NCBI GenBank assembly: GCA_014382365.1
Contig: JACNJW010000039.1
Span: 186,001-250,000 of the forward strand
Direction: 5' to 3'
Length of the DNA stretch: 64,000 nucleotides
Source: SAR324 cluster bacterium
GTDB taxonomy: Bacteria; SAR324; NAC60-12
Shown here: positions 1 through 64,000 of the stretch, piece after piece
Position numbering within the stretch: position 1 is the first letter of the stretch
Layout of the letters: each line of letters begins with the position of its first letter
Notes under the pieces: generated by a model
Told to the model about the DNA's origin: nothing
Seen by the model: the letters and a program-made list of their open reading frames with translations, nothing else
The model's database searches: none
Position numbers and translations under genes: made by a program

Positions 1-453
<453 letters not shown>

Positions 454-513
454 TTTATCGTCTTTGAGTAAAAGTTTAGAATTATAGGTTGATAGCAGTT
501 TCTGCAAATATAA

Positions 514-1929
514 TCATGGCAGGTGACGGATCTGAATAGCATCAATTTTTCCTGAACCTGCCAGCACATCAGAAATGACCACAACCTTTTCTTCAGACTG
601 AAAACCCTCCTTTGTCTTGAGTACGTTGAATGCAGTTTGCAGAGTCTTTTCTGGATCCTGACTGAAGGCAATTCTGAACGGGCGGATCCCACGCCCCATC
701 ATCATTGTTCTACGCGCCTGGCTGACATTTGTGAAGGCAAAAATGTTACTAAAAACAGGACGGCAGTTACAAACTAAATCAGCCATTATACCACGTCTTG
801 TAATCACAACGATACAGCGTGCGTCCAGAGATTGAGCCAGTTCAACAGCTGCCAGAGACAATTTTTGTTTGTCACTCTCAGTATTTAGTTTGTCTACAAA
901 ACGCAATCCAGGATGCTTTTCAACGTTTTCTGCTATATTAACCAACTGATCGATACAACGTAAAGGATATTTTCCAATAGTTGTTTCTCCGGATAACATA
1001 ACTGCGTCCACTTCTTCATAGACAGCATTGGCTACGTCTGTCACTTCTGCACGCGTAGGGATTGGATTTGAAATCATGGATTCAAGCAGGTGTGTCGCAA
1101 CAATTACTCTCTTACCCTGTTCCGAACAAGAGCGGACAATTCTACGCTGCACAGTGGGGACAGTATGGATTGGGATTTCAATCCCCAGATCACCTCTTGC
1201 TACCATAACACCATCAACTTCTTTTATAATATCATTGACGTTTTCTACTCCTTCCTGATCTTCAATTTTTGCGATGATCTTAATTTTGCCGACTTTATCT
1301 GCAAGTATTTCCTTCAATTGAAGGATATCTGAAGCTTCCCTGACAAATGAAAGCGCAATGTAATCTACATCATTCTTGATGCCGAACAAAATGTCTCTAC
1401 GGTCTTTTTGAGTGATAGCGGGGAGATTAACTCGAACTCCAGGCAGATTTACATGTCGTTTGCTCTTGAGTACACCTCCGTCAAGTACACGACAGCGCAT
1501 CATGCGTTCATGTTTTTCTAAAACCTCCAAATTAATCAAACCATTGTCAACAGTAATTTTATCTCCAGCCAGGACAGTGCTGATCAAATCATCATAGTCA
1601 ATATGAATGGATGTTTCTTCTGCTTCACTCTCTCCACGGACAACAATTGAAATTACTGAACCTTTTTTTAAGTCTAAATCAGATGCTAAATGGCCTGTAC
1701 GTATTTCTGGACCTTGTGTATCCAGTAGGATTGCCACAGGAAATTTTACTTGACGGTTGAGGGTCTTTATATGCTTAATTACTCGTTGATGCCAATCGTG
1801 AGACCCATGAGACATGTTAAGTCTGGCAATGTTCATGCCTGCTCCAGCCATGCGCTGCAGCATTTCAAAAGACTCAGTCTCTGGTCCAATTGTGCATATT
1901 ATTTTGGTTTTTATCCGCCTGTCATCCAT
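514..1929 (-). CDS. pyk: Pyruvate kinase
   Basis: Converts phosphoenolpyruvate and ADP to pyruvate and ATP in the cytoplasm. The 471-residue protein is full length for the family. It begins with RRIKTKIICTIGP, followed by the NMSHG segment, the catalytic Lys in IAKIE, the metal-binding MVARGDLGIE segment and ATHLLESM...PTRAE, with the variable B domain near residues 70-165. The C-terminal regulatory domain is complete. The gene stands alone, convergent with the thiolase and divergent from mtnA across about 265 bases that must hold both promoters. The Met-Asp-Asp start sits directly before the conserved N-terminus, so this start is preferred. Confidence 0.97.
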   Translation of the reverse strand: MDDRRIKTKIICTIGPETESFEMLQRMAGAGMNIARLNMSHGSHDWHQRVIKHIKTLNRQVKFPVAILLDTQGPEIRTGHLASDLDLKKGSVISIVVRGESEAEETSIHIDYDDLISTVLAGDKITVDNGLINLEVLEKHERMMRCRVLDGGVLKSKRHVNLPGVRVNLPAITQKDRRDILFGIKNDVDYIALSFVREASDILQLKEILADKVGKIKIIAKIEDQEGVENVNDIIKEVDGVMVARGDLGIEIPIHTVPTVQRRIVRSCSEQGKRVIVATHLLESMISNPIPTRAEVTDVANAVYEEVDAVMLSGETTIGKYPLRCIDQLVNIAENVEKHPGLRFVDKLNTESDKQKLSLAAVELAQSLDARCIVVITRRGIMADLVCNCRPVFSNIFAFTNVSQARRTMMMGRGIRPFRIAFSQDPEKTLQTAFNVLKTKEGFQSEEKVVVISDVLAGSGKIDAIQIRHLP

Positions 1930-2194
1930 GAAAATAATTTACCTGAAAAAATTAAATAGAATTATATTGTTAAAAAATATTGAGAGTTAGAATTCGTATT
2001 ATACTAGAAAATATAAAAGTTTGCAGGAAAACAACAAGTGAAAGACTGAGATAATCCAGTTATTGAAGAATACCATCATTATTTGTAGCATAACCAATAA
2101 ATGTTTTTGATTTGAGCAATGTAGGTGATTGTGTTGTGATTATGTGTCGATTAAAACAGTATTACAGCAACATAACAAAAGTTGAAGAATTACT

Positions 2195-3238
2195 ATGACA
2201 CAACTTCCACAAACCATACGCTGGAACGAAGGCACTCTTTATTTACTTGACCAGACAAAATTGCCTCTTGAGGTTGTTGAAGAAAAGCAGGAAACAGCAG
2301 AGCAGATTTGGAATTCAATTGAACAACTAAAAGTGCGAGGTGCACCTGCAATTGGTGTCGCAGGAGCTTACGGTTTGTTGGTTGCAATTCAGAAAAATAC
2401 TGGATTGAATAAAGAAGAATTTTTACAGAAGATTGAAGAAAAAGCGGATTATCTTGACAGCGCCCGGCCGACAGCAGTCAATTTAAAGTGGGCACTTGAC
2501 CGTATGCAGAACAGTGCAAAATTGTTTCCGGGAGCTGAATCAAAAGACTTATACAAGCATCTTGAAGAAGAGGCTATACGTATTCATGAAGAAGATGTCC
2601 AATTGTGTTTAAAAATGGGAGTCAATGGTGTAGGACTGATCAAAGAAGGGATGGGAGTCTTAACCCACTGTAATGCCGGTGCACTTGCCACAACAGGGAT
2701 AGGAACAGCAACTGCCCCAATGTATTTGGCTCATCAAAGTGGCGTTAAGTTTCGAGTCTATGCAGATGAAACGAGGCCATTGCTTCAGGGGGCGAGATTG
2801 ACAAGTTGGGAGCTTCAGCAATCCGGACTGGACGTAACTTTGCTGACAGACAATATGGCTGCACATATTATGTCAAAGGGATTAATAGATTTGGTGATAA
2901 CGGGAACTGACCGCGTGGCAGCCAATGGAGATGTGGCCAACAAAATTGGTACTCATGGAGTTGCGATTTTGGCAAAATATTTTGGAATACCCTTTTATGT
3001 GGCCTGTCCCTATTCTACGATAGACTTAAATACAACTGAAGGCAGTGAAATTGTAATTGAAGAAAGAAAAGCAGAAGAAGTTACTCATTTTGGTTTAAGG
3101 AGAACGGCGCCGGAGAAGATCAAGACTTGTAACCCTGCTTTTGACGTAACTCCCAAGGAACTGGTGACTGGTCTAATTACGGAAAAAGGGATTATTCGTG
3201 CACCTTTTGGTGATAATTTGAGTAAAGAATATCTTTAA
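2195..3238 (+). CDS. mtnA: S-methyl-5-thioribose-1-phosphate isomerase
   Basis: Isomerises 5-methylthioribose-1-phosphate to methylthioribulose-1-phosphate in salvage of methylthioadenosine. The 347 residues carry the family hallmarks: RGAPAIGVAGAYG, HCNAGALAT with the catalytic Cys at residue 159, ETRPLLQGARLT, and TGTDRVAANGD with the catalytic Asp at 239. The spacing matches characterised MtnA enzymes and excludes the regulatory eIF2B branch. The next gene, 17 bases downstream, encodes a class II aldolase fused to a dehydrogenase. That order is expected if the ketose phosphate is cut by an aldolase rather than dehydrated through the classical MtnB-C-D route. No mtnC, mtnD, mtnK or mtnP is present in the window. 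Confidence 0.95.
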   Translation: MTQLPQTIRWNEGTLYLLDQTKLPLEVVEEKQETAEQIWNSIEQLKVRGAPAIGVAGAYGLLVAIQKNTGLNKEEFLQKIEEKADYLDSARPTAVNLKWALDRMQNSAKLFPGAESKDLYKHLEEEAIRIHEEDVQLCLKMGVNGVGLIKEGMGVLTHCNAGALATTGIGTATAPMYLAHQSGVKFRVYADETRPLLQGARLTSWELQQSGLDVTLLTDNMAAHIMSKGLIDLVITGTDRVAANGDVANKIGTHGVAILAKYFGIPFYVACPYSTIDLNTTEGSEIVIEERKAEEVTHFGLRRTAPEKIKTCNPAFDVTPKELVTGLITEKGIIRAPFGDNLSKEYL

Positions 3239-3255
3239 AACGAAAAATACTAATC

Positions 3256-5289
3256 ATGAAAAACTTGTGGGATCAAGGTGTTGCAAAACAGTTTGAAGAA
3301 GACTCACTCCAGATGCGGGTTTATTCTTCAAATTTATTGGGGCAAAATACTGATCTGGTACTGCACGGTGGCGGAAATACTTCAGTCAAGCTCAAACAGA
3401 CAAATTTGTTTGGCGAAGAAGAAGTCATTCTGTATGTCAAAGGCAGCGGCTGGAATTTAGCTACGATAGAAGCAGCAGGTTTTTCAGCACTTCGTCTGGA
3501 TTCACTGCAGAAATTAGCAAAACTTGAAAATATCAGCGATGCTGAAATGATACGTCAGCAGCAAATAGCTATGATAAATCCTGATGCCCCAAGTCCTTCT
3601 GTAGAAGCTTTGCTGCATGCCATCATACCTTTCAGCTGGATAGATCATACACATGCGGATGCAGTTGTAACTATTTCAAACACGGATAAAGGTGAGAAAC
3701 TTCTGCGGGATTTGTATGGGGAGCGTTTAATTGTCATTCCTTATGTTCTGCCTGGATTCAAACTGGCTCAAACGGTGCTGAAAATTACAGAGAAGCTGAA
3801 CTGCAAACAGTACGAAGGTATGTTGCTGCTAAACCATGGAATAATTTCGTTTGCTGAAAGTGCCCGTGAAAGTTATACACGGATGATTGATTTGGTTTCA
3901 CAGGCTGAAAAGTATCTCAATAAATATAATTCTGTCTCCTCTTCGTCATCTTTTGTTACAGTTCCGGAGAATGCAGATTCACAAAAACAGGTGCTTCAAA
4001 CACTTGCCCGTATTCGTCGCAAGGTTTCTGAAATTCGTGGGTCAGCAATGCTGGCACAACTGGACAACAACTCCGGAGCTTGCAATTTTGCGGGTTTAGC
4101 GAATGTCAAAGAGATTGCGACTCGCGGACCAATTACATCTGATCACTTGATCCGTACCAAACCAATTCCACTAATTGTCGATGCTGTAAATCCTGATCGA
4201 GTTGTTGATGAATTTGCAGCAGAATATACTGCATATTTTGAAAGGAATTCAAATGGACATCAATCTTGTTTAGATTGTGCACCGCGTTGGGCTGTTTGGC
4301 CCGAATCCACAGCAATGCCTGCTCAGGGCACGATTTCTTTTGGGAAGAACTTGTGTGAATCGGAAATTGTGGCAGATATTGTGGAACATACGCTGAAAGC
4401 AATTCAGCAGGCAGAACGATTAGGGGGTTGGAATCCGGTTGCAGAAACACATTTGTTTGAAGCGGAGTACTGGGAATTACAGCAGGCAAAATTGACAAAC
4501 AACTCTCTGCTGCCAGTCGAAATGAAAGCACTGGAATTTGAGGGGAAAATAGCACTTGTCTCGGGGGCTGCCAGTGGAATAGGATTGGCGTGTGCCCGTG
4601 AATTACGCGAACAGGGTGCAGTTGTTGTCGGTTTGGATTTGAATCCGGAAATCGTGAATATTTTGTCTGCAGCAGGAATGATGGGACTCGAATGCAATGT
4701 GACTGATCAGGAAGCTGTCCGGAAGGCAGTTGAGGAAACTGTTCGGAAATTTGGCGGTTTGGATATTTTGGTGTTAAATGCCGGAACCTTTCCTGCGGGG
4801 CAGACGATAGAGGAAATGGATGAGAAAACTTGGAGTAAAAGTCTGGCCATCAATTTGACGGCACCACAGCAACTTCTGCAGGCGTGTGTTCCCTTTTTGA
4901 AAGAAGGAATTGAGCCAGCCGTAGTCTTCATGGCTTCCCGGAATGTACCTGCTCCTGGTCCAGGTGCTTCCGCATATTCAGTACCAAAAGCAGGTCAGAC
5001 TCAATTGGCAAGAATTGCTGCCATGGAGTTGGGAAAATTTGGGATCCGAGTAAATATTCTTCATCCGGATTGTGTCTATGATACAGGATTGTGGACTCCG
5101 GAGGCTCTGGAGCGCTCCGCAAAACGTTATGGTTTAACGGTTGAAGAATACAAAGGACGAAATGTTTTGAAAATTGATGTCAAAACAAAAGAAGTTGCAC
5201 GGATGGTTTGTGCGATGGCCGGTTCGGTTTTTGCGAAAACCACAGGAGCGCAAATTCCGATTGACGGTGGAAATGAACGGGTGATTTAA
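3256..5289 (+). CDS. Class II aldolase / short-chain dehydrogenase fusion
   Basis: A 677-residue two-domain protein. Residues about 1-420 form a class II (zinc) aldolase/adducin domain with GGGNTSVK, HTHADAV as likely metal ligands and LLNHGII. Residues about 425-677 form a short-chain dehydrogenase with the nucleotide-binding segment GAASGIG, the LNAG strand and a YSVPK catalytic Tyr/Lys pair. The architecture resembles bifunctional rhamnulose-1-phosphate aldolase/lactaldehyde dehydrogenase proteins. Coming directly after mtnA, it could cut methylthioribulose-1-phosphate into dihydroxyacetone phosphate and methylthioacetaldehyde, then reduce or oxidise the aldehyde in the same polypeptide. 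That substrate is inferred; rhamnulose or another deoxyketose phosphate is the alternative. Confidence 0.88.
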   Translation: MKNLWDQGVAKQFEEDSLQMRVYSSNLLGQNTDLVLHGGGNTSVKLKQTNLFGEEEVILYVKGSGWNLATIEAAGFSALRLDSLQKLAKLENISDAEMIRQQQIAMINPDAPSPSVEALLHAIIPFSWIDHTHADAVVTISNTDKGEKLLRDLYGERLIVIPYVLPGFKLAQTVLKITEKLNCKQYEGMLLLNHGIISFAESARESYTRMIDLVSQAEKYLNKYNSVSSSSSFVTVPENADSQKQVLQTLARIRRKVSEIRGSAMLAQLDNNSGACNFAGLANVKEIATRGPITSDHLIRTKPIPLIVDAVNPDRVVDEFAAEYTAYFERNSNGHQSCLDCAPRWAVWPESTAMPAQGTISFGKNLCESEIVADIVEHTLKAIQQAERLGGWNPVAETHLFEAEYWELQQAKLTNNSLLPVEMKALEFEGKIALVSGAASGIGLACARELREQGAVVVGLDLNPEIVNILSAAGMMGLECNVTDQEAVRKAVEETVRKFGGLDILVLNAGTFPAGQTIEEMDEKTWSKSLAINLTAPQQLLQACVPFLKEGIEPAVVFMASRNVPAPGPGASAYSVPKAGQTQLARIAAMELGKFGIRVNILHPDCVYDTGLWTPEALERSAKRYGLTVEEYKGRNVLKIDVKTKEVARMVCAMAGSVFAKTTGAQIPIDGGNERVI

Positions 5290-5328
5290 TACACTCAAAA
5301 AACAATATTTTTATTAAAAGGGAACAAA

Positions 5329-6210
5329 ATGGCTGACTTAGATGCAGTTAAAGAAACTAAAGAATACTATTTAGATATCCCTCAAAAATCTGAAGCATTT
5401 TATCTGAAAGGTTCAAATGCACTGGGTTGGGGTATGCAAAACCGTCTGGCGCGTATTTTTAATCCAAAAACTGGCAGGACAGTTATGTTGGCCTTTGATC
5501 ACGGATATTTTCAGGGTGCGACAACCGGTTTGGAGAGGATTGATGTGAACATCATGCCGCTGGCTCCATATGCAGACACGCTAATGTTGACACGTGGAAT
5601 TTTACGAAGCGTTGTTTCTCCTTCGATGACACAGGCCATTGTCATGCGCGCATCCGGAGGAACGAGTATGCTTAAGGAACTTTCAAATGAGGAAATCGCA
5701 GTTGACATTGAGGACTCAATCCGGATGAATGTTGCTGCGATGGCAGTCCAAGTTTTTATTGGTGGAGAGCATGAAAAGCAATCCATTATCAACATGACCA
5801 AACTTGTTGATCAGGGAACCCGTTATGGAATTCCAACTTTAGCTGTGACTGCAGTTGGTAAAGAGATGGTGCGGGACGCCCGTTATTTCAGGCTGGCAAC
5901 CAGAATTTGTGCTGAGCTTGGTGCTCATTATGTTAAAACATATTATGTTGAAAAAGATTTTGAAACAGTTACAGCCAGTTGTCCGGTACCGATTGTGATT
6001 GCCGGTGGTAAAAAATTACCTGAACTGGATGCATTGAAAATGGCCTATAATGCAATACAGCAGGGTGCAGCAGGTGTGGATATGGGCCGCAATATCTTTC
6101 AGTCTGAAGCACCGGTCTCCATGATACAGGCTGTGAGAGCCGTGGTTCATGATAATGAATCTCCTGAAAAAGCCTTTGAGCTCTACAAAACCCTCAAAGC
6201 TGAAGCCTGA
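5329..6210 (+). CDS. lsrF: LsrF-family thiolase/aldolase (class I aldolase fold)
   Basis: The 293-residue protein is close to enterobacterial LsrF over its whole length: the MADLD start, [20 protein letters not shown], the KTYYVEK segment with the likely Schiff-base Lys, [11 protein letters not shown] and [10 protein letters not shown]. LsrF transfers an acetyl group from phosphorylated, isomerised autoinducer-2 to CoA, releasing dihydroxyacetone phosphate. No lsrK, lsrG or Lsr transporter gene lies nearby. Instead it is the third gene after mtnA and the aldolase fusion, so it may act on another ketopentose phosphate or diketone. An AAAGGGA ribosome binding site precedes the ATG, and a strong terminator follows. 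Confidence 0.92.
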
Positions 6211-6232
6211 TTTCAGGCAAAAACCTCTCTAA

Positions 6233-6281
6233 ACTTAAACCGGCAAATTGAAGCCGGTTTAAGTCCTCCTCTTCTTTTTAT
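6233..6281 (+). terminator. Rho-independent terminator after lsrF
   Basis: A 12-bp perfect stem (ACTTAAACCGGC pairing with GCCGGTTTAAGT, 6233-6244 and 6253-6264) with an 8-base loop, followed by a C/T-rich run ending in a T tract. It closes the mtnA-aldolase-lsrF unit and separates it from korA. Confidence 0.85.
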
Positions 6282-6470
6282 TTCCCAAAAATGCTACTTT
6301 GTATAATTACATAGCAGCCACAAAAGTGCTCATAATCACCAGATAGAATTTTGTTGATTTTATTAGTAAATTTCCGAATAGTCCGGTAAGAAATGATTTG
6401 ATAATATATAGATTATCTTTTTAATTTATATGGAAATTTAGTACTCGGAATTGAATCAGGAGAAACAATC

Positions 6471-8381
6471 ATGTTGAAGGGAAATTCAGACGAATTAGCT
6501 GCTCCGGAAAATGTTAGTTCAGGTGAAGAAAAAACTGGAATCAAGGTCATGCCAGTTGAAGAATGTATAGTGGAGATTGTAAGTGATGCAGGTGAAGGTG
6601 CTCAGAAAGCAGGTCAAAGCTTCGGTTCAGTCTCGGCCAAAATGGGTAATGGTGTGTGGACTGTTGAAATTATTCCTGCAGAAGTGCAGCCTCCGGCACG
6701 TTCAAGAGCAGGTGCTTCTGGTATAAGAATTCGTTTTGGTTCAGATAAAGTTACCAACATGGGTGATGAAGCTGATTTGGTAGTAGCCTTCAATGAGCAG
6801 GTACTTTATGGACGAATAGATCAGAAAGCTTACAGGGAGGGTACCATTATCTTAATTGAATCGAAATGGAAAGAAAGTAAGGTCCCTGAAATACAGGAAG
6901 AATATGCACTGGCCATGCAGGAATTTAAACAATATGGTTTTGATGTTCGTGAAATACGGATGGAAGAAGAATGTCTTAAATTTGTAGAAAATCCCTCAAA
7001 AGGCAAAAATATGTGGGTGTTGGGGATGCTCTGCTCTATTTATGCACGTGATATTGAAAAAGCAGAAGCGCAAATTCGACACACTTTCCGGCGCAAATCA
7101 AAAAAAATTATCGAAAGCAATTTGCTTTTGTTGAATGCAGGATATAATTGGGCATCGAAAAATTTAAATTTGCGCTTTCAGATTCTTAGTGAAGCAGAGA
7201 GTGTTTCAAAAGTTGTGATGAACGGAAACGAAGCAGTGGGAATGGGAGTAATGGCAGCCGGAATTGAGGTTTGTTCAATGTATCCAATCACACCGGCAAC
7301 CTCAGTAACGCATTATCTCTCAGAAGTATTTGAAAAATCCGGTGGGTTAGTGCATCAGGCAGAAGATGAAATTGCAGCAATCGGTTTTGCAATTGGTGCT
7401 TCTTATGCCGGTAAAACTGCGGTTACAGTTACTTCTGGGCCGGGTATGGCACTCAAAACTGAATTCATCGGTCTGGCTACAATGGCGGAAGTTCCTTTGG
7501 TTATTGTAAATGTTCAACGTGGAGGTCCATCAACAGGATTGCCTACAAAAGTCGAACAGGGAGATTTGCTTTCTGCTATTTTTGGACAACCTGGAGATAC
7601 TCCTACAGTAGTTTTGGCCCCAGCTACGATTGAGGAGTGTTATCATTTTGTAATTCTCTCCAGACAACTTGCTGAAGCATTTCGAATGCCGGTGATTATG
7701 CTCACAGATGCAAATCTGGCAACAGGTGTTCAGCCCTTTACCCGCCCGGAAATCAATCTGGACTCCTTCTCACCTCCAATAGACCAAAGTCCCTGGAAAA
7801 AAGAAATTAGACCATATGAATGGGATGAAAAAACTGGGCTCTCCCAACGGCCAATTCCAGGTCAGTCTGATGGAATGTATGTTTTGACGGGTCTGGCTCA
7901 TGATGAAGAAAGCCATGTTGCCTATGATTCACATATCAATCAACTTGGCTGTAATCGTCGAAGCCGAAAAATGGCTGCTATCTTCAAAACGCTCTCTCCT
8001 CCAACTGTTAATGGTGATGAAAAAGGCGATTTACTGGTTGTCGGTTGGGGTTCTACGCTGGGAGCTATTGAGGAAGCAGTGAACAAGGCCAGGCAAATGG
8101 GTGGCAGTGTTTCTTCACTCCACCTGCGTTTCCTTTCACCAATAGAACCTGGTCTGGAAAAAATATTCAAACGTTTCAAAAAAGTAATGACTGTGGAAAT
8201 TAATTATGGTGATGAAGAAAATGATCCCCTGATAACTTCGGAAAACAGGAGACGTTCTCAATTATCATGGTTTTTACGTGCTCATACTTTGACTGATGTA
8301 GATTTTTTGGCACACATTCATGGCCAACCGATGCGACCTGGTTTTATTTTACAACGTTTGAAAAAAGAACTTGGTTTATGA
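6471..8381 (+). CDS. korA: 2-oxoacid:acceptor oxidoreductase, fused gamma-alpha subunit
   Basis: Together with the next gene it forms a CoA-dependent 2-oxoacid oxidoreductase that yields acyl-CoA, CO2 and low-potential electrons. Residues about 35-190 are the gamma domain (SDAGEGAQKAG, VTNMGDEADLVVAFNE). Residues from about 249 are the alpha domain (MNGNEAVGMG, SMYPITPAT, TSGPGMALKTEF, GGPSTGLPTKVEQGD). The sequence pattern points to the 2-oxoglutarate class, but pyruvate or branched 2-oxoacids remain possible. A GGAG site precedes the ATG. It is the first gene of a 16-kb block ending in rnfA and contains no Fe-S motif of its own. Confidence 0.92.
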   Translation: MLKGNSDELAAPENVSSGEEKTGIKVMPVEECIVEIVSDAGEGAQKAGQSFGSVSAKMGNGVWTVEIIPAEVQPPARSRAGASGIRIRFGSDKVTNMGDEADLVVAFNEQVLYGRIDQKAYREGTIILIESKWKESKVPEIQEEYALAMQEFKQYGFDVREIRMEEECLKFVENPSKGKNMWVLGMLCSIYARDIEKAEAQIRHTFRRKSKKIIESNLLLLNAGYNWASKNLNLRFQILSEAESVSKVVMNGNEAVGMGVMAAGIEVCSMYPITPATSVTHYLSEVFEKSGGLVHQAEDEIAAIGFAIGASYAGKTAVTVTSGPGMALKTEFIGLATMAEVPLVIVNVQRGGPSTGLPTKVEQGDLLSAIFGQPGDTPTVVLAPATIEECYHFVILSRQLAEAFRMPVIMLTDANLATGVQPFTRPEINLDSFSPPIDQSPWKKEIRPYEWDEKTGLSQRPIPGQSDGMYVLTGLAHDEESHVAYDSHINQLGCNRRSRKMAAIFKTLSPPTVNGDEKGDLLVVGWGSTLGAIEEAVNKARQMGGSVSSLHLRFLSPIEPGLEKIFKRFKKVMTVEINYGDEENDPLITSENRRRSQLSWFLRAHTLTDVDFLAHIHGQPMRPGFILQRLKKELGL

Positions 8382-8464
8382 TGAGTTTGCAAGAACAAAA
8401 TCAGCAGTTAATTAGGATTATAATTTCTAAAATATAAATCTCAATACTTAACAAAAAGGCAACT

Positions 8465-9418
8465 ATGTTTGGTTTACAAAGTGAGTGCATGCTGCATGTC
8501 CCTGAGCAGTACCATACGCTTTCCGATTATGAAGGAGCACAACCCCGTTGGTGCCCCAGTTGCGGTGATCATGCAGTTTTGACTGCAGTACAGAAAGTTT
8601 GTCGCGAAAAACAGCTTCCTCCGGAAAAAACAGTCTTTGTCTCAGGAATTGGCTGCTCCAGCCGGTTTCCGCATTATATGCGCACTTATGGTTTTCATGG
8701 TCTACACGGACGACCATTCCCTGTTGCAGAAGGCATCAAATTCAGACGTCCTGATTTGGATGTGTTTGTAGCCACTGGTGATGGTGACTGCTGTTCAATC
8801 GGAGCCGGACACTGGATTCATGCAATTCGTTATAATATGAATATGACTGTAATGCTGCTCGATAATGAGATTTACGGTTTGACTAAAATGCAGACCTCAC
8901 CAACTTCCAGAAAGGGGACAATTTCAAATACTCATCCTCATGGTTCTATCCTTCCACCCATCAACCCGCTGGTTACAACTCTTGGAGTAGCAAATGTGTC
9001 TTTTGTAGCACAGACGGTGGATTGGAATCCTGCCCACGTTTTCAGCACATTGATGGCAGCACATGCTCATCCGGGTTTTTCTTTTGTACGCATACTTCAA
9101 CGCTGTCCTCATTTTAGCCCGAATTTGTACTCTGATGAAATCAGTAATCCGGATTTGACGGTTCTGTTGACACACGAAAATGGGATTGAGGCAATTCCGG
9201 AAGTACAGAAAATGTACAAAAACTCGGTTGAACATGATCCAGCAGATATAAATCAGGCTCGTGAATTGGCTCAACGCGAGGATCTGGTACCGATTGGTTT
9301 GTTTTATTGTAATCCGGAACAAGAGCAATATGATAAATATGGAGCTTCAAACATCGGATTCTCTCCTCAGCAAAAATCAGATGCTCTGAACGTTGAATTA
9401 GATAAATACGCTGTTTAG
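8465..9418 (+). CDS. korB: 2-oxoacid:acceptor oxidoreductase, beta subunit (TPP-binding)
   Basis: The catalytic thiamine-diphosphate subunit partnering KorA. In 317 residues it shows WCPSCGDHAV (Cys 30 and 33), SGIGCSSRFP with a further Cys, and the intact TPP/Mg motif GDGD at residues 105-108, followed by the expected Asn in LLDNEIYG. This intact motif contrasts with the two PFOR-like proteins downstream, which have lost it. No separate ferredoxin-like delta subunit follows. The next gene ends in a ferredoxin domain and may supply that function. The gene lies 83 bases after korA and is followed by a 12-bp hairpin before the next gene. Confidence 0.94.
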   Translation: MFGLQSECMLHVPEQYHTLSDYEGAQPRWCPSCGDHAVLTAVQKVCREKQLPPEKTVFVSGIGCSSRFPHYMRTYGFHGLHGRPFPVAEGIKFRRPDLDVFVATGDGDCCSIGAGHWIHAIRYNMNMTVMLLDNEIYGLTKMQTSPTSRKGTISNTHPHGSILPPINPLVTTLGVANVSFVAQTVDWNPAHVFSTLMAAHAHPGFSFVRILQRCPHFSPNLYSDEISNPDLTVLLTHENGIEAIPEVQKMYKNSVEHDPADINQARELAQREDLVPIGLFYCNPEQEQYDKYGASNIGFSPQQKSDALNVELDKYAV

Positions 9419-9422
9419 ATTT

Positions 9423-9463
9423 GATGAAGTCAGTTGACGGATTGTGTAAAGACTGACTTCATC
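9423..9463 (+). other. Intercistronic hairpin after korB
   Basis: GATGAAGTCAGT (9423-9434) pairs perfectly with ACTGACTTCATC (9452-9463) around a 17-base loop. No T-run follows, so this is more likely a processing, stabilising or rho-related element than an intrinsic terminator. Confidence 0.6.
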
Positions 9464-9525
9464 TGTAGAACCAGCAGTCGTAAAACAAATTATTTGCATA
9501 AAACCATACAGTTTGAAAAATCTTT

Positions 9526-12099
9526 ATGCTCTCCTCAAATAAAATAACTTCTGAAATTGAAGTTCCTACTCCTGAAGCGGAAGAACAAAGTTTTCACACT
9601 CCAGTGAATCTGCCTCTTATGCCAACCGAAGAACCTGCGGATGAAGAGGAATCACGCAATTTTTGGGAACAGGCACATCAATTTTTTCAAACCAGCGGCA
9701 GTGCTGGTTTCGAAATAGACGAATCAGTCACCCAGCATAAAACTCCTGGTTCAGTGATCTCAGCATTACTTGCACCTTATGAAAAAATGATGGGAGTAAG
9801 TTATGACTATCCGCTTTGGATTGCTGAAGGGTCAGAAAAAGTACCGGATGGTTTGTTTATGCCGGTTGCCGAATTGCTGCGCGGAGCATTTGACGCATTT
9901 GCACCTGATCCAAATCAGGCAAAAACACTACATGACAATCTATCAAGAATAGAAATGTCATTTCGGGATGCCATGAACTCAACTGGGCAACCTGAAAGCT
10001 TTCGGTTGATTTTGGACTCAGCATTTGAAAAAACTCGAACTCAGCTTGCATTAAGTGGAGAGGAAAGTGTAAATTTTGAAGCAGATCTTAAACAGTTCTC
10101 TGCTAAATTACCGACATCCGGTACTGTTACAGGTTTTTCCGGAGAGGCAACATTTTATATTTTAGCGGCCTTACTCAAAGCAAAACATGTTGCCGCCTTG
10201 AGTACATTTAGCAATGAGATTCAGCAAATATCTACCCGTTTGACTGAAAAACTGCAGGTCGAACATGCTAAAATGCCGGACGAACGTGAGCCGGAACGTC
10301 TTCAGCAGTCGCTGGGTTTTTCTTCGGCTTATATCAATTCTGCAACTCTTTCAGAAGTCCTCCCAGATTCATCTTCTGTTTCCATGAGTCCGGAACGTCA
10401 ACAACGAATCCGAAAAATACTCAACATTTTAACAAATACCGAAAACTGTTTTTGGGAAAAAGATGCCTCATTACTGATACATGAAGCTTGGTACAAGAGC
10501 TCTGGTTTCTCTTGGAAAGATTGTTTTAAGGATTCAATAATCTCCTCTTTTAAAAGCGGGTCGGGTGCGGTAACTGCGTCTGAAATGTTTGAAAAGCAAA
10601 TGGAAAGTGCGGCTGCATTTTTTGCGGCGTTCCGTATAGCAAAAATGGAAATCGATGATCTTTACCGGGCAGAAATTCATGATGTGTTTTTTCAGCATTT
10701 TGATTGGAAACGCATGGGAACTGAAGAGTTGGCACTGGTTCCACCTGTTTTTTTGATTGAAGATGAATCATCTCTAACAGCTAAACCACAGGCCATCTCC
10801 AGACTCTTGCTTTCTGCACAACCAATCAATGTACTGGTGTTGAAAAAATCTGTCCTGCAAAATAGTCTTAAGGTACGGAATGCTCTGGACCCATCGGATG
10901 ATGATTCATTCGGATTCAGACAGGAAATGGGACTTTGGGCCGTTTCTCACCGCAAGGCTTTTGTTGCCCAGGCTTCTGTCAGCCATCTGGAACATTTGAT
11001 CCAAAGTATTTTTGCAGGGATACAGGCACCGTTGCCAAGTTTTTTGAATGTACTGTCACCAAAAACTGATTTGGAAAGAAATGATCAGACTTACCTGGAA
11101 ACTGGAGCTGCAGTGGAGTCACGCGAATTTCCATTATTTACGTACGATCCCAATCGCGGTTTAGAATGGGGAAGTCGCTTTTTGGTATCCGCAAATCCCC
11201 AACCGGAACAGGATTGGCCGGTTTATGAAATGGAAGTAACTGCAGAGGATGGTACTGTTTCATCACTTTCACTTGCCTTCACACAAGCTGATTATATGGC
11301 ACTTACTGCAGCTTCTCAGTTTTCTTTCATGCATGTCCCTGTAAGATTTTGGAGTGAGGAGAGAATGCTGCCAATTCCGGATTATTTACGACTTACCAGC
11401 AAAGAGAGCCAGGGCAAACTACCATATTTCTGGACACTCGATTCAGCAGGTCTCCTGCAGCGTGTTTTAGTGAATTTGGTCTTGACCGAGTCTTGTCGGG
11501 AAAGACTTGACGCCTGGGCCTTTGTGCAGGATTTTGGTGGAACTAACAACTATCATGCAAAACTTGCTGCAGCAGAGGCACGTGCAAAAACTCTGGCAGA
11601 GACAGAGCAAACTATTGCTGAGCTGCAAAAAGAGCATCAGGCTGAATTGAACAGGGTTCGGAAAGAAACAGCAGGTGAGGCAATGGAACGCCTGACATCT
11701 GTTTTGCTGGATTTAGATCATGCTACCTTGATTCCTTCAGGGGGGATTTCTTCTCCAGCAACTTCAGTCACGGATGTAACACCGGATTTGCTGGAAGATG
11801 AATCAGCAGCAGTTGAAGAAGAGACTGATACTGTAGAGGAAGAAATAATTTCTGAAGAAGCCTGGCTGGAAACATTTCGTTGTACTACATGCAATGAATG
11901 TACAGAAATGAGTCCTGCAATGTTTGAGTACAATGCAGAAAAACAGGCTGTTATCAAAGATGTCAATGCAGGAACTTACAAAGAATTAGTACTGGCAGCA
12001 GAAGAATGTCCTGCAAAGTGTATTCATCCAGGGCAACCTCTTAATCCGGACGAAGCCGGGCTGGAGGACCTGATAAAAAGAGCCGCAGTGTTTAATTAG
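9526..12099 (+). CDS. PFOR-like protein with degenerate TPP domain and C-terminal ferredoxin
   Basis: An 857-residue cytoplasmic protein with no full-length relative that I recognise. Residues about 400-670 resemble the TPP-binding (beta) domain of pyruvate:ferredoxin oxidoreductase and the C-terminal third of the 1298-residue protein at 14054, but the GDG motif reads IEDES (E412-D413-E414), so cofactor binding looks lost. Residues about 684-715 are a predicted coiled coil. The last 75 residues form a ferredoxin with Cys 786, 789, 792 and 828-Pro. The N-terminal 400 residues are alpha-helical and unassigned. Between korB and acetate-transport and Rnf genes, an electron-carrying or scaffolding role for KorAB is the most economical reading, but it is inferred. 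Confidence 0.75.
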   Translation: MLSSNKITSEIEVPTPEAEEQSFHTPVNLPLMPTEEPADEEESRNFWEQAHQFFQTSGSAGFEIDESVTQHKTPGSVISALLAPYEKMMGVSYDYPLWIAEGSEKVPDGLFMPVAELLRGAFDAFAPDPNQAKTLHDNLSRIEMSFRDAMNSTGQPESFRLILDSAFEKTRTQLALSGEESVNFEADLKQFSAKLPTSGTVTGFSGEATFYILAALLKAKHVAALSTFSNEIQQISTRLTEKLQVEHAKMPDEREPERLQQSLGFSSAYINSATLSEVLPDSSSVSMSPERQQRIRKILNILTNTENCFWEKDASLLIHEAWYKSSGFSWKDCFKDSIISSFKSGSGAVTASEMFEKQMESAAAFFAAFRIAKMEIDDLYRAEIHDVFFQHFDWKRMGTEELALVPPVFLIEDESSLTAKPQAISRLLLSAQPINVLVLKKSVLQNSLKVRNALDPSDDDSFGFRQEMGLWAVSHRKAFVAQASVSHLEHLIQSIFAGIQAPLPSFLNVLSPKTDLERNDQTYLETGAAVESREFPLFTYDPNRGLEWGSRFLVSANPQPEQDWPVYEMEVTAEDGTVSSLSLAFTQADYMALTAASQFSFMHVPVRFWSEERMLPIPDYLRLTSKESQGKLPYFWTLDSAGLLQRVLVNLVLTESCRERLDAWAFVQDFGGTNNYHAKLAAAEARAKTLAETEQTIAELQKEHQAELNRVRKETAGEAMERLTSVLLDLDHATLIPSGGISSPATSVTDVTPDLLEDESAAVEEETDTVEEEIISEEAWLETFRCTTCNECTEMSPAMFEYNAEKQAVIKDVNAGTYKELVLAAEECPAKCIHPGQPLNPDEAGLEDLIKRAAVFN

Positions 12100-12176
12100 C
12101 TCAGCATCTCATACAGATGCAGCTACTTTTAGGAGGCAGAATTAATTAATTTTAGAAATAAGTGGAAGGAGGGTTT

Positions 12177-12767
12177 ATGTTAGAGCAGCATATTAAAATA
12201 ATAGATTCTACCGGTAATCCTGCACCTTTAGGTTTGCTGGCATTTGGCATGACTACAGTTCTGTTAAATTTTCATAATGCTGGATTTTATGGATTGAGTT
12301 CCATGATTTTGGCAATGGGATTTTTCTATGGTGGTCTTGCCCAGATTATTGCCGGCATCATGGAGTGGAAAAAAGGGGCCACATTTGGTACAACAGCATT
12401 TATTTCGTTCGGATTTTTTTGGCTGACATTAGTGGCCTTAATAGTTTTTCCTAAAATGGAATGGTTTGAAGGTCCAACTAAAATAGAAATGGCAATTTTT
12501 CTTGCCTTGTGGGGCATGTTTACACTTGTCATGTTTATTGGCACCCTAAAATCCAACCGGGCTTTGCAGTTTGTTTTTGCTTCACTCGCAGTACTGTTTT
12601 TTCTACTTGCACTGGGGGACCTGACTGGTAACACTGCGATCACAAGAATTGCAGGTTATGAAGGCATTATCTGTGGATTATCCGCAATTTATACCGGACT
12701 TGCTCAAGTTCTGAATGAAGTATTTGGAAAAACAGTTCTGCCCTTGTTTCCAGTGGACGAAAACTGA
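12177..12767 (+). CDS. satP: Acetate/succinate transporter, GPR1/FUN34/YaaH family
   Basis: A 196-residue inner-membrane protein with six hydrophobic segments and the family signature [13 protein letters not shown]. SatP-type proteins move acetate or succinate with protons. I place the start at the ATG at 12177: the GGAAGGAGGG Shine-Dalgarno at 12164-12173 immediately precedes it, whereas the upstream in-frame GTG at 12162 would overlap that site. Its place inside the Kor/Rnf block suggests that the block handles acetate- or pyruvate-derived carbon. Confidence 0.9.
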
Positions 12768-12811
12768 AAGCTGAATACTACTCAAATATTGTTGCAAAAA
12801 AAGGAGTTAAA

Positions 12812-13120
12812 ATGTTAGATTTGCCAAAACCGGATCCAAGTATTGCAGATCAGAAAAAAGATTTTTTGGAACGCTTAAAAAATCAGCGACTGGTGTTGCA
12901 GGGGCAGGAAAAAATAGTCTTTGTTGGAGAATTATTGGATATTTATGATGATTTTTTTATTCTGACAGATGTGATTATAACCGGACCTCAGCATGAAACC
13001 CGACCTGAGTGGGTTCTTGTTGACAGGAAAACTATTTCTCATATCCATCCTGTAGCAAAAGTGGAAAAGCGGACTTCCGATTCTATATTACATGTGATGG
13101 GAAACTCGACTGAGAAATGA
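12812..13120 (+). CDS. Small conserved-looking protein, possible Sm/LSm-like fold
   Basis: A 102-residue soluble protein that I do not recognise. After a charged N-terminal helix (residues 8-28), residues about 33-80 alternate hydrophobic strands in a pattern like small beta-barrels of the Sm/SH3 type: a VFVGELLDIYDD strand-turn, a second strand FFILTDVIITG, a WVLVDRKTISHI strand. AAAAAAGGAG lies just upstream of the ATG, a good ribosome binding site. It sits between the acetate transporter and rnfB, in the same direction and with short gaps, so it is probably cotranscribed. RNA binding or complex assembly are both possible; neither is shown. Confidence 0.65.
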   Translation: MLDLPKPDPSIADQKKDFLERLKNQRLVLQGQEKIVFVGELLDIYDDFFILTDVIITGPQHETRPEWVLVDRKTISHIHPVAKVEKRTSDSILHVMGNSTEK

Positions 13121-13151
13121 ACAAGTAACGTACTTTGCTGGCAGTTATTGC

Positions 13152-14033
13152 ATGTGGACAGAAATTTGGGTTGCAGTTGGAATTCTAGTGGGCTTGGGCT
13201 TAACCTTTGCGACAGTTCTTGCTCTGGCTAACAAACAGTTTTGGGTTTATGAAGATCCGCGTATAGATCAGGTAACTGATTTACTTCCTGGTACTAATTG
13301 TGGTGCTTGTGGACAGCCCGGCTGTCATGCATTTGCAGAAGTCATAGTTGACGGTTCTGTCTTGCCGGGAAAATGCACCGTCAGTTCTGCAGAAAAAATT
13401 GAGGAGATTGCAGAATTTCTTGGTGTTGATGCAGGGAAAGAAGAAAAAAGAGTTGCACGACTGCAGTGTGCGGGTGGGCGCATGGAAGATCGCGACAAAG
13501 CGGATTATCAAGGACAGAAAACTTGCCGCGAACTTGCTGTTGTTCACGGAGGTAACAGGGGATGTGCCTGGGGTTGTCTGGGCTTAGCTGATTGTGAGAA
13601 GGTTTGTACTTTTAATTCAATCAAGATGAATGACAATGAACTGCCGGTTGTAGATATTGAAACGTGTACTGCCTGCGGAGATTGTGTGGATGTTTGCCCA
13701 AAAGACTTGTTTACAATCATGCCAATCAGTCAAAAACTGATAGTGCAGTGTAAATCCCTGCTTGAAGGTGATCTCGCCCAGCAAATATGTAGTGTTGCCT
13801 GTGATGCCTGCGGACGTTGTGTGTCAGATTCTATTCCGGGACTGATTGAAATGCATGAAAATTTGGCGGTGATAGATTATTCCCGTAACGAACTGGCAAG
13901 TCCTTCAGCTACCTGGCGTTGTCCAACCGGAGCAATCCAGTGGGTAACTGAGCAACAGTTCAAAGTAGCCTCACAGCCGTTGTTTCCACTAGGTAGAGTT
14001 GAGGTCCTTTCTGATAAACAAGTTCGGTTGTAA
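13152..14033 (+). CDS. rnfB: Rnf complex subunit RnfB (ferredoxin-type)
   Basis: RnfB accepts electrons from ferredoxin and passes them into the membrane-bound Rnf complex, which couples ferredoxin:NAD oxidoreduction to ion transport. An N-terminal membrane anchor (residues 5-26) is followed by the typical NCGACGQPGCHAFAE cluster motif, then GNRGCAWGCLGLADCEKVC, CTACGDCVDVCP, and a further Cys group ending in DACGRCVSD. Length (293) is normal. Here rnfB is not next to rnfC: a 3.9-kb PFOR-like gene is inserted between them, which is unusual and suggests a dedicated electron donor. Confidence 0.95.
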   Translation: MWTEIWVAVGILVGLGLTFATVLALANKQFWVYEDPRIDQVTDLLPGTNCGACGQPGCHAFAEVIVDGSVLPGKCTVSSAEKIEEIAEFLGVDAGKEEKRVARLQCAGGRMEDRDKADYQGQKTCRELAVVHGGNRGCAWGCLGLADCEKVCTFNSIKMNDNELPVVDIETCTACGDCVDVCPKDLFTIMPISQKLIVQCKSLLEGDLAQQICSVACDACGRCVSDSIPGLIEMHENLAVIDYSRNELASPSATWRCPTGAIQWVTEQQFKVASQPLFPLGRVEVLSDKQVRL

Positions 14034-14053
14034 AAATTGCTCTTGAAAAAGAT

Positions 14054-17000
14054 ATGAAAGAAAACAAAGAAATTATGAAAAAACGTTATTCCGGTGAAGA
14101 ATGGATAAAAATTCTTAAGCTGCTGGAAAAATCAATCAGTGAAGGCTGGGTTGATGCTGATTTTGAAAATCAGTCTGAAAATAATGAGCTTCATGAGGAC
14201 TTGAATATTTTTGGGCGTTCAGTAATTAATTCAAAAACTAAAAATCAATTGGCCTACATTGCAGGACTTTCTGCAACAGGTTTACGTGCAGCAGCATTTA
14301 TTCCTGGTGATCAGTTGTTGGCTCATTATGCAGATCTTGTTAGTGCAGCCAAACGTCTGTTGAGCTGTGTAACATACCTTTCTCTTTCATCCGGTCACCA
14401 GCCGTATCATGCTGCTGCAGATGCAGGTTTTTTTCAGTGGATGGCAAAAGATGCCAGTGAAGCAGTAGATTTGGGTTTGCTTACTCACAAAATTGCAGAA
14501 CTTAGTCTGGTTCCCGGATTGGTGGGTTTGGACGCAATTTCCGATTCTGCAGAATTAGAAGCAGATATTTTCCTGCCTGACAAAGTAATTTTGCAAAAAA
14601 TTTTGGGTAATGCAGATGACATGATTGCTGCACCAACTCCTGCACAGGCAATTATCTTTGGCGAAACAAGAAGACGCATTCCAAACTGGTTTAATTTCGA
14701 TACACCGACTTTCAATTACCTCCAAAAAGATGCACAGGCAGGTGCTCTTGAAACTGCTGCACGACAACCATTTTTTTATGACCACCTTGCAAAGATCATC
14801 CAAGATGTTCTTGATGAATATACTAAACTTACTGGTAAAAAAACAGCCTTGCTGGAATCTTTTGAAACTCAGGATGCAGAACAGCTGATTTTGGTAGAAG
14901 GTGCTGCTTTTGAAACAGTCAAAGCTGCAGTTGAACAGCTCAGAGAACAGAAGAAAAAAGTAGGTTGCCTGAGGGTTGTAATGCATCGCCCATTTCCTGG
15001 AGCAGAACTCGTGAATCTTCTTTCAGGCAAAAAAGCAGTTACGATTCTCGATCAATCTCTTTTTCCTGCCTCTGCAGAAGGTCCGCTTTTTCGGGAGGTC
15101 GCTGGTGCAATTAATAAAGCAGAAGAGAATACTGCAGGAAATATAAAATTTCCCGAATATCCGCTACTTGGAAAAACAGATAAACCGTTACTGTTTGGTG
15201 TATATTGCGGACTTGGAGGAGCGGTGATAACGAAGGATGAGGTAATAACTGTTTTTGAAAATGCCATGGGTAAACTTCCCTCAAAAAGCGGTTTGTTTGC
15301 AGGAAAAAAAAGAGAGCAAACGATCTCTCGGCAACGCTTTTTTACAGGAGTTTCATTTATAAATGCAAATCAGGAATATCCGAAGGTAGCAGCGGAGCTG
15401 GCACGTTTGCGGGTAGCATATCCGGATTTGGAGAGGCTTACGTTAGCAGATGAAGGTTTCGGAAAGAAAAAAGCAGAAGCTGAGTTTACAGCTAAAACAG
15501 AGTCTGGAATAACTGAATTACCGCTGGTAGTTAAAAATTATCGGGATCAGGGACAACCGTATACTCAGCTTTCCAGATTCCAAAATCAGAAAGCAGCATT
15601 CTATCAGCATAACAAAATTGAAGAATTGAATGTGACACCTTTTGATGCCTTGCCTGCGGTTCCTGCAGCAACAGCAGAATTGCGAGACATGTCACAAGAA
15701 AGGATTCAAGTTCCTGTCTTTATTCCTGCAGAATGTACCGGCTGTGGAGATTGTTTTGTCAGGTGTCCTGAATCTGCTTTGCCACCTGTGGTCTCGTCTC
15801 CGGAAGAACTGTTGAAGTCTGCAGCAATAATTGCTGCAGAAAAGAATGAACCGATTACTCAGCTGACCCCACTCTTAAAACCAATTGCTCTGGCTACAGG
15901 TAAATTCTTGCGGGAAACCACTGCTGAAATTAAACAGGCTGCAGATTTTTTCCCTCAGGCATTTGCAAAAACAATTGAACAAAAAAAGACATCTGCTGAG
16001 AGTCAGGAAATCATAACAGCTGAATTTCAGCGTTTAATGAATATAATGTCAGAATTTCCACTGGCACAAACAGAAATATTTTTTAAGCAGGCTGAAGCTC
16101 AAAAACGTGGTGCCGGAGAATTGTTTTCTATTGCAATTGATTCGTATTCTTGCTCAGGATGCGGAATTTGTACAGAAGAATGTCAGGAAAATGCGCTGCA
16201 GATGGAAATACAAACACCGGAAATTGAAGATAAGCAGCGTTCGAATTTTAGGTTTTGGGAGAAACTTCCTGACACTTCTCTGGATACCATGAGGAGGGTT
16301 TTGGAGGATGCAGAATATTCTTCATTTTCCGCAGTATTGCTCTCGCGAAATTATTATAAAAGTTTGGGACAAACTTCAAGTACAAATATAGAATTGAAAT
16401 TTAAATCTGATAAAACTGCTGAAGATATTGATGCTGAGAAAAAATATTTTGGAGAAAAGGTAATTCTGCATTTGATTTTGGCTGTTACAGAATCAGTCAT
16501 GCAACCTGCTGTTGCTGCTTTTGCCAGAGAAACAAATGATTTACACGATCTGTTGGCACAGCGTATTCAAGCAGAAATGAGAGATGCTTTACCGCATGAC
16601 AGCTTCACAGCATTAGCACAAACACTTTCAGATGCTTCAAAGACACGGGTATATTTTGACGAACTGTTGCATCAGGTAATTGAAAAAGAGCATACTGCTC
16701 CGGTAGATATCACAACATTGCGTAGTCTGGTTAATCTGGAACAGTCAATTTCAGAGTTGAATTGGGTACTAACACAAGGTCCAACAGGAATAGGACGTGC
16801 CAGAATGGGACTGTGCATGCTTGGTCAGCACTCTATGAAGTGGGGACAAAAGTATCCTGAACAACCATTTTTCTTTCCTGTATGGGCACAGGGGGAACAT
16901 GCCGATCCGGCAGTTACTCTGGGATTGTTGGATGGTCAGCTACGCCATTATCTTGATAATATCCGTTTGGTGCACCGTGCAAAATTGGAGGCAAAAGGTA

Positions 17001-17950
17001 AATACAAACCACATCTGCATGATGCAGAAATTGCATCATTGAGCTGGGATGATCTAAGCGAATCAGAGCGTGCAGCATGTCCAAAAATATTTCTGCTTGG
17101 CGATCATAAATCACTAAATGAACAAAGCATATCAACCTGGTCGGTTCTGCTGAATTCTAAATTACCAATACGTATTATTATTCTGGACTCTGCTGCCGCA
17201 GTATCTCCGCAGCTGCATGCTTCGGTATTAGCAAAAGTGGATCTGCTGTCGATGAGCTACCGCAATGCATTTGTGCTCCAGTCTTCTCTTGTAACACCGG
17301 AGCATTTTCACGATGGTTTGGTCAAGGGCTTAAACTTTCAGGGCCCGGCCCTTTTTCACTTACACGTACCTGATTCTAAATTAGCCGATGAACTTCTGCT
17401 GCAATCACGGACTTTTCCAGTATTTACTTTTGATCCGGACAAAAAAGGTGTATTTGGTAATTTGATAGACCTTTCAGGCAATCCGCAAACATCGGCTAAA
17501 GTTGAAAATTTTGCAGACTGGGCATTTACACAGGAGAGGTTCAACAGCCATTTTACAGCGCTGGACGATGCGGCAACAGCTTCAATACCTCTCAGTATGT
17601 GGCTTGAGGAAGAATCGCCTGCAGCAGAAATGGTAGCGTTTATTGAACAAACTCTTGCCGATGGAGAAACTAGAAGATTCAAAGTTTCTCAAGAGATACT
17701 CAAAGCCGGTGTTTTAGTTCGGGATCATTGGAGAATGCTGCAGGAAATATCCGGTGAGCAAACGCCGTTCACTGCCAAAGTTCAAAAAGAACTTAAGGAA
17801 CAAACTACTGCTGAACATCAGGAGGATCTGGACAGTCTGAAAGCAGAATATGAGAAAAAACTGCAGGAACTTGAAATGAAGTATCAGCAACGTACAAAAG
17901 ATGTAATACGTGAGCGTTTACTGGCCCTGGCGGGTTATCCCGCTAATTAG
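14054..17950 (+). CDS. Giant PFOR-like protein, two 4Fe-4S clusters, TPP motif lost
   Basis: A 1298-residue protein following the PFOR layout. Residues about 60-400 resemble domains I-II (SAAKRL...HAAADAGFF, RVVMHRPFPGAELV). Residues about 395-540 resemble the gamma domain. Two ferredoxin motifs lie at Cys 561/564/567/571 and Cys 700/703/706/710. Residues about 915-1180 resemble the TPP domain. The start of domain I with its substrate loop is missing and the GDG motif is GDH (1016-1018), so oxidoreductase catalysis looks unlikely. A coiled coil ends the protein. Lying between rnfB and rnfC, it could wire KorAB to the Rnf complex. Alternatively it binds another cofactor. Confidence 0.8.
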   Translation: MKENKEIMKKRYSGEEWIKILKLLEKSISEGWVDADFENQSENNELHEDLNIFGRSVINSKTKNQLAYIAGLSATGLRAAAFIPGDQLLAHYADLVSAAKRLLSCVTYLSLSSGHQPYHAAADAGFFQWMAKDASEAVDLGLLTHKIAELSLVPGLVGLDAISDSAELEADIFLPDKVILQKILGNADDMIAAPTPAQAIIFGETRRRIPNWFNFDTPTFNYLQKDAQAGALETAARQPFFYDHLAKIIQDVLDEYTKLTGKKTALLESFETQDAEQLILVEGAAFETVKAAVEQLREQKKKVGCLRVVMHRPFPGAELVNLLSGKKAVTILDQSLFPASAEGPLFREVAGAINKAEENTAGNIKFPEYPLLGKTDKPLLFGVYCGLGGAVITKDEVITVFENAMGKLPSKSGLFAGKKREQTISRQRFFTGVSFINANQEYPKVAAELARLRVAYPDLERLTLADEGFGKKKAEAEFTAKTESGITELPLVVKNYRDQGQPYTQLSRFQNQKAAFYQHNKIEELNVTPFDALPAVPAATAELRDMSQERIQVPVFIPAECTGCGDCFVRCPESALPPVVSSPEELLKSAAIIAAEKNEPITQLTPLLKPIALATGKFLRETTAEIKQAADFFPQAFAKTIEQKKTSAESQEIITAEFQRLMNIMSEFPLAQTEIFFKQAEAQKRGAGELFSIAIDSYSCSGCGICTEECQENALQMEIQTPEIEDKQRSNFRFWEKLPDTSLDTMRRVLEDAEYSSFSAVLLSRNYYKSLGQTSSTNIELKFKSDKTAEDIDAEKKYFGEKVILHLILAVTESVMQPAVAAFARETNDLHDLLAQRIQAEMRDALPHDSFTALAQTLSDASKTRVYFDELLHQVIEKEHTAPVDITTLRSLVNLEQSISELNWVLTQGPTGIGRARMGLCMLGQHSMKWGQKYPEQPFFFPVWAQGEHADPAVTLGLLDGQLRHYLDNIRLVHRAKLEAKGKYKPHLHDAEIASLSWDDLSESERAACPKIFLLGDHKSLNEQSISTWSVLLNSKLPIRIIILDSAAAVSPQLHASVLAKVDLLSMSYRNAFVLQSSLVTPEHFHDGLVKGLNFQGPALFHLHVPDSKLADELLLQSRTFPVFTFDPDKKGVFGNLIDLSGNPQTSAKVENFADWAFTQERFNSHFTALDDAATASIPLSMWLEEESPAAEMVAFIEQTLADGETRRFKVSQEILKAGVLVRDHWRMLQEISGEQTPFTAKVQKELKEQTTAEHQEDLDSLKAEYEKKLQELEMKYQQRTKDVIRERLLALAGYPAN

Positions 17951-18038
17951 TTAGATCATTATTAATACTTGGCACAAAGCATAATATTATTGTCATTTCA
18001 GTTAATTAGAAATATTAATTATAATTTGAAGAATATTT

Positions 18039-19370
18039 GTGTTGTTAACATTTACTAACGGTGTACATCCACAGGAGTTTAAAAGCTGGACTAACAATAG
18101 TCCGGTTGAGCGCCTGCCGTTTTTTGCGGATTATGTTATTCCACTTTCGCAGCATATTGGTGCTCCCTCAAAATCACTGGTTCGCAAAGGCCAGTATGTG
18201 GCCCGGGGAGAAAAAATTGCAGAACCCGGAGCATATGTTTCAGTAGCTTATCACTCTCCGGTTGACGGAGTTGTCAGTGCAGTTGAACTGGCGGAACATC
18301 CCGGTGGAAAAATGGTGCCTTCCATCAAAATCAAAGCAGATCCGTTTTCCTCCCAGCGTCTTGAAAAGAAACCAATTGACTGGAAATCACTGACAAAGAA
18401 AGAGTTTGCAGATCATCTCCAGAATTCCGGAATGGTTGGGCTTGGCGGTGCTGCTTTTCCTTCACACGTAAAATTTGCTGTTCCGGATGATAAAAAATGT
18501 GATTATTTAATCATCAACGGCTGCGAATGTGAGCCTTTTCTAACTGCAGATCACAGAGTGATGGCTGAGTATCCGTTGGAAGTAATGCGCGGCATTGAAA
18601 TGTTACAGTATTTTTTAACACCAAAAAAGACCTTCATTGGTATTGAGGCCAATAAAAAGGATGCTATTAATATTTTGCAGTTGGAAGCAAATAAACATCC
18701 GGAACTTGCTGTAGAAATAGTTTCGCTCGAAGTTAAGTACCCTCAGGGTGCGGAGAAGATGCTGATTAGCGCAATTTTAACAAACGAAGTTCCGTCCGGT
18801 ACAATTCCCCTGGATGGTGGTTATTTGGTTTCGAATGTGGGAACAGTTGCAGCGATTGCAGAGTACTTTGACAGTGGCAAACCCTTGATTGAAAGGGTGG
18901 TTACTGTTTCTGGCTCAAATATTAAGCGGCCTGCCAATCTGCTGGTTCCAATTGGTACAAGCATGCAGGAACTGTTGAACGCCTGTGGTGGTTTTAAGTC
19001 TTCAGATTTTGGAGATTCTGCAAGAATTTTGCTGGGCGGTCCAATGATGGGCATGGCTCAAAAAAGCCTTGATGTTCCAGTAGTCAAAGGTACATCCGGA
19101 GTTTTAGCATTGGGTGTTCTTGAAGTTCCGGGCAGGAATACTTTTCAATGCATCCGCTGTGGAAGATGTCTTGAGGCCTGTCCGATGTTCCTCAATCCGT
19201 CCACACTTGGCTTACTGGCCAAAAAAGGACTCTACGAAGAAATGCTTGAAGAAAATTTAATGGATTGTATGGAATGCGCCTCTTGTTCTTATGTCTGTCC
19301 TTCCGGAATTCCTCTGGTACAGAGTTTTCGGGTGGCCAAAGCGGTAAACCGTGAACGAAAGGTTGCATGA
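18039..19370 (+). CDS. rnfC: Rnf complex subunit RnfC (NADH-binding, 2x 4Fe-4S)
   Basis: The peripheral subunit where NADH is bound. The 443 residues show GVHPQEFK at the N-terminus, the GMVGLGGAAFPSHVK and INGCECEPFLTADH segments shared with NuoF-like proteins, and two 4Fe-4S motifs near the C-terminus, CIRCGRCLEACP and CMECASCSYVCP. The start is a GTG directly before the conserved N-terminus, with only a weak ribosome binding site. It overlaps rnfD by four bases (ATGA), indicating translational coupling. Confidence 0.96.
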   Translation: MLLTFTNGVHPQEFKSWTNNSPVERLPFFADYVIPLSQHIGAPSKSLVRKGQYVARGEKIAEPGAYVSVAYHSPVDGVVSAVELAEHPGGKMVPSIKIKADPFSSQRLEKKPIDWKSLTKKEFADHLQNSGMVGLGGAAFPSHVKFAVPDDKKCDYLIINGCECEPFLTADHRVMAEYPLEVMRGIEMLQYFLTPKKTFIGIEANKKDAINILQLEANKHPELAVEIVSLEVKYPQGAEKMLISAILTNEVPSGTIPLDGGYLVSNVGTVAAIAEYFDSGKPLIERVVTVSGSNIKRPANLLVPIGTSMQELLNACGGFKSSDFGDSARILLGGPMMGMAQKSLDVPVVKGTSGVLALGVLEVPGRNTFQCIRCGRCLEACPMFLNPSTLGLLAKKGLYEEMLEENLMDCMECASCSYVCPSGIPLVQSFRVAKAVNRERKVA

Positions 19371-20374
19371 AAAAAGAACTGATCCTTTCCACTTCACCGT
19401 TTTTACATGACTCTGCGACAACTCCATGGATCATGTTTCAGGTGATTTATGCCTTGATTCCGATTATTGCAGCAGCTGCATATTTTTTTGGCATGAGTGC
19501 TCTGTTGTTGATTGCCGTCACTGTCCTCGCCTGTTTAGTTACAGAACGAATTTTTACTGCAGCCAAGCAGGAAGAACCATCATCTCTGAAAGACGGTAGT
19601 GCTGTCCTGACTGGAATCTTACTGGCACTAACTCTGCCTCCTGGTTTTCCATTGTGGATGGCTTTTCTGGGCGGATTAGCAGCAATCGGCATGGGTAAAA
19701 TGATCTGGGGTGGTTTGGGACAAAATATTTTCAATCCTGCTTTGCTTGGCAGAGCATTTTTACAGTCTTCATTTCCTACAGCAATTACTACCTGGTCTGT
19801 TCCTGACGGACAATTCTTTTCTTTTCGCGGGACAAATTTGGCTTTGCCATTTTTTCAGGGAGAATCTTTAGACAGTGCAACAAGTGCAACTCCACTGGCA
19901 TTGATGAAATTTCAACAGGAAGGCACTGAATGGTTTAAACTTTTGATGGGCAACACTTCCGGTTCACTTGGTGAAACATCTGCTGCACTGCTTTTACTGG
20001 TAGGAGTTTACCTTGGAATGAGACGTGTATTTGACTGGCGGATTCCAGTTTCTATCATCTTAACAGTAACAGTACTTTCCAGCATATTTTATGTTATCAA
20101 TGCAGAACGGTTTCCCTCACCGGATTTTATGCTGCTTTCCGGAGGTTTACTTTTGGGTGCAATATTCATGGCAACAGATCCGGTAACTTCACCCTACACT
20201 CCTAAAGGAGTTTGGTATTTTGGTTTTGGTATTGGTTTTTTAGTGGTCCTAATTCGACTGTTTGGTGGTTTGCCTGAAGGAGTGATGTATGCAGTCTTGC
20301 TAATGAACTCTGTCACACCACTACTCAACAAGCTAACACGCAAGCGGGTATACGGACACCTCAAAAATGGTTGA
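19367..20374 (+). CDS. rnfD: Rnf complex subunit RnfD (FMN-carrying membrane subunit)
   Basis: A 335-residue integral membrane protein related to NqrB, part of the ion-translocating core. It has many hydrophobic segments, the GQNIFNPALLGRAF motif and a SATSATPL flavinylation site for covalent FMN. It overlaps rnfC by ATGA and overlaps rnfG by eight bases. No ApbE flavin transferase gene appears in the window, so flavinylation must depend on one elsewhere. Confidence 0.96.
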   Translation: MKKELILSTSPFLHDSATTPWIMFQVIYALIPIIAAAAYFFGMSALLLIAVTVLACLVTERIFTAAKQEEPSSLKDGSAVLTGILLALTLPPGFPLWMAFLGGLAAIGMGKMIWGGLGQNIFNPALLGRAFLQSSFPTAITTWSVPDGQFFSFRGTNLALPFFQGESLDSATSATPLALMKFQQEGTEWFKLLMGNTSGSLGETSAALLLLVGVYLGMRRVFDWRIPVSIILTVTVLSSIFYVINAERFPSPDFMLLSGGLLLGAIFMATDPVTSPYTPKGVWYFGFGIGFLVVLIRLFGGLPEGVMYAVLLMNSVTPLLNKLTRKRVYGHLKNG

Positions 20375-21020
20375 ACTACAACAAAATAGAGGAAGCAGTT
20401 CTTTGCGTTTGATTGCAACACTTGGTGTGGCAGGTTTATTTTCCGGATTAGCACTGGTGGCAGTCTTTCTCTTTACACGTCCGCTGATAGAAGCAAATCA
20501 GGCAGAAGCACTACGGATTGCTATCTTTCAGGTTTTACCAGGTAGTGAATCTTACAAAACATTGGAACTCAATGCAAAAAAGCTGCAGTTGTTGAGCAAC
20601 GAAAAAGAAAGTACAGGGCCAAAAAAGTCAAATCCCAGGATTTATGCAGGCTACAGTAAGTCCGGTGATTTACTTGGATTTGCCATTCCTGGTGAAGAAC
20701 CTGGCTTCCAGGATAAGATCAAAGCTATTTTTGGTTATGATCCTGAACAGAGAATGCTGATTGGTTTTGAGGTTCTGGACACCAAAGAGACTCCTGGTCT
20801 GGGAGATAAAATAATCAAGGACAAGTATTTCAGGTCAAGTTTGACGACACTGAAAATTGATCCAAAAATTGTTGCAGTCAAGCCCGGACAAAAGACTGCA
20901 GCAAATCAGGTGGAAACAATCACAGGAGCAACTATATCCTCAAAAACTGTGATACGTCTTTTGGAAAAAACTATCCGCTGGTGGTTGCCCAGTATTAATA
21001 AATATTTAGAGACACAATGA
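20367..21020 (+). CDS. rnfG: Rnf complex subunit RnfG (covalent FMN)
   Basis: A 217-residue protein with one N-terminal membrane helix (about residues 12-36) and a periplasmic FMN-binding domain related to NqrC. The flavinylation motif TGATISS is present near the C-terminus, and the GYDPEQRMLIGFEVL...ETPGLGDKI stretch is typical of the family. Its start lies within rnfD and its end overlaps rnfE by four bases. Confidence 0.95.
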   Translation: MVELQQNRGSSSLRLIATLGVAGLFSGLALVAVFLFTRPLIEANQAEALRIAIFQVLPGSESYKTLELNAKKLQLLSNEKESTGPKKSNPRIYAGYSKSGDLLGFAIPGEEPGFQDKIKAIFGYDPEQRMLIGFEVLDTKETPGLGDKIIKDKYFRSSLTTLKIDPKIVAVKPGQKTAANQVETITGATISSKTVIRLLEKTIRWWLPSINKYLETQ

Positions 21021-21655
21021 AAAATACTGTGGAAGCCAGCCGTTACCGCGCAGAATTTGTCAAGGGACTCTGGAAAGAGAATCCGGTCTTTGTAGCAGTT
21101 TTGGGGATGTGTCCGGCCCTTGCGGTGACAAACACTGCAATTAATGGTATAGCCATGGGGGGAGCAACTCTTTTTGTGCTGACTTTTTCCAGTCTGCTGG
21201 TTTCCAGTTTTCGCAAATTAATTCCGAAGGAAGTGCGTATCACTACTTTTGTGATTATCATTGCTACTTTTGTAACCATCGTCGATTTTTTGCTGCAGGC
21301 TTTTATGCCTGCAATCCATAAAGAATTGGGGGCCTTTGTGGCATTGATTGTGGTGAACTGTCTTATTCTTGGACGGCAGGAAGCATTTGCATTTAAAAAT
21401 CCGGTTCGACTGGCAGTTGTAGATGCTTTAGGAATGTCACTGGGGTTTAGCTTCGCCTTATTTTGTCTGGGTGCAATTCGCGAAATTTTAGGTAACGGTT
21501 CGCTTTTTGGAATAACGCTGTTTGGTCCTGATTTCGAACCATGGATCGTGATGATTCTTCCACCTGGAGGTTTTCTATCGCTTGGTTTCCTGCTGCTGTT
21601 TTTTAACTGGCTCAAGCAAAGGCAAGAAAAGAAAGGAGTAGAGAATGGCTACTGA
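21017..21655 (+). CDS. rnfE: Rnf complex subunit RnfE
   Basis: A 212-residue membrane protein of the RnfE/NqrD family with about six helices. The two family cysteines are visible in GMCPALAVT and VNCLILGRQEAF. In structures of Rnf/Nqr these and the matching RnfA cysteines hold an intramembrane Fe-S centre. It overlaps rnfG (ATGA) and rnfA (11 bases). Confidence 0.95.
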   Translation: MKNTVEASRYRAEFVKGLWKENPVFVAVLGMCPALAVTNTAINGIAMGGATLFVLTFSSLLVSSFRKLIPKEVRITTFVIIIATFVTIVDFLLQAFMPAIHKELGAFVALIVVNCLILGRQEAFAFKNPVRLAVVDALGMSLGFSFALFCLGAIREILGNGSLFGITLFGPDFEPWIVMILPPGGFLSLGFLLLFFNWLKQRQEKKGVENGY

Positions 21656-22226
21656 TCTTCTATGGATCTTCATTTCAGCAATGGTAATTAATAACTTCAC
21701 GCTCTATTATTTTCTGGGGTTGTGTCCATTTTTTGGAGTTTCAGATCGAATATCAACGGCATTCCGGATGGGAATGGCCAATGTCTTTGTTTTGTTAATT
21801 ACAGCTTTTTGTGCCTGGTTTTTGAACTCTTTTGTTTTGAACCATGCACCATATTTACGTCTGATCAGTTTCATTATTGTGGTTGCCAGTACTGTTCAAT
21901 TTGTTGAAATGGCGATCAAGAAACTAAGTCCGGCTCTTTTCAGGGCACTTGGTATTTTCCTGCCACTCATTACGACAAACTGCGCAATTCTGGGTTTGGC
22001 TTTGTTTGCTACAAACAAAGGTTACGGTTTAGTTGAAAGTTTGGTTTACGCTCTTGGCGCAGGCGGAGGTTTAACTCTGGCTCTGGTGATTATGGCAGGC
22101 ATCAGAGAGGAAACAAAATTGCTGGAAATTCCTAAAGTAATCGAAGGTACTGCCTTGAACCTGATAATTGCCGGTATTTTGTCGATGGCCTTTATGGGCT
22201 TTGCCGGTCTTTTCAGTACTACTTAA
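21645..22226 (+). CDS. rnfA: Rnf complex subunit RnfA
   Basis: A 193-residue membrane protein of the RnfA/NqrE family. It carries the family cysteines in YYFLGLCPFFGVS and TTNCAILGLALF, inverted in topology relative to RnfE, with which it would share the intramembrane Fe-S site. Last of the five overlapping rnfCDGEA genes. A short gene resembling NqrM follows after 67 bases. Confidence 0.95.
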   Translation: MATDLLWIFISAMVINNFTLYYFLGLCPFFGVSDRISTAFRMGMANVFVLLITAFCAWFLNSFVLNHAPYLRLISFIIVVASTVQFVEMAIKKLSPALFRALGIFLPLITTNCAILGLALFATNKGYGLVESLVYALGAGGGLTLALVIMAGIREETKLLEIPKVIEGTALNLIIAGILSMAFMGFAGLFSTT

Positions 22227-22293
22227 ACAATATTTTTGGTTTAAAAACTAAATATCAAGCGACTATCGTCAAGTTATTACATCTGTTATTACA

Positions 22294-22497
22294 ATGGATT
22301 ATCTGAATCATATTTTTGCCGTTCTTGGATTTTCTGCTCTTTGTGTGGTCTGGCTTATTGTACAGTATCTGGCGAAATCGATGCATACCAAAAATTTATT
22401 TGAAAACCAGGGAGGTTGTTCCGGCAGTTGTGCAAATTCCACGAGTGGTGAAAGTTGCGAAAGTAAAGGGAATACCTGCGAACGCAGTCTCAAGTAA
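22294..22497 (+). CDS. Small Cys-rich membrane protein, NqrM-like
   Basis: A 67-residue protein with one N-terminal transmembrane helix (about residues 5-28) followed by a short hydrophilic tail holding four cysteines (GGCSGSCANS, ESCESK, NTCERS). Size, topology and cysteine content resemble NqrM, the factor needed to insert iron at the NqrD/NqrE interface. RnfE and RnfA are the Rnf counterparts of those subunits and rnfA is the preceding gene, so an Rnf Fe-S maturation role is a reasonable inference. Sequence identity to NqrM cannot be judged here. It ends 17 bases from the convergent PPIase gene. Confidence 0.7.
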   Translation: MDYLNHIFAVLGFSALCVVWLIVQYLAKSMHTKNLFENQGGCSGSCANSTSGESCESKGNTCERSLK

Positions 22498-22514
22498 TCA
22501 AAGTCAACTCCGTC

Positions 22515-23570
22515 TTATTTCCTCACCTTCTTTTTCTTCTTTTTCTTCTTTTGAGGAATTACCATAACGCGGCGTGCCTGGCAGTTGATGTCTCCCTGTT
22601 CAATAACTGGTAATGCAAGTGAGTCAGGTAATCCGGAAGATTCAGGATCTTTGATTTCAATATTTGCACAGGCATAAAGTTCATCCATATATGTACCTAA
22701 CAGTTCTTCACGCTTTTGTGAAGATAAGGCATTCGAATATTTAACCTTTTGATCTGCAGATAGTTCTGAGCAGGTCAATCCTTGTGGAAACACTTCCTGG
22801 TAAATGTAGAGTAGGTGATGTCCAATCGTTGTTTTAACAAGTTTGCTGATTTCGCCAGGCAGCAAACTTTTTGTGACTTCACCAATTTCTGCCAGGAGAT
22901 CTTCTGGTTTAAAAATACCCAGCTTACCACCAGTACGTTTGGCACTTGCATCGGCAGAGTGGAGTTTTGCTAAATCTTCAAAAGAAGCTCCGCTTTCAAA
23001 AGCACCACGAATGGTTGTTACCTGTTCCTGAACTTCTTCAGTTGAACCCTGAAGCAGGATTTGAGCAAGTCCCACCTTTCGTTCTTTTCGCAGCTGCTTT
23101 TCACAAAAGAGTTTAATTTCTTGAGATTCAACACGAATTTTGGAATCTACCTCACGACTTATTACATGGTGTTTTTTAAATTCACGGGCAAGTTGTTCTT
23201 TTAAATCATCTTCTGCATAAACCTCAAGCAGTTGAGGTTGATCTCTGGCCAGTTGATCTAATCTTGATTCAATTTCCTTCGTTCCGGCAATAATTTTAAG
23301 TGCACTTGCTCTGTCCAGCAACAACATTTCCTGCACCAGGTTCATCAGTAATTTCTTGTCATGCTCCTGTTGGGTCTGTTTTGCAGACGAATTTTGTGCT
23401 TTTAAGGCAGCAGACACATCTTGTGCTTCACTACGTGTGAGCATCTGACTGTTGACTATCAGATAAATTCGATCAATCACCAGGACTTCGGCCAGTAAAA
23501 TATTTGCAAAAAAACCAATTCCAAAGACAAAAATTATTGATATAATTGCAGGATAATAATTAAAGCGCAT
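22515..23570 (-). CDS. SurA-like periplasmic peptidyl-prolyl isomerase/chaperone
   Basis: An exported protein of 351 residues. A hydrophobic N-terminal signal is followed by a SurA-type N-terminal helical region (VIDRIYLIVNSQMLTRSE), then one parvulin domain around residues 175-275 (LAQILLQG, FEDLAKLHSAD, GGKLGIF, ISKLVKT..GHHLLYI). It would help outer-membrane proteins fold. The C-terminus is unusual: it ends in a run of about nine lysines (QKKKKKKKKKVRK). I choose the Met that overlaps the upstream gene by 11 bases (ATGCGCTTTAA); a Met seven codons earlier is also possible. Confidence 0.85.
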   Translation of the reverse strand: MRFNYYPAIISIIFVFGIGFFANILLAEVLVIDRIYLIVNSQMLTRSEAQDVSAALKAQNSSAKQTQQEHDKKLLMNLVQEMLLLDRASALKIIAGTKEIESRLDQLARDQPQLLEVYAEDDLKEQLAREFKKHHVISREVDSKIRVESQEIKLFCEKQLRKERKVGLAQILLQGSTEEVQEQVTTIRGAFESGASFEDLAKLHSADASAKRTGGKLGIFKPEDLLAEIGEVTKSLLPGEISKLVKTTIGHHLLYIYQEVFPQGLTCSELSADQKVKYSNALSSQKREELLGTYMDELYACANIEIKDPESSGLPDSLALPVIEQGDINCQARRVMVIPQKKKKKKKKVRK

Positions 23571-24399
23571 AGTTGTTTTGTAGAGTTGCATTTTCTAAAT
23601 TACGTAATTTCCAGGCTTGTTCCTGTAGTTTTTTCATTGGCAAACGTGAGAGTGTACGGATCTTTTTCACAGTTGTCCTTTTGAACAATCTGCCATCCAG
23701 AAAATACTCAGTAATTATAGGATATGTCTGCCAGCGGTAAGTCGTATAATTTTTGAAGACAATTTTTGTTTCCAGCCAGGTTCCACCTGCCAACCAAAGC
23801 CTGTTATGCAGTGAGACCAAGTCGAAAGTTTTTGGATTGAGCAAGGCATAGTGTCCTGATTCCAGATCTCCAAGTCTAAGAAAAACATGATTATCAGCAC
23901 GCAGGTGATATGCTAGTTCTTGACTGATAATTCCAACTTCTTTAAGTGCTCTGCGACGTTTATTTCCGTATCTGGAGCGGATACGAAGCTGCCTCGGTAA
24001 AATGTCTGCAGTTTCAAAAGTGCGGTTTTTATTCAGCGAAACCGCCAATAAATCCTGATTGTATTCATAGTAATAATGCAGCAGTTGTCCTGCATCATCC
24101 TGTGTCTCTACGATCAGTACTTCTCCATCTTTCCAGTGAATGACTTGTTTAAAACCTCTGGCAGGCAATTCAACCGGACGTTCTGAAAAATCTCCGTCAG
24201 CATTTTTTGCAAATGCATCAAAAACCTGCACAACTGTCTGCATACGGACTCGTCGCCAGCTCATCCGTTTTTCCATTTGGAACATCAAATCATCCCAGTT
24301 TAATGGAAAATAGGCGTTCGCAGCAGTAGCAAAATTAAAGATAATTCCAAATAAAAATATTTTGGAAAGTCGTCTTAATAACAAATATCCTCTTTTCAT
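23560..24399 (-). CDS. Exported protein of unknown function
   Basis: 279 residues with an N-terminal signal peptide ending near ANA-Y (residues about 10-29), so the mature part is periplasmic or outer-membrane associated. The mature sequence is rich in beta-strand patterns with many aromatic residues (HYYYEYNQDLLAVSLN, TYRWQTYPIITEYFLDG), somewhat like outer-membrane lipoprotein-sorting folds, but I cannot assign a family. It overlaps the SurA-like gene and is divergent from the first lipoprotein gene, which argues for a shared envelope-biogenesis role. Confidence 0.75.
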   Translation of the reverse strand: MKRGYLLLRRLSKIFLFGIIFNFATAANAYFPLNWDDLMFQMEKRMSWRRVRMQTVVQVFDAFAKNADGDFSERPVELPARGFKQVIHWKDGEVLIVETQDDAGQLLHYYYEYNQDLLAVSLNKNRTFETADILPRQLRIRSRYGNKRRRALKEVGIISQELAYHLRADNHVFLRLGDLESGHYALLNPKTFDLVSLHNRLWLAGGTWLETKIVFKNYTTYRWQTYPIITEYFLDGRLFKRTTVKKIRTLSRLPMKKLQEQAWKLRNLENATLQNNYAL

Positions 24400-24553
24400 T
24401 CATGTCAGCAAGTGTTACATTCAAGAGTCTCAGTTTTTACTAAAATGCGCAATCCTGAACCACTTTGGCAATACCAAATTGTAATTTAGAGACATGCAAA
24501 ACAATGGCTGCGGGTTTAGTGTTCAATCAATCTTTTTAATTCATGGAGTTACA

Positions 24554-25915
24554 ATGCGAAAAACAAACCTCTTTATCTCAATCGTCTTTGGGCTGGTTCT
24601 GCTGCTGAGCGGCTGTGCAGACAAAAAGCCGGACCCAAAACCAGAAAATTTTCTCACATTGGCTGATTTAACTGGACGCGTAACACTTAAGGAAGACTCA
24701 CCTGGGGTACGTGTGATCCGGATTAAGGCCAAAGCCTTTATCAAACGCAACGACATACGTGCTGCAAAAGCCAAGGCCATGGAAGTAGCTGGAGCACAGG
24801 CTGTTGATGCAATGGTGCGTGAATTGTTATCTGATGAAGATTACAACAATAATTTTGCAGACATAGAACAGTATCTTTCTAAAAACATCCAAGAGTACAT
24901 TGTCAGTAGTGAAATCAATGATGAGAAAAAAATCTATGGCGGAAAATATTATGGTCTTGATACCGCACACAAGGTAAACCGTCAAAAAGTTCTGGTGGCA
25001 CTGCAGAAAGATCTCAAGCTGATTAACAACAGTGCCAGTACATTGGTTCCGGTTATTACCAGTAAGAAAAATATTGACTTGTCTGCATCAGGATTCACAT
25101 TCAATGACTTGGAAGACGCATTGATGAATCAGATTCAAACTGATTTAAACCAGCGTGGGTTGCGGGCCATGGATTTTCGCAATGCAGTAACTTCAGTGCA
25201 GACGGATGAAAAAGTTAAAAAGCAGTTTGCCAAAATATCCAAAGATCAATTCATGGCAATTGTATCCGGAAGTCCTGCGGATCGTGCTTTGCTGGATCCA
25301 CAAATTCAGAATGCAGAAAAATTCTATACCACCGGTTTGAGTTTGCTCAAGCAGATGGCCAAGGTTGTGGTTGAAGTAAACATCTTTGCAGTCAGTGGCA
25401 ATATCAAAGGCGATTTAGCTCTTTCACTCAACGTGACTGCCAAGAATGTCTCCACCGGACGCGGAGGAGCTTTTGCCAACACAGTCATTAATGTTGCAAG
25501 ACGTGGCGGACCAAATGTAATTCCTTCGGCCATGATTACCGGCTTGGTTAAAGATGCATATGAAGAAATGCAGCAGGAGTTTGTTCCACAGGTGATCAAA
25601 GAAATGTCAACCATTTCAATTGGTGGAAAACGTCTGGTTGCTTATGAATTGGTGCTTAAAGATTTTGGCGGAGGTGAAGTCCGGAAACTTCGTACAAAAC
25701 TCAAGCAGGGACAGAATGATGAATTCCGCTACATCAGCTACGACAATTCCGTACCAACAATTGTTACAATCATTGTCAGGCATGCAGGTAATGTAGAAGA
25801 CCTGGCTGACAAGGTAATGATCATTTTTGATTCTGCAGGAATAAAAGCCAAAGAGCCAATTGTTGCACCGGATTTAACTGACCTTGTTTTTGTGCGAATT
25901 CCGGATGAAGACTAA
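24554..25915 (+). CDS. Lipoprotein with LPP20/FlgT-like N-terminal region
   Basis: A 453-residue lipoprotein. The start is the ATG at 24554, preceded by GGAG with good spacing, because it begins a clear lipoprotein signal (MRKTNLF...LLSGC). An upstream in-frame ATG at 24494 lacks these features. The segment AFIKRNDIRAAKAKAMEVAG resembles the N-terminal repeat of LPP20 and FlgT-like proteins. The rest is not recognised. First of five consecutive lipoprotein genes on this strand, divergent from the exported-protein/SurA pair. No flagellar genes are nearby, so a general envelope role is more likely than flagellar assembly. Confidence 0.8.
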   Translation: MRKTNLFISIVFGLVLLLSGCADKKPDPKPENFLTLADLTGRVTLKEDSPGVRVIRIKAKAFIKRNDIRAAKAKAMEVAGAQAVDAMVRELLSDEDYNNNFADIEQYLSKNIQEYIVSSEINDEKKIYGGKYYGLDTAHKVNRQKVLVALQKDLKLINNSASTLVPVITSKKNIDLSASGFTFNDLEDALMNQIQTDLNQRGLRAMDFRNAVTSVQTDEKVKKQFAKISKDQFMAIVSGSPADRALLDPQIQNAEKFYTTGLSLLKQMAKVVVEVNIFAVSGNIKGDLALSLNVTAKNVSTGRGGAFANTVINVARRGGPNVIPSAMITGLVKDAYEEMQQEFVPQVIKEMSTISIGGKRLVAYELVLKDFGGGEVRKLRTKLKQGQNDEFRYISYDNSVPTIVTIIVRHAGNVEDLADKVMIIFDSAGIKAKEPIVAPDLTDLVFVRIPDED

Positions 25916-26064
25916 AAACAAAAATATTGAAAATGAGATTAAGCTGCTAATTTAGTTTGTTTGACAATCTCGCAAAATAGTTGTTTTACCGCGAAAGTGG
26001 GAATTCAGTAAGTTGAAATAATTTAAATTTTGTTTTACATCATAATCAGGAATAAGGAGATAAA

Positions 26065-26922
26065 ATGCGTGCATTCAAATATAAGATTGGTTGGTTAATA
26101 TTGATAATTCTGCTCTTTGCAGGATGTGCCAGTATTGAAAAAGCAGAGTCCCTTCATCGTCAGGGTGAAAAACAACAAGCTTTGGAGATGGCAATTTCAT
26201 TGCTGGAAGATGACAGTTCTAAAGTACGACTGCGGGCAGTCAAACTGATTGGAAAAATTGGTGGAAGTGACGCTGGACCTGCTTTGCATCAGAGACTTGG
26301 TGATGAAGATGCAAGAGTTCGCAGGGAAGTTGTACGAAGGCTGGGAAACCTGCAGTACGAACCGGCAGCAGATGATTTAGCGGATCTGGTTCCGGAATCC
26401 GGTACAGATATGCTGCGAGCTCTGGCAGACGCTTTCAGAGACTATGGAAAGACTGGAATTGATCTGTTGGTTGCCCGTTATGATTCTCCAAGTCAAAGCT
26501 CGAATCGAGGTGCATACAAGGCTTTGCTTATTATTATTGGACCGGAAATCGCTGATTCTGTCAGCAAACTGCTCAAGGGACGTTCTTTCTTTGAAAATCG
26601 TGACACTTTTGATATTTTGCGTAGTATAAAAAATCCACGTGTAGCAACTTTGATGTTACCATATCTGGCAGATGAAGAAGTTGCGGATCAGGTTATTGAA
26701 GCCATGCGGCACCTTGGCAGCAATGCGGTTGAAGCAACAATCTCCGCACTGCAGAAGCAGAAAAAATCCGGAGAACTGCTGGTTACAGAACGTCTGATCC
26801 GGATTCTGGGTTTGCTTAAAGCAAAGCAGGGAATAGATATGCTGGAAAGTTACAGTCAGCATGACAGCGAGCGTATCCGCAGCGCAGTAGATCATTCACT
26901 CTTTCAAATCCGGGGTTTTTGA
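26065..26922 (+). CDS. HEAT-repeat lipoprotein
   Basis: A 285-residue lipoprotein with signal and lipobox (LLFAGC, Cys about residue 21) and a strong AAGGAG ribosome binding site. The mature part is made of HEAT/PBS-lyase type helical repeats (SSKVRLRAVKLIGKIG, DARVRREVVRRLGNL, AVEATISALQ), typical of protein-binding scaffolds. It probably acts as an outer-membrane-anchored adaptor in the periplasm. A rho-independent terminator follows, so the three later lipoprotein genes may have their own promoter. Confidence 0.85.
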   Translation: MRAFKYKIGWLILIILLFAGCASIEKAESLHRQGEKQQALEMAISLLEDDSSKVRLRAVKLIGKIGGSDAGPALHQRLGDEDARVRREVVRRLGNLQYEPAADDLADLVPESGTDMLRALADAFRDYGKTGIDLLVARYDSPSQSSNRGAYKALLIIIGPEIADSVSKLLKGRSFFENRDTFDILRSIKNPRVATLMLPYLADEEVADQVIEAMRHLGSNAVEATISALQKQKKSGELLVTERLIRILGLLKAKQGIDMLESYSQHDSERIRSAVDHSLFQIRGF

Positions 26923-26956
26923 TATAGTACACAAAAATATGTTTTAACAAGACTTA

Positions 26957-26995
26957 AAGCCGATTCGTTCCATTCTGGTTCGGATCGGCTTTTTT
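26957..26995 (+). terminator. Rho-independent terminator after HEAT lipoprotein gene
   Basis: AAGCCGATTCG (26957-26967) pairs with CGGATCGGCTT (26981-26991), an 11-bp stem with one G-T pair, followed by TTTTT. The gap to the next gene (26923-27207) has no further gene that I can support. Confidence 0.85.
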
Positions 26996-27207
26996 GTGTC
27001 TGAGTGAAACAATATTTAACATCAGGTTGTTGTGAAAAAATATGCAAATATCTTGTATTGTCTCGAAACGGAGTTTGTTGCTAACGACTTTAGGCGCCAG
27101 TCTTGTGTTCCAGTTTCTTGGCAATGTGAGCCTTATTCCTTTTGAGTGATGCACAAAATATGTTAGAATAACCTCTCAAAATATCAGTTTAAAAAAATAT
27201 AGCATCA

Positions 27208-27957
27208 ATGAAAAACCTGAAAATAATTACCATTTGTCTGGTTGCTCTTGCAACGAGTGCCTGCGTAAATATTGTACGTTATGAAAGGTCTGAAGACAGA
27301 ATTAAACCGCTGCAGACTACAATCAAACGTATAATTATTCATGAAGATTATATCAATTCTGAGAGTGATTATCTGGGATTAAAAGCATATTTCTTCAAGG
27401 CTTTGGTCAAGCGCTTATCAACTATCTACGACCAGCAGCTTATCGTGATCAAATCCGGAAAACCTTTTCCAACTCTGGTTGATAACAGGGGCTCACTCTG
27501 GATAGTTGGAGATATCTGGAGTAAGCAGACAAAACAGAGTGGCAGGAGTGTTCAGTTGAAAACATTGAGTAGCCGCACCTCGAATTCAAGCAGCAGCAGG
27601 GATGTTCTTGAACATTTGTCCTGGAAAGAGGATTCCGTCATGTCATACACAAACCTGTATTTCATAGAACTGACTGAAAATCCCAAGTTGCTGAGAAGCA
27701 CGATCACTGCTTCCAATTTTACTGCAGTCAGAGTCAGTGGTGACAGGGGCACAGAGCAAAGCAGTATTATGACAGAAGTAGAATTCCAAAATCCTGATGA
27801 TCAGGCAGAATCATTTTTTTCCGGAGCAGCAACAGATAAACGTCTTGCTGCAGGTTACCAGCTTGTCAGTCTTGCACTTAATAAAAATAATTGGCAGGCA
27901 TCACTCAATCAACTGGCAGAGACTGCAGTCAGTAAACATTTTTCTGGAGAACAATGA
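27208..27957 (+). CDS. Lipoprotein of unknown function
   Basis: 249 residues with a lipoprotein signal (ALATSAC, Cys about residue 19). The mature part has no motif that I recognise. It contains a Ser-rich linker near residues 115-133 and a predicted mixed alpha/beta domain. The stop overlaps the next reading frame by ATGA, which ties it to the two following lipoproteins. It may be a component of one envelope complex with them. Confidence 0.75.
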   Translation: MKNLKIITICLVALATSACVNIVRYERSEDRIKPLQTTIKRIIIHEDYINSESDYLGLKAYFFKALVKRLSTIYDQQLIVIKSGKPFPTLVDNRGSLWIVGDIWSKQTKQSGRSVQLKTLSSRTSNSSSSRDVLEHLSWKEDSVMSYTNLYFIELTENPKLLRSTITASNFTAVRVSGDRGTEQSSIMTEVEFQNPDDQAESFFSGAATDKRLAAGYQLVSLALNKNNWQASLNQLAETAVSKHFSGEQ

Positions 27958-28001
27958 CATTTTCTGCTTGTGCCAACAACAATTTATTTAAACACTGCCG
28001 G

Positions 28002-29141
28002 ATGAGTTGTTTGAAAATTATAAAATTAATTCCACTGTTTTTAATCTTTGGATTAATCTCCTGTACAAACAAGCTCCAGTTCAGTACATCAATTGCTCCT
28101 TCTGCAGATCTGAATTCAATCCGTACTCTGGCAATTGGTGATGTTCGTCTTTTGCAGAATGAAGAGCTGGTTCTCAATGATAATCGGGGAAACTGGAGAG
28201 AGAGTGTCCGAAAATTTACAACAAATGGTCTGGAGAAACTAGTCAAACGTTCCTTGATCTCAAACCTGAGTCGCTATTCTGCGTACAATATTGTAGATTT
28301 AGCAGTATTTTCAACCATCTTTAGTGACAAGTTGAAAACGGTCAAACCTGTGGGCGGCCTGAAAATAAAAGGAATAGATGCAGTTTTAAACCTCAGAATT
28401 GGAATTAAAGTTATCTCGCAGAAGGGACAATTTGAGAGTGTAAAAAGTTTCAGGCGGCATGCTTCACGTAAGTCCGGAAAAAAGTGGATCACAACTGAAG
28501 ACAGTTCAATGGACAGAAAAATAACTGAAACTTATCAAACCAGAACAGTAACTGTTTTGCTGTCAGGAGAGCTGTTAAAAGTCAGTGCAGGTAAAATAAA
28601 ATTATTGAGTACATTCTCAGAAGTTGCTCTTATTTCAAAGGGAAATGGTATAGCCCCCACCAGTTTTGCCCAGTCATTAGCAGGAAATTTGTCTTCTTTC
28701 TTCAGTGGAGATGAACGCAGCAAGGAGGAAAAAATCAGTAATTTGCCTTTTTTAGACTTAAAACATCTAACTCAAAATGCAATGCCGAATGCTGCTGCAA
28801 ATTTAGCACAACGTCTTGCTTTGCAGATTACTAACATGATTCTGCCAAAATTATCTCGTTATACTGTTTTAGCAACAAGAACCATTGATGCTGGCGGAGA
28901 TGGAACTGCAGTTGAATACCTCAAACTTGCTGAAGTCTTAAAGGCAAAAAAGCGGATCGAAGAAGTGATTTCTAATCCGGATGAAAAAACTGCAGAAAAT
29001 CTCTATAACCTCGGAATTTGCTATGAAGCACTCGGTGATCCATCGATTGCAATGCAGTTGTATGAAGAAGCCCTGGAGTTGGATCAGGCAAACAGCAATA
29101 TCATTGAAGCACTTGGTGCCCTGCAGGATAATAGAATATGA
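28002..29141 (+). CDS. Lipoprotein with C-terminal TPR
   Basis: A 379-residue lipoprotein as called. I start at the Met that opens the signal sequence (MSCLKIIKLIPLFLIFGLISC). An earlier ATG at 27954, overlapping the previous stop, would add 16 residues before it and may serve for translational coupling. The central domain (SIRTLAIGDVRLL, YNIVDLAVF) is of a type seen in lipoproteins with CsgG-like folds, but this is weak. The last 60 residues form a TPR (ENLYNLGICYEALGD, AMQLYEEALELD). It overlaps the next gene by four bases. Confidence 0.8.
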   Translation: MSCLKIIKLIPLFLIFGLISCTNKLQFSTSIAPSADLNSIRTLAIGDVRLLQNEELVLNDNRGNWRESVRKFTTNGLEKLVKRSLISNLSRYSAYNIVDLAVFSTIFSDKLKTVKPVGGLKIKGIDAVLNLRIGIKVISQKGQFESVKSFRRHASRKSGKKWITTEDSSMDRKITETYQTRTVTVLLSGELLKVSAGKIKLLSTFSEVALISKGNGIAPTSFAQSLAGNLSSFFSGDERSKEEKISNLPFLDLKHLTQNAMPNAAANLAQRLALQITNMILPKLSRYTVLATRTIDAGGDGTAVEYLKLAEVLKAKKRIEEVISNPDEKTAENLYNLGICYEALGDPSIAMQLYEEALELDQANSNIIEALGALQDNRI

Positions 29142-30103
29142 ATATTAACTATATTAATCAAAAAATTTTTGTTGCGTGTTTAATACTGCTCTTTTCTGCA
29201 GGCTGCACCACCACGGTGCCATTAAGAACATGGGTTCCGCCGCATGCGGTAGCACAAAATATTGCCGCAAGAGTAGATTATTTGATTATAGTTAATTCTC
29301 ACAAAGGTGAATTGGTTTATGATATTTTTGAAGATGCACTGCGGGAACGATTTTCTGCACTTCCGTTTTTAAAAGTTGAAGCTTCAAGCAATACTGCCGA
29401 AGTAGCACTGCAGTTAAAGAATTATAATTTCATTCCTGCACTTCAGTCAAAAGGCAGGGTAGCTTTTCTAAGTTATGAAATAAACGAGATTAATGATGTT
29501 CAACGGCTGCAAGCCAGCAGAGTTGTCAATTTGAGGCGCTGCAACAATCTGATTAAAAGTAAAAATCGAAAAAGATGCCGCATTACAGGACGGGCAATTA
29601 TAAAACAGGGAGTGCAGAATTTACGTTACAGCCAAAAGGTGATCTTCAATTTGACTAATCAGGAAGGACATAAATTAATTGCTGTTCAGCAAATTAAACG
29701 TGGCTACCAAAAAAAAGGAAAATTGATTCCTGATGAAATTCTGTTACGTAAAAAAGTCAGTGATTTGATTGCGCGGGAATACAGCAAACTTGTTTTACCT
29801 TTCCGGAAAAATATTGAAGTAGAAATGTTGTCCGGAGATAGTATTGCCGTAGAGATGATTGAAAAAGGTGCTTACCGCCAGGCCTTTAAACGTCTGGAAA
29901 AACTGCTAGCACAACAGGAGCGTTCCGATAAATCGGCAGAGAATATTTATCTTCAGGGACTTGCATTAGAGTTTCAAAGCGAGTTGTCAGGAGCCTTGTC
30001 TTACTACCGTGAGGCTTTGCTCATTGATCCCGAAAACGAAACTATTGTGAAGGCTGTAAATAGAATTAAAGCCGCAACTTCGCAAAAAAACAAATCTGCA
30101 TAG
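29138..30103 (+). CDS. Lipoprotein with C-terminal TPR (paralogue-like)
   Basis: 321 residues with lipobox LLFSAGC. Its plan parallels that of the previous protein: a lipid anchor, a globular domain opening with a short beta-strand (DYLIIVNSHKGEL), and a TPR at the C-terminus (NIYLQGLALEFQSEL, ALSYYREALLIDPENE). The pair probably arose by duplication and would sit together in the outer membrane. Function unknown. The gene is convergent with rpsA across a shared hairpin. Confidence 0.8.
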   Translation: MNINYINQKIFVACLILLFSAGCTTTVPLRTWVPPHAVAQNIAARVDYLIIVNSHKGELVYDIFEDALRERFSALPFLKVEASSNTAEVALQLKNYNFIPALQSKGRVAFLSYEINEINDVQRLQASRVVNLRRCNNLIKSKNRKRCRITGRAIIKQGVQNLRYSQKVIFNLTNQEGHKLIAVQQIKRGYQKKGKLIPDEILLRKKVSDLIAREYSKLVLPFRKNIEVEMLSGDSIAVEMIEKGAYRQAFKRLEKLLAQQERSDKSAENIYLQGLALEFQSELSGALSYYREALLIDPENETIVKAVNRIKAATSQKNKSA

Positions 30104-30133
30104 CAATAACGGATTAATTTTATTGTGGAGGTG

Positions 30134-30158
30134 CAGGAGCCTGAGTTTCAGACTCCTG
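30134..30158. terminator. Hairpin between convergent lipoprotein and rpsA genes
   Basis: CAGGAG-C-CTGA (30134-30144) pairs with TCAG-A-CTCCTG (30148-30158), ten base pairs with one C/A mismatch. It lies in the 73-base gap between two convergent genes, as a bidirectional terminator would. The T-tracts are weak. Confidence 0.5.
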
Positions 30159-30176
30159 TCTAACAGGGAATGAAGC

Positions 30177-32081
30177 TTACTGCTTTTCCTGATCTTCCTT
30201 GGCTGCCTCAGGTTCAGTCGCTTCTACTTCAGCAACTTCCTCTTTGGCTTCTTCAGGCTCAGCTGCAGCTTCAGCAACCACTTCTTTGGTTTTCTCAGGC
30301 TCAGCTGCTGCTACTTCAGCAACCTCTTCTTTGGTTTCCTCCGTTTCAGCTGCTGCTACTTCAGCAACCTCTTCTTTGGTTTCCTCCGTTTCAGCTTCAG
30401 CATCCGGAACAGCTACTGGTTCAGGAGTTGAGATGATTTCTGAGATGCTTAATCCCAAACGCCGCTCCTCAAGATCAATCTTGATTACGCTTGCTTTGAC
30501 CACAGTTCCAACCGGATAGGCCTCGTGGACTTTATTTTTAGGAATTGCAGAATCAATTTCTGAAACGTGAACTAAACCCTCTACACCATCTGAAACCTCA
30601 ACAAAAATTCCAAAATCAGTTAGATTAACGATAGTTCCGGTAATATCTGATCCAAGTGGATTTTTCTCATCAAGATCTTTCCATGGATCTTCAGTCAGTT
30701 GTTTGATACCCAACGAGAGTCGTTCCTGTTCAACGTTGATGTTGAGGACTTTTACTTCAATTTCATCACCTTTGCTGGCAATCTCAGATGGTTTGCACTG
30801 TCGTTGCTTCCAGGAAATATCAGAAATATGAACCAGTCCGTCAATACCTTCATCAAGTCCAATAAAAATACCAAAATCAGTAACATTACGAACCAGGCCA
30901 TTAACGATGCAGCCCACTGGATAACGGTCAAGAGCAAGTTTCCATGGATTTGCCTGTACCTCTTTGATTGAAAGTGAAATTCGTTTGCGATCAACCTCAA
31001 GGTCCTTGACAATTGCTTCTACCTCTTGACCCAATTCTACAACCTTTGAAGGATGTCGAACTTTTTTGGTCCAGGACATTTCAGAAACGTGGATAAGACC
31101 TTCTACTCCGGGCTCAATTTCGATAAAGGCACCGTAATCGGTCAAACTGACAATTTTTCCGGTAACTTTTGTACCAACTGCAAATTTGTCTTCAACCATT
31201 TCCCATGGATTTTGTTCTTTCTGTTTGAGGCCAAGTGAGACTTTCTGATCTTCAGGGAAATACTTGAGTACAACTACTTCAACTTCGTCGCCAATTTCAA
31301 ACATTTCAGATGGATGAACAATACGGCCCCAGGTCATGTCTGTAATGTGAAGCAAACCGTCAACTCCACCTAAATCAACAAATACACCATAATCGGTGAT
31401 ATTCTTGATATAGCCTTTGATTAAGGCACCTTCTTCCAGAATATCCAGAGTTTTCAGCCGTTTTTCATCACGGTCAATTTCCAGCAGTACTCTTCTGGAA
31501 AGCACTATATTTCCACGCTTCTGGTTGAACTTCAAAATTTTGAAGTCAAAATCCTCGTTCAATAACTTATCAAGATTACGTACCGGCCGTAAATCAACCT
31601 GTGATCCTGGCAGGAATGCTTTCACACCAATATCTACTGAAAGACCGCCTTTTATGCGTGCTATTATTGTTCCGCGTACAATTCCACCTTCTTCATAAAT
31701 TTCACCAATTTTTTCCCAGGTACGCACCTTTTCTGCTTTGCGCTTGGAAAGATAGGTGACTCCGTCTTCATCTGCCTCGAGGGCCTCTACATAGACCTCT
31801 ACAGAATCTCCAACTTCAACCTGAAGTTCATGTTCACTGTTTTGGAATTCGTTGATTGTAATTAGACAATCTGATTTGAAACCAATGTCAACTGTGACAT
31901 AGTCACGTGTAATTTCTGTGACAGTTCCAGTTACAATGTCTTCTTCCTTAAAACCTCTCAGACTCTCTTCATAGAGTGCATCAAAGTCATCATCTTCCTG
32001 TAGAAAAACAATTGGTTCTAGTTTGTCCGGAGTTGCTGGGGTTGGAGTTGGGGTTGGTACTACGTTTTCTTGATCGCTCAC
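30177..32081 (-). CDS. rpsA: 30S ribosomal protein S1 with acidic repeat tail
   Basis: S1 holds mRNA on the small ribosomal subunit. As called it has 634 residues with six S1 (OB-fold) domains, the last four carrying the RNA-binding pattern TDYGVFVDLGG..GLLH or close variants. I set the start at a GTG at 32081, preceded by AAAGG with five-base spacing, giving an N-terminus MSDQENVV. A TTG further upstream would add a false lipoprotein-like leader. The last 80 residues are a low-complexity tail of tandem units such as AETEETKEEVAEVAA, coded by a DNA repeat at 30196-30410, and are not part of ordinary S1. Confidence 0.93.
   Translation of the reverse strand: MSDQENVVPTPTPTPATPDKLEPIVFLQEDDDFDALYEESLRGFKEEDIVTGTVTEITRDYVTVDIGFKSDCLITINEFQNSEHELQVEVGDSVEVYVEALEADEDGVTYLSKRKAEKVRTWEKIGEIYEEGGIVRGTIIARIKGGLSVDIGVKAFLPGSQVDLRPVRNLDKLLNEDFDFKILKFNQKRGNIVLSRRVLLEIDRDEKRLKTLDILEEGALIKGYIKNITDYGVFVDLGGVDGLLHITDMTWGRIVHPSEMFEIGDEVEVVVLKYFPEDQKVSLGLKQKEQNPWEMVEDKFAVGTKVTGKIVSLTDYGAFIEIEPGVEGLIHVSEMSWTKKVRHPSKVVELGQEVEAIVKDLEVDRKRISLSIKEVQANPWKLALDRYPVGCIVNGLVRNVTDFGIFIGLDEGIDGLVHISDISWKQRQCKPSEIASKGDEIEVKVLNINVEQERLSLGIKQLTEDPWKDLDEKNPLGSDITGTIVNLTDFGIFVEVSDGVEGLVHVSEIDSAIPKNKVHEAYPVGTVVKASVIKIDLEERRLGLSISEIISTPEPVAVPDAEAETEETKEEVAEVAAAETEETKEEVAEVAAAEPEKTKEVVAEAAAEPEEAKEEVAEVEATEPEAAKEDQEKQ
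30196..30410 (-). repeat. Tandem repeat coding the acidic tail of S1
   Basis: About five imperfect units of roughly 42-45 bases (seen on the plus strand as TTTCAGCTGCTGCTACTTCAG and variants), each coding an Ala/Glu/Thr/Lys-rich unit. Two neighbouring units around 30330-30390 are nearly identical, suggesting recent expansion or gene conversion. Confidence 0.8.
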
Positions 32082-32395
32082 TTTTACCTTTAAGTTTTTG
32101 GAACAGCTTATGAAAAATGATAAGCTGGTTAGGGTTGTTCCGGCAATACAGAAGAGCAATAACTCGAAAACATCAACTTAAATAATGTTGACTGAAATCC
32201 TTAATAATCTTCTGTAAAAACCAAAGTTATAGCAAATTTTCTTCATGAAAAAGTGCATCAATTGAAAGACTATTATTCTGCGGACTTTCAGGAAAAAAGT
32301 CAATATTATTGTGTTGAAAAATGAGGCAGATAAACCAGCGGAGTCGGTGACTGCTGTTGGCAGATCACCGAAGAGGAGGCGTTATTTGAAGAACT
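32082..32395 (-). promoter_or_regulatory. rpsA leader region with two hairpins
   Basis: This 314-base stretch has no supportable gene. Near the rpsA start is a perfect 8-bp hairpin (CAGCTTAT/ATAAGCTG, 32104-32127) about 20 bases upstream of the GTG, in the place where S1 leaders carry autoregulatory structure. A second hairpin at 32345-32370 (CGGTGA and CTGC pairing with GCAG and TCACCG, one bulged base) lies just past the end of the MotA-like gene and could end or process that transcript. Confidence 0.4.
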
Positions 32396-33073
32396 CTAAT
32401 TCAGGTAGAGATTGCGGACCCGCTGTTCTGCAACAAAAGAGACTAGTTTTAAAACTATTCCGTATACCAGAGTCAATGAAGCGACATTCAGGGCGTGGCC
32501 AATATTACTAAATTGCTCCAATTTTTGTGTAATCAAGATTGCACCAATGAAAGTGCCGATAATCCCCATTGTCAGCGAAACATCACCCATGACTTTCAGG
32601 CAGCGGGCAACCGAGTTTGCATCTGCATAGCTAACTTGTTTTGCACCTCCAAGAGTATAACTCCAGCAGCGTCCATAGCTGCGCCAGGAGGTAGCTGAGA
32701 TACCAAAGAAAATAGCTGTTGGTAAAACAAAAACGAGAGACGGTATATCTATGAAGTAAATACCATTGTTTATAACTAGGGAAATTGCTTCAAAATCAAC
32801 AATCACACCTGCAGTGATGATTGCCATAAAAAATAGAATACTAAACCACATCATATAGGCTCCTGATTGATGAGTTGGCTTGCGGATCTTTCTGCTGGAA
32901 CTGTTTCGCAGAGAAGGGTCACGCTGCATTTGATCGACTCTTAAGTCGATGTAGGCCCACTTGGCCCTTGTTTTGTCACCACCGGCATGAGCCATTGCCT
33001 TGAGCCAGAGGGCTTCGTCAATTTCTTTTTGCTCGATGTCCTTATAAGCTACCAGATAAAGTTCTTCGTTCAT
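32396..33073 (-). CDS. MotA/TolQ/ExbB-like membrane protein
   Basis: 225 residues with about four hydrophobic segments. The region from residue 115 follows the MotA pattern: FIDIPSLVFVLPTAIF, a cytoplasmic loop, then TMGIIGTFIGAILITQKL and ASLTLVYGIVLKLVSF, matching the two channel-lining helices of the proton-channel family. The N-terminal 45 residues (DEALWLKAMAHAGGD..RAKWAYIDLRV) form a soluble helical motif found in various other bacterial proteins. No MotB, TolR or ExbD partner is adjacent, so its role is unclear. Confidence 0.75.
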   Translation of the reverse strand: MNEELYLVAYKDIEQKEIDEALWLKAMAHAGGDKTRAKWAYIDLRVDQMQRDPSLRNSSSRKIRKPTHQSGAYMMWFSILFFMAIITAGVIVDFEAISLVINNGIYFIDIPSLVFVLPTAIFFGISATSWRSYGRCWSYTLGGAKQVSYADANSVARCLKVMGDVSLTMGIIGTFIGAILITQKLEQFSNIGHALNVASLTLVYGIVLKLVSFVAEQRVRNLYLN

Positions 33074-33254
33074 AATCTCAGCTATTTAGTTGTTTTGGAA
33101 CGTCTTTCAAATATTAGCCTGTCTGCAGGCTCTCTTTTGCTGACGTGCATAAGGTGTTGTTCGTTTTTTTTCCTTGCATATTTTTGACCGTTTTTCTCAA
33201 TTATGCTTTAAGTTCCTGGAAATATTCAGGCTGTGGCAACTAAATTTTCTCACT

Positions 33255-34178
33255 TTATCTGGAGCAACGTTGCTTTAAATCCAAACCATATTTATTAAAT
33301 TCTGTAGTCAGACCCTCTAACTGTTCATTAGTCAACGGAGAAAAAGGAGGCAGCATTTGAGTCCAATGTCCAGAGTTTGAATCAGCAGCCAATATGCTTT
33401 TCAGTTCAGAGACATAAGGGTAATTATCAAATGCTTTTCGCAAAGCAGTGAGTTTCGTCTGTCTTTGCTCAGCATCTTGCTGCTGCTGGTTCTTCCAAGC
33501 TTGAAAAACCTGCTGGCACTCCGGAGCAAGTAAATTTGCTGTGGCCGTAATGCAGCCGGCTCCTCCCTCTTGTAGAAGTTCCAGTAACAAAGTCTCTGTA
33601 CCAGTGTAGACCATAAAATCTGGAACATGTTGGGCAATATTCAACATATTGTTCCAGTCTCCGCTACTGTCTTTGATGCCTGCGGCAATGTCACCGAAAC
33701 GCTGCTTTAATTCCTGCAATATCTCGAGACTGAAATTATAACCGCTGAGTTGGGGGAAATTATAAAAAACGATTCTCAGCTGCGGATCATCCACTGCAGC
33801 AATCAATTCAGTATAATAACGGAGTACACCTGCATCACTTTGAGGTTTGTAGTAAAAAGGCGGAATTACTAAAACCGCATAAACTCCTGCATTCACGCTG
33901 GCTTTGGTCAAACAGATTGCATCCTGTAGTGCACATGCTCCGGTTCCCATCATCAAACGTTCCGGAGCTAATTTGCTTCCGCAATACGCAATAATGTCCA
34001 GGCGCTGCTCAATGGTCAAAGAATTGGCCTCACCGGTGCTGCCGAGAATTGCTACACCATCCGAACCTGATTCAAACAACTGTTCCACATGGTGGACAAG
34101 TGCTGGAAGATTGGGTTCGTATGAAGCTGTGAGAGGTGTCAATGATGCTGTATAGACGCCAGTATGAGGTGTAGTCAT
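33255..34178 (-). CDS. DapA/N-acetylneuraminate lyase family aldolase
   Basis: A 307-residue class I aldolase or dehydratase of the dihydrodipicolinate synthase family. It has GSTGEANSLT near residue 46, the catalytic Tyr in VFYNFPQLSG, and the Schiff-base Lys in AGIKDSSGDW. The family cleaves or forms bonds next to pyruvate. Sequence alone does not tell lysine biosynthesis from catabolic 2-keto-deoxy-sugar or hydroxy-oxoglutarate aldolases. No lysine-pathway neighbours are present, so a catabolic role seems likelier. The family's TIM barrel appears complete. Confidence 0.88.
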   Translation of the reverse strand: MTTPHTGVYTASLTPLTASYEPNLPALVHHVEQLFESGSDGVAILGSTGEANSLTIEQRLDIIAYCGSKLAPERLMMGTGACALQDAICLTKASVNAGVYAVLVIPPFYYKPQSDAGVLRYYTELIAAVDDPQLRIVFYNFPQLSGYNFSLEILQELKQRFGDIAAGIKDSSGDWNNMLNIAQHVPDFMVYTGTETLLLELLQEGGAGCITATANLLAPECQQVFQAWKNQQQQDAEQRQTKLTALRKAFDNYPYVSELKSILAADSNSGHWTQMLPPFSPLTNEQLEGLTTEFNKYGLDLKQRCSR

Positions 34179-34236
34179 AAGCTGAAATATTATAGAGTAA
34201 TAATAGAACCGTAATTATAGTTCTTTAAAATAATTA

Positions 34237-34333
34237 TGTCATCCTGGACTTGATCCGGGATCCAGACACACGATCCGCTTGAGCATAAGATATTAAAACC
34301 CACTCCTGGATTCCCGCTTTCGCGGGAATGACA
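34237..34333. repeat. Palindromic intergenic repeat (GTCATTCCCGCG type)
   Basis: Ends are TGTCATCCTGGACTTGATCC and, on the other side, CCCGCTTTCGCGGGAATGACA. The right arm contains a strong internal hairpin (TTCCCGC TTTC GCGGGAA), and both arms contain GGATCCAG/CTGGATTC-like blocks. This kind of small repeat is widespread between bacterial genes. A short relative lies at 60052-60078. Confidence 0.7.
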
Positions 34334-34370
34334 AGTAAGATGTCAGGAAAAAACTCTTAAACCAAAAAAT

Positions 34371-34451
34371 TGTCATCTCGAACGAAGAGAGAGATCTTAA
34401 CAATATTAGTGCTTAACATAAAACAGCTTTCTCTCTTTGTAAGCAATGACA
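34371..34451 (+). repeat. 81-bp MITE-like repeat, copy A
   Basis: Bounded by TGTCAT and ATGACA. By eye it matches the reverse complement of 59860-59940 at about 72 of 81 positions, with the first 30 bases (TGTCATCTCGAACGAAGAGA and on) identical. Similarity continues weakly about 28 bases beyond the right end. Confidence 0.8.
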
Positions 34452-34489
34452 CGTATTTATGACTTTTTGCGGGTTCATCAACTAAAGTA

Positions 34490-35509
34490 TCAAGACAGAA
34501 TGCTGCGTATTTGCTCAAGTGCTTCCGAAATCTGTTTTTCCGTAACCATCAGGTTCGTAACCGCTCGAATGGATCTGCTGTCCATCGCCAGCATGTGAGT
34601 ATCCAGTTCGCCTAGTCGTTTGATCAGTTCAGCAGACGTCATTTTGCTCAATCCGAACATGATAATATTCGTTTCCACATCACCCGGATTGATTTCAATT
34701 CCAGGAATTTCCGCAAGTCCTTGCGCAAATGCTTTGGCATTCGCATGGTCTTCGGCTAACCTCGACCTGTGATTATCGAGCGCATACAAAGCACCAGCCG
34801 CAATGATTCCGGCTTGTCTCATACCACCGCCATATTGTTTGCGGAAACGTCTGGCCTCCAAAATAAAATCCTGACTGCCCACTAAAGCAGAACCAACCGG
34901 AGCACCAAGTCCTTTTGAGAAACAAACACTGACTGAATCAAAAAATTTAGCAATTTCTGCTTCCGTAACATTAAGTGCTGCTGCAGCATTCCAGATTCTG
35001 GCACCATCCAGGTGCATTATTAAATTATTTTCACGGGCAGAATTTTGAACTTCTGCAAGTTTTTCCAATGGCCAGACTTTCCCACCGCCTCGATTTGTTG
35101 TGTTTTCCACACAAACTATTTTCGACTGTGGATAATGTACATCAACCGGCCTCATTGCCGCTTCCATTTCCACTGCACCAAAAATTCCTCTAGTTCCAGG
35201 AATTAAACGACAGATTGCCCCAGAAAGTGCTGCAGTTCCGCCTCCTTCATAAAAATAGATGTGTGCGTTTTCATCGAGCAGTATTTCATCTCCTGGTTGA
35301 GTATGTGTGCGGACTGCTACCTGATTGGTCATAGTTCCGGAAGGCATAAAAACCGCAGCTTCTTTTCCGAGAATTTCTGCAGTACGCTGTTCCAGAGCAT
35401 TGACGGTAGGATCATCGCTGAAAACATCATCTCCAACTGGCGCTTGAGCCATTACCTTCCGCATTTCGGCAGAAGGAAGAGTAATAGTATCACTACGCAG
35501 GTCGATCAT
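34490..35509 (-). CDS. ltaE: Low-specificity L-threonine aldolase
   Basis: A PLP enzyme splitting threonine or allo-threonine into glycine and acetaldehyde. The 339 residues show MIDLRSDTITLPSAEM, GDDVFSDDPTV, the HLDGARIWNA segment and the PLP-binding Lys in VCFSKGLGAPVGS, all typical for the family, and a normal length. It lies downstream of the cox genes on the same strand but behind their terminator, so it is probably an independent unit. Confidence 0.95.
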   Translation of the reverse strand: MIDLRSDTITLPSAEMRKVMAQAPVGDDVFSDDPTVNALEQRTAEILGKEAAVFMPSGTMTNQVAVRTHTQPGDEILLDENAHIYFYEGGGTAALSGAICRLIPGTRGIFGAVEMEAAMRPVDVHYPQSKIVCVENTTNRGGGKVWPLEKLAEVQNSARENNLIMHLDGARIWNAAAALNVTEAEIAKFFDSVSVCFSKGLGAPVGSALVGSQDFILEARRFRKQYGGGMRQAGIIAAGALYALDNHRSRLAEDHANAKAFAQGLAEIPGIEINPGDVETNIIMFGLSKMTSAELIKRLGELDTHMLAMDSRSIRAVTNLMVTEKQISEALEQIRSILS

Positions 35510-35583
35510 TTATTGTTGTCTGATAAAAGGTGAAATAAAAGGAGTTTAACAAAGTATTTAGGAAAAATACAGCAGAGAAGAAA

Positions 35584-35613
35584 ATCCCTGTCCGAAATAA
35601 ATCAGACAGGGAT
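35584..35613 (-). terminator. Rho-independent terminator after coxM
   Basis: ATCCCTGTC and GACAGGGAT form a 9-bp stem with a 12-base loop. Read on the minus strand it is followed by TTTTCTTCT. It ends the coxS-coxL-coxM transcript. Confidence 0.85.
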
Positions 35614-35636
35614 AAATTTTGAAGGAAAGATTATTT

Positions 35637-36494
35637 TCAGGAAAGTTGAGACAATGCGCGTTTGGCGTAAACCTGGGCCATCGCACGTCGATATTCTTCG
35701 CTGACAAAAACATCACTGAGAACGCTGCGACCTTCAGCTGCTTTTGCAGATGCTGCAGCAATTGATGATTCACTGAGAGCTTGCCCCTGCAGTGCATTCT
35801 CAACTCCGGAGTCTCGAAATGCAGTTTCACCAACTCCACTGAAACCTACCCGTATTTCTGCACAACTTCCACCTGCAGTGCTCATGGCAACTGCACAGCC
35901 CACATAAGGATAGCGGGATGCCGGTTGTGGAAATTTGAGATAGCAGGAATTGGCATTTGCATTGTCTGTTGGTATTCTGACTTCAGTCAGAATCTCAGTC
36001 TCTTCAAGTGCAGTCTCCCAGAGTCCGGTAAAATAATCTGCAGCTGCAATTGTTCGCTCACCACCGGAACCTTGAACCACAATGGTAGCATTGAGTGCTA
36101 AAATGACTCCCGGATAATCTGCTTGAGGGTCTGAATGAGCTAACACGCCTCCGATGGTACCGCGATTGCGGACCTGCACATCGCCGACTTGTCCAGCAGA
36201 TTGGCTCAAGGCTGGTGCTTTCTGCTGGATCAAATCAGAAGATTCAAGCATCCAATGCGTTGCACCGGCACCTATTGCCAGGTAATCGCCTTTGTCGCTG
36301 ATGTATTTTAATTCCGTCAGATCTCCGATGTCAATCAGAGTTGCCGGAGTTGAAAGACGCAGTTTCATGGTTGGAACAAGGCTGTGTCCGCCTGCCAGAA
36401 TTTTGGCACCCTCTCCATGCTGATGCAGCAGCGAAATCGCATCGCTGACTGAACTGGCTCGTTGATAATCAAAAGATTCAGGTATCATTGTCAC
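35637..36494 (-). CDS. coxM: CoxM-like FAD-binding medium subunit
   Basis: 285 residues of the molybdenum hydroxylase FAD subunit family. The two FAD motifs are clear: ILAGGHSLVPTMKLR near residue 34 and VRNRGTIGGVLAHSDP near residue 107. It passes electrons from the 2Fe-2S subunit to the quinone or other acceptor. Third gene of a coxS-L-M set on the minus strand. Confidence 0.93.
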   Translation of the reverse strand: MTMIPESFDYQRASSVSDAISLLHQHGEGAKILAGGHSLVPTMKLRLSTPATLIDIGDLTELKYISDKGDYLAIGAGATHWMLESSDLIQQKAPALSQSAGQVGDVQVRNRGTIGGVLAHSDPQADYPGVILALNATIVVQGSGGERTIAAADYFTGLWETALEETEILTEVRIPTDNANANSCYLKFPQPASRYPYVGCAVAMSTAGGSCAEIRVGFSGVGETAFRDSGVENALQGQALSESSIAAASAKAAEGRSVLSDVFVSEEYRRAMAQVYAKRALSQLS

Positions 36495-36535
36495 CTCTTT
36501 TTGAAATTATTAAGTTATGAGTTTTTAACATGGAT

Positions 36536-38908
36536 TCATTTCGCTTGCTGCATAGCAGCCCAAACACGTTGTGGTGAAAGCGGCATTTCCAAATCAGTTA
36601 CACCGAGTGGACGCAGTGCGTCTACAACTGCATTGACAACTGCCGGTGTTGAACCGATAGTTCCTGCTTCACCTGCTCCTTTGGCACCCAAAGGATTGTG
36701 AGGACATGGAGTTACTGTCCGATCCAGTTCAAAAGAAGGCAGATCATCAGCACGCGGCATAGCATAGTCCATGTATGAGGCATTTGCTAGTTGGCCACTT
36801 TCATCGTAAACAGCACCTTCCAGCAGGGCTTGTCCTATACCTTGTGCTACACCTCCGTGAATCTGACCGTCAACTATCATTGGATTGACTACATTTCCAA
36901 CGTCATCACAGCTTATGAAACGTTTTAAGTCTACTTTACCTGTATCCGGATCTACTTCAACAACTGCCATATGTGCTCCAAAAGGATAGGTGAAGTTGGC
37001 TGGATCATAAAAGCTTGTTTCATCCAACCCGGGTTCCAAACCTTCCGGATAATTATGTGGAACATATGCGGTCAAAGAGACATCTCCAAAAGCGACCGAT
37101 TTATCGGTTCCCCTGACAGTCCATTTACCCTCAGCAAAATCCAGATCTTCGGTAGATGCTTCCAGCAAATGAGCAGCAATTTTTGCTCCTTTTTCTTTGA
37201 TTTTATCCAAGCTTTTTACGATTGCACTACCACCGACAGCCAAACTTCTTGAGCCGTATGTACCCATTCCAAATGGCACTTTTGCAGTGTCGCCGTGCAC
37301 GATTTCCACATTTTCAATTGGTATTCCCAAATCATCGGCAATCAATTGTGCAAAAGTGGTTTCGTGACCCTGACCGTGTGAGTGACTTCCTGTGAAGAGA
37401 GTTACCGATCCAGTAGGTTCGACACGGATATTTGCCGCTTCAAAAAGTCCGGCACGTGCACCCAGTGAGCCAACCACAGCTGAGGGGGCAATTCCGCAGG
37501 CTTCTATGTAAGTTGAAAGGCCGATGCCCATCAGCTTTCCATTTGCCCGAGCTGCTTCGCGATCTTTTTTCAGATTTTCGTAATCAGACATTTCCAGGAG
37601 ACGCTTAAGCACCCCCTCATAGTTTCCACTGTCGTACTGCAGGGCAACCTGAGTCTGGTAACCTGGCTGATCTTCACTGCCGTCAAAAGGTGGAATAAAG
37701 TTTTTCAAACGCAACTCTGCAGGATCAACGCCCATTTCTGCAGCGGCTGTTTCGACCAGACGCTCAAGTACAAAAGTTGCTTCTGGACGACCTGCACCAC
37801 GGTAGGCGTCTACCGGAGCTGTGTTTGTCACTCCTGCGTTGACAGTGATATGTACAGCCGGTGTGGTGTAAAGTCCCTGCATCAAAGTGCCGTGCAGATA
37901 AGTCGGTACAGCAGTTGAAAAAGTTGAGAGATAAGCACCCAAATTGGCATCTGTTTCGACTTTCAAAGCCACCATTTTACCATTACTGTCAAAGCCCATT
38001 TGAGCTTTGGTTTTGTGATCACGTCCCTGTCCGTCAGTCAAAAAACTTTCAGTACGCTCTGCAGTCCATTTTACAGGACGTTTGATCTGTTTGGCCACCC
38101 AGACCATCAGTGCTTCCTCAATGTAATGGAAAATTTTACTACCGAAGCCTCCACCCACATCCGGAGCTACAACTCGTACTTTGTGTTCGGGTAAACCGAG
38201 TACAAAGGCACACATCAACAAACGAATTACATGCGGATTTTGTGAGGAAGTGTAAAGCGTGTGATAATCACGTGAATCATCGTAATCACCAATCGCACTA
38301 CGTGGTTCAATTGGATTTGGAACAAGGCGCTGGTTGACGATGTCAAGACTTGTAACATGCGCCGCACCCGCCAAGGCAGAATCAACTGCATCCAGTCCGG
38401 AACCAAGCTCCCAATCAAAAATTTTATTATTTGGTACTCCATCATGAAGTTGAGGTGCACCGTCTTTGAGTGCTGCTGAAATATCTGTAACAGCAGGCAG
38501 TTCCTCATATTCAACTTGCACCATTGCCGCTGCGTCTTTGGCTTGCGCCTGTGTTTCGGCAATTACAACTGCAACCGCATCTCCGACATGCAGAGCCTTA
38601 CCGCGTGCCAAAAGAGGATGAGGAGGCTCTTTCATAGTATCACCATTTTTGAAATCAACCTGCCAACCACACGGAACTCCTGCAATGGCTTCCGGAATAT
38701 CACTGCCGACAAAACTGGCCACGAAACCCGGAGCATTTTTTGCGGCACTTAAATCAATATTTGTAATATTTGCATGTGCCAGAGGGCTGCGGATAATAGT
38801 CGCAAAAGTCATTCCCGGTAACTGGATATCATCTGTGTATTGTCCCTTACCTGTGATGAACCGTTGATCTTCAACCCTTTTAACGGATTGTCCCATATAT
38901 TGTCCCAT
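36536..38908 (-). CDS. coxL: CoxL-like molybdenum hydroxylase large subunit, form II
   Basis: A 790-residue molybdopterin catalytic subunit. It has VGGGFGSKIF for cofactor binding, the active-site loop as AYRGAGR, and the catalytic Glu in GAKGAGEAGTIG. AYRGAGR marks form II rather than the CO-oxidising form I, which has AYRCSFR. Form II enzymes have uncertain substrates: slow CO oxidation in some reports, probably N-heterocycles or other aromatics in others. No coxD, E, F or G accessory gene is adjacent, which also argues against a dedicated CO dehydrogenase. Confidence 0.93.
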   Translation of the reverse strand: MGQYMGQSVKRVEDQRFITGKGQYTDDIQLPGMTFATIIRSPLAHANITNIDLSAAKNAPGFVASFVGSDIPEAIAGVPCGWQVDFKNGDTMKEPPHPLLARGKALHVGDAVAVVIAETQAQAKDAAAMVQVEYEELPAVTDISAALKDGAPQLHDGVPNNKIFDWELGSGLDAVDSALAGAAHVTSLDIVNQRLVPNPIEPRSAIGDYDDSRDYHTLYTSSQNPHVIRLLMCAFVLGLPEHKVRVVAPDVGGGFGSKIFHYIEEALMVWVAKQIKRPVKWTAERTESFLTDGQGRDHKTKAQMGFDSNGKMVALKVETDANLGAYLSTFSTAVPTYLHGTLMQGLYTTPAVHITVNAGVTNTAPVDAYRGAGRPEATFVLERLVETAAAEMGVDPAELRLKNFIPPFDGSEDQPGYQTQVALQYDSGNYEGVLKRLLEMSDYENLKKDREAARANGKLMGIGLSTYIEACGIAPSAVVGSLGARAGLFEAANIRVEPTGSVTLFTGSHSHGQGHETTFAQLIADDLGIPIENVEIVHGDTAKVPFGMGTYGSRSLAVGGSAIVKSLDKIKEKGAKIAAHLLEASTEDLDFAEGKWTVRGTDKSVAFGDVSLTAYVPHNYPEGLEPGLDETSFYDPANFTYPFGAHMAVVEVDPDTGKVDLKRFISCDDVGNVVNPMIVDGQIHGGVAQGIGQALLEGAVYDESGQLANASYMDYAMPRADDLPSFELDRTVTPCPHNPLGAKGAGEAGTIGSTPAVVNAVVDALRPLGVTDLEMPLSPQRVWAAMQQAK

Positions 38909-38916
38909 TTTTCCTC

Positions 38917-39378
38917 CTAAGCCGATTGCTGTGAGGCATGCTGAACTGCCTTCACAATGTTATCGTAACCCGTACAGCGGCAGAAATTTCCTTCTAATGC
39001 ATGTCGAATTTCGCCTTCAGACGGTTTGGGGTTGCGTTCCAGCAGCTGCCATGAAGACAGGATCATACCCGGAGTACAAAATCCACATTGTAAACCATGT
39101 TTCTCTCGGAAACTCTCCTGTATTGGATGGAGATCTCCGTTTGTTGCCATTCCTTCAATGGTCTTGATATCTGCACCGTCACACTGTACGGCGAGCAAAG
39201 TGCAGGATTTAACTGTCTCCCCATTTACCAGGATAGTACAGGCTCCGCAACTGCTGGTGTCACATCCAACATGTGTACCGGTCAATCCCATATTCTCACG
39301 CAGATGCTGCACGAGAAGTGTTCGTGGTTCTACATCATGCTCAAATGCAGTACCGTTTACTGTCATTGAAACTTTCAT
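38917..39378 (-). CDS. coxS: CoxS-like 2Fe-2S small subunit
   Basis: 153 residues with a plant-type 2Fe-2S domain ([12 protein letters not shown]...C) and an alpha-helical second 2Fe-2S domain ([18 protein letters not shown]). Normal length for the family. It shuttles electrons from the molybdenum site to the FAD subunit. First gene of the unit, ending nine bases before the large-subunit start. Confidence 0.95.
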
Positions 39379-39550
39379 CTGTTTATTCCTCCAAAGAAAG
39401 TTAATTAATTAGCCAAAATGGCGGGTTAAACTTTGTATTCTGTTTTCTAAAAACTATAACTAACAGTTGTAAAATTGTTTGTCAAATTATTTTCACAAAT
39501 TTGGCTTTAATTTTCTTCGGCTCTTGAAAGAGTTAATCAGATTAAAGTGC

Positions 39551-40684
39551 TTAAAGACCAGGACGGTTTTTAAGGCCACGCAAGCCAAGTAAGTTAAAAT
39601 CAAAAGGCAATTCGGTAATTACTGCTGATATTTCGCCTGTACTGGTAATCAGTTCAACGTGCTCTCTACCGGCAATCAGACTGAGTTCACATTTTGCAAA
39701 AACCAAATGTACTGAGTAACGGGGGGACCAGCTGTCTGAAGTAATTTCTCCAAGTATTTCACCTTTGCTGAAGACTCGTCTGTCAATCAGCTTAACCTGC
39801 TGATCAATCACTAAGCCAATAAGTTTGGTTTTTGGTTTTCGAGTTTTGAGTGCTTTGAGACTCAAGCTCTTGATGTCTGCGTCTAAACTAACATACCTAT
39901 CAAGTCCGCATTCGAAGGGTGTGGTATCGTAACCCATATCTCCACCAAATGACAACAATCCGCTTTCTATACGTTCAATCAAGTTTGGACTGCCGGGGCC
40001 GACATTAAGGTCTTCTCCTTTGGCAAATAGTTCGTCCCAGAGTTGTCCACCAAGTTCCATATCATTAACATAAATTTCAAAACCACCCTGTTTACTCCAA
40101 CCGGATCTTGCGACCAGCATTTTTGTTCCCTGATAGTTTAACATTCTGCTGCGGAAGAAACCGATTTTGCGGATTTCTTCTCCAAAAACCCGTGAAATCA
40201 ACTCCTCGGCTTTGGGACCCTGAACTGCCAAAGGCCAAATGTCAGGTTCTGATACTTGTGCATCCAATCCAAAACCGGTAGCCAACCCCTTGGCCCAGAG
40301 TTTTACATCTGAATCTGCAATTGAGAGCCACCAGTGGTTGTCGCTGTGTTTGATGAGTATTGGATCATTGATCATGCCTCCGCTTTCGTCACAGAGTGGT
40401 GCATAAAAACACTGTCCGACCTGGGCATTGGATAAGTCCCGTGGAGTCATCAACTGGACCAGTTGTTGTGCCTCAGTACCCCTGATTTCAACTTGACGTT
40501 GACAAGATACATCCCAGACCTGTACTGCTTCACACAAATGCCAGTAATCCTCTTCCAGACTTCGGTAGATCACAGGCAAGAGCATGTGATTGTAAACCAT
40601 ATATGCTTTTACACCACAAGCCTCTACCCGACTGTTGAAAGGAGTTGTACGGGTTCTGGTAGATATAGACAGTTCAGGACACAT
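39551..40684 (-). CDS. dmdA: Dimethylsulfoniopropionate demethylase (GcvT-like)
   Basis: Moves a methyl group from DMSP to tetrahydrofolate, giving methylmercaptopropionate. The 377 residues follow DmdA closely: RTRTTPFNSRVEACGVKAY, VYNHMLLPV, RSLEEDYWHLCEAVQVWDV, VQLMTPRDLSNAQVGQC, LSIADSDVKLWAKGL, ARSGWSKQGGFEIYV and NLIERIESGLLSFGGDM. These distinguish DmdA from glycine-cleavage T protein and from sarcosine or dimethylglycine dehydrogenases. It lies 43 bases behind proV, so it is probably transcribed with the betaine/DMSP transporter. The dmdBCD genes for further breakdown are not adjacent. Confidence 0.9.
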   Translation of the reverse strand: MCPELSISTRTRTTPFNSRVEACGVKAYMVYNHMLLPVIYRSLEEDYWHLCEAVQVWDVSCQRQVEIRGTEAQQLVQLMTPRDLSNAQVGQCFYAPLCDESGGMINDPILIKHSDNHWWLSIADSDVKLWAKGLATGFGLDAQVSEPDIWPLAVQGPKAEELISRVFGEEIRKIGFFRSRMLNYQGTKMLVARSGWSKQGGFEIYVNDMELGGQLWDELFAKGEDLNVGPGSPNLIERIESGLLSFGGDMGYDTTPFECGLDRYVSLDADIKSLSLKALKTRKPKTKLIGLVIDQQVKLIDRRVFSKGEILGEITSDSWSPRYSVHLVFAKCELSLIAGREHVELITSTGEISAVITELPFDFNLLGLRGLKNRPGL

Positions 40685-40727
40685 AGCTTAATTTTTTTGA
40701 GTAAAGAAAAAAGGTATCTGGGCCGGC

Positions 40728-41759
40728 TTAATTTTTGGAGAGTGACTGTGCCAGTTCTTTTTCAGTGATGAATCCCATAGTATTTCCATCCTCGTCAACG
40801 ACTTCAACTACTGAACGAGTTTCTAGTACAATTGGCAGGAACTCCTCAATGAAAGTATTTTCTTTCACCTTGTGAGTATCAGCAGAACTGTTAGCTATTT
40901 TAGCATAACTCTCGGGGGACAACATGATGGTTTTTGCACGCAGTACCTTGGCCCGGTTAACGTCCTTAACAAAGGCCGCAACGTAATCATCAGCCGGATT
41001 CATGATAATTTCTTCCGGCTTACCAACCTGAACTAATTTACCTCCATTGAGAATGCAGATGTGATCACCAAGTTTAAGTGACTCATCGAGATCGTGAGTG
41101 ATGAAGACAATGGTCTTGTGCAGTTTTGATTGCAGTTCTACCAACTGATCCTGCATGTCAGTACGGATGAGTGGATCAAGTGCGCTGAAAGCTTCGTCCA
41201 TCAGCAATATTCCTGGATTGGTTGCCAGGGCCCTTGCCAGTCCTACACGCTGCTGCATGCCGCCGGACAACTGACTTGGATATTGGTGTTCAAAACCATT
41301 TAAACCAACCGCCTTGATCTGTACTTCGGCAATCTGGTTTCTATCCTCCAGAGGTTTACCCTGAACTTCTAGACCGTAAGCAACATTTTCCAGCACAGTC
41401 TTGTGCGGAAAAAGCCCAAAACGCTGGAAGACCATACTCATCTCGTGGCGCCTTAATTCAAGCAGTTCGTTTTCGTTGAATTTGAGTACATTAACTCCGT
41501 CAACCAGTACCTCACCTTCAGTGGGATCAATCAAGCGGTTGATGTGTCGGATGAGTGTGGATTTTCCTGATCCGGACAATCCCATGCAGACAAAGGTTTC
41601 TCCTTCTTCGATGCTGATAGAAACATTATCCAGTCCAACCGTATGGTTGGTATCTTCCATAATCCCTTCTTTTGTAGCTCCCTTCTGCAGCAACGGAATT
41701 ATACTATGCGGATCATCACCAAATATTTTATAGACGTTCTTGAGTTCAATTTTGGGCAT
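40728..41759 (-). CDS. proV: Glycine betaine/proline-type ABC transporter ATPase
   Basis: 343-residue ATPase of the ProV/OpuA class: Walker A GLSGSGKST, signature LSGGMQQRVGLARA, Walker B ILLMDEAFSALDP, H-loop VFITHDLDE, and a C-terminal CBS-like segment (ITEKELAQSLSK). The long insert and the CBS region are typical of osmolyte importers. The start overlaps the proW stop (TAATG). With ProW and ProX it would import glycine betaine, or DMSP given dmdA next door. Confidence 0.95.
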   Translation of the reverse strand: MPKIELKNVYKIFGDDPHSIIPLLQKGATKEGIMEDTNHTVGLDNVSISIEEGETFVCMGLSGSGKSTLIRHINRLIDPTEGEVLVDGVNVLKFNENELLELRRHEMSMVFQRFGLFPHKTVLENVAYGLEVQGKPLEDRNQIAEVQIKAVGLNGFEHQYPSQLSGGMQQRVGLARALATNPGILLMDEAFSALDPLIRTDMQDQLVELQSKLHKTIVFITHDLDESLKLGDHICILNGGKLVQVGKPEEIIMNPADDYVAAFVKDVNRAKVLRAKTIMLSPESYAKIANSSADTHKVKENTFIEEFLPIVLETRSVVEVVDEDGNTMGFITEKELAQSLSKN

Positions 41760-42781
41760 TATACCTTCTTAATATTTTTAGGCCTGGTTTTATCCTGAAT
41801 TTTATCGCCATAGGCTTGAGTCACACGGTCAAATATTATAGCCAGCAGGACAATTGCGATTCCTGCTTCTGTTGCCATTCCTACGTTGAGTTGTTGTAAT
41901 CCAAGCAGGACTTCGTCTCCAATGCCCCGGGTTCCAATCATTGAGGCAATCACGACCATTGCCAGAGCCATCATTACAGACTGGTTGACACCCTGCATGA
42001 TATTTGGCATGGCAAGTGGTATTTGCACTCCCCAAAGTTTCTGTTTTGTACTGGCCCCAAAAGCATCTGCCGCCTCAACAACTTCTTCGTCCACCAGTCT
42101 GATACCGAGATCTGTTAATCTTATCAACGGCGGTGCAGCGTAAACAAAAATTGCGATAATGGCAGGTACTGCTCCCAGACCAAATAACAAAATCCCTGGT
42201 ATTAAATAACAGAAACTCGGAATGGTCTGCATCAGGTCCAAAACAGGCAGGATAGTGTTTCTCAATTTAGGTTTTCTTGCCATCGCGATTCCAATTGGAA
42301 TTCCTATTACTAAACAGAGAAAGATTCCGATGATTACAATGCAGGTGGTCATAATCGCCTTGTCCCAGTATCTGGGACTGAGGAAACCAATGAAAAATGT
42401 ACAAAATCCTATCAGGATAGTTGTACTCATTTTTTTACCGCTGACAAAATACGTCATTACAATGACAAGTATCACAACAAGCGGCCATGGTAGTGCTACC
42501 ACAGAATCCTTCATGGTGGTATAGAGACCAAGTAGGAAGTTGTTAATACCCTCAAAAATAAGTCCATACTCCACTATCAGCCAGTCGAATCCGCTGTTGA
42601 TCGGCTGCATCAAAGGGAAATCCAGCCATTTGGGCCAGTTTATCAACCAGGAAAAATCGTTTAGAAGATCCGAAATATTTTCCGGCTTATAGCGGGGTTT
42701 TGCATAACGATAGCTGATTACTATCAGTCCCCAAAAAGCTACAAAACAAACAGGTATCCAGTATTTCCAGTTAGTTTTCAT
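41759..42781 (-). CDS. proW: Glycine betaine/proline-type ABC transporter permease
   Basis: 340-residue inner-membrane permease with an extra N-terminal region, as in ProW, then the transport helices and the EAA loop (EAADAFGASTKQKLWGVQIP). It overlaps proV by one base. A hairpin separates it from proX, which may set different expression levels for binding protein and membrane parts. Confidence 0.95.
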   Translation of the reverse strand: MKTNWKYWIPVCFVAFWGLIVISYRYAKPRYKPENISDLLNDFSWLINWPKWLDFPLMQPINSGFDWLIVEYGLIFEGINNFLLGLYTTMKDSVVALPWPLVVILVIVMTYFVSGKKMSTTILIGFCTFFIGFLSPRYWDKAIMTTCIVIIGIFLCLVIGIPIGIAMARKPKLRNTILPVLDLMQTIPSFCYLIPGILLFGLGAVPAIIAIFVYAAPPLIRLTDLGIRLVDEEVVEAADAFGASTKQKLWGVQIPLAMPNIMQGVNQSVMMALAMVVIASMIGTRGIGDEVLLGLQQLNVGMATEAGIAIVLLAIIFDRVTQAYGDKIQDKTRPKNIKKV

Positions 42782-42803
42782 TGTTTCTGTATGCGAAATA
42801 CTA

Positions 42804-42821
42804 AGAGCCCGAACGGGCTCT
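42804..42821 (-). terminator. Attenuating hairpin between proX and proW
   Basis: AGAGCCC and GGGCTCT form a 7-bp GC-rich stem with a GAAC loop in the 75-base gap behind proX. No T-run follows. Such structures after a binding-protein gene often lower readthrough into the permease genes. Confidence 0.6.
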
Positions 42822-42856
42822 CAGATGATAAGGCAGATTAAGTAATTTCAAAAAGA

Positions 42857-43885
42857 TTAAAGTGCAGCTTTGACTTTATTGGCCACGTCTGCAGGTACCC
42901 AGCTTTTCCAGATGTTGGAATTGGAGAGGAAATTTACTGCAGTCTCTTCCATATCTCCACCGGATTCGTCCATGTAGAAAGCAAGTGAACTGTTCACCAG
43001 CGCAGTTGGGATAGTATATTTTCTGATGAAATCAAGTACCGGCTTATTGGCGGGGTTATTGGCAAAACGTGTTGATGCGGCTTTTGTCAGCGCCATATCT
43101 ACATAAGCAGCGGCACAAGTTGGTTTATAAACTTCAGGTCCATTAGCCTTAATGTCTTCAACAACTGCCATCATTTCTGACCAGCACTTTGCCTCATAAG
43201 CAGGTTCATTGAGCTTTACCAAGTCAACTTTACCCATGAGTCCGGTAGGTTCCCAATAATATGTGAAGACAGGTTTGCCTTTCTTGAATCCACCTGCAAT
43301 TGCTGCGTCAAGTGCTCCACCTGAACCAGGATCAAAGTTGGTATATAATTTGTCCAGGCCATAAACCTTGTGCTTCACTAAGTTGATTGTGTAGCATGTC
43401 CAGCCTGAAATACAACTTGTCATCCTGCCTTTCCCAGGTGCTTCCGGATCAGCAAAAAGGGCGGCGATCTTTGCACTCTTCATGTCATTTACATGCTTCA
43501 GACCATACTTGTCAGAAGTAGCTTTGTCTACATAAAAACCCTGTCCTGATTCAGGAGTATTTATACCAAGTTCAATAATGTTGCCCTTGGCAATATTGTC
43601 CTCAATTTGTTGAACGATATTATCACGCCAGACTTCGGTAACGATATCCAACTGCTGATCATACAACGCAGCCATTATTGGTGAAGTACTGCCCTTAGTT
43701 ACTTCAACTTCACAGCCGTAACCTTTTTCAAGAATAAATTGAGTTATTGCAGTATGAACGTTGGCACTGTCCCAATCGAAATCACCCAGTTTCACCTTTC
43801 CACAGGCAGAGTAGGCTGAAGTACTGAAAACCAGTATGGTTCCCAGGAGGCTCAATGACATGAGCACTTTTTTTATATTATTCAT
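42857..43885 (-). CDS. proX: Glycine betaine/DMSP-type substrate-binding protein
   Basis: A periplasmic binding protein of the ProX/OpuAC type. I place the start at 43885, where AAAGGGA lies six bases upstream and the signal peptide begins (MNNIKKVLM...TSAYSA). A Met 12 codons earlier has no such support. The mature part has FDWDSANVHTAI and the WEPTGLMGKV segment, with aromatic residues expected to cage a quaternary ammonium or sulfonium group. First gene of the proXWV-dmdA unit. Confidence 0.93.
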   Translation of the reverse strand: MNNIKKVLMSLSLLGTILVFSTSAYSACGKVKLGDFDWDSANVHTAITQFILEKGYGCEVEVTKGSTSPIMAALYDQQLDIVTEVWRDNIVQQIEDNIAKGNIIELGINTPESGQGFYVDKATSDKYGLKHVNDMKSAKIAALFADPEAPGKGRMTSCISGWTCYTINLVKHKVYGLDKLYTNFDPGSGGALDAAIAGGFKKGKPVFTYYWEPTGLMGKVDLVKLNEPAYEAKCWSEMMAVVEDIKANGPEVYKPTCAAAYVDMALTKAASTRFANNPANKPVLDFIRKYTIPTALVNSSLAFYMDESGGDMEETAVNFLSNSNIWKSWVPADVANKVKAAL

Positions 43886-44129
43886 GTTGTCCCTTTCACT
43901 AGAACAATGTGATTTACTCATAATTTCGGCTGGTTAGTTTTTAAATCAAATTAACCTGGCTGAAAATTGTAACAAAGGGCAGATATCTTTATTGACACTA
44001 CTCCTCATATCATTGCCAATGAGACAATGAACCTTAAACGGTGGCTAAAAATAACATAAAACACAAATGAAGCAAGTTTTTATTAAGAGTGAATTCATTT
44101 TCACATTATTCGGATACTAATAATTAAAT

Positions 44130-45077
44130 TTATTTTTGTCTTGTATGAGAATGAGAGGTTTCGATAGCAAGCCGGATACAATCCCAGTCAATATCATTGG
44201 GCAGCGTACAATCAGCACCAAGTATAAATTGCTTCGGAGCATCTTTAATTGTGTTTTTCACGTCTTCAACAATTGCAGTTTTTCTACCGGTGCTGATGAC
44301 ACCGTGACGGTCCATGCCGACCATGAAGGGACGGGAAAACAATTGTGACAGTTCTTTTTTTCCAATCTTCTTTGCGCCTACCTGCTGGCTGCAGTTGACC
44401 ACATGTCCCGGGTAATCAATGAATGGTTGAAGATCGTCATAACCTCCCCGGTAATCACAAATGTGCAATATATTGAATATGCATGCTTGTTCGATTTCTT
44501 TCATCACAACCAGATCACTCGGCTTTATATACTGTTTGAAAATAGATTTGTCATCAAACCTGTTTGCTTCAGCACCTTGTGTTGAGGTATAAAATCCATC
44601 AACTCCCAATTTGATACAGGCTCTTACAAACTGCAACAAACTTTCTGTCATCACCTCCAGAGCTTTTTTCATTGTCTCAGGATCAAGCGTAAAATGCTCT
44701 GTTACTAATTCATTGCTGGTTGCGACTCTCATACACATGAATGGAGAATAGAGTGTAACCACAATCAGGGCCTCAGATCGTACTTCCTTGATCAAGCCCT
44801 CAATCACCTGAAGTTGTCCAGCATAGGTATCTACGCTAAAAGTTGGAATTTTTTCCCAATCATCCGGAGTTGTGATTTTCGGCATTTGCGGAAACGTTTG
44901 CTCAAACTGGACTTTGATGAAGTCCATGTTTGTGTAGTTAAAGTACTCAAGATGTCTAGCGACAGCAGCTTTTCCGCTATGAAAATGGTCATCAAAATGA
45001 ATGAAAAAGCCGGCAGGGATGTAATCCTGGTATCCTGTGCTTTCCATGTAATTCAGTAATAGGTTTCGTTTGTTCAT
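44130..45077 (-). CDS. Uroporphyrinogen-decarboxylase-like methyltransferase
   Basis: 315 residues of the UroD/MtaA superfamily. The motif HIC in ILHICDYRG and a later Cys in GADCTLP match the His-x-Cys...Cys zinc site of the cobamide-dependent methyltransferases (MtaA, CmuA type) rather than true UroD, which lacks it. These transfer methyl groups from a corrinoid protein to a thiol or folate. It lies upstream of the proXWV-dmdA unit on the same strand, about 200 bases away, so a role in methylated-osmolyte use is plausible. No corrinoid protein gene is in the window. Confidence 0.82.
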   Translation of the reverse strand: MNKRNLLLNYMESTGYQDYIPAGFFIHFDDHFHSGKAAVARHLEYFNYTNMDFIKVQFEQTFPQMPKITTPDDWEKIPTFSVDTYAGQLQVIEGLIKEVRSEALIVVTLYSPFMCMRVATSNELVTEHFTLDPETMKKALEVMTESLLQFVRACIKLGVDGFYTSTQGAEANRFDDKSIFKQYIKPSDLVVMKEIEQACIFNILHICDYRGGYDDLQPFIDYPGHVVNCSQQVGAKKIGKKELSQLFSRPFMVGMDRHGVISTGRKTAIVEDVKNTIKDAPKQFILGADCTLPNDIDWDCIRLAIETSHSHTRQK

Positions 45078-45325
45078 AATTTTATTCAGTAACAGTCTGG
45101 GTTAGTTTTGAAGTGATTGAATATCTGAGTCACATTATTCAGAGCACATCAATTACAATACAACTAATTATTGACAGACAAACCCTAAAACACAAATAAA
45201 TCTTTGATCTTCAGTTAAAAACTATAAATTAGTACAAAATGTTGGAGAATATTGGTTACTCATTTAATATTTTGTTGATGAGTAAAATAAGCAATAATAC
45301 AAATCAATATTTCAAGAAAAAGGAT

Positions 45326-46273
45326 ATGTCCAGGATTAGTTCTCAAATGAAGTTAGTGTTGGAGCAAAGTGTTGCACTTATGCCGACTTATTCAATCACA
45401 GAAACCCAGCTGGCGGAGGTTCGAAAAAAATATGCACAGGAACGTTTGTTCTGGAATTCCGGCGGCCCTGAAATTTACAGCACTGTCGAAACAAAAGTTA
45501 AAGGACCAGTTGGCCCCATTCCAGTCCGGATGTATAATCCAGATCCTATACAATGTTTGCCGGTGCTGGTGTATTTGCATGGTGGTGGTTTTGTAGTCGG
45601 CAACAATGATTCTCATGATCGCATGATGCGTGAATTGGCCGAACGTGCAGGATGTGCTGTACTTGGTGTTGAATACTCTCTATCTCCAGAACAAAAATTT
45701 CCGGTGGCACTGGAGGAGACTTTGTCTGTCTTGGAATGGTTAAAAAATGGTGAGTACGATAAAAAATCTCCTGCTTTCAATATTGATCGGGAAAGGATTA
45801 TATTAGGAGGGGATTCAGCGGGAGCGAGTCTGAGCATGGGGGCGGCTTTGAGTTACAAGGAGAATTTGTCCGGATTACTATTGATTTACGGTTGGTATGG
45901 ATTAAAAATTTCCTCTTCATCTAGCTTACCTGGAGGAGCAGAAGATGGGCTGAGTGAAGAAGATATGACTTTTTATATGAATTCGTACTTACACTCAGAA
46001 GATGATTTGAATGATGTGCGTCTGAATGTTCTGAGTGCCGATTTACAGGGGTTTCCGCCGTGTTGTTTGATCGCAGCAGAATTGGATCCGTTACTGGATG
46101 ACAGCACCACCCTTGCGACACTGTTGGAGAAAGCTGATGTTTCCTGTGAATTGCATTTGTATGAGTCTGTTATTCATGGGTTTTTACACTACAGCCGCAT
46201 GCTCGATGCTGCCGTTTCCGCACTTGATCAAGCTGCGATATTCCTAAGGAAAATTTTTAAAACGGATGCTTGA
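45326..46273 (+). CDS. Alpha/beta hydrolase, hormone-sensitive-lipase-like (fold 3)
   Basis: Carboxylesterase-type enzyme of 315 residues as called. It has the oxyanion HGGGFVVG motif, the nucleophile in GGDSAGAS, the Asp in AAELDPLLDD and the His in IHGFLHYS, all expected in the HSL family. The start is uncertain: the Met at 45326 follows AAAAAGGA, though very closely, and ATGs at 45239 and 45278 lack ribosome binding sites. Divergent from the UroD-like gene. Confidence 0.88.
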   Translation: MSRISSQMKLVLEQSVALMPTYSITETQLAEVRKKYAQERLFWNSGGPEIYSTVETKVKGPVGPIPVRMYNPDPIQCLPVLVYLHGGGFVVGNNDSHDRMMRELAERAGCAVLGVEYSLSPEQKFPVALEETLSVLEWLKNGEYDKKSPAFNIDRERIILGGDSAGASLSMGAALSYKENLSGLLLIYGWYGLKISSSSSLPGGAEDGLSEEDMTFYMNSYLHSEDDLNDVRLNVLSADLQGFPPCCLIAAELDPLLDDSTTLATLLEKADVSCELHLYESVIHGFLHYSRMLDAAVSALDQAAIFLRKIFKTDA

Positions 46274-46716
46274 ATTATCCTGCAAAAACGACAGTGAACA
46301 GCCTAAAAAAACTTGATTTAATATTTGTTTTTGATAACCTTTACTTAAGGAGGTACCCGATTAATATTTAGTATTTTCTCTTCATCATTTATTGATGGGC
46401 CTCATTATGCGGTGCAATACAAAATCAAGCAACGCAGTCCTCTTTTCGTCGTCGTCTTTTTTTTCCAAGTCTCAGTTTAAAGTCCTATATCTAATAGTTT
46501 CTGATATCTGTTTATATGCAGATAAGACGTTTGGATTACAGGAAATATTCATAAAATTCTCTAAACAAAAACTCCCGGTAGTAAGGCCGCCCTGAAGATT
46601 GCTCCTTGCATCAGCCTACTTCAAAATGTCACATGCTGGGTAATTCCAACAGATTTTTGAATTATTTGTGTAGAAATATCATTACTCAATACTTAATCTT
46701 GACATAGGAGAATAAA
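46274..46716. other. Gene-poor stretch, no feature supported
   Basis: 443 bases without a credible gene. A short open frame at 46392-46595 has Ser/Phe-rich low-complexity content and no ribosome binding site. The end supplies the ribosome binding site (ATAGGAGA) of the following lipoprotein gene. Confidence 0.5.
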
Positions 46717-47985
46717 ATGAAATATATAATATATATTATCATATCAGTTGCATGTGCATTTATATTTATTACTTCTTGTAGTAAAAAGGATGAAGGAAGC
46801 TCAACTACAACGGCCTCGGAATATGCTGATTTTGGTGCAAGCATGAGCAATGCACTTCCAATAGGCTTGAAGTCCGGCACAACGAGTAGTTCCAGCAAAA
46901 CAAAAATTAGATCAGCACTGACTTTGCAATCGGGTTCTTGTACTGATAATTATACGGGTTGTCCTACTGTTTCTGAGTCCGGTGGGGGCGATTCGCAAAC
47001 AGGTGAGATTGTCATGAAAATTTGGGCCAAGGACTACGGGAATGTATGTTCAGTAGCCTCTGAAACTTGTTTTCATTGTCCTGACTGTAATTCAGGAGGT
47101 ACCTGGTATCGTAAACCCACAATGATGATTAACGATGGTAAAGATTGTGCTCTCACCAACTCCTCAAATTTGGTCTCTGTCAACTTTGGGGTAGATCCTT
47201 GTGCGTTTGACTCCACCATCCAAGCAATTGAATTTGACAACTGTAAAACAGTTGAGGGAACAGCTTATGACATTTCAAGTATCATTCCCTGGTATGAGAG
47301 ATGGAATATACCAAAAAATGTTGAATTTTCTGCATTTCAAGCTCAGTCTGGAACTTCGTCTGATTCTGGTTCTGGAATCTACTGGTCGGTTATAAATGCT
47401 GGAAATACCAAGGGATTATATTTTTTTGATATCAGTAAAAATTGGATTCACACTGGCATAAAGACACGTGACAATTCAACAGGTGAACTGGATGAGTTTT
47501 TGTTTATCGGTGCTGGCTCTCCAACCTATTACGAAGGAATAGGAGAAACTAGTGGTTGGAATATGAGTGCCTTTGCAGGTGATCTTGCATCAGATAATAA
47601 CAGTTCAACAAGAGTCGTTGAAACATACCAAAGCCGCAGCCAGGGTAGCAACCGCTACATTCAAAGGACAAAAATCAACGCAACTCATGCCTGGGCACAG
47701 ACATGGAGCAGTAGTGACAGCACATTGCCGGAAACAGACGGAGAAGTAGCGTCAAAGAAAAACAGTCCCAGTACTACTCGCTGTCTTCAGGTTGGTTCGT
47801 CCATTTCCGCCGCAAAATATGTTCCGGTTACGGATTGTGTGACAGCCTTTAATGCAGACAATGAGTCTGATTTGAATGATGATCTAAATTATCGCTTAAA
47901 GATCTTTGCTGAGGCAACACTGAAAACTCAAAGTTTTTCTGCTCGACCTACTACAAACACCTCAAATGTTTGTCTGAGCAAGTAA
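46717..47985 (+). CDS. Cysteine-rich lipoprotein of unknown function
   Basis: A 422-residue exported lipoprotein: signal peptide and lipobox (FIFITSC, Cys at residue 21), then a Ser/Thr-rich linker to about residue 75. The mature domain has 12 further cysteines (including SCTDNYTGCP, ETCFHCPDC, DPCAFD), allowing six disulfides, and is rich in Ser, Asn, Asp and Tyr as in surface proteins. GGAG precedes the ATG. No family recognised. It stands alone between gene-poor regions, which hints at lineage-specific or transferred DNA. Confidence 0.8.
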   Translation: MKYIIYIIISVACAFIFITSCSKKDEGSSTTTASEYADFGASMSNALPIGLKSGTTSSSSKTKIRSALTLQSGSCTDNYTGCPTVSESGGGDSQTGEIVMKIWAKDYGNVCSVASETCFHCPDCNSGGTWYRKPTMMINDGKDCALTNSSNLVSVNFGVDPCAFDSTIQAIEFDNCKTVEGTAYDISSIIPWYERWNIPKNVEFSAFQAQSGTSSDSGSGIYWSVINAGNTKGLYFFDISKNWIHTGIKTRDNSTGELDEFLFIGAGSPTYYEGIGETSGWNMSAFAGDLASDNNSSTRVVETYQSRSQGSNRYIQRTKINATHAWAQTWSSSDSTLPETDGEVASKKNSPSTTRCLQVGSSISAAKYVPVTDCVTAFNADNESDLNDDLNYRLKIFAEATLKTQSFSARPTTNTSNVCLSK

Positions 47986-48002
47986 CTCTAGAAGTTATTA
48001 TT

Positions 48003-48027
48003 CATTCTGCGACTTTGTCGCAGAATG
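48003..48027 (+). terminator. Hairpin after Cys-rich lipoprotein gene
   Basis: CATTCTGCGAC and GTCGCAGAATG form a perfect 11-bp stem with a TTT loop, 18 bases after the stop codon. There is no T-run behind it, so termination may be rho-assisted. Confidence 0.65.
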
Positions 48028-48136
48028 ATGTCTGCATGGATCGGCTATACATTTTAAGTGTCTTGAGCTGTGGACGGTGAATCCATTCCACTCATTGTTA
48101 GGATTTCTTTGGAAATCCATCACCTGCAGGACAATG

Positions 48137-48460
48137 CTATTCTACTTCTTTTTTGCGAAATGCTGCTTTACCTGGGTTTAATAAAATAGCCCAGGCATTT
48201 ATTATCTGAGAAGGATCATAAGTAAAAATCGAATCCGCAAGATTGTCGTCATTGTCATTCATTCACATTATTTCCGAATCACTCTTTTGCATTAATTCAA
48301 CAAAATAATGATATTGGGCTAGAAGTATTTCCTGAACGATCTACTTTGAATCATGTCATTTAAGAGGAACTGCATTTAACATTTCTTTTCCGTGTTTGCG
48401 CATGGCTACACGGTACAAAGGTGCTGCCATATTTGAAACACCAGAGCTAGTTGAATTCAT
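48137..48460 (-). pseudogene. Possible decayed gene (one frame with three stops)
   Basis: On the minus strand, an ATG at 48460 opens a 34-codon frame (…NMAAPLYRVAMRKHG…). The same frame continues past stops at about 48356, 48343 and 48265 into a 41-codon frame from 48262 (…YDPSQIINAWAILLNPGKAA…) ending at 48137. The pieces read like natural protein rather than noise. They may be a remnant, or two very short genes. I cannot name a family; DPSQIINAW..LLNPGK loosely recalls polyhydroxyalkanoate synthase N-termini. Confidence 0.25.
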
Positions 48461-48560
48461 TTTAATACTTTGTAGTTTGTTTGATTATTCATTGCACTGC
48501 AAACGTGAGATGTGCTTATTAAAAAAAATAAAACGCAAATTAATATAAATAAAATCTATT

Positions 48561-50573
48561 TTACCTCTGTACTTGAATATCCCAATTCCTGCTGAAAATA
48601 GTCTGTCCGTTTTCAAGGACTTCCAGTTTTGACGTGACCAGAAAATGTTCGGCAGTAGCAGTCATTATTGCTGAAGCCTCAACACGTGTTTGCCAGTCCC
48701 CACGCCCGATTGCTGTTGTACGCTCGCAATATACTTGCAAAGAGAGCGGGTCATCTTCTAGCAGTGAAAGTGTGTCGCAACTGAGATCTTCGGTTTCGAT
48801 TCCGTCATCAACAAAACGAAAGCGTCCACTGTCTACTCTGTCAGTGAGCGTGAAACGATTTGTTGTCACATCATGTTCAACGTTCCGGTTACGACTGGCG
48901 GTTCTGATCTTTTCAGTAGCCAACGCTTGAGAACATTCTGGTTCAGAAAAATCTGAAAGCAGACAGTCTTCAGGTCGTTTTTTTCGAAATGGTAGCTTCA
49001 AGAAAGTTTCGTTTCCGGTAAAAATTGACAAGACAGCTAATTTAGGACTGGGCCAGGCATGTGGATAATAAGCTGAGGAGAGCGACAGTCGCCAACGGTG
49101 GCCGGATTTAAGTGAATGCGCACAGGCATTTAGTTTAACTTTTACAGAGAAGCGTTCGCCAGGAATAATCTCTTCCGGAACATCATGACCATTGCGATGG
49201 GTTAAGTTCAATAGTCCCCAACTCACCAACAATGATGAACCATCTGGCGCAACATCACACAAACGTGCCGCAATCAGGGCTTTGGATTGATCGACTGAGA
49301 GTGTAAGCGTTACTTCCGGATTTCCTAATATTTCCATCCCTTCGGCCAAAGGTTCGGAAGTGAAATAAAGCGATTTTTCATCTTCCTTACCCTGATCATC
49401 TGGAAAATCTCCTGCTTCGCCCATTGCAAACCAGACTCCTGCTGAAAGTCCAATTGAAAGTGAAGTTGGACAATCTAGAGACAATTCAGCTTCAACTGTT
49501 TGGTTTAAACCATGCTGATTCAAATACCACTTCTGTGATTCGTCATTTTCCGGAGGCCAAACCATTTCTGCTACCCAATTTCCAGGTCGAAATTCGTGAT
49601 GTGTTTTTGGAGCAACGCTCTCCGGCATCCAAGTCCGCATCATGGGTTCGTCCATAATTCCATTTTCCGACCCTTTGAGCCAGTAATCCCACCAGCGCAA
49701 GCATTCTTGTACGAAACCGATTTGCGGACCTGGTAGAGCGCGTTGTGGATACTCATGAGCCCATGGTCCGATGAGAGCTTTACGGGGACAGGAAAGTCCG
49801 GAAAGCATTCGCGGAATGGCATTACTGTATGGATCAGCCCAGCCTCCAACCGCATAAACCGCACATTTTATTTTCGAAAAATCTTCACAAATTGAACCAT
49901 GTTTCCAATAAGCATCTCGGTGTGGGTGACTAAGCCATTCCTTAATCAAGATGGGAGTTTGCTCCAAACGCTCCAGCCAGCGTTCACGCCAACTCTCTCC
50001 TACTACGTCCGGATCAGGAGGACGCGCATTCCAGGCCAGCATTGTAGTCGCCCAGCCAAGCATATCGGTTGCTAGAACACAGCCTCCTTTATAATGCACA
50101 TCATCTATGTAACGGTCATCTGTTGAACAAACCGTAATAATCGCTTTCAGTGCTGGAGGCTGGAGCGCAGCGACCTGCAAAGAATTAAAACCACCCCAGG
50201 ATTTCCCCATCATGCCGACAGAACCGTTACACCATGTCTGTTCTGTAAGCCACTTAATTACTGAGACCGCATCGTCCAGTTCCTGTTGCAGGTATTCATC
50301 CAGCATCAGCCCATCTGAATCTCCACTGCCGCGCATATCGACACGTATTGCCGCATAACCGTGACCGGCAAAGTATGGATGATAGAGAGAATCACGTAAC
50401 GCCGTTCCGTCATTTTTGCGGTATGGAATGTATTCCAGAATTGCCGGAACCGGATTATTTTTTGCATCTATTGGAAGCCAGCTTCGGGCAGCCAACCGAC
50501 AACCGTCCGGCATGGGAATCCAGATGTGTTTTATGGTTTGTATTTCGTGAGGGAATTCAGTTTTGACTTTCAT
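48561..50573 (-). CDS. CocE/NonD-family (X-Pro dipeptidyl-peptidase S15) hydrolase
   Basis: A 670-residue serine hydrolase. The N-terminal alpha/beta domain has IPYRKNDGT, DMRGSGDSDG and the nucleophile in MGKSWGGFNSLQ, with a His expected near IGPWAHEYP. The C-terminal part is the jelly-roll domain of S15 enzymes (SLSSAYYPHAWPSP). Members hydrolyse esters, amides or acyl peptides. Substrate unknown. No signal peptide, so probably cytoplasmic. It ends at the gene-poor region. Confidence 0.88.
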   Translation of the reverse strand: MKVKTEFPHEIQTIKHIWIPMPDGCRLAARSWLPIDAKNNPVPAILEYIPYRKNDGTALRDSLYHPYFAGHGYAAIRVDMRGSGDSDGLMLDEYLQQELDDAVSVIKWLTEQTWCNGSVGMMGKSWGGFNSLQVAALQPPALKAIITVCSTDDRYIDDVHYKGGCVLATDMLGWATTMLAWNARPPDPDVVGESWRERWLERLEQTPILIKEWLSHPHRDAYWKHGSICEDFSKIKCAVYAVGGWADPYSNAIPRMLSGLSCPRKALIGPWAHEYPQRALPGPQIGFVQECLRWWDYWLKGSENGIMDEPMMRTWMPESVAPKTHHEFRPGNWVAEMVWPPENDESQKWYLNQHGLNQTVEAELSLDCPTSLSIGLSAGVWFAMGEAGDFPDDQGKEDEKSLYFTSEPLAEGMEILGNPEVTLTLSVDQSKALIAARLCDVAPDGSSLLVSWGLLNLTHRNGHDVPEEIIPGERFSVKVKLNACAHSLKSGHRWRLSLSSAYYPHAWPSPKLAVLSIFTGNETFLKLPFRKKRPEDCLLSDFSEPECSQALATEKIRTASRNRNVEHDVTTNRFTLTDRVDSGRFRFVDDGIETEDLSCDTLSLLEDDPLSLQVYCERTTAIGRGDWQTRVEASAIMTATAEHFLVTSKLEVLENGQTIFSRNWDIQVQR

Positions 50574-50673
50574 CTGTAACTTCTATGGATATGGGTCAAT
50601 AGTAAAGAATGTGCATTATAAATAATTTTATTACTACTAAAAGTGTAAAGCGAAAAGACAAAAAACTAGTAAC

Positions 50674-51438
50674 TCAAAGTAGGAGACCTCGTACTAGACC
50701 TGCCAATGACAACACGATCAACAAACTAAGGGCAAATTTACGGAATGACTCAGGTGTGCTGCTGACAAAACGGCGGTGCCCAAGATAGATTCCGATTATC
50801 AGTGGTAATATTAACAACCCTGTACGCCACAGAAGTGGAGCTGAAATCAACTGCTGGTTACCGGATAAAAGAACGGCATAGATGTCGGTGAAGAAAAAAT
50901 AAGCTACCAGCGAAGCTCGAGATAATGCAGCACCGCTTGAGGTGGAAAGTAAAAACAAAACAACAGGCAAACCACCGATGGCAGCTACACCGTTTACCAG
51001 TCCTGAAAAACAACCAACTCCAGTCGTCAGACCTCTGCCTGCAGTTTTGCTTATGCGAAAATTTTTCAACAACAAAATGCATGCAGCCAGGACTAAGCAG
51101 GAGATTAGTATTCGAAGTTGATCCGGTGGTACTTGTTCCAGGAAAAATATACCAAATGGAGTTCCTAGTATTGCACCCAATATCAGCCAACTCAGAACCT
51201 TCCAGTCAATCTTTTTCCAGACCAGTGGAAGCATATGAATACTGGCCGCGATTTCCAACAAAAAAGCAGTTGGTACTACTTCGGCTGGAGGTAAAATCAG
51301 AGTTAGACTGGTGACAGTCAGGGCAGAAAAACCGAATCCGCTGTAACCTCGAATAAAGGCTGCACCTCCAATGGCGATGACTGCATATAATAATTCTGCC
51401 GAACTTAGTCCTGTTAAAAGTTCCCACTCACTGAACAT
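50674..51438 (-). CDS. TSUP family (TauE/SafE-like) anion exporter
   Basis: A 254-residue membrane protein with about eight hydrophobic segments and the GGAAFIRGYSGFGFSAL and GVGCFSGLVNGVAAIGG repeats of the TSUP family. These proteins move sulfite, sulfoacetate or other organosulfur anions. It starts eight bases after the LysR gene and is clearly cotranscribed with it, so the regulator probably controls it. Confidence 0.9.
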   Translation of the reverse strand: MFSEWELLTGLSSAELLYAVIAIGGAAFIRGYSGFGFSALTVTSLTLILPPAEVVPTAFLLEIAASIHMLPLVWKKIDWKVLSWLILGAILGTPFGIFFLEQVPPDQLRILISCLVLAACILLLKNFRISKTAGRGLTTGVGCFSGLVNGVAAIGGLPVVLFLLSTSSGAALSRASLVAYFFFTDIYAVLLSGNQQLISAPLLWRTGLLILPLIIGIYLGHRRFVSSTPESFRKFALSLLIVLSLAGLVRGLLL

Positions 51439-51446
51439 TACAAATG

Positions 51447-52364
51447 TTATTGGTTTGAGATTTGTTGAGATTCAGACTTCCGGACTTCATCGACCAGCCA
51501 GGTTTTGAATAAGCGCACCAAAGGTTTTCGCAGTGCTTTTTCAGGATAGACCAGGTAATAAAAACCGCCGCCTGTAATTGATAGCTCAAATGGTCGAATC
51601 AATCTTCCGGAGTCCAGATATTCCTGCACAATACCAACTGCGCAAAGAGCGATTCCGTGACCATCTAAAGCAGAATGAATCAGTACATTGGAATCCCGGA
51701 TGACAGTGCGCCGCTTATATTTTCGTTCTTTAATTCCAGCTTCGTCCAGCCACTCCTGCCAACTTTCATAATCTGAGTCATCAAGTAAAGGATAATGAAT
51801 CAAATCTTCAGGAGTTCTCAGGGGCTGGTTGTTATTTAGCAAATCCGGACTGCAGACCGGCGTAAATTCGACTAGCATTAACTTTTCGCACAGTAGTCCA
51901 GTCCAATCACCTTTACCCCAGACAACTGCGATGTCAGTTTGATCTACAGCAAAATCAGGATCATTGTTAGAGATTTTCAGATGGAGATTGACATCTGGAT
52001 ATTGCTGGTAAAACGCACCTAAACGATGTACCAGCCAATTAGCGGAAAACGAGGAACCTACTCCAACAACCAATGTGTCTTCAGTGTCGTAATTGCGAAT
52101 ATTTTCCAGGCTGTCATAAATACCCTGTAATCCACTGACCACAGACGGTAATAACTTTTGCCCTTCTTCTGTCAAAATAACTTTGCGTTTCTGACGTAGA
52201 AACAGCTTTACTCCCAGGTGTTCTTCAAGTGCTTTAATCTGGTGGCTGACTGCCGCCTGAGTCACATACAACTCCCTCGCAGCATTTGTAAAACTTAAAT
52301 GACGGGCAACTGACTCGAAAGTATGTAGAAAATTCAGTGATGGAAGTCCATTAAAGTTATTCAT
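51447..52364 (-). CDS. LysR-family regulator, GcvA-like
   Basis: 305 residues: an N-terminal winged helix (LPSLNFLHTFESVARHLSFT, TQAAVSHQIKALE) of the GcvA subgroup and a LysR substrate-binding domain. It is divergent from the carnitine operon across 196 bases and cotranscribed with the TSUP exporter, so it may control both directions. In Pseudomonas the carnitine genes are run by CdhR, a different (AraC-like) protein; if this LysR is the regulator, the control differs. Confidence 0.9.
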   Translation of the reverse strand: MNNFNGLPSLNFLHTFESVARHLSFTNAARELYVTQAAVSHQIKALEEHLGVKLFLRQKRKVILTEEGQKLLPSVVSGLQGIYDSLENIRNYDTEDTLVVGVGSSFSANWLVHRLGAFYQQYPDVNLHLKISNNDPDFAVDQTDIAVVWGKGDWTGLLCEKLMLVEFTPVCSPDLLNNNQPLRTPEDLIHYPLLDDSDYESWQEWLDEAGIKERKYKRRTVIRDSNVLIHSALDGHGIALCAVGIVQEYLDSGRLIRPFELSITGGGFYYLVYPEKALRKPLVRLFKTWLVDEVRKSESQQISNQ

Positions 52365-52560
52365 AAATAAAACTAATCCATGTTATGAAAAAAGATCAAT
52401 TGTGAAAATATCAATTATCTTGTAAAACATTTATTAAACAGTATCAAGGGAAATCAAAATATTTAATGCTTAAAAATATTAATAACTTTTTGATAACAAC
52501 AGATAATTCCTGATCCGTTTGAGTAAGTAAAAAACCAACATTTCATATTAGCTATACTTC

Positions 52561-53475
52561 ATGATTAATCACGCATATTATTTTTTGCTTGTTGCCAGTC
52601 TTTTCTGGTCGCTAAATCCTATTGCAGGTAAATTCGCATTAGAGGAAATTGCAGCTCCACAACTTGCTTTTTCGAGAGTCTTTATGTCGGCATTATTACT
52701 TTTTGTTGCATCTTATTTCAGAGTAAAGAGTTACAGACTAAAAGAGATTGGCTGGAGACCATTTGTATTGGGGCTGATTGATCCAGGAATTACATCCCTG
52801 CTGTTTGTGACTTCACTCACGGTATTGAGTGCATCAAATACAGTTATAGTTATGGGACTGATGCCATTCTCACAGTCAATTATGGGGAGAATTGTATTTC
52901 AGGAGGATTTTCAGCTTTCTGTCTGGATGGGAGCAATTCTGGCTCTTATTGGAATTGCAGTATTTTTTTCCGGAGAGGAGTTAAATGGAGCAGAAAGTAT
53001 TTGGGGAAATTTGCTGTTGTTAATGGTATTTTGTTTGATGGTTGTGAGTCAACTGCTGACACGTAAAATTATGAAATCTGATGTTCCGGCAATTCAAGTC
53101 ACCGCCAGTCAAATGATTTCTGCGACAGTTATCATCTTTGCATATTTACTGTTATTCGGTAATCTGGAACTACCAGCACATATATCTACTGAAACAAAAC
53201 TTACTTTTATCTATCTGGCTTTTTCGATGTCAATTCCTTTCTTTTTTTATAACCGTGCTATGCGTCAGATTCCGGTTGGTATGGCAAGTTTGTTTTTGGT
53301 ACTGATCATACCTTTTGGGTTTTTTCACGCTGCAGTTTTTCTGGGAGAGCAAATCACCTGGATCAAGTCAATTAGTGCAGTCCTGGTAATGACAGGTGTT
53401 GCAATACCTCATTTGCCGCAAGTTAGAAGAATATTATTGCGAACAGAAAAAATTACTGCAACAGAAAATGAATAA
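52561..53475 (+). CDS. EamA/DMT-family transporter
   Basis: 304 residues, ten hydrophobic segments in two EamA halves (SLFWSLNPIAGKFAL; LAFSMSIPFFFYNRAM). DMT transporters carry metabolites, amino acids or quaternary amines. It overlaps the next gene by eight bases (ATGAATAA), so it belongs to the carnitine operon and may import or export an intermediate of that route. The direction of transport cannot be read from sequence. Confidence 0.9.
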   Translation: MINHAYYFLLVASLFWSLNPIAGKFALEEIAAPQLAFSRVFMSALLLFVASYFRVKSYRLKEIGWRPFVLGLIDPGITSLLFVTSLTVLSASNTVIVMGLMPFSQSIMGRIVFQEDFQLSVWMGAILALIGIAVFFSGEELNGAESIWGNLLLLMVFCLMVVSQLLTRKIMKSDVPAIQVTASQMISATVIIFAYLLLFGNLELPAHISTETKLTFIYLAFSMSIPFFFYNRAMRQIPVGMASLFLVLIIPFGFFHAAVFLGEQITWIKSISAVLVMTGVAIPHLPQVRRILLRTEKITATENE

Positions 53476-54955
53476 AATAATTGAACAAACTGCCCTCATT
53501 GGTGGAGGTGTAATTGGTGGAGGCTGGGCTGCACGGTTGCTGCTGAACGGCATAGATGTCAAGGTCTTTGATCCTGCAAGTAGTGCAGAGCGAACTTTGC
53601 AGGAAATGCTGGTAAATGCTGAACTTGCATATTCCAAGTTAACTATGGCTCCATTGGTGAAGCAGGGTAAGATTGAATTTGTGGATTCCATCGAAGAAGC
53701 AGTTAAAAATGTAGACTTCATTCAGGAAAGTGCACCGGAAAATCCTGAATTGAAACGAGACATTTTGCGTGAAATTGAACAATATGCTTCTGAATCCGCG
53801 CTGATTTGTTCCTCGACTTCCGGAATAAAACCAACCACACTTCAATCCGAAATGAAGCACCCGGAACGTTTCATGGTTGGTCACCCATTCAATCCTGTCT
53901 ATCTTCTGCCGCTTGTTGAAATTTGCGGCGGTGAAAAAACTACTGCTGCAGCCAAACAGTCTGCTGCAGAATTTTATCGCAATATTGGTATGAAGCCTTT
54001 GATTTTACGCAAAGAAATTGATGCCTTCATTGCCGACCGTTTGCTGGAAGCTGTCTGGCGCGAAGGCTTGTGGCTGATACGCGATGATGTGGCGACTACT
54101 GAAGAATTGGATGATGCAATTCGTTTTGGTTTCGGTCTACGCTGGGCGCAAATGGGTTTGTTTGAAACATATCGGGTCGCTGGAGGTCAAGCTGGAATGC
54201 AACATTTTATTTCGCAATTTGGTCCCACCTTGAGTTGGCCCTGGACGAAGCTGATGGATGTGCCTGAATTGAACGAAGAACTGATTGAGAAAATCGTATC
54301 GCAGTCCGACGCACAATCCGGAAAATACTCAATCCGGAAATTGGAGCGCATCCGTGATGATAATCTGGTAGCCATCATGCAGGGACTAAAACTCAACGAC
54401 TGGGGTGCAGGTGCAGTTCTTAAAGAATATGAGGAACGACTCTACGAAAAAGCACATTCCGAAATTGTTGCCAGTGAACCGGACTTATCCAAACCTTTAG
54501 CTTTGTTTGAGGCAAAAGTTCTTCCGGATTGGTTGGATTACAACGGTCATATGACTGAAAGTCGATACCTCCAGGTTTTTGGTGATGCAACAGATGCTTT
54601 TTTGAATTTCATTGGTATGGACGAAAACTATCGCAAACAAGGATTTTCAGTTTATACGGTAGAAACCCACATCCGGCATTTGCAGGAAGTTGCAGGCGGA
54701 GAGCCGCTTTTAGTTGAAACGCAATTGCTGGGTTTTGATGAAAAACGATTAAGAATTATTCATAAACTACTACATGTTCCTTCCGGAAATGTTCTGGCAA
54801 CAGGAGAACACATGCTGCTGCATGTAAACACCACAGCAGGAGGGGCTTGTACATTTGGAAAAATTCTTTACGAAAAACTTGCAGAAATATGGCAGGGACA
54901 CCAGAATTTAACTGCTCCGGAATTTGTTGGAAATGGAATCATGAATTTAATATAA
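53468..54955 (+). CDS. L-carnitine 3-dehydrogenase fused to betainyl-CoA thioesterase
   Basis: 495 residues. Residues 1 to about 325 are a 3-hydroxyacyl-CoA-dehydrogenase-like domain with GGGVIGGGWAARLL for NAD and MVGHPFNPVYLLPLVEI typical of L-carnitine dehydrogenase. Residues from about 340 are a hot-dog thioesterase (VLPDWLDYNGHMTESRY). This fusion is known from rhizobial carnitine dehydrogenases. It would oxidise carnitine to 3-dehydrocarnitine and release glycine betaine from betainyl-CoA, the steps before and after the next gene. Start set at 53468 because the NAD motif follows; an earlier ATG lies inside the transporter gene. Confidence 0.9.
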   Translation: MNKIIEQTALIGGGVIGGGWAARLLLNGIDVKVFDPASSAERTLQEMLVNAELAYSKLTMAPLVKQGKIEFVDSIEEAVKNVDFIQESAPENPELKRDILREIEQYASESALICSSTSGIKPTTLQSEMKHPERFMVGHPFNPVYLLPLVEICGGEKTTAAAKQSAAEFYRNIGMKPLILRKEIDAFIADRLLEAVWREGLWLIRDDVATTEELDDAIRFGFGLRWAQMGLFETYRVAGGQAGMQHFISQFGPTLSWPWTKLMDVPELNEELIEKIVSQSDAQSGKYSIRKLERIRDDNLVAIMQGLKLNDWGAGAVLKEYEERLYEKAHSEIVASEPDLSKPLALFEAKVLPDWLDYNGHMTESRYLQVFGDATDAFLNFIGMDENYRKQGFSVYTVETHIRHLQEVAGGEPLLVETQLLGFDEKRLRIIHKLLHVPSGNVLATGEHMLLHVNTTAGGACTFGKILYEKLAEIWQGHQNLTAPEFVGNGIMNLI

Positions 54956-55096
54956 AGTCCCTAAATAATTAAAATAGCTGGTCATAGAATCAGGTGTTTG
55001 AAATCAACAAGTGAAAATTAGGGCACGGAGCATATAATAGATTGAGATCTGTTACTCAGTAGTGTAAATCGAAAACAACTAACGGCTATGAAATAA

Positions 55097-55975
55097 ATGA
55101 ATTACGATGTTATTTTGACCTGTGCTGTTACAGGTTCAGGAGAAACGGCGGGAAAGCATCCACAGCTGCCGAAAACTCCTGAAGAAATTGCCAATGCCGC
55201 AATCGAAGCTGCGGAAGCTGGAGCAGCAGTTGCGCATATACACGTGCGTGATCCACAAACCGGAGTGGCAGGACGTAAAATTGAATGGTACATTGAAGTT
55301 GTGGAGCGAGTAAGGGCAAGTTCCACCGATGTGGTTATCAACCTCACTGCCGGCATGGGTGGAGATTATGTTCCACATCCGGAAGATCCGGGTAGGGGGG
55401 GTCCAGGTACGGACATGGCAACTCCTGCAGAACGACTGGCTCATATTGAAAAACTACTTCCGGAAATCTGTACGCTTGATGTTGGTACCCAAAATTATTC
55501 AGACACGGCTTATATCAGTACTCCTAAAATGCTCCGTGAAATGGCAATACGCATTCAGACTTGCGGAGTCAAACCTGAACTTGAAGTTTTTGAACTCGGT
55601 CACATCTGGTTTGCCAAGCAACTTCTCAAAGAAGGTTTGATTGACTCACCACCGCTGTTTCAGTTATGTATGGGCATTCCGTGGACTGCCGAAGCCAATA
55701 CGGAAAACATACTGGCACTCCGAAATATGCTCCCCTCAGACGCAATTTGGGCCGGATTCGGAATCTCAAGAATGCAAATGCCGATGGTCGCACAGGCCAT
55801 GATTCTGGGCGGAAATGTGCGGGTTGGTCTGGAGGACAATCTCTATCTGGAAAAAGGTGTACTTGCCAGCAACGGACAACTCGTAGAAAGAGCTATAGAA
55901 ATAATCTATCGACTTGGAGGACGAGTCCTCAGTCCTGCTGAAGCACGTCAAAAACTCGGTTTGAAAAAACGCTGA
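55097..55975 (+). CDS. BKACE (DUF849) enzyme, likely dehydrocarnitine cleavage
   Basis: 292 residues of the beta-keto acid cleavage family. It shows [25 protein letters not shown], the metal-binding [10 protein letters not shown] and [12 protein letters not shown], and the [10 protein letters not shown] segment. BKACE enzymes react a beta-keto acid with acetyl-CoA. After the carnitine dehydrogenase-thioesterase gene, the natural substrate is 3-dehydrocarnitine, giving betainyl-CoA and acetoacetate. Stop overlaps the next ATG by one base. Confidence 0.92.
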
Positions 55976-56757
55976 TGAATGATGAATCTTTAACAAATAC
56001 TAAAAAAGCATCATTTCGATCAAAGCATGAAATCTTGCACAAAAGCGAACGCATTGACTTGGCCTGTGCCTTTCGCTGGACGGTGCGGATGAACATGCAT
56101 GAAGCAATTGCCAACCATTTTTCACTGGCAGTCAATGCAGACGGAACCCGTTTTTTGATTAATCCTAAAAAGCATTTCAGCCGCATTAAGGCCAGTGATT
56201 TGTTGTTGCTGGACAGCAATGATCCTCCTGATTTCAAAGATACGGATGCGCCTGATATGACTGCATGGGGACTGCACGGCTCGATTCATCGAATTTGTCC
56301 ACATGCCCGCTGTTTACTGCATGTTCATCCGATTTACTCCACTGTGCTGGCCTCACTGGCAGACAGCAATATGCTGCCAATTGATCAAAACACAGCCCTG
56401 TTTTTTCAGAGCTATGTGATTGACGAGGGCTATGGCGGAATGGCTTTTGAGCAGGAAGGTGAGCGCTGTGCCTCATTGCTTAGTGATCCTGAAATAAAAG
56501 TAATGATCATGGGCAATCACGGTGTGTTGATTCTCGGTGAGAATGTGGCGGATACTTTTAATCGACTCTATTATTTTGAACGTGCGGCGGAAACATACAT
56601 CAAAGCGCTCTGGACAGGAAAAAAGTTGCGTGTGCTCTCAGATGAAATTGCAGAAAAAACTGCAGGACAGTGGGCTGCTTTTCCGGAATCCAGTCAAATA
56701 TTCTTTGAGGATCTTAAAACCATCCTTGATGAAGAAGATTCATCCTATCGCTTGTAA
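55975..56757 (+). CDS. Class II aldolase/adducin family protein
   Basis: 260 residues. Zinc ligands are visible in LLHVHPIY and MGNHGVLILGE, with the class II aldolase fold throughout. The start overlaps the BKACE stop, so it is translated with the carnitine genes. There is no aldol step in the known carnitine route, so its job is unclear: perhaps a side reaction or a different substrate. The 248 bases that follow contain no visible gene. Confidence 0.88.
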   Translation: MNDESLTNTKKASFRSKHEILHKSERIDLACAFRWTVRMNMHEAIANHFSLAVNADGTRFLINPKKHFSRIKASDLLLLDSNDPPDFKDTDAPDMTAWGLHGSIHRICPHARCLLHVHPIYSTVLASLADSNMLPIDQNTALFFQSYVIDEGYGGMAFEQEGERCASLLSDPEIKVMIMGNHGVLILGENVADTFNRLYYFERAAETYIKALWTGKKLRVLSDEIAEKTAGQWAAFPESSQIFFEDLKTILDEEDSSYRL

Positions 56758-57005
56758 GCATAAATTATTATAAATAATACGATTATGTCTTTATATATTC
56801 CAGAACTGTGTCATTTCAAGTGGAGTGAGGAATCTTGTTTGAATGAATACATAACAAACAAAAATTTTATTCCCTATGTTCAAAATAGCAAAATGTATTA
56901 TTCAGATATTTTGTGAGAGCGTAATTTAAAAACAAATATATTTAACTCTGAATTGTGCAATAAGTCAGAAAACTCAATTACCACCAGTTTCAACAACTAT
57001 AAATT

Positions 57006-57923
57006 ATGTGGCTTGAAATAATAAACTTAATAATTGAAAATTTCACAACAATATACCTGATAATCGTTGGTTTTACAGGTGCATTGTTGATTTGGATCAG
57101 TAGGAGAAAAATCTTACAATTTCAATCCAAAAAAAGTGCGCGAATTGAAAAAATTGAGGATTTTGAATCAATACAGACTTCGAGTCCAGTTGACGACTCG
57201 AAACAAGAAACTAAAGACGCGGCCGTTGAGAGTATTGAACAAAGATTTACGATAATTCGGAAGATTTCGTTCTATTCAATAGTATTTGTCTGGTTTAGTG
57301 CATTGTCGTTTCCGTTTTTAGGTCAAATTCCAGCGACCCTTGTTTCTCTGCTGGTTGCTGCATCCGGAGTAATTGTCGGTGTTGCTGCCAGACCACTGAT
57401 TGAAAACTTAATCTCGGGAGTTGTTATTTCGTTCTCCAAACTGATTCGTATTGGAGATACGGTTTTAATTGATGGAAAATACGGTACCATTGAGGATATC
57501 AGTATCACCCACACCATCATTAAAATATGGGACTGGCAGCGCTATATTATTCCCAACAGTTTGATGCTGGAGAAAGACTTTTTCAATCAAACAGTTAATG
57601 ATCAGTATTTATGGGCTCATGTTAAATTTAATGTTGCCTACGACAATGATCTGGAATTAGTCCGGAAACTGGCGATTGCTTCTGCAGCAAAAAGTAAATA
57701 TTTTTCAAATAATGAAACACCAAGTTTCTGGGTCATGGAAATGAATGAAAAGGCATATCAGTGCTGGGTTGCCGCCTGGGCTGATTCACCAATGGATGCC
57801 TGGGAGTTAAAACATGAAATACGAACAGAACTTATAATTCAATTCAAAGCACATGGTATAAAAACGCATAGTTTCGAAATAAATAGTTCATCCTTTGTAG
57901 AAAACATCACAGCATCAGCTTAA
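57006..57923 (+). CDS. MscS-family mechanosensitive channel
   Basis: A 305-residue inner-membrane protein with an N-terminal helix, a charged linker, two more helices and the MscS core: a Gly/Ala-rich pore helix (ASGVIVGVAARPLIENLISG) followed by the beta domain (IRIGDTVLIDGKYGTIEDI, YIIPNSLMLEKDFFN). Such channels release solutes on hypo-osmotic shock. A place among osmolyte genes fits, though it is not overlapped with them. Confidence 0.9.
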   Translation: MWLEIINLIIENFTTIYLIIVGFTGALLIWISRRKILQFQSKKSARIEKIEDFESIQTSSPVDDSKQETKDAAVESIEQRFTIIRKISFYSIVFVWFSALSFPFLGQIPATLVSLLVAASGVIVGVAARPLIENLISGVVISFSKLIRIGDTVLIDGKYGTIEDISITHTIIKIWDWQRYIIPNSLMLEKDFFNQTVNDQYLWAHVKFNVAYDNDLELVRKLAIASAAKSKYFSNNETPSFWVMEMNEKAYQCWVAAWADSPMDAWELKHEIRTELIIQFKAHGIKTHSFEINSSSFVENITASA

Positions 57924-57937
57924 AAAGAAAGGTTCCA

Positions 57938-58972
57938 ATGTCTCAGAAAATAAACCGTCAAATTGTTTTAGCCCAACGTCCAAGCGGAAAACCGGAATCT
58001 GCTAATTTTCGTCTGAAGGAAAGCACAATCCCGGTACCGGAAGATGGACAGGTTTTATGCAAAACCATTTTTTTATCGCTTGATCCATACATGCGCGGGA
58101 GGATGAACGCGGGAAAGTCCTATGCTCCACCGGTAGAAATTGATGAAGTTATGGGCGCTGGTACAGTCGGTCAAGTAATTGAATCTAAAAATTCCAAATT
58201 CATTGCCGGTGATTTAGTTTTCGGTTACGGAGGTTGGCAGGAATTTTGGGTACAAAAGGGCACAGAATTAAAAAAAGTTGATCCGCAGCTTGCTCCCATT
58301 TCTACCGCAACTGGTGTTTTAGGAATGCCGGGAGTTACCGCCTACACCGGTTTGCTGAACATCGGAAAACCTAAAAAAGGTGAAACTGTGGTTGTGGCCG
58401 CCGCGTCCGGAGCAGTCGGTTCAGTGGTTGGACAGATCGCTCGCATAAAAGGTGCGCAAGCCGTTGGTATTGCCGGTTCTGCAGAGAAGTGTAAATATGT
58501 CACAGAGGAACTCGGCTTTGATGCCTGCGTTAATCACAACAGTCCGGAATTCACTGAAGCACTCAAAGCTGCTTGTCCGGATGGAATTGACGTATATTTC
58601 GAAAATGTAGGCGGAAAAGTGTTTGAAACAGTGTCGCCGTTGTTTAACGATTTTGCCCGCATTCCTGTCTGCGGAATTATCTCTGCGTATAACTCAACCG
58701 AACTACCCCCTGGTCCGAACCTGACTCCTTTGCTGATGCGGGACATCCTTGTTAAACGACTTACTTTCCGCGGTTTTATTGTCTGGGATTATGCTACTCA
58801 GGAAAAAGAAGCCTTGTCGGAAATTGCCAACTGGATCAAGGTAGGCAAACTCCATTACCGTGAAGATATTGTTGATGGACTTGAAAATGCCCCAGAAGCT
58901 TTCATCGGTCTGCTGGAAGGTCAAAACTTTGGTAAATTGGTGGTACGGGTGAGTGATGAATCTGCCGTTTAA
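57938..58972 (+). CDS. NADP-dependent zinc-free MDR reductase (CurA/YncB-like)
   Basis: 344 residues of the medium-chain dehydrogenase/reductase group without zinc ligands: SLDPYMRGRM, the coenzyme motif AASGAVGSVVGQIA, and YFENVGGKVFETV. The group reduces enones or prostaglandin-like alkenals with NADPH. It begins 14 bases after the channel gene. Confidence 0.92.
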   Translation: MSQKINRQIVLAQRPSGKPESANFRLKESTIPVPEDGQVLCKTIFLSLDPYMRGRMNAGKSYAPPVEIDEVMGAGTVGQVIESKNSKFIAGDLVFGYGGWQEFWVQKGTELKKVDPQLAPISTATGVLGMPGVTAYTGLLNIGKPKKGETVVVAAASGAVGSVVGQIARIKGAQAVGIAGSAEKCKYVTEELGFDACVNHNSPEFTEALKAACPDGIDVYFENVGGKVFETVSPLFNDFARIPVCGIISAYNSTELPPGPNLTPLLMRDILVKRLTFRGFIVWDYATQEKEALSEIANWIKVGKLHYREDIVDGLENAPEAFIGLLEGQNFGKLVVRVSDESAV

Positions 58973-59043
58973 AATATTAATCTTTGCAGAAAGATTTGTT
59001 TGAAAACTGAAGCTGTTGCAATTGTAAAAAAAGAACTAAAACC

Positions 59044-59820
59044 GTGAAACTTGAAACCCTCGTTAATCTAAAGCAGCACCCGATTCAGGATAGCGGCTAC
59101 ACTCAAAAGTGCAAAGCACTGCTTGACAGCACAGGAGCATTGGTTTTGGAAAATTTCCTGAGCTCTGAAACAATTGAAATTCTGCAAAATGAAGCACAAG
59201 AGGTGAGGCCCCTCGCTTTTTTTTGTCATCAGAATCACAATGCCTATCTGTTGGATTCAGATGCCACTTTTCCTGTGGAACACATCCGTAATTATGAGTT
59301 GGTCAGTGACAAGGGGTGCATTCCCCACGATCAGGTTCCGGATGACTCGCTGCTAAGAGTTTTATATGAATGGCCCAACTTCAGAAAGTTCCTGAAACAG
59401 GTATTGGGTGAATCGATCTTTCCTTACGCAGATGCTCTATCTTCGATCAATATTAACTATTATGAACAAGGTCAACAACTAGGCTGGCATTATGACAACG
59501 CCTCTTTTGCAGTCACTTTGATGATTGAGGCACCTGAAGAGGGTGGTGAGTTTGAATATTTGGAAAAAGTTCGCAACAAAGAAGCTGGTGAACAGGGCTA
59601 TGCTGATACAGAAGCTGTAATCAAGGGTAGTCTTCAGCCTAAAACACTGGCGATGGGTGATGGTGCACTTGTGCTTTTCCGCGGTAGAAACTCACTGCAT
59701 CGAGTAGCGCCGGTCATCAGTGATCGTGCACGGATTCTCGTGACACTCAATTTCAATACTGAACCAGGAGTCATGCTCTCAGAACTTGTCAGAATGACAT
59801 TCTTTGGTCGGATAGTTTGA
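59044..59820 (+). CDS. 2OG-Fe(II) oxygenase, BesD/HalD-like
   Basis: A 258-residue non-haem iron dioxygenase with a GTG start. The iron ligands are H149-Y-D151 in GWHYDNASFAVTL and H219 in SLHRVAPV; R230 would bind 2-oxoglutarate. The stretch from LGWHYD to GGEFEY is typical of the BesD/HalD amino-acid halogenase group. Halogenases replace the Asp with Gly to leave room for chloride. Here Asp is kept, so hydroxylation is expected. The substrate may be an amino acid or other amine. It stands alone before the repeat-filled gap. Confidence 0.82.
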   Translation: MKLETLVNLKQHPIQDSGYTQKCKALLDSTGALVLENFLSSETIEILQNEAQEVRPLAFFCHQNHNAYLLDSDATFPVEHIRNYELVSDKGCIPHDQVPDDSLLRVLYEWPNFRKFLKQVLGESIFPYADALSSININYYEQGQQLGWHYDNASFAVTLMIEAPEEGGEFEYLEKVRNKEAGEQGYADTEAVIKGSLQPKTLAMGDGALVLFRGRNSLHRVAPVISDRARILVTLNFNTEPGVMLSELVRMTFFGRIV

Positions 59821-59859
59821 GAAATAGTTTTGATGGTCTCGTCAAAAGTCTCAAATACG

Positions 59860-59940
59860 TGTCATTGCTTACGCAGCGAGAAATCTATTTTAGGTTAAAC
59901 ACTGATATTATTAAGATCTCTCTCTTCGTTCGAGATGACA
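59860..59940 (-). repeat. 81-bp MITE-like repeat, copy B
   Basis: Reverse orientation to copy A at 34371-34451, same length, same TGTCAT/ATGACA ends. I count about nine differences. No open frame inside. Confidence 0.8.
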
Positions 59941-60051
59941 AATAATTTGTTGATGAGTTTTTAGGAAGGGAGCAGTTTTGAAATACTTTTTAAATGGAAT
60001 TGAAATTATGCTGAAAAAAGAAATATAATTTTCATGCATTCAAAAATAGTA

Positions 60052-60078
60052 GTCATTCCATCTTTCGCAGGAATGACA
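60052..60078. repeat. Short GTCATTCC...GGAATGAC palindrome
   Basis: GTCATTCC and GGAATGAC face each other around CATCTTTCGCA. It looks like a shrunken relative of the palindromic repeat at 34237-34333. Confidence 0.6.
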
Positions 60079-60166
60079 TAATTGGTTCTGATTTTGACTT
60101 TTTGTGAAGGGAGCAATAATTCTAAAACAAGCAAAACAAATTTAATCCATCACATTGAGATAAGAG

Positions 60167-61120
60167 ATGAAAATCGGATTTATCGGTCTCGGCAACGTTG
60201 GAGGCAAACTGGCTGGAAGTTTGTTACGCAACGGTTTTGATTTAACTGTTCGTGACCTGAACCAGGAAATTGCGCGTCCCTTTTTGGATGAAGGAGCAAA
60301 ATGGGGTGAATCACCAAAAAAGATAGCCGAAACAGTTGATTTGATAATAACCTGTCTTCCAAATCCGGTAGCAAGCGCAGGTGTTTTGGAAGCTGAAGAC
60401 GGTATTATCGCTGGATTCTCAACCGAAAAAATATGGGCAGAAATGAGCACAACGGACGATGAGGAAGTCAAACGGCTGGGATCAAAGGTCCAGGAATTGG
60501 GAGGAGAAGCACTGGACTGTCCGGTTTCCGGAGGATGTCACCGTGCGGCCACCGGTAACATCTCAATCTTTGTCGGCGGTGATCGCTCTGCCTTTGAAAA
60601 AATATTGCCTGTCATGAAAGTTCTGGGGCGGCGTATCCTGCATACAGGTGTTCTCGGTTCTGCCTCTGTGCTGAAAGTGATGACAAATTATCTGGCAACC
60701 GCCAATCTGGTGACTCTCTGCGAAGCATTGACCACTGCTAAAAAGGCTGGGATGGATCTCAGCACAACCTATGATGCAATCCGAATTTCTTCCGGAAACT
60801 CCTTTGTTCATGAAACTGAAAGTCAGGTTATCCTTAACGGTAGTCGGGATATTAATTTTACCATGGATTTAGTTCTTAAGGATATCAGTCTGTTTCAGGC
60901 AATTGCGGAGCGGGCCGGAGTTCCATTGGAAGTTTCACCGCTGTTGATCGACATTTTCAAAGATGGCGAGGAACGTTACGGCTCCCGTGAATGGTCACCG
61001 AATATTGTGCGTCGCCTTGAAGAAGCTTGTGACACACAAGTTCTTGCTCCCGGATTTCCGGCGGAGATGGTGGATGATGAACCGGAAGTTTCCGGTGAGG
61101 AAGTGGAGGTACGAATATGA
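60167..61120 (+). CDS. Beta-hydroxyacid dehydrogenase (3-hydroxyisobutyrate type)
   Basis: 317 residues. NAD(P) motif GFIGLGNVGGKLAGSL at the N-terminus, substrate-site DCPVSGGCHRAATG, and the catalytic Lys in VLKVMTNYL. The family oxidises 3-hydroxyisobutyrate, 3-hydroxypropionate, tartronate semialdehyde and similar compounds. Its stop overlaps the next gene by ATGA. Paired with an acyl-CoA dehydrogenase and a CoA ligase, a short-chain 3-hydroxy acid is the likely substrate. Confidence 0.92.
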   Translation: MKIGFIGLGNVGGKLAGSLLRNGFDLTVRDLNQEIARPFLDEGAKWGESPKKIAETVDLIITCLPNPVASAGVLEAEDGIIAGFSTEKIWAEMSTTDDEEVKRLGSKVQELGGEALDCPVSGGCHRAATGNISIFVGGDRSAFEKILPVMKVLGRRILHTGVLGSASVLKVMTNYLATANLVTLCEALTTAKKAGMDLSTTYDAIRISSGNSFVHETESQVILNGSRDINFTMDLVLKDISLFQAIAERAGVPLEVSPLLIDIFKDGEERYGSREWSPNIVRRLEEACDTQVLAPGFPAEMVDDEPEVSGEEVEVRI

Positions 61121-62292
61121 TTGATTTTAGCCTGACTGACGAGCAACAGATGCTCGTAGAAATGACGCACGAATTCGTGGAAAAAGAGATGCTTCCTCAC
61201 GAAGAAACGCTGGAGCGCACCGATGCTTTACCGCCGGATTTGGCCACAAGTTTGAAAAAAAGGTCGATGGAGTTGGGTCTTCATGCCTGCAATCTTCCGG
61301 AGGATGTCGGAGGTGGCGGATTGGATGCAGTGTCCGTGATGCTGATTGAAAAAGAGCTGGGACGCACCTCACTCGCCCTGGCGGAATGTGCGCATCGTCC
61401 GCTAAATATCCTCGCCTCCTGTGAAGGTGAACAGGTGATACAGTTTTTAGAACCGACTGTTCGTGGTGAAAAACGGGACTGCATCGCCATGACTGAACCT
61501 GGAGCAGGTTCTGATTTACGCGGGATGAAATGCAAAGCCGAACGAGTTGGAGACGATTGGCTAATCAACGGAGAAAAACATTTCATTTCACAAGCCTCCG
61601 TTTCTGATTATTGCGTTTTGTTTGCGGCAACCGGAACCGAAGTTTTTGAAGATCAAACAGTAAGCGTGCCTAAAAAACGAATTTCAGCTTTTCTGGTGGA
61701 TTTCAGTGATCCGGGAGTTGAGGTCGCACCGGGTTACAAAAACGTTTCACATCGTGGTTACACCAACAATATCCTGCGTTTCGACAACGCCCGCATTCCG
61801 CAATGGCGCATTATGGGCCCGGAAGGTGACGGTTTCCGCCAGGTCAATCAATGGCTCGGGCCGACGCGTCTCACAGTCGCAGCAACTTGTGTGGCGCGTG
61901 CAGAAAGGGCTTTTGAGATTGCGCTGAATTATGCTTCCACCCGTGAACAGTTTGGGCAGAAAATTGGAAAATATCAGGGAATTTCATTTCCGCTGGCCGA
62001 CATGGCGACCGAAATAAAAATGGCAAATTTGATGCTTTTGGAAACTGCCTGGAAAATAGATCAGGGTAACGTGACTCCTGAAGATTGTGCGATGACAAAA
62101 CTATTCTGCACGGAAATGCTCTCCCGAATTGCTGATCAAGCACTGCAAACAGTAGGAGGAATGGGACTGATGGAGGACTTGCCACTGGAGCGGATTTGGC
62201 GTGATGCTCGTGTCGAACGTATTTGGGACGGAACTTCCGAAATTCAGCGTCACATCATTTCGCGAGGAATGCTCAGACCGTTAGGATCATGA
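61117..62292 (+). CDS. Acyl-CoA dehydrogenase
   Basis: 391 residues with the FAD and substrate motifs AMTEPGAGSDLRGM and GEKHFISQAS, YASTREQFGQKIG, and the C-terminal WDGTSEIQRHII. Full length for short-chain members. Oxidises an acyl-CoA to the enoyl-CoA, passing electrons to ETF. Overlaps both neighbours by ATGA, so the three genes form one tightly coupled unit. Confidence 0.95.
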   Translation: MIDFSLTDEQQMLVEMTHEFVEKEMLPHEETLERTDALPPDLATSLKKRSMELGLHACNLPEDVGGGGLDAVSVMLIEKELGRTSLALAECAHRPLNILASCEGEQVIQFLEPTVRGEKRDCIAMTEPGAGSDLRGMKCKAERVGDDWLINGEKHFISQASVSDYCVLFAATGTEVFEDQTVSVPKKRISAFLVDFSDPGVEVAPGYKNVSHRGYTNNILRFDNARIPQWRIMGPEGDGFRQVNQWLGPTRLTVAATCVARAERAFEIALNYASTREQFGQKIGKYQGISFPLADMATEIKMANLMLLETAWKIDQGNVTPEDCAMTKLFCTEMLSRIADQALQTVGGMGLMEDLPLERIWRDARVERIWDGTSEIQRHIISRGMLRPLGS

Positions 62293-64000
62293 ATCTTGAA
62301 AGACTATTTCGGCCAAAAACTGTAGCCGTATACGGAGGCAAGTGGTCTGACTATGTAGTTGAGCAATGCATAAAACTGGGTTTTAAGGGAATAATCTGGC
62401 GAGTGCATCCAACAAGGCAGGACTGTTTCCATTCCAGCGAAGAACTTCCGGAAGCTCCGGATGCAGTATTTTTAGGAATTAACAGAGAATTGACAGTTAA
62501 GGAGTTTTCCACTCTACGTCAGCGAGGTTCAGGTGGTGCGGTAGTCTTTGCTTCCGGTTTCAGTGAGGAAAAAGACGGTGCGGCATATGCCAGAAAATTA
62601 GAAACCGCAGCCGGAAAGTTGCCTTTCATCGGTCCGAACTGTTACGGTTTCGCAAATTTCTTTGATCGTGTAGCTCTCTGGCCGGATCAAGTGACGGGGA
62701 CACAGCTCGAACGAGGAGTTGCTTTCATCGCACAAAGCGGAACTATTTCGATTTCTATCATGAGTCAGCGTCGCTCTCTTCCGCTGGGTTATGTGATTTC
62801 ACTCGGAAATCAACAACGGCTTGCCGCTGAAGATTTGATTCGTTACTGTGCAGAGGATGAACGTGTTTCCGCGATTGGACTGTATCTGGAAGGCATTCTT
62901 GATTTGCCGAAATTCATCGATGCTGTGGATTACGCACGAACGTTAGGAAAGCCAATTGCGCTGATTAAAGCCGGAAGTTCGGAAAAGGGACGCAATGCCG
63001 CAAACACTCATACCGGAGCGCTGACCGGTTCCGATAAACTACATGATGCGCTTTTTGAGCGCTTGGGCATCGCACGTTGTGAAACGCTGAGTTCGCTGGT
63101 GGAAACGTTGAAACTGCTGCATTGTTTTGGACCCTTGCCTTCAAAACGGATTTTGGTTTTCGGTGCTTCCGGAGGAGACATGGCCATGGTTTCGGATTCA
63201 GCGAGTAAACTGGATTTGGATTTTTCACAAATTCCGGAAACTGAAACTGATGTTCTGCGGGCTTCGGTAGGTGAACGCGTGAAGCTCAATAACCCGCTTG
63301 ACATTCAGACTGCGACCTGGTTTGATTATTCGAAGTTAGAGCAAATGTTTGCAGCGTTACTGCGTTGTGATTATGCAGTTACCGCTTTCATGGTCGATCC
63401 GCAGGATGAAACGGAAGCGGACACAGAAGCTTTTGACCTTGCAATTGACACATTTCTCGAAACAGTAAATGAAAACTCAGCTTCCGGAAATGCGGCTTTG
63501 CTTTCTTCTCTTCCGGAAAGTTTGTCAAAGGCAACACGTGAAAAATGCCTGCGTGCCGGAGTAGCTCCTATGCAGGGACTAGCGGAATCTCTGGAAGCTC
63601 TGCAGCATGCCGCAAAAATCAGCAAAGCCTGGAACGAATGGTCGAAGCCCGAAATATTTCCGCCACTTCCGGATTTACCGTCCATCAGTACTCTGTCAGA
63701 GGCAGACTCAAAGGAATTGCTGGCACAACATGGTTTTGAAATTCCCAAGAAACGTATAGTTGCGGCTGATCAAATTTTGGTTGCGACTGAAGAAATAGGT
63801 TTTCCTGTAGTCCTTAAAGCAGTAGTTCCTGATTTAGCGCACAAAACCGAGCACGGCGGTGTTGCTTTAAATCTGCATAATATTCCGGAAGTTGTTGCTG
63901 CTGCAACCGCAATGTCCGGACTGGCCGAAACTTTTTTAGTCGAGGAAATGATCACGGATGGAGTTGCCGAAATGATTCTCGGAGTTTCAGTAGACCCGCA
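62289..64000 (+). CDS. ADP-forming acyl-CoA synthetase (partial, runs off the window)
   Basis: About 570 codons are visible, open to the window end. The ATG overlaps the dehydrogenase stop (ATGA). N-terminal CoA-binding domain (RPKTVAVYGG), then the succinyl-CoA-ligase-like domain (FIGPNCYGF, AQSGTISISIMS), the phosphorylated His in NTHTGALTGSD, and near the end the start of the ATP-grasp part (IGFPVVLKAVVPDLAHKTEHG). Such enzymes join an acid to CoA with ATP giving ADP. With the two previous genes it would activate and oxidise a short-chain acid. Confidence 0.92.
   Translation, partial: MNLERLFRPKTVAVYGGKWSDYVVEQCIKLGFKGIIWRVHPTRQDCFHSSEELPEAPDAVFLGINRELTVKEFSTLRQRGSGGAVVFASGFSEEKDGAAYARKLETAAGKLPFIGPNCYGFANFFDRVALWPDQVTGTQLERGVAFIAQSGTISISIMSQRRSLPLGYVISLGNQQRLAAEDLIRYCAEDERVSAIGLYLEGILDLPKFIDAVDYARTLGKPIALIKAGSSEKGRNAANTHTGALTGSDKLHDALFERLGIARCETLSSLVETLKLLHCFGPLPSKRILVFGASGGDMAMVSDSASKLDLDFSQIPETETDVLRASVGERVKLNNPLDIQTATWFDYSKLEQMFAALLRCDYAVTAFMVDPQDETEADTEAFDLAIDTFLETVNENSASGNAALLSSLPESLSKATREKCLRAGVAPMQGLAESLEALQHAAKISKAWNEWSKPEIFPPLPDLPSISTLSEADSKELLAQHGFEIPKKRIVAADQILVATEEIGFPVVLKAVVPDLAHKTEHGGVALNLHNIPEVVAAATAMSGLAETFLVEEMITDGVAEMILGVSVDP

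Follow-up and report, generated by a model that had tools for sequence, protein, structure and literature searches.

The rnf operon of the window (the whole stretch of 64,000 nucleotides that was analyzed) closes with a small gene for a one-helix membrane protein with a cysteine-bearing tail. This protein belongs to an unnamed family that is linked near-exclusively to rnfA of one Rnf lineage. We give about an even chance to the reading that it is a dedicated accessory or maturation factor, which would bring iron or an Fe-S unit to the [2Fe-2S] site of RnfA and RnfE. No description of such a small Cys protein family was found in our literature searches.

The small gene at the end of the rnf operon

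Pfam and NCBIfam matches give the gene order rnfB, a gene for a 1298-aa PFOR-like protein, rnfC, rnfD, rnfG, rnfE, rnfA, and the small gene (Table 1). An earlier note on this DNA had described a 67-residue one-helix protein with four clustered cysteines after rnfA, and both the ORF translation and the rnfA profile matches confirm this description. rnfA stops at 22226, and the ATG of the small gene follows after 67 bp; its 67 codons encode MDYLNHIFAVLGFSALCVVWLIVQYLAKSMHTKNLFENQGGCSGSCANSTSGESCESKGNTCERSLK. It is the last gene of the rnf run, because the next gene, encoding a PpiC-type isomerase on the minus strand, is convergent. The isomerase (22515-23591) ends in a nine-lysine run (KKKKKKKKKVRK).

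Table 1. Features of the rnf operon and of the small gene, in window positions
Feature	Position	Strand	Evidence or remark
rnfB	13152..14033	+	FeS PF04060 E 6.6e-13; N-terminal helix and CGACG region resembling the small family
PFOR-like 1298-aa protein, between rnfB and rnfC	14054..17950	+	PFOR_II E 2.6e-16; TIGR02176 E 1.2e-33
rnfC	18039..19370	+	TIGR01945 E 2.8e-154
rnfD	19367..20374	+	TIGR01946 E 1.6e-99
rnfG	20367..21020	+	TIGR01947 E 2e-25; FMN_bind
rnfE, RnfA partner around the [2Fe-2S] centre	21017..21655	+	TIGR01948 E 6.5e-71
rnfA	21645..22226	+	TIGR01943 E 8.8e-68; Pfam Rnf-Nqr E 9e-54
RnfA cluster-ligand Cys27 (21723-21725) and Cys113 (21981-21983)	within rnfA	+	proposed delivery site, together with RnfE
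Small one-helix Cys-tailed protein gene	22294..22497	+	67 aa; ORF and translation; closes the rnf run
Predicted transmembrane helix, residues 7-25	22312..22368	+	hydropathy; AlphaFold helix 2-37
Cysteine tail of the small protein	22417..22479	+	C42 (22417-22419), C46 (22429-22431), C55 (22456-22458), C62 (22477-22479)

The tail cysteines of the window protein are spaced CX3CX8CX6C, and this copy has an extra cysteine, C17, within the helix. In the AlphaFold model (mean pLDDT 62.5), made from the window protein with seven relatives, a single long helix precedes a Cys tail that is unstructured. Identity is 71% to the orthologue from a congeneric genome and 40-46% to three further relatives; all four are encoded directly 3' of rnfE-rnfA. 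Across these five sequences, M1, C17, W20, Q24, T32-K33-N34, and three tail cysteines are invariant. The dN/dS of the small gene is about 0.27-0.41, from the one orthologue pair L074/L075 (dS of the window/L072 pair being saturated and giving no ratio), compared to about 0.02-0.03 for rnfA. The gene is constrained, though far more loosely than rnfA, and judged by its relatives the ORF is more than chance.

No Pfam or NCBIfam model fits the small protein, and neither PHROGs nor Rfam has a match for the gene. Plasmid searches with NqrM and one family member returned no match, solved structures contain no meaningful match for the protein, and scans for promoters and terminators around the gene gave nothing informative. 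In RnfA of the window's class, C27 and C113 are invariant (12/12 sequences). Elsewhere in the window genome lies a second Rnf operon (L071, G000:C22:5000-21000), which belongs to the same clade as the first and has an intact PFOR-like gene and a convergent apbE. This operon has its own small Cys protein, of 65 aa and with the spacing CX3CX1CX5C.

Distribution of the family and the RnfA clade

The four relatives from the first search all follow rnfE-rnfA directly, and three of them precede apbE. A one-helix Cys-tailed ORF is present 3' of rnfA in about 33 of 80 named RnfA loci, often overlapping the rnfA stop codon, and the record labels of the carriers cover Acidobacteriota, Gemmatimonadota, Rokubacteria, Bacteroidota, Calditrichota, Spirochaetota, Kiritimatiellota, Myxococcota, and Pseudomonadota. 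Two ORFs of the criterion-based survey, located more than 500 bp downstream of rnfA (L173, L182), are spurious and are not matched by the family profile. An apparent fusion of RnfA with the small protein (L134) depends on translation across an unresolved base and through a stretch that is out of frame; it was not counted.

Genome-wide profile searches of 132 genomes gave 45 strong matches (E<1e-5), all of them directly 3' of rnfA; the profile was built from rnfA-adjacent ORFs, and the adjacency of its own members is therefore by construction. The independent test of adjacency comes from about 17 matches absent from the profile, several of which are additional copies that accompany a second Rnf operon. 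Such second copies occur in six genomes (G058, G059, G061, G073, G095, and G104). Weak matches (E>1e-3) away from rnf represent another family or noise.

A tree of 111 RnfA/NqrE sequences (quick search, without bootstraps) places every carrier within a single RnfA clade, with an SH-aLRT of 100. The small gene is found in 49 of the 54 assessable clade members, spanning about 10 phyla as labelled, many loci being metagenome assemblies that may be misbinned (L107, for instance, is labelled Saprospiraceae and its RnfA groups with the window's class). It follows no RnfA outside the clade, and parsimony on the RnfA tree needs 6 changes for its presence. The recurrence next to rnf operons by which the earlier note proposed to check its claim is thus strongly borne out, and so is the dedication to Rnf. 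Four or five clade operons lack the gene (L077, L110, L111, L122, L129): L111 lacks it in the operon itself while its genome carries one in another operon (L216), and the L122 genome has one beside another rnfA (L211). The contig of L118 stops at rnfA, and this locus is not countable as a carrier. In L122, a reductase-like gene (…YLTDYNTDVQLTAIVKKSTRLTPEDTEEIRELQLEV…, after 4657) lies 3' of rnfA at the place expected for the small gene.

The anatomy of the protein is similar across the family. Exactly four tail cysteines occur in 37 of 46 members, with a range of 2-6 (L220 has two). The family has 12 Lys and Arg residues before the helix and 127 after it and, by the positive-inside rule, the tail is therefore predicted to be cytoplasmic. 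A W..VQ-like motif is observed at the helix end in most members, the short versions from Gemmatimonadota, Acidobacteriota, and Rokubacteria, which lack it, being included mainly by position. A Bacteroidota subgroup shows the spacing CX2CX1CX3C.

The distribution of the family was also compared with that of RseC (RseC_MucC, PF04246), another small Cys-bearing membrane protein functionally tied to Rnf/Rsx. In 80 Rnf genomes, the two are largely complementary (small gene only 24, RseC only 40, both 15, neither 1; Fisher p 3e-9), and within the window's class the Rnf operons that bear RseC are without the small gene. The Cys motif of RseC can hold an Fe-S cluster and RseC acts with Rsx (PMC11729352), and Clostridium ljungdahlii requires rseC both for autotrophy and to express rnf (PMC9124969). 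The small protein could accordingly replace RseC in regulating or tuning Rnf through expression, redox sensing, or complex stability, with no cluster insertion, a reading that we consider improbable. The complementarity follows the tree, which reduces it to 2 to 5 independent pairs, a number that gives a phylogenetically independent comparison no power; the genomes with both genes, as well as G042 (from the window's class) and G115, which have neither, also speak against a replacement. Moreover, the two proteins are unlike in sequence and topology: RseC has two helices, an N-terminal CX5CX2CX5C motif, and about 150 aa, whereas the small protein has one helix and C-terminal cysteines, and the window protein has no match to PF04246. 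The complementarity is a hint that both proteins may fill related roles.

Comparison with NqrM, FeoB-associated proteins, and RnfB

The earlier note had called the small protein NqrM-like, which holds for the body plan (one N-terminal helix and a predicted cytoplasmic tail with usually four cysteines) but not for membership of the NqrM family by sequence. The window protein has no match to PF04400 (NqrM, DUF539) at E<=10, and neither seven relatives nor ten distant family members match this model; the window genome has no PF04400 match over the cut-off, an absence of NqrM that is not absolute given that PF04400 is a short profile which misses divergent NqrM. A GSCGG motif is absent from the window protein and its relatives, and the cysteine spacing of the window protein does not reproduce the GSCGG...CxCxxxC pattern of NqrM. 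In hhalign, 46 family members align with seven NqrM or NqrM-like sequences over 28 columns, all in the helix (83%), with a score of 30.6, where shuffling gives 16.5 on average and 29.1 at most; with small alignments the value is 3%. Taken over Pfam, NCBIfam, hhalign, and cross-HMM comparisons, homology to NqrM is not supported beyond the helix.

Beyond the body plan, both genes stand at the end of an operon for homologous complexes, near apbE, and the Bacteroidota subgroup shares with NqrM the CxCx3C spacing of the last three cysteines. The small gene nevertheless differs from nqrM in that it adjoins rnf, not nqr. Some rnf operons read rnfA-small-apbE, where apbE is a known flavin-maturation gene, and the Nqr operons of the window's class carry NqrM-like genes behind apbE, in a place matching that of the small gene and apbE; two of these NqrM-like genes reach the PF04400 cut-off and the others were recognized by position and by their small-helix-Cys plan. 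In one genome (G022), an NqrM-like gene in an Nqr operon occurs alongside the small gene in an Rnf operon, and Thiothrix caldifontis encodes a canonical NqrM (56 bits) plus the small protein. In Vibrio cholerae, apbE and nqrM occur with the nqr genes, and NQR seems to need NqrM for its [2Fe-2S] centre and ApbE for its flavins, according to the sections of a review that treat these factors (PMC12174285).

We also observe a flavobacterial one-helix Cys protein (…FAGTCASQxPxxNKxGEACGxCGK…) in L239 (around 2219), L240 (around 2397), and L243 (around 2438-2229), which adjoins a lipA-like gene in the first two. It matches the family profile weakly, is more NqrM-like, and is not reported by PF04400.

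The best curated model for the family is that of the FeoB-associated Cys-rich membrane proteins (PF12669), which also have a small helix and a CGxC tail. Two family members reach E ~1e-3, the best score is 19.7 bits, and the window protein scores 10.7 bits (E 0.68). All scores are below the curated cut-off of 27 bits, and this identity was rejected. No feoB neighbours were seen, all strong family matches being beside rnfA.

The family profile is closer to the N-terminus of RnfB. This region, a helix followed by CGxCG, aligns with the family in hhalign over 52 columns (94.8%) with a score of 40.9, compared to a maximum of 25.1 in 120 shuffles within blocks, while the N-termini of RnfG, RnfA, RnfE, and ApbE gave nothing against the same profile. 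Both have a helix, then a CGxC(G) region, and the same predicted orientation. Nevertheless, the window protein has no match to the FeS domain (PF04060), lacks the rest of this domain and the later ferredoxin domains, and differs from it in cysteine spacing; by pairwise BLAST, the small protein and RnfB of the window show no similarity. The likeness is a profile-level resemblance that could reflect homology or convergence. The RnfB helix forms a bundle with helices of RnfA, RnfE, and RnfG in the structure from Clostridium tetanomorphum, where a swing of the RnfB FdI domain into the RnfAE groove has been proposed as its way to the metal site (PMC9588780). The closer resemblance of the family to the RnfB N-terminus than to NqrM suggests docking at this RnfA/RnfE groove.

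The similarity to the RnfB helix and CGxCG region would also fit a permanent accessory subunit, a minimal RnfB-like membrane-anchored Fe-S carrier, that would relay electrons to the RnfA/RnfE cluster from RnfB or the PFOR-like protein as input module. The near-constant presence of the gene inside the clade and the usual four cytoplasmic cysteines are consistent with such a subunit. We take this as a serious alternative, yet as rather unlikely, given that the number and spacing of the cysteines are too variable for a conserved electron-transfer cluster, that the window operon retains a gene for RnfB, FeS domain included, that the AlphaFold model contains no folded Fe-S domain, and that the small protein evolves much faster than the core subunits.

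A possible role in loading the RnfA/RnfE cluster

Cysteines of both RnfA and RnfE take part in an intramembrane [2Fe-2S] cluster, and the sections of the 2025 RNF/NQR review on maturation name ApbE for flavins and NqrM for the NQR cluster and give no factor for the RNF [2Fe-2S] cluster (PMC12174285). As a maturation factor, the small protein would be anchored in the membrane by its one helix, with a predicted N-out orientation, and expose a flexible cytoplasmic tail with usually four cysteines. It would dock beside RnfA/RnfE, where the similarly built RnfB N-terminus sits, and its tail may hold iron or a nascent Fe-S unit for delivery to the site formed by the RnfA and RnfE cysteines, a role like that proposed for NqrM at NqrD/NqrE. 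With a build like that of the RnfB N-terminus, such a factor could enter the RnfAE groove to load the site.

The position beside apbE in some operons, which is also that of NqrM genes, argues for a maturation role, and so do the near-exclusive linkage to rnfA, the confinement to one RnfA clade, the usual four cysteines of a predicted cytoplasmic tail, the conserved cluster cysteines of RnfA, and the profile resemblance to the RnfB N-terminus. Several observations argue against it: the gene is missing from four or five operons of the clade; the variable number and spacing of the cysteines is unusual for a fixed cluster site, even if an iron carrier could tolerate it; Rnf complexes outside the clade do without the small gene; a permanent Fe-S subunit could have the same anatomy; and the close tie of the small gene to the PFOR-like gene suggests a relation to the lineage and not to RnfA/RnfE alone. 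We hypothesize, tentatively and with more doubt than for a maturation role as such, that this unnamed family, derived from the RnfB N-terminus or mimicking it, is a dedicated cluster-insertion factor of a PFOR-linked Rnf lineage of about 10 phyla. NqrM and the small family would then be independent solutions for loading one intramembrane [2Fe-2S] site. The family offers a concrete candidate for the RNF [2Fe-2S] factor in a defined Rnf lineage, which includes the cultured Thiothrix caldifontis, Flavivirga rizhaonensis, and Thiorhodococcus mannitoliphagus, and this makes the question directly testable. As such a factor, the small gene would also have to be supplied when these Rnf complexes are made in another host.

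The link to the PFOR-like gene raises another reading, in which the small protein serves the PFOR-like protein encoded before rnfC, in Fe-S assembly or membrane docking, in place of RnfA/RnfE. Indeed, the two genes co-occur, with both present in 24, neither in 34, and only 4 discordant among 62 assessable loci, one of the discordant loci (L118) being cut at rnfA. Nevertheless, we consider this very improbable, as the small gene adjoins rnfA and not the PFOR-like gene, it is missing from L129 and L077 although both carry the PFOR-like gene, and it is kept in the window where the PFOR-like protein lacks the thiamine-diphosphate (TPP) motif.

This motif (GGDGAMYDIGFQ...DTQVYSNTGGQ) is intact in most clade operons, including the second one of the window genome, and is replaced by LGDHKSLNEQ...DSAAAVSPQ in the PFOR-like protein of the window. 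The window copy, like those of L073, L075, and L127, has lost the TPP motif and kept two CxxCxxCxxxC motifs. The window version is therefore probably a non-catalytic protein for electron transfer or docking, and possibly a new Rnf subunit. A gene resembling the alpha subunit of 2-oxoacid:ferredoxin oxidoreductase is found after rnfA in L077 (after 7191) and after the small gene in L081 (after ~2200), a further tie of this Rnf clade to 2-oxoacid oxidation.
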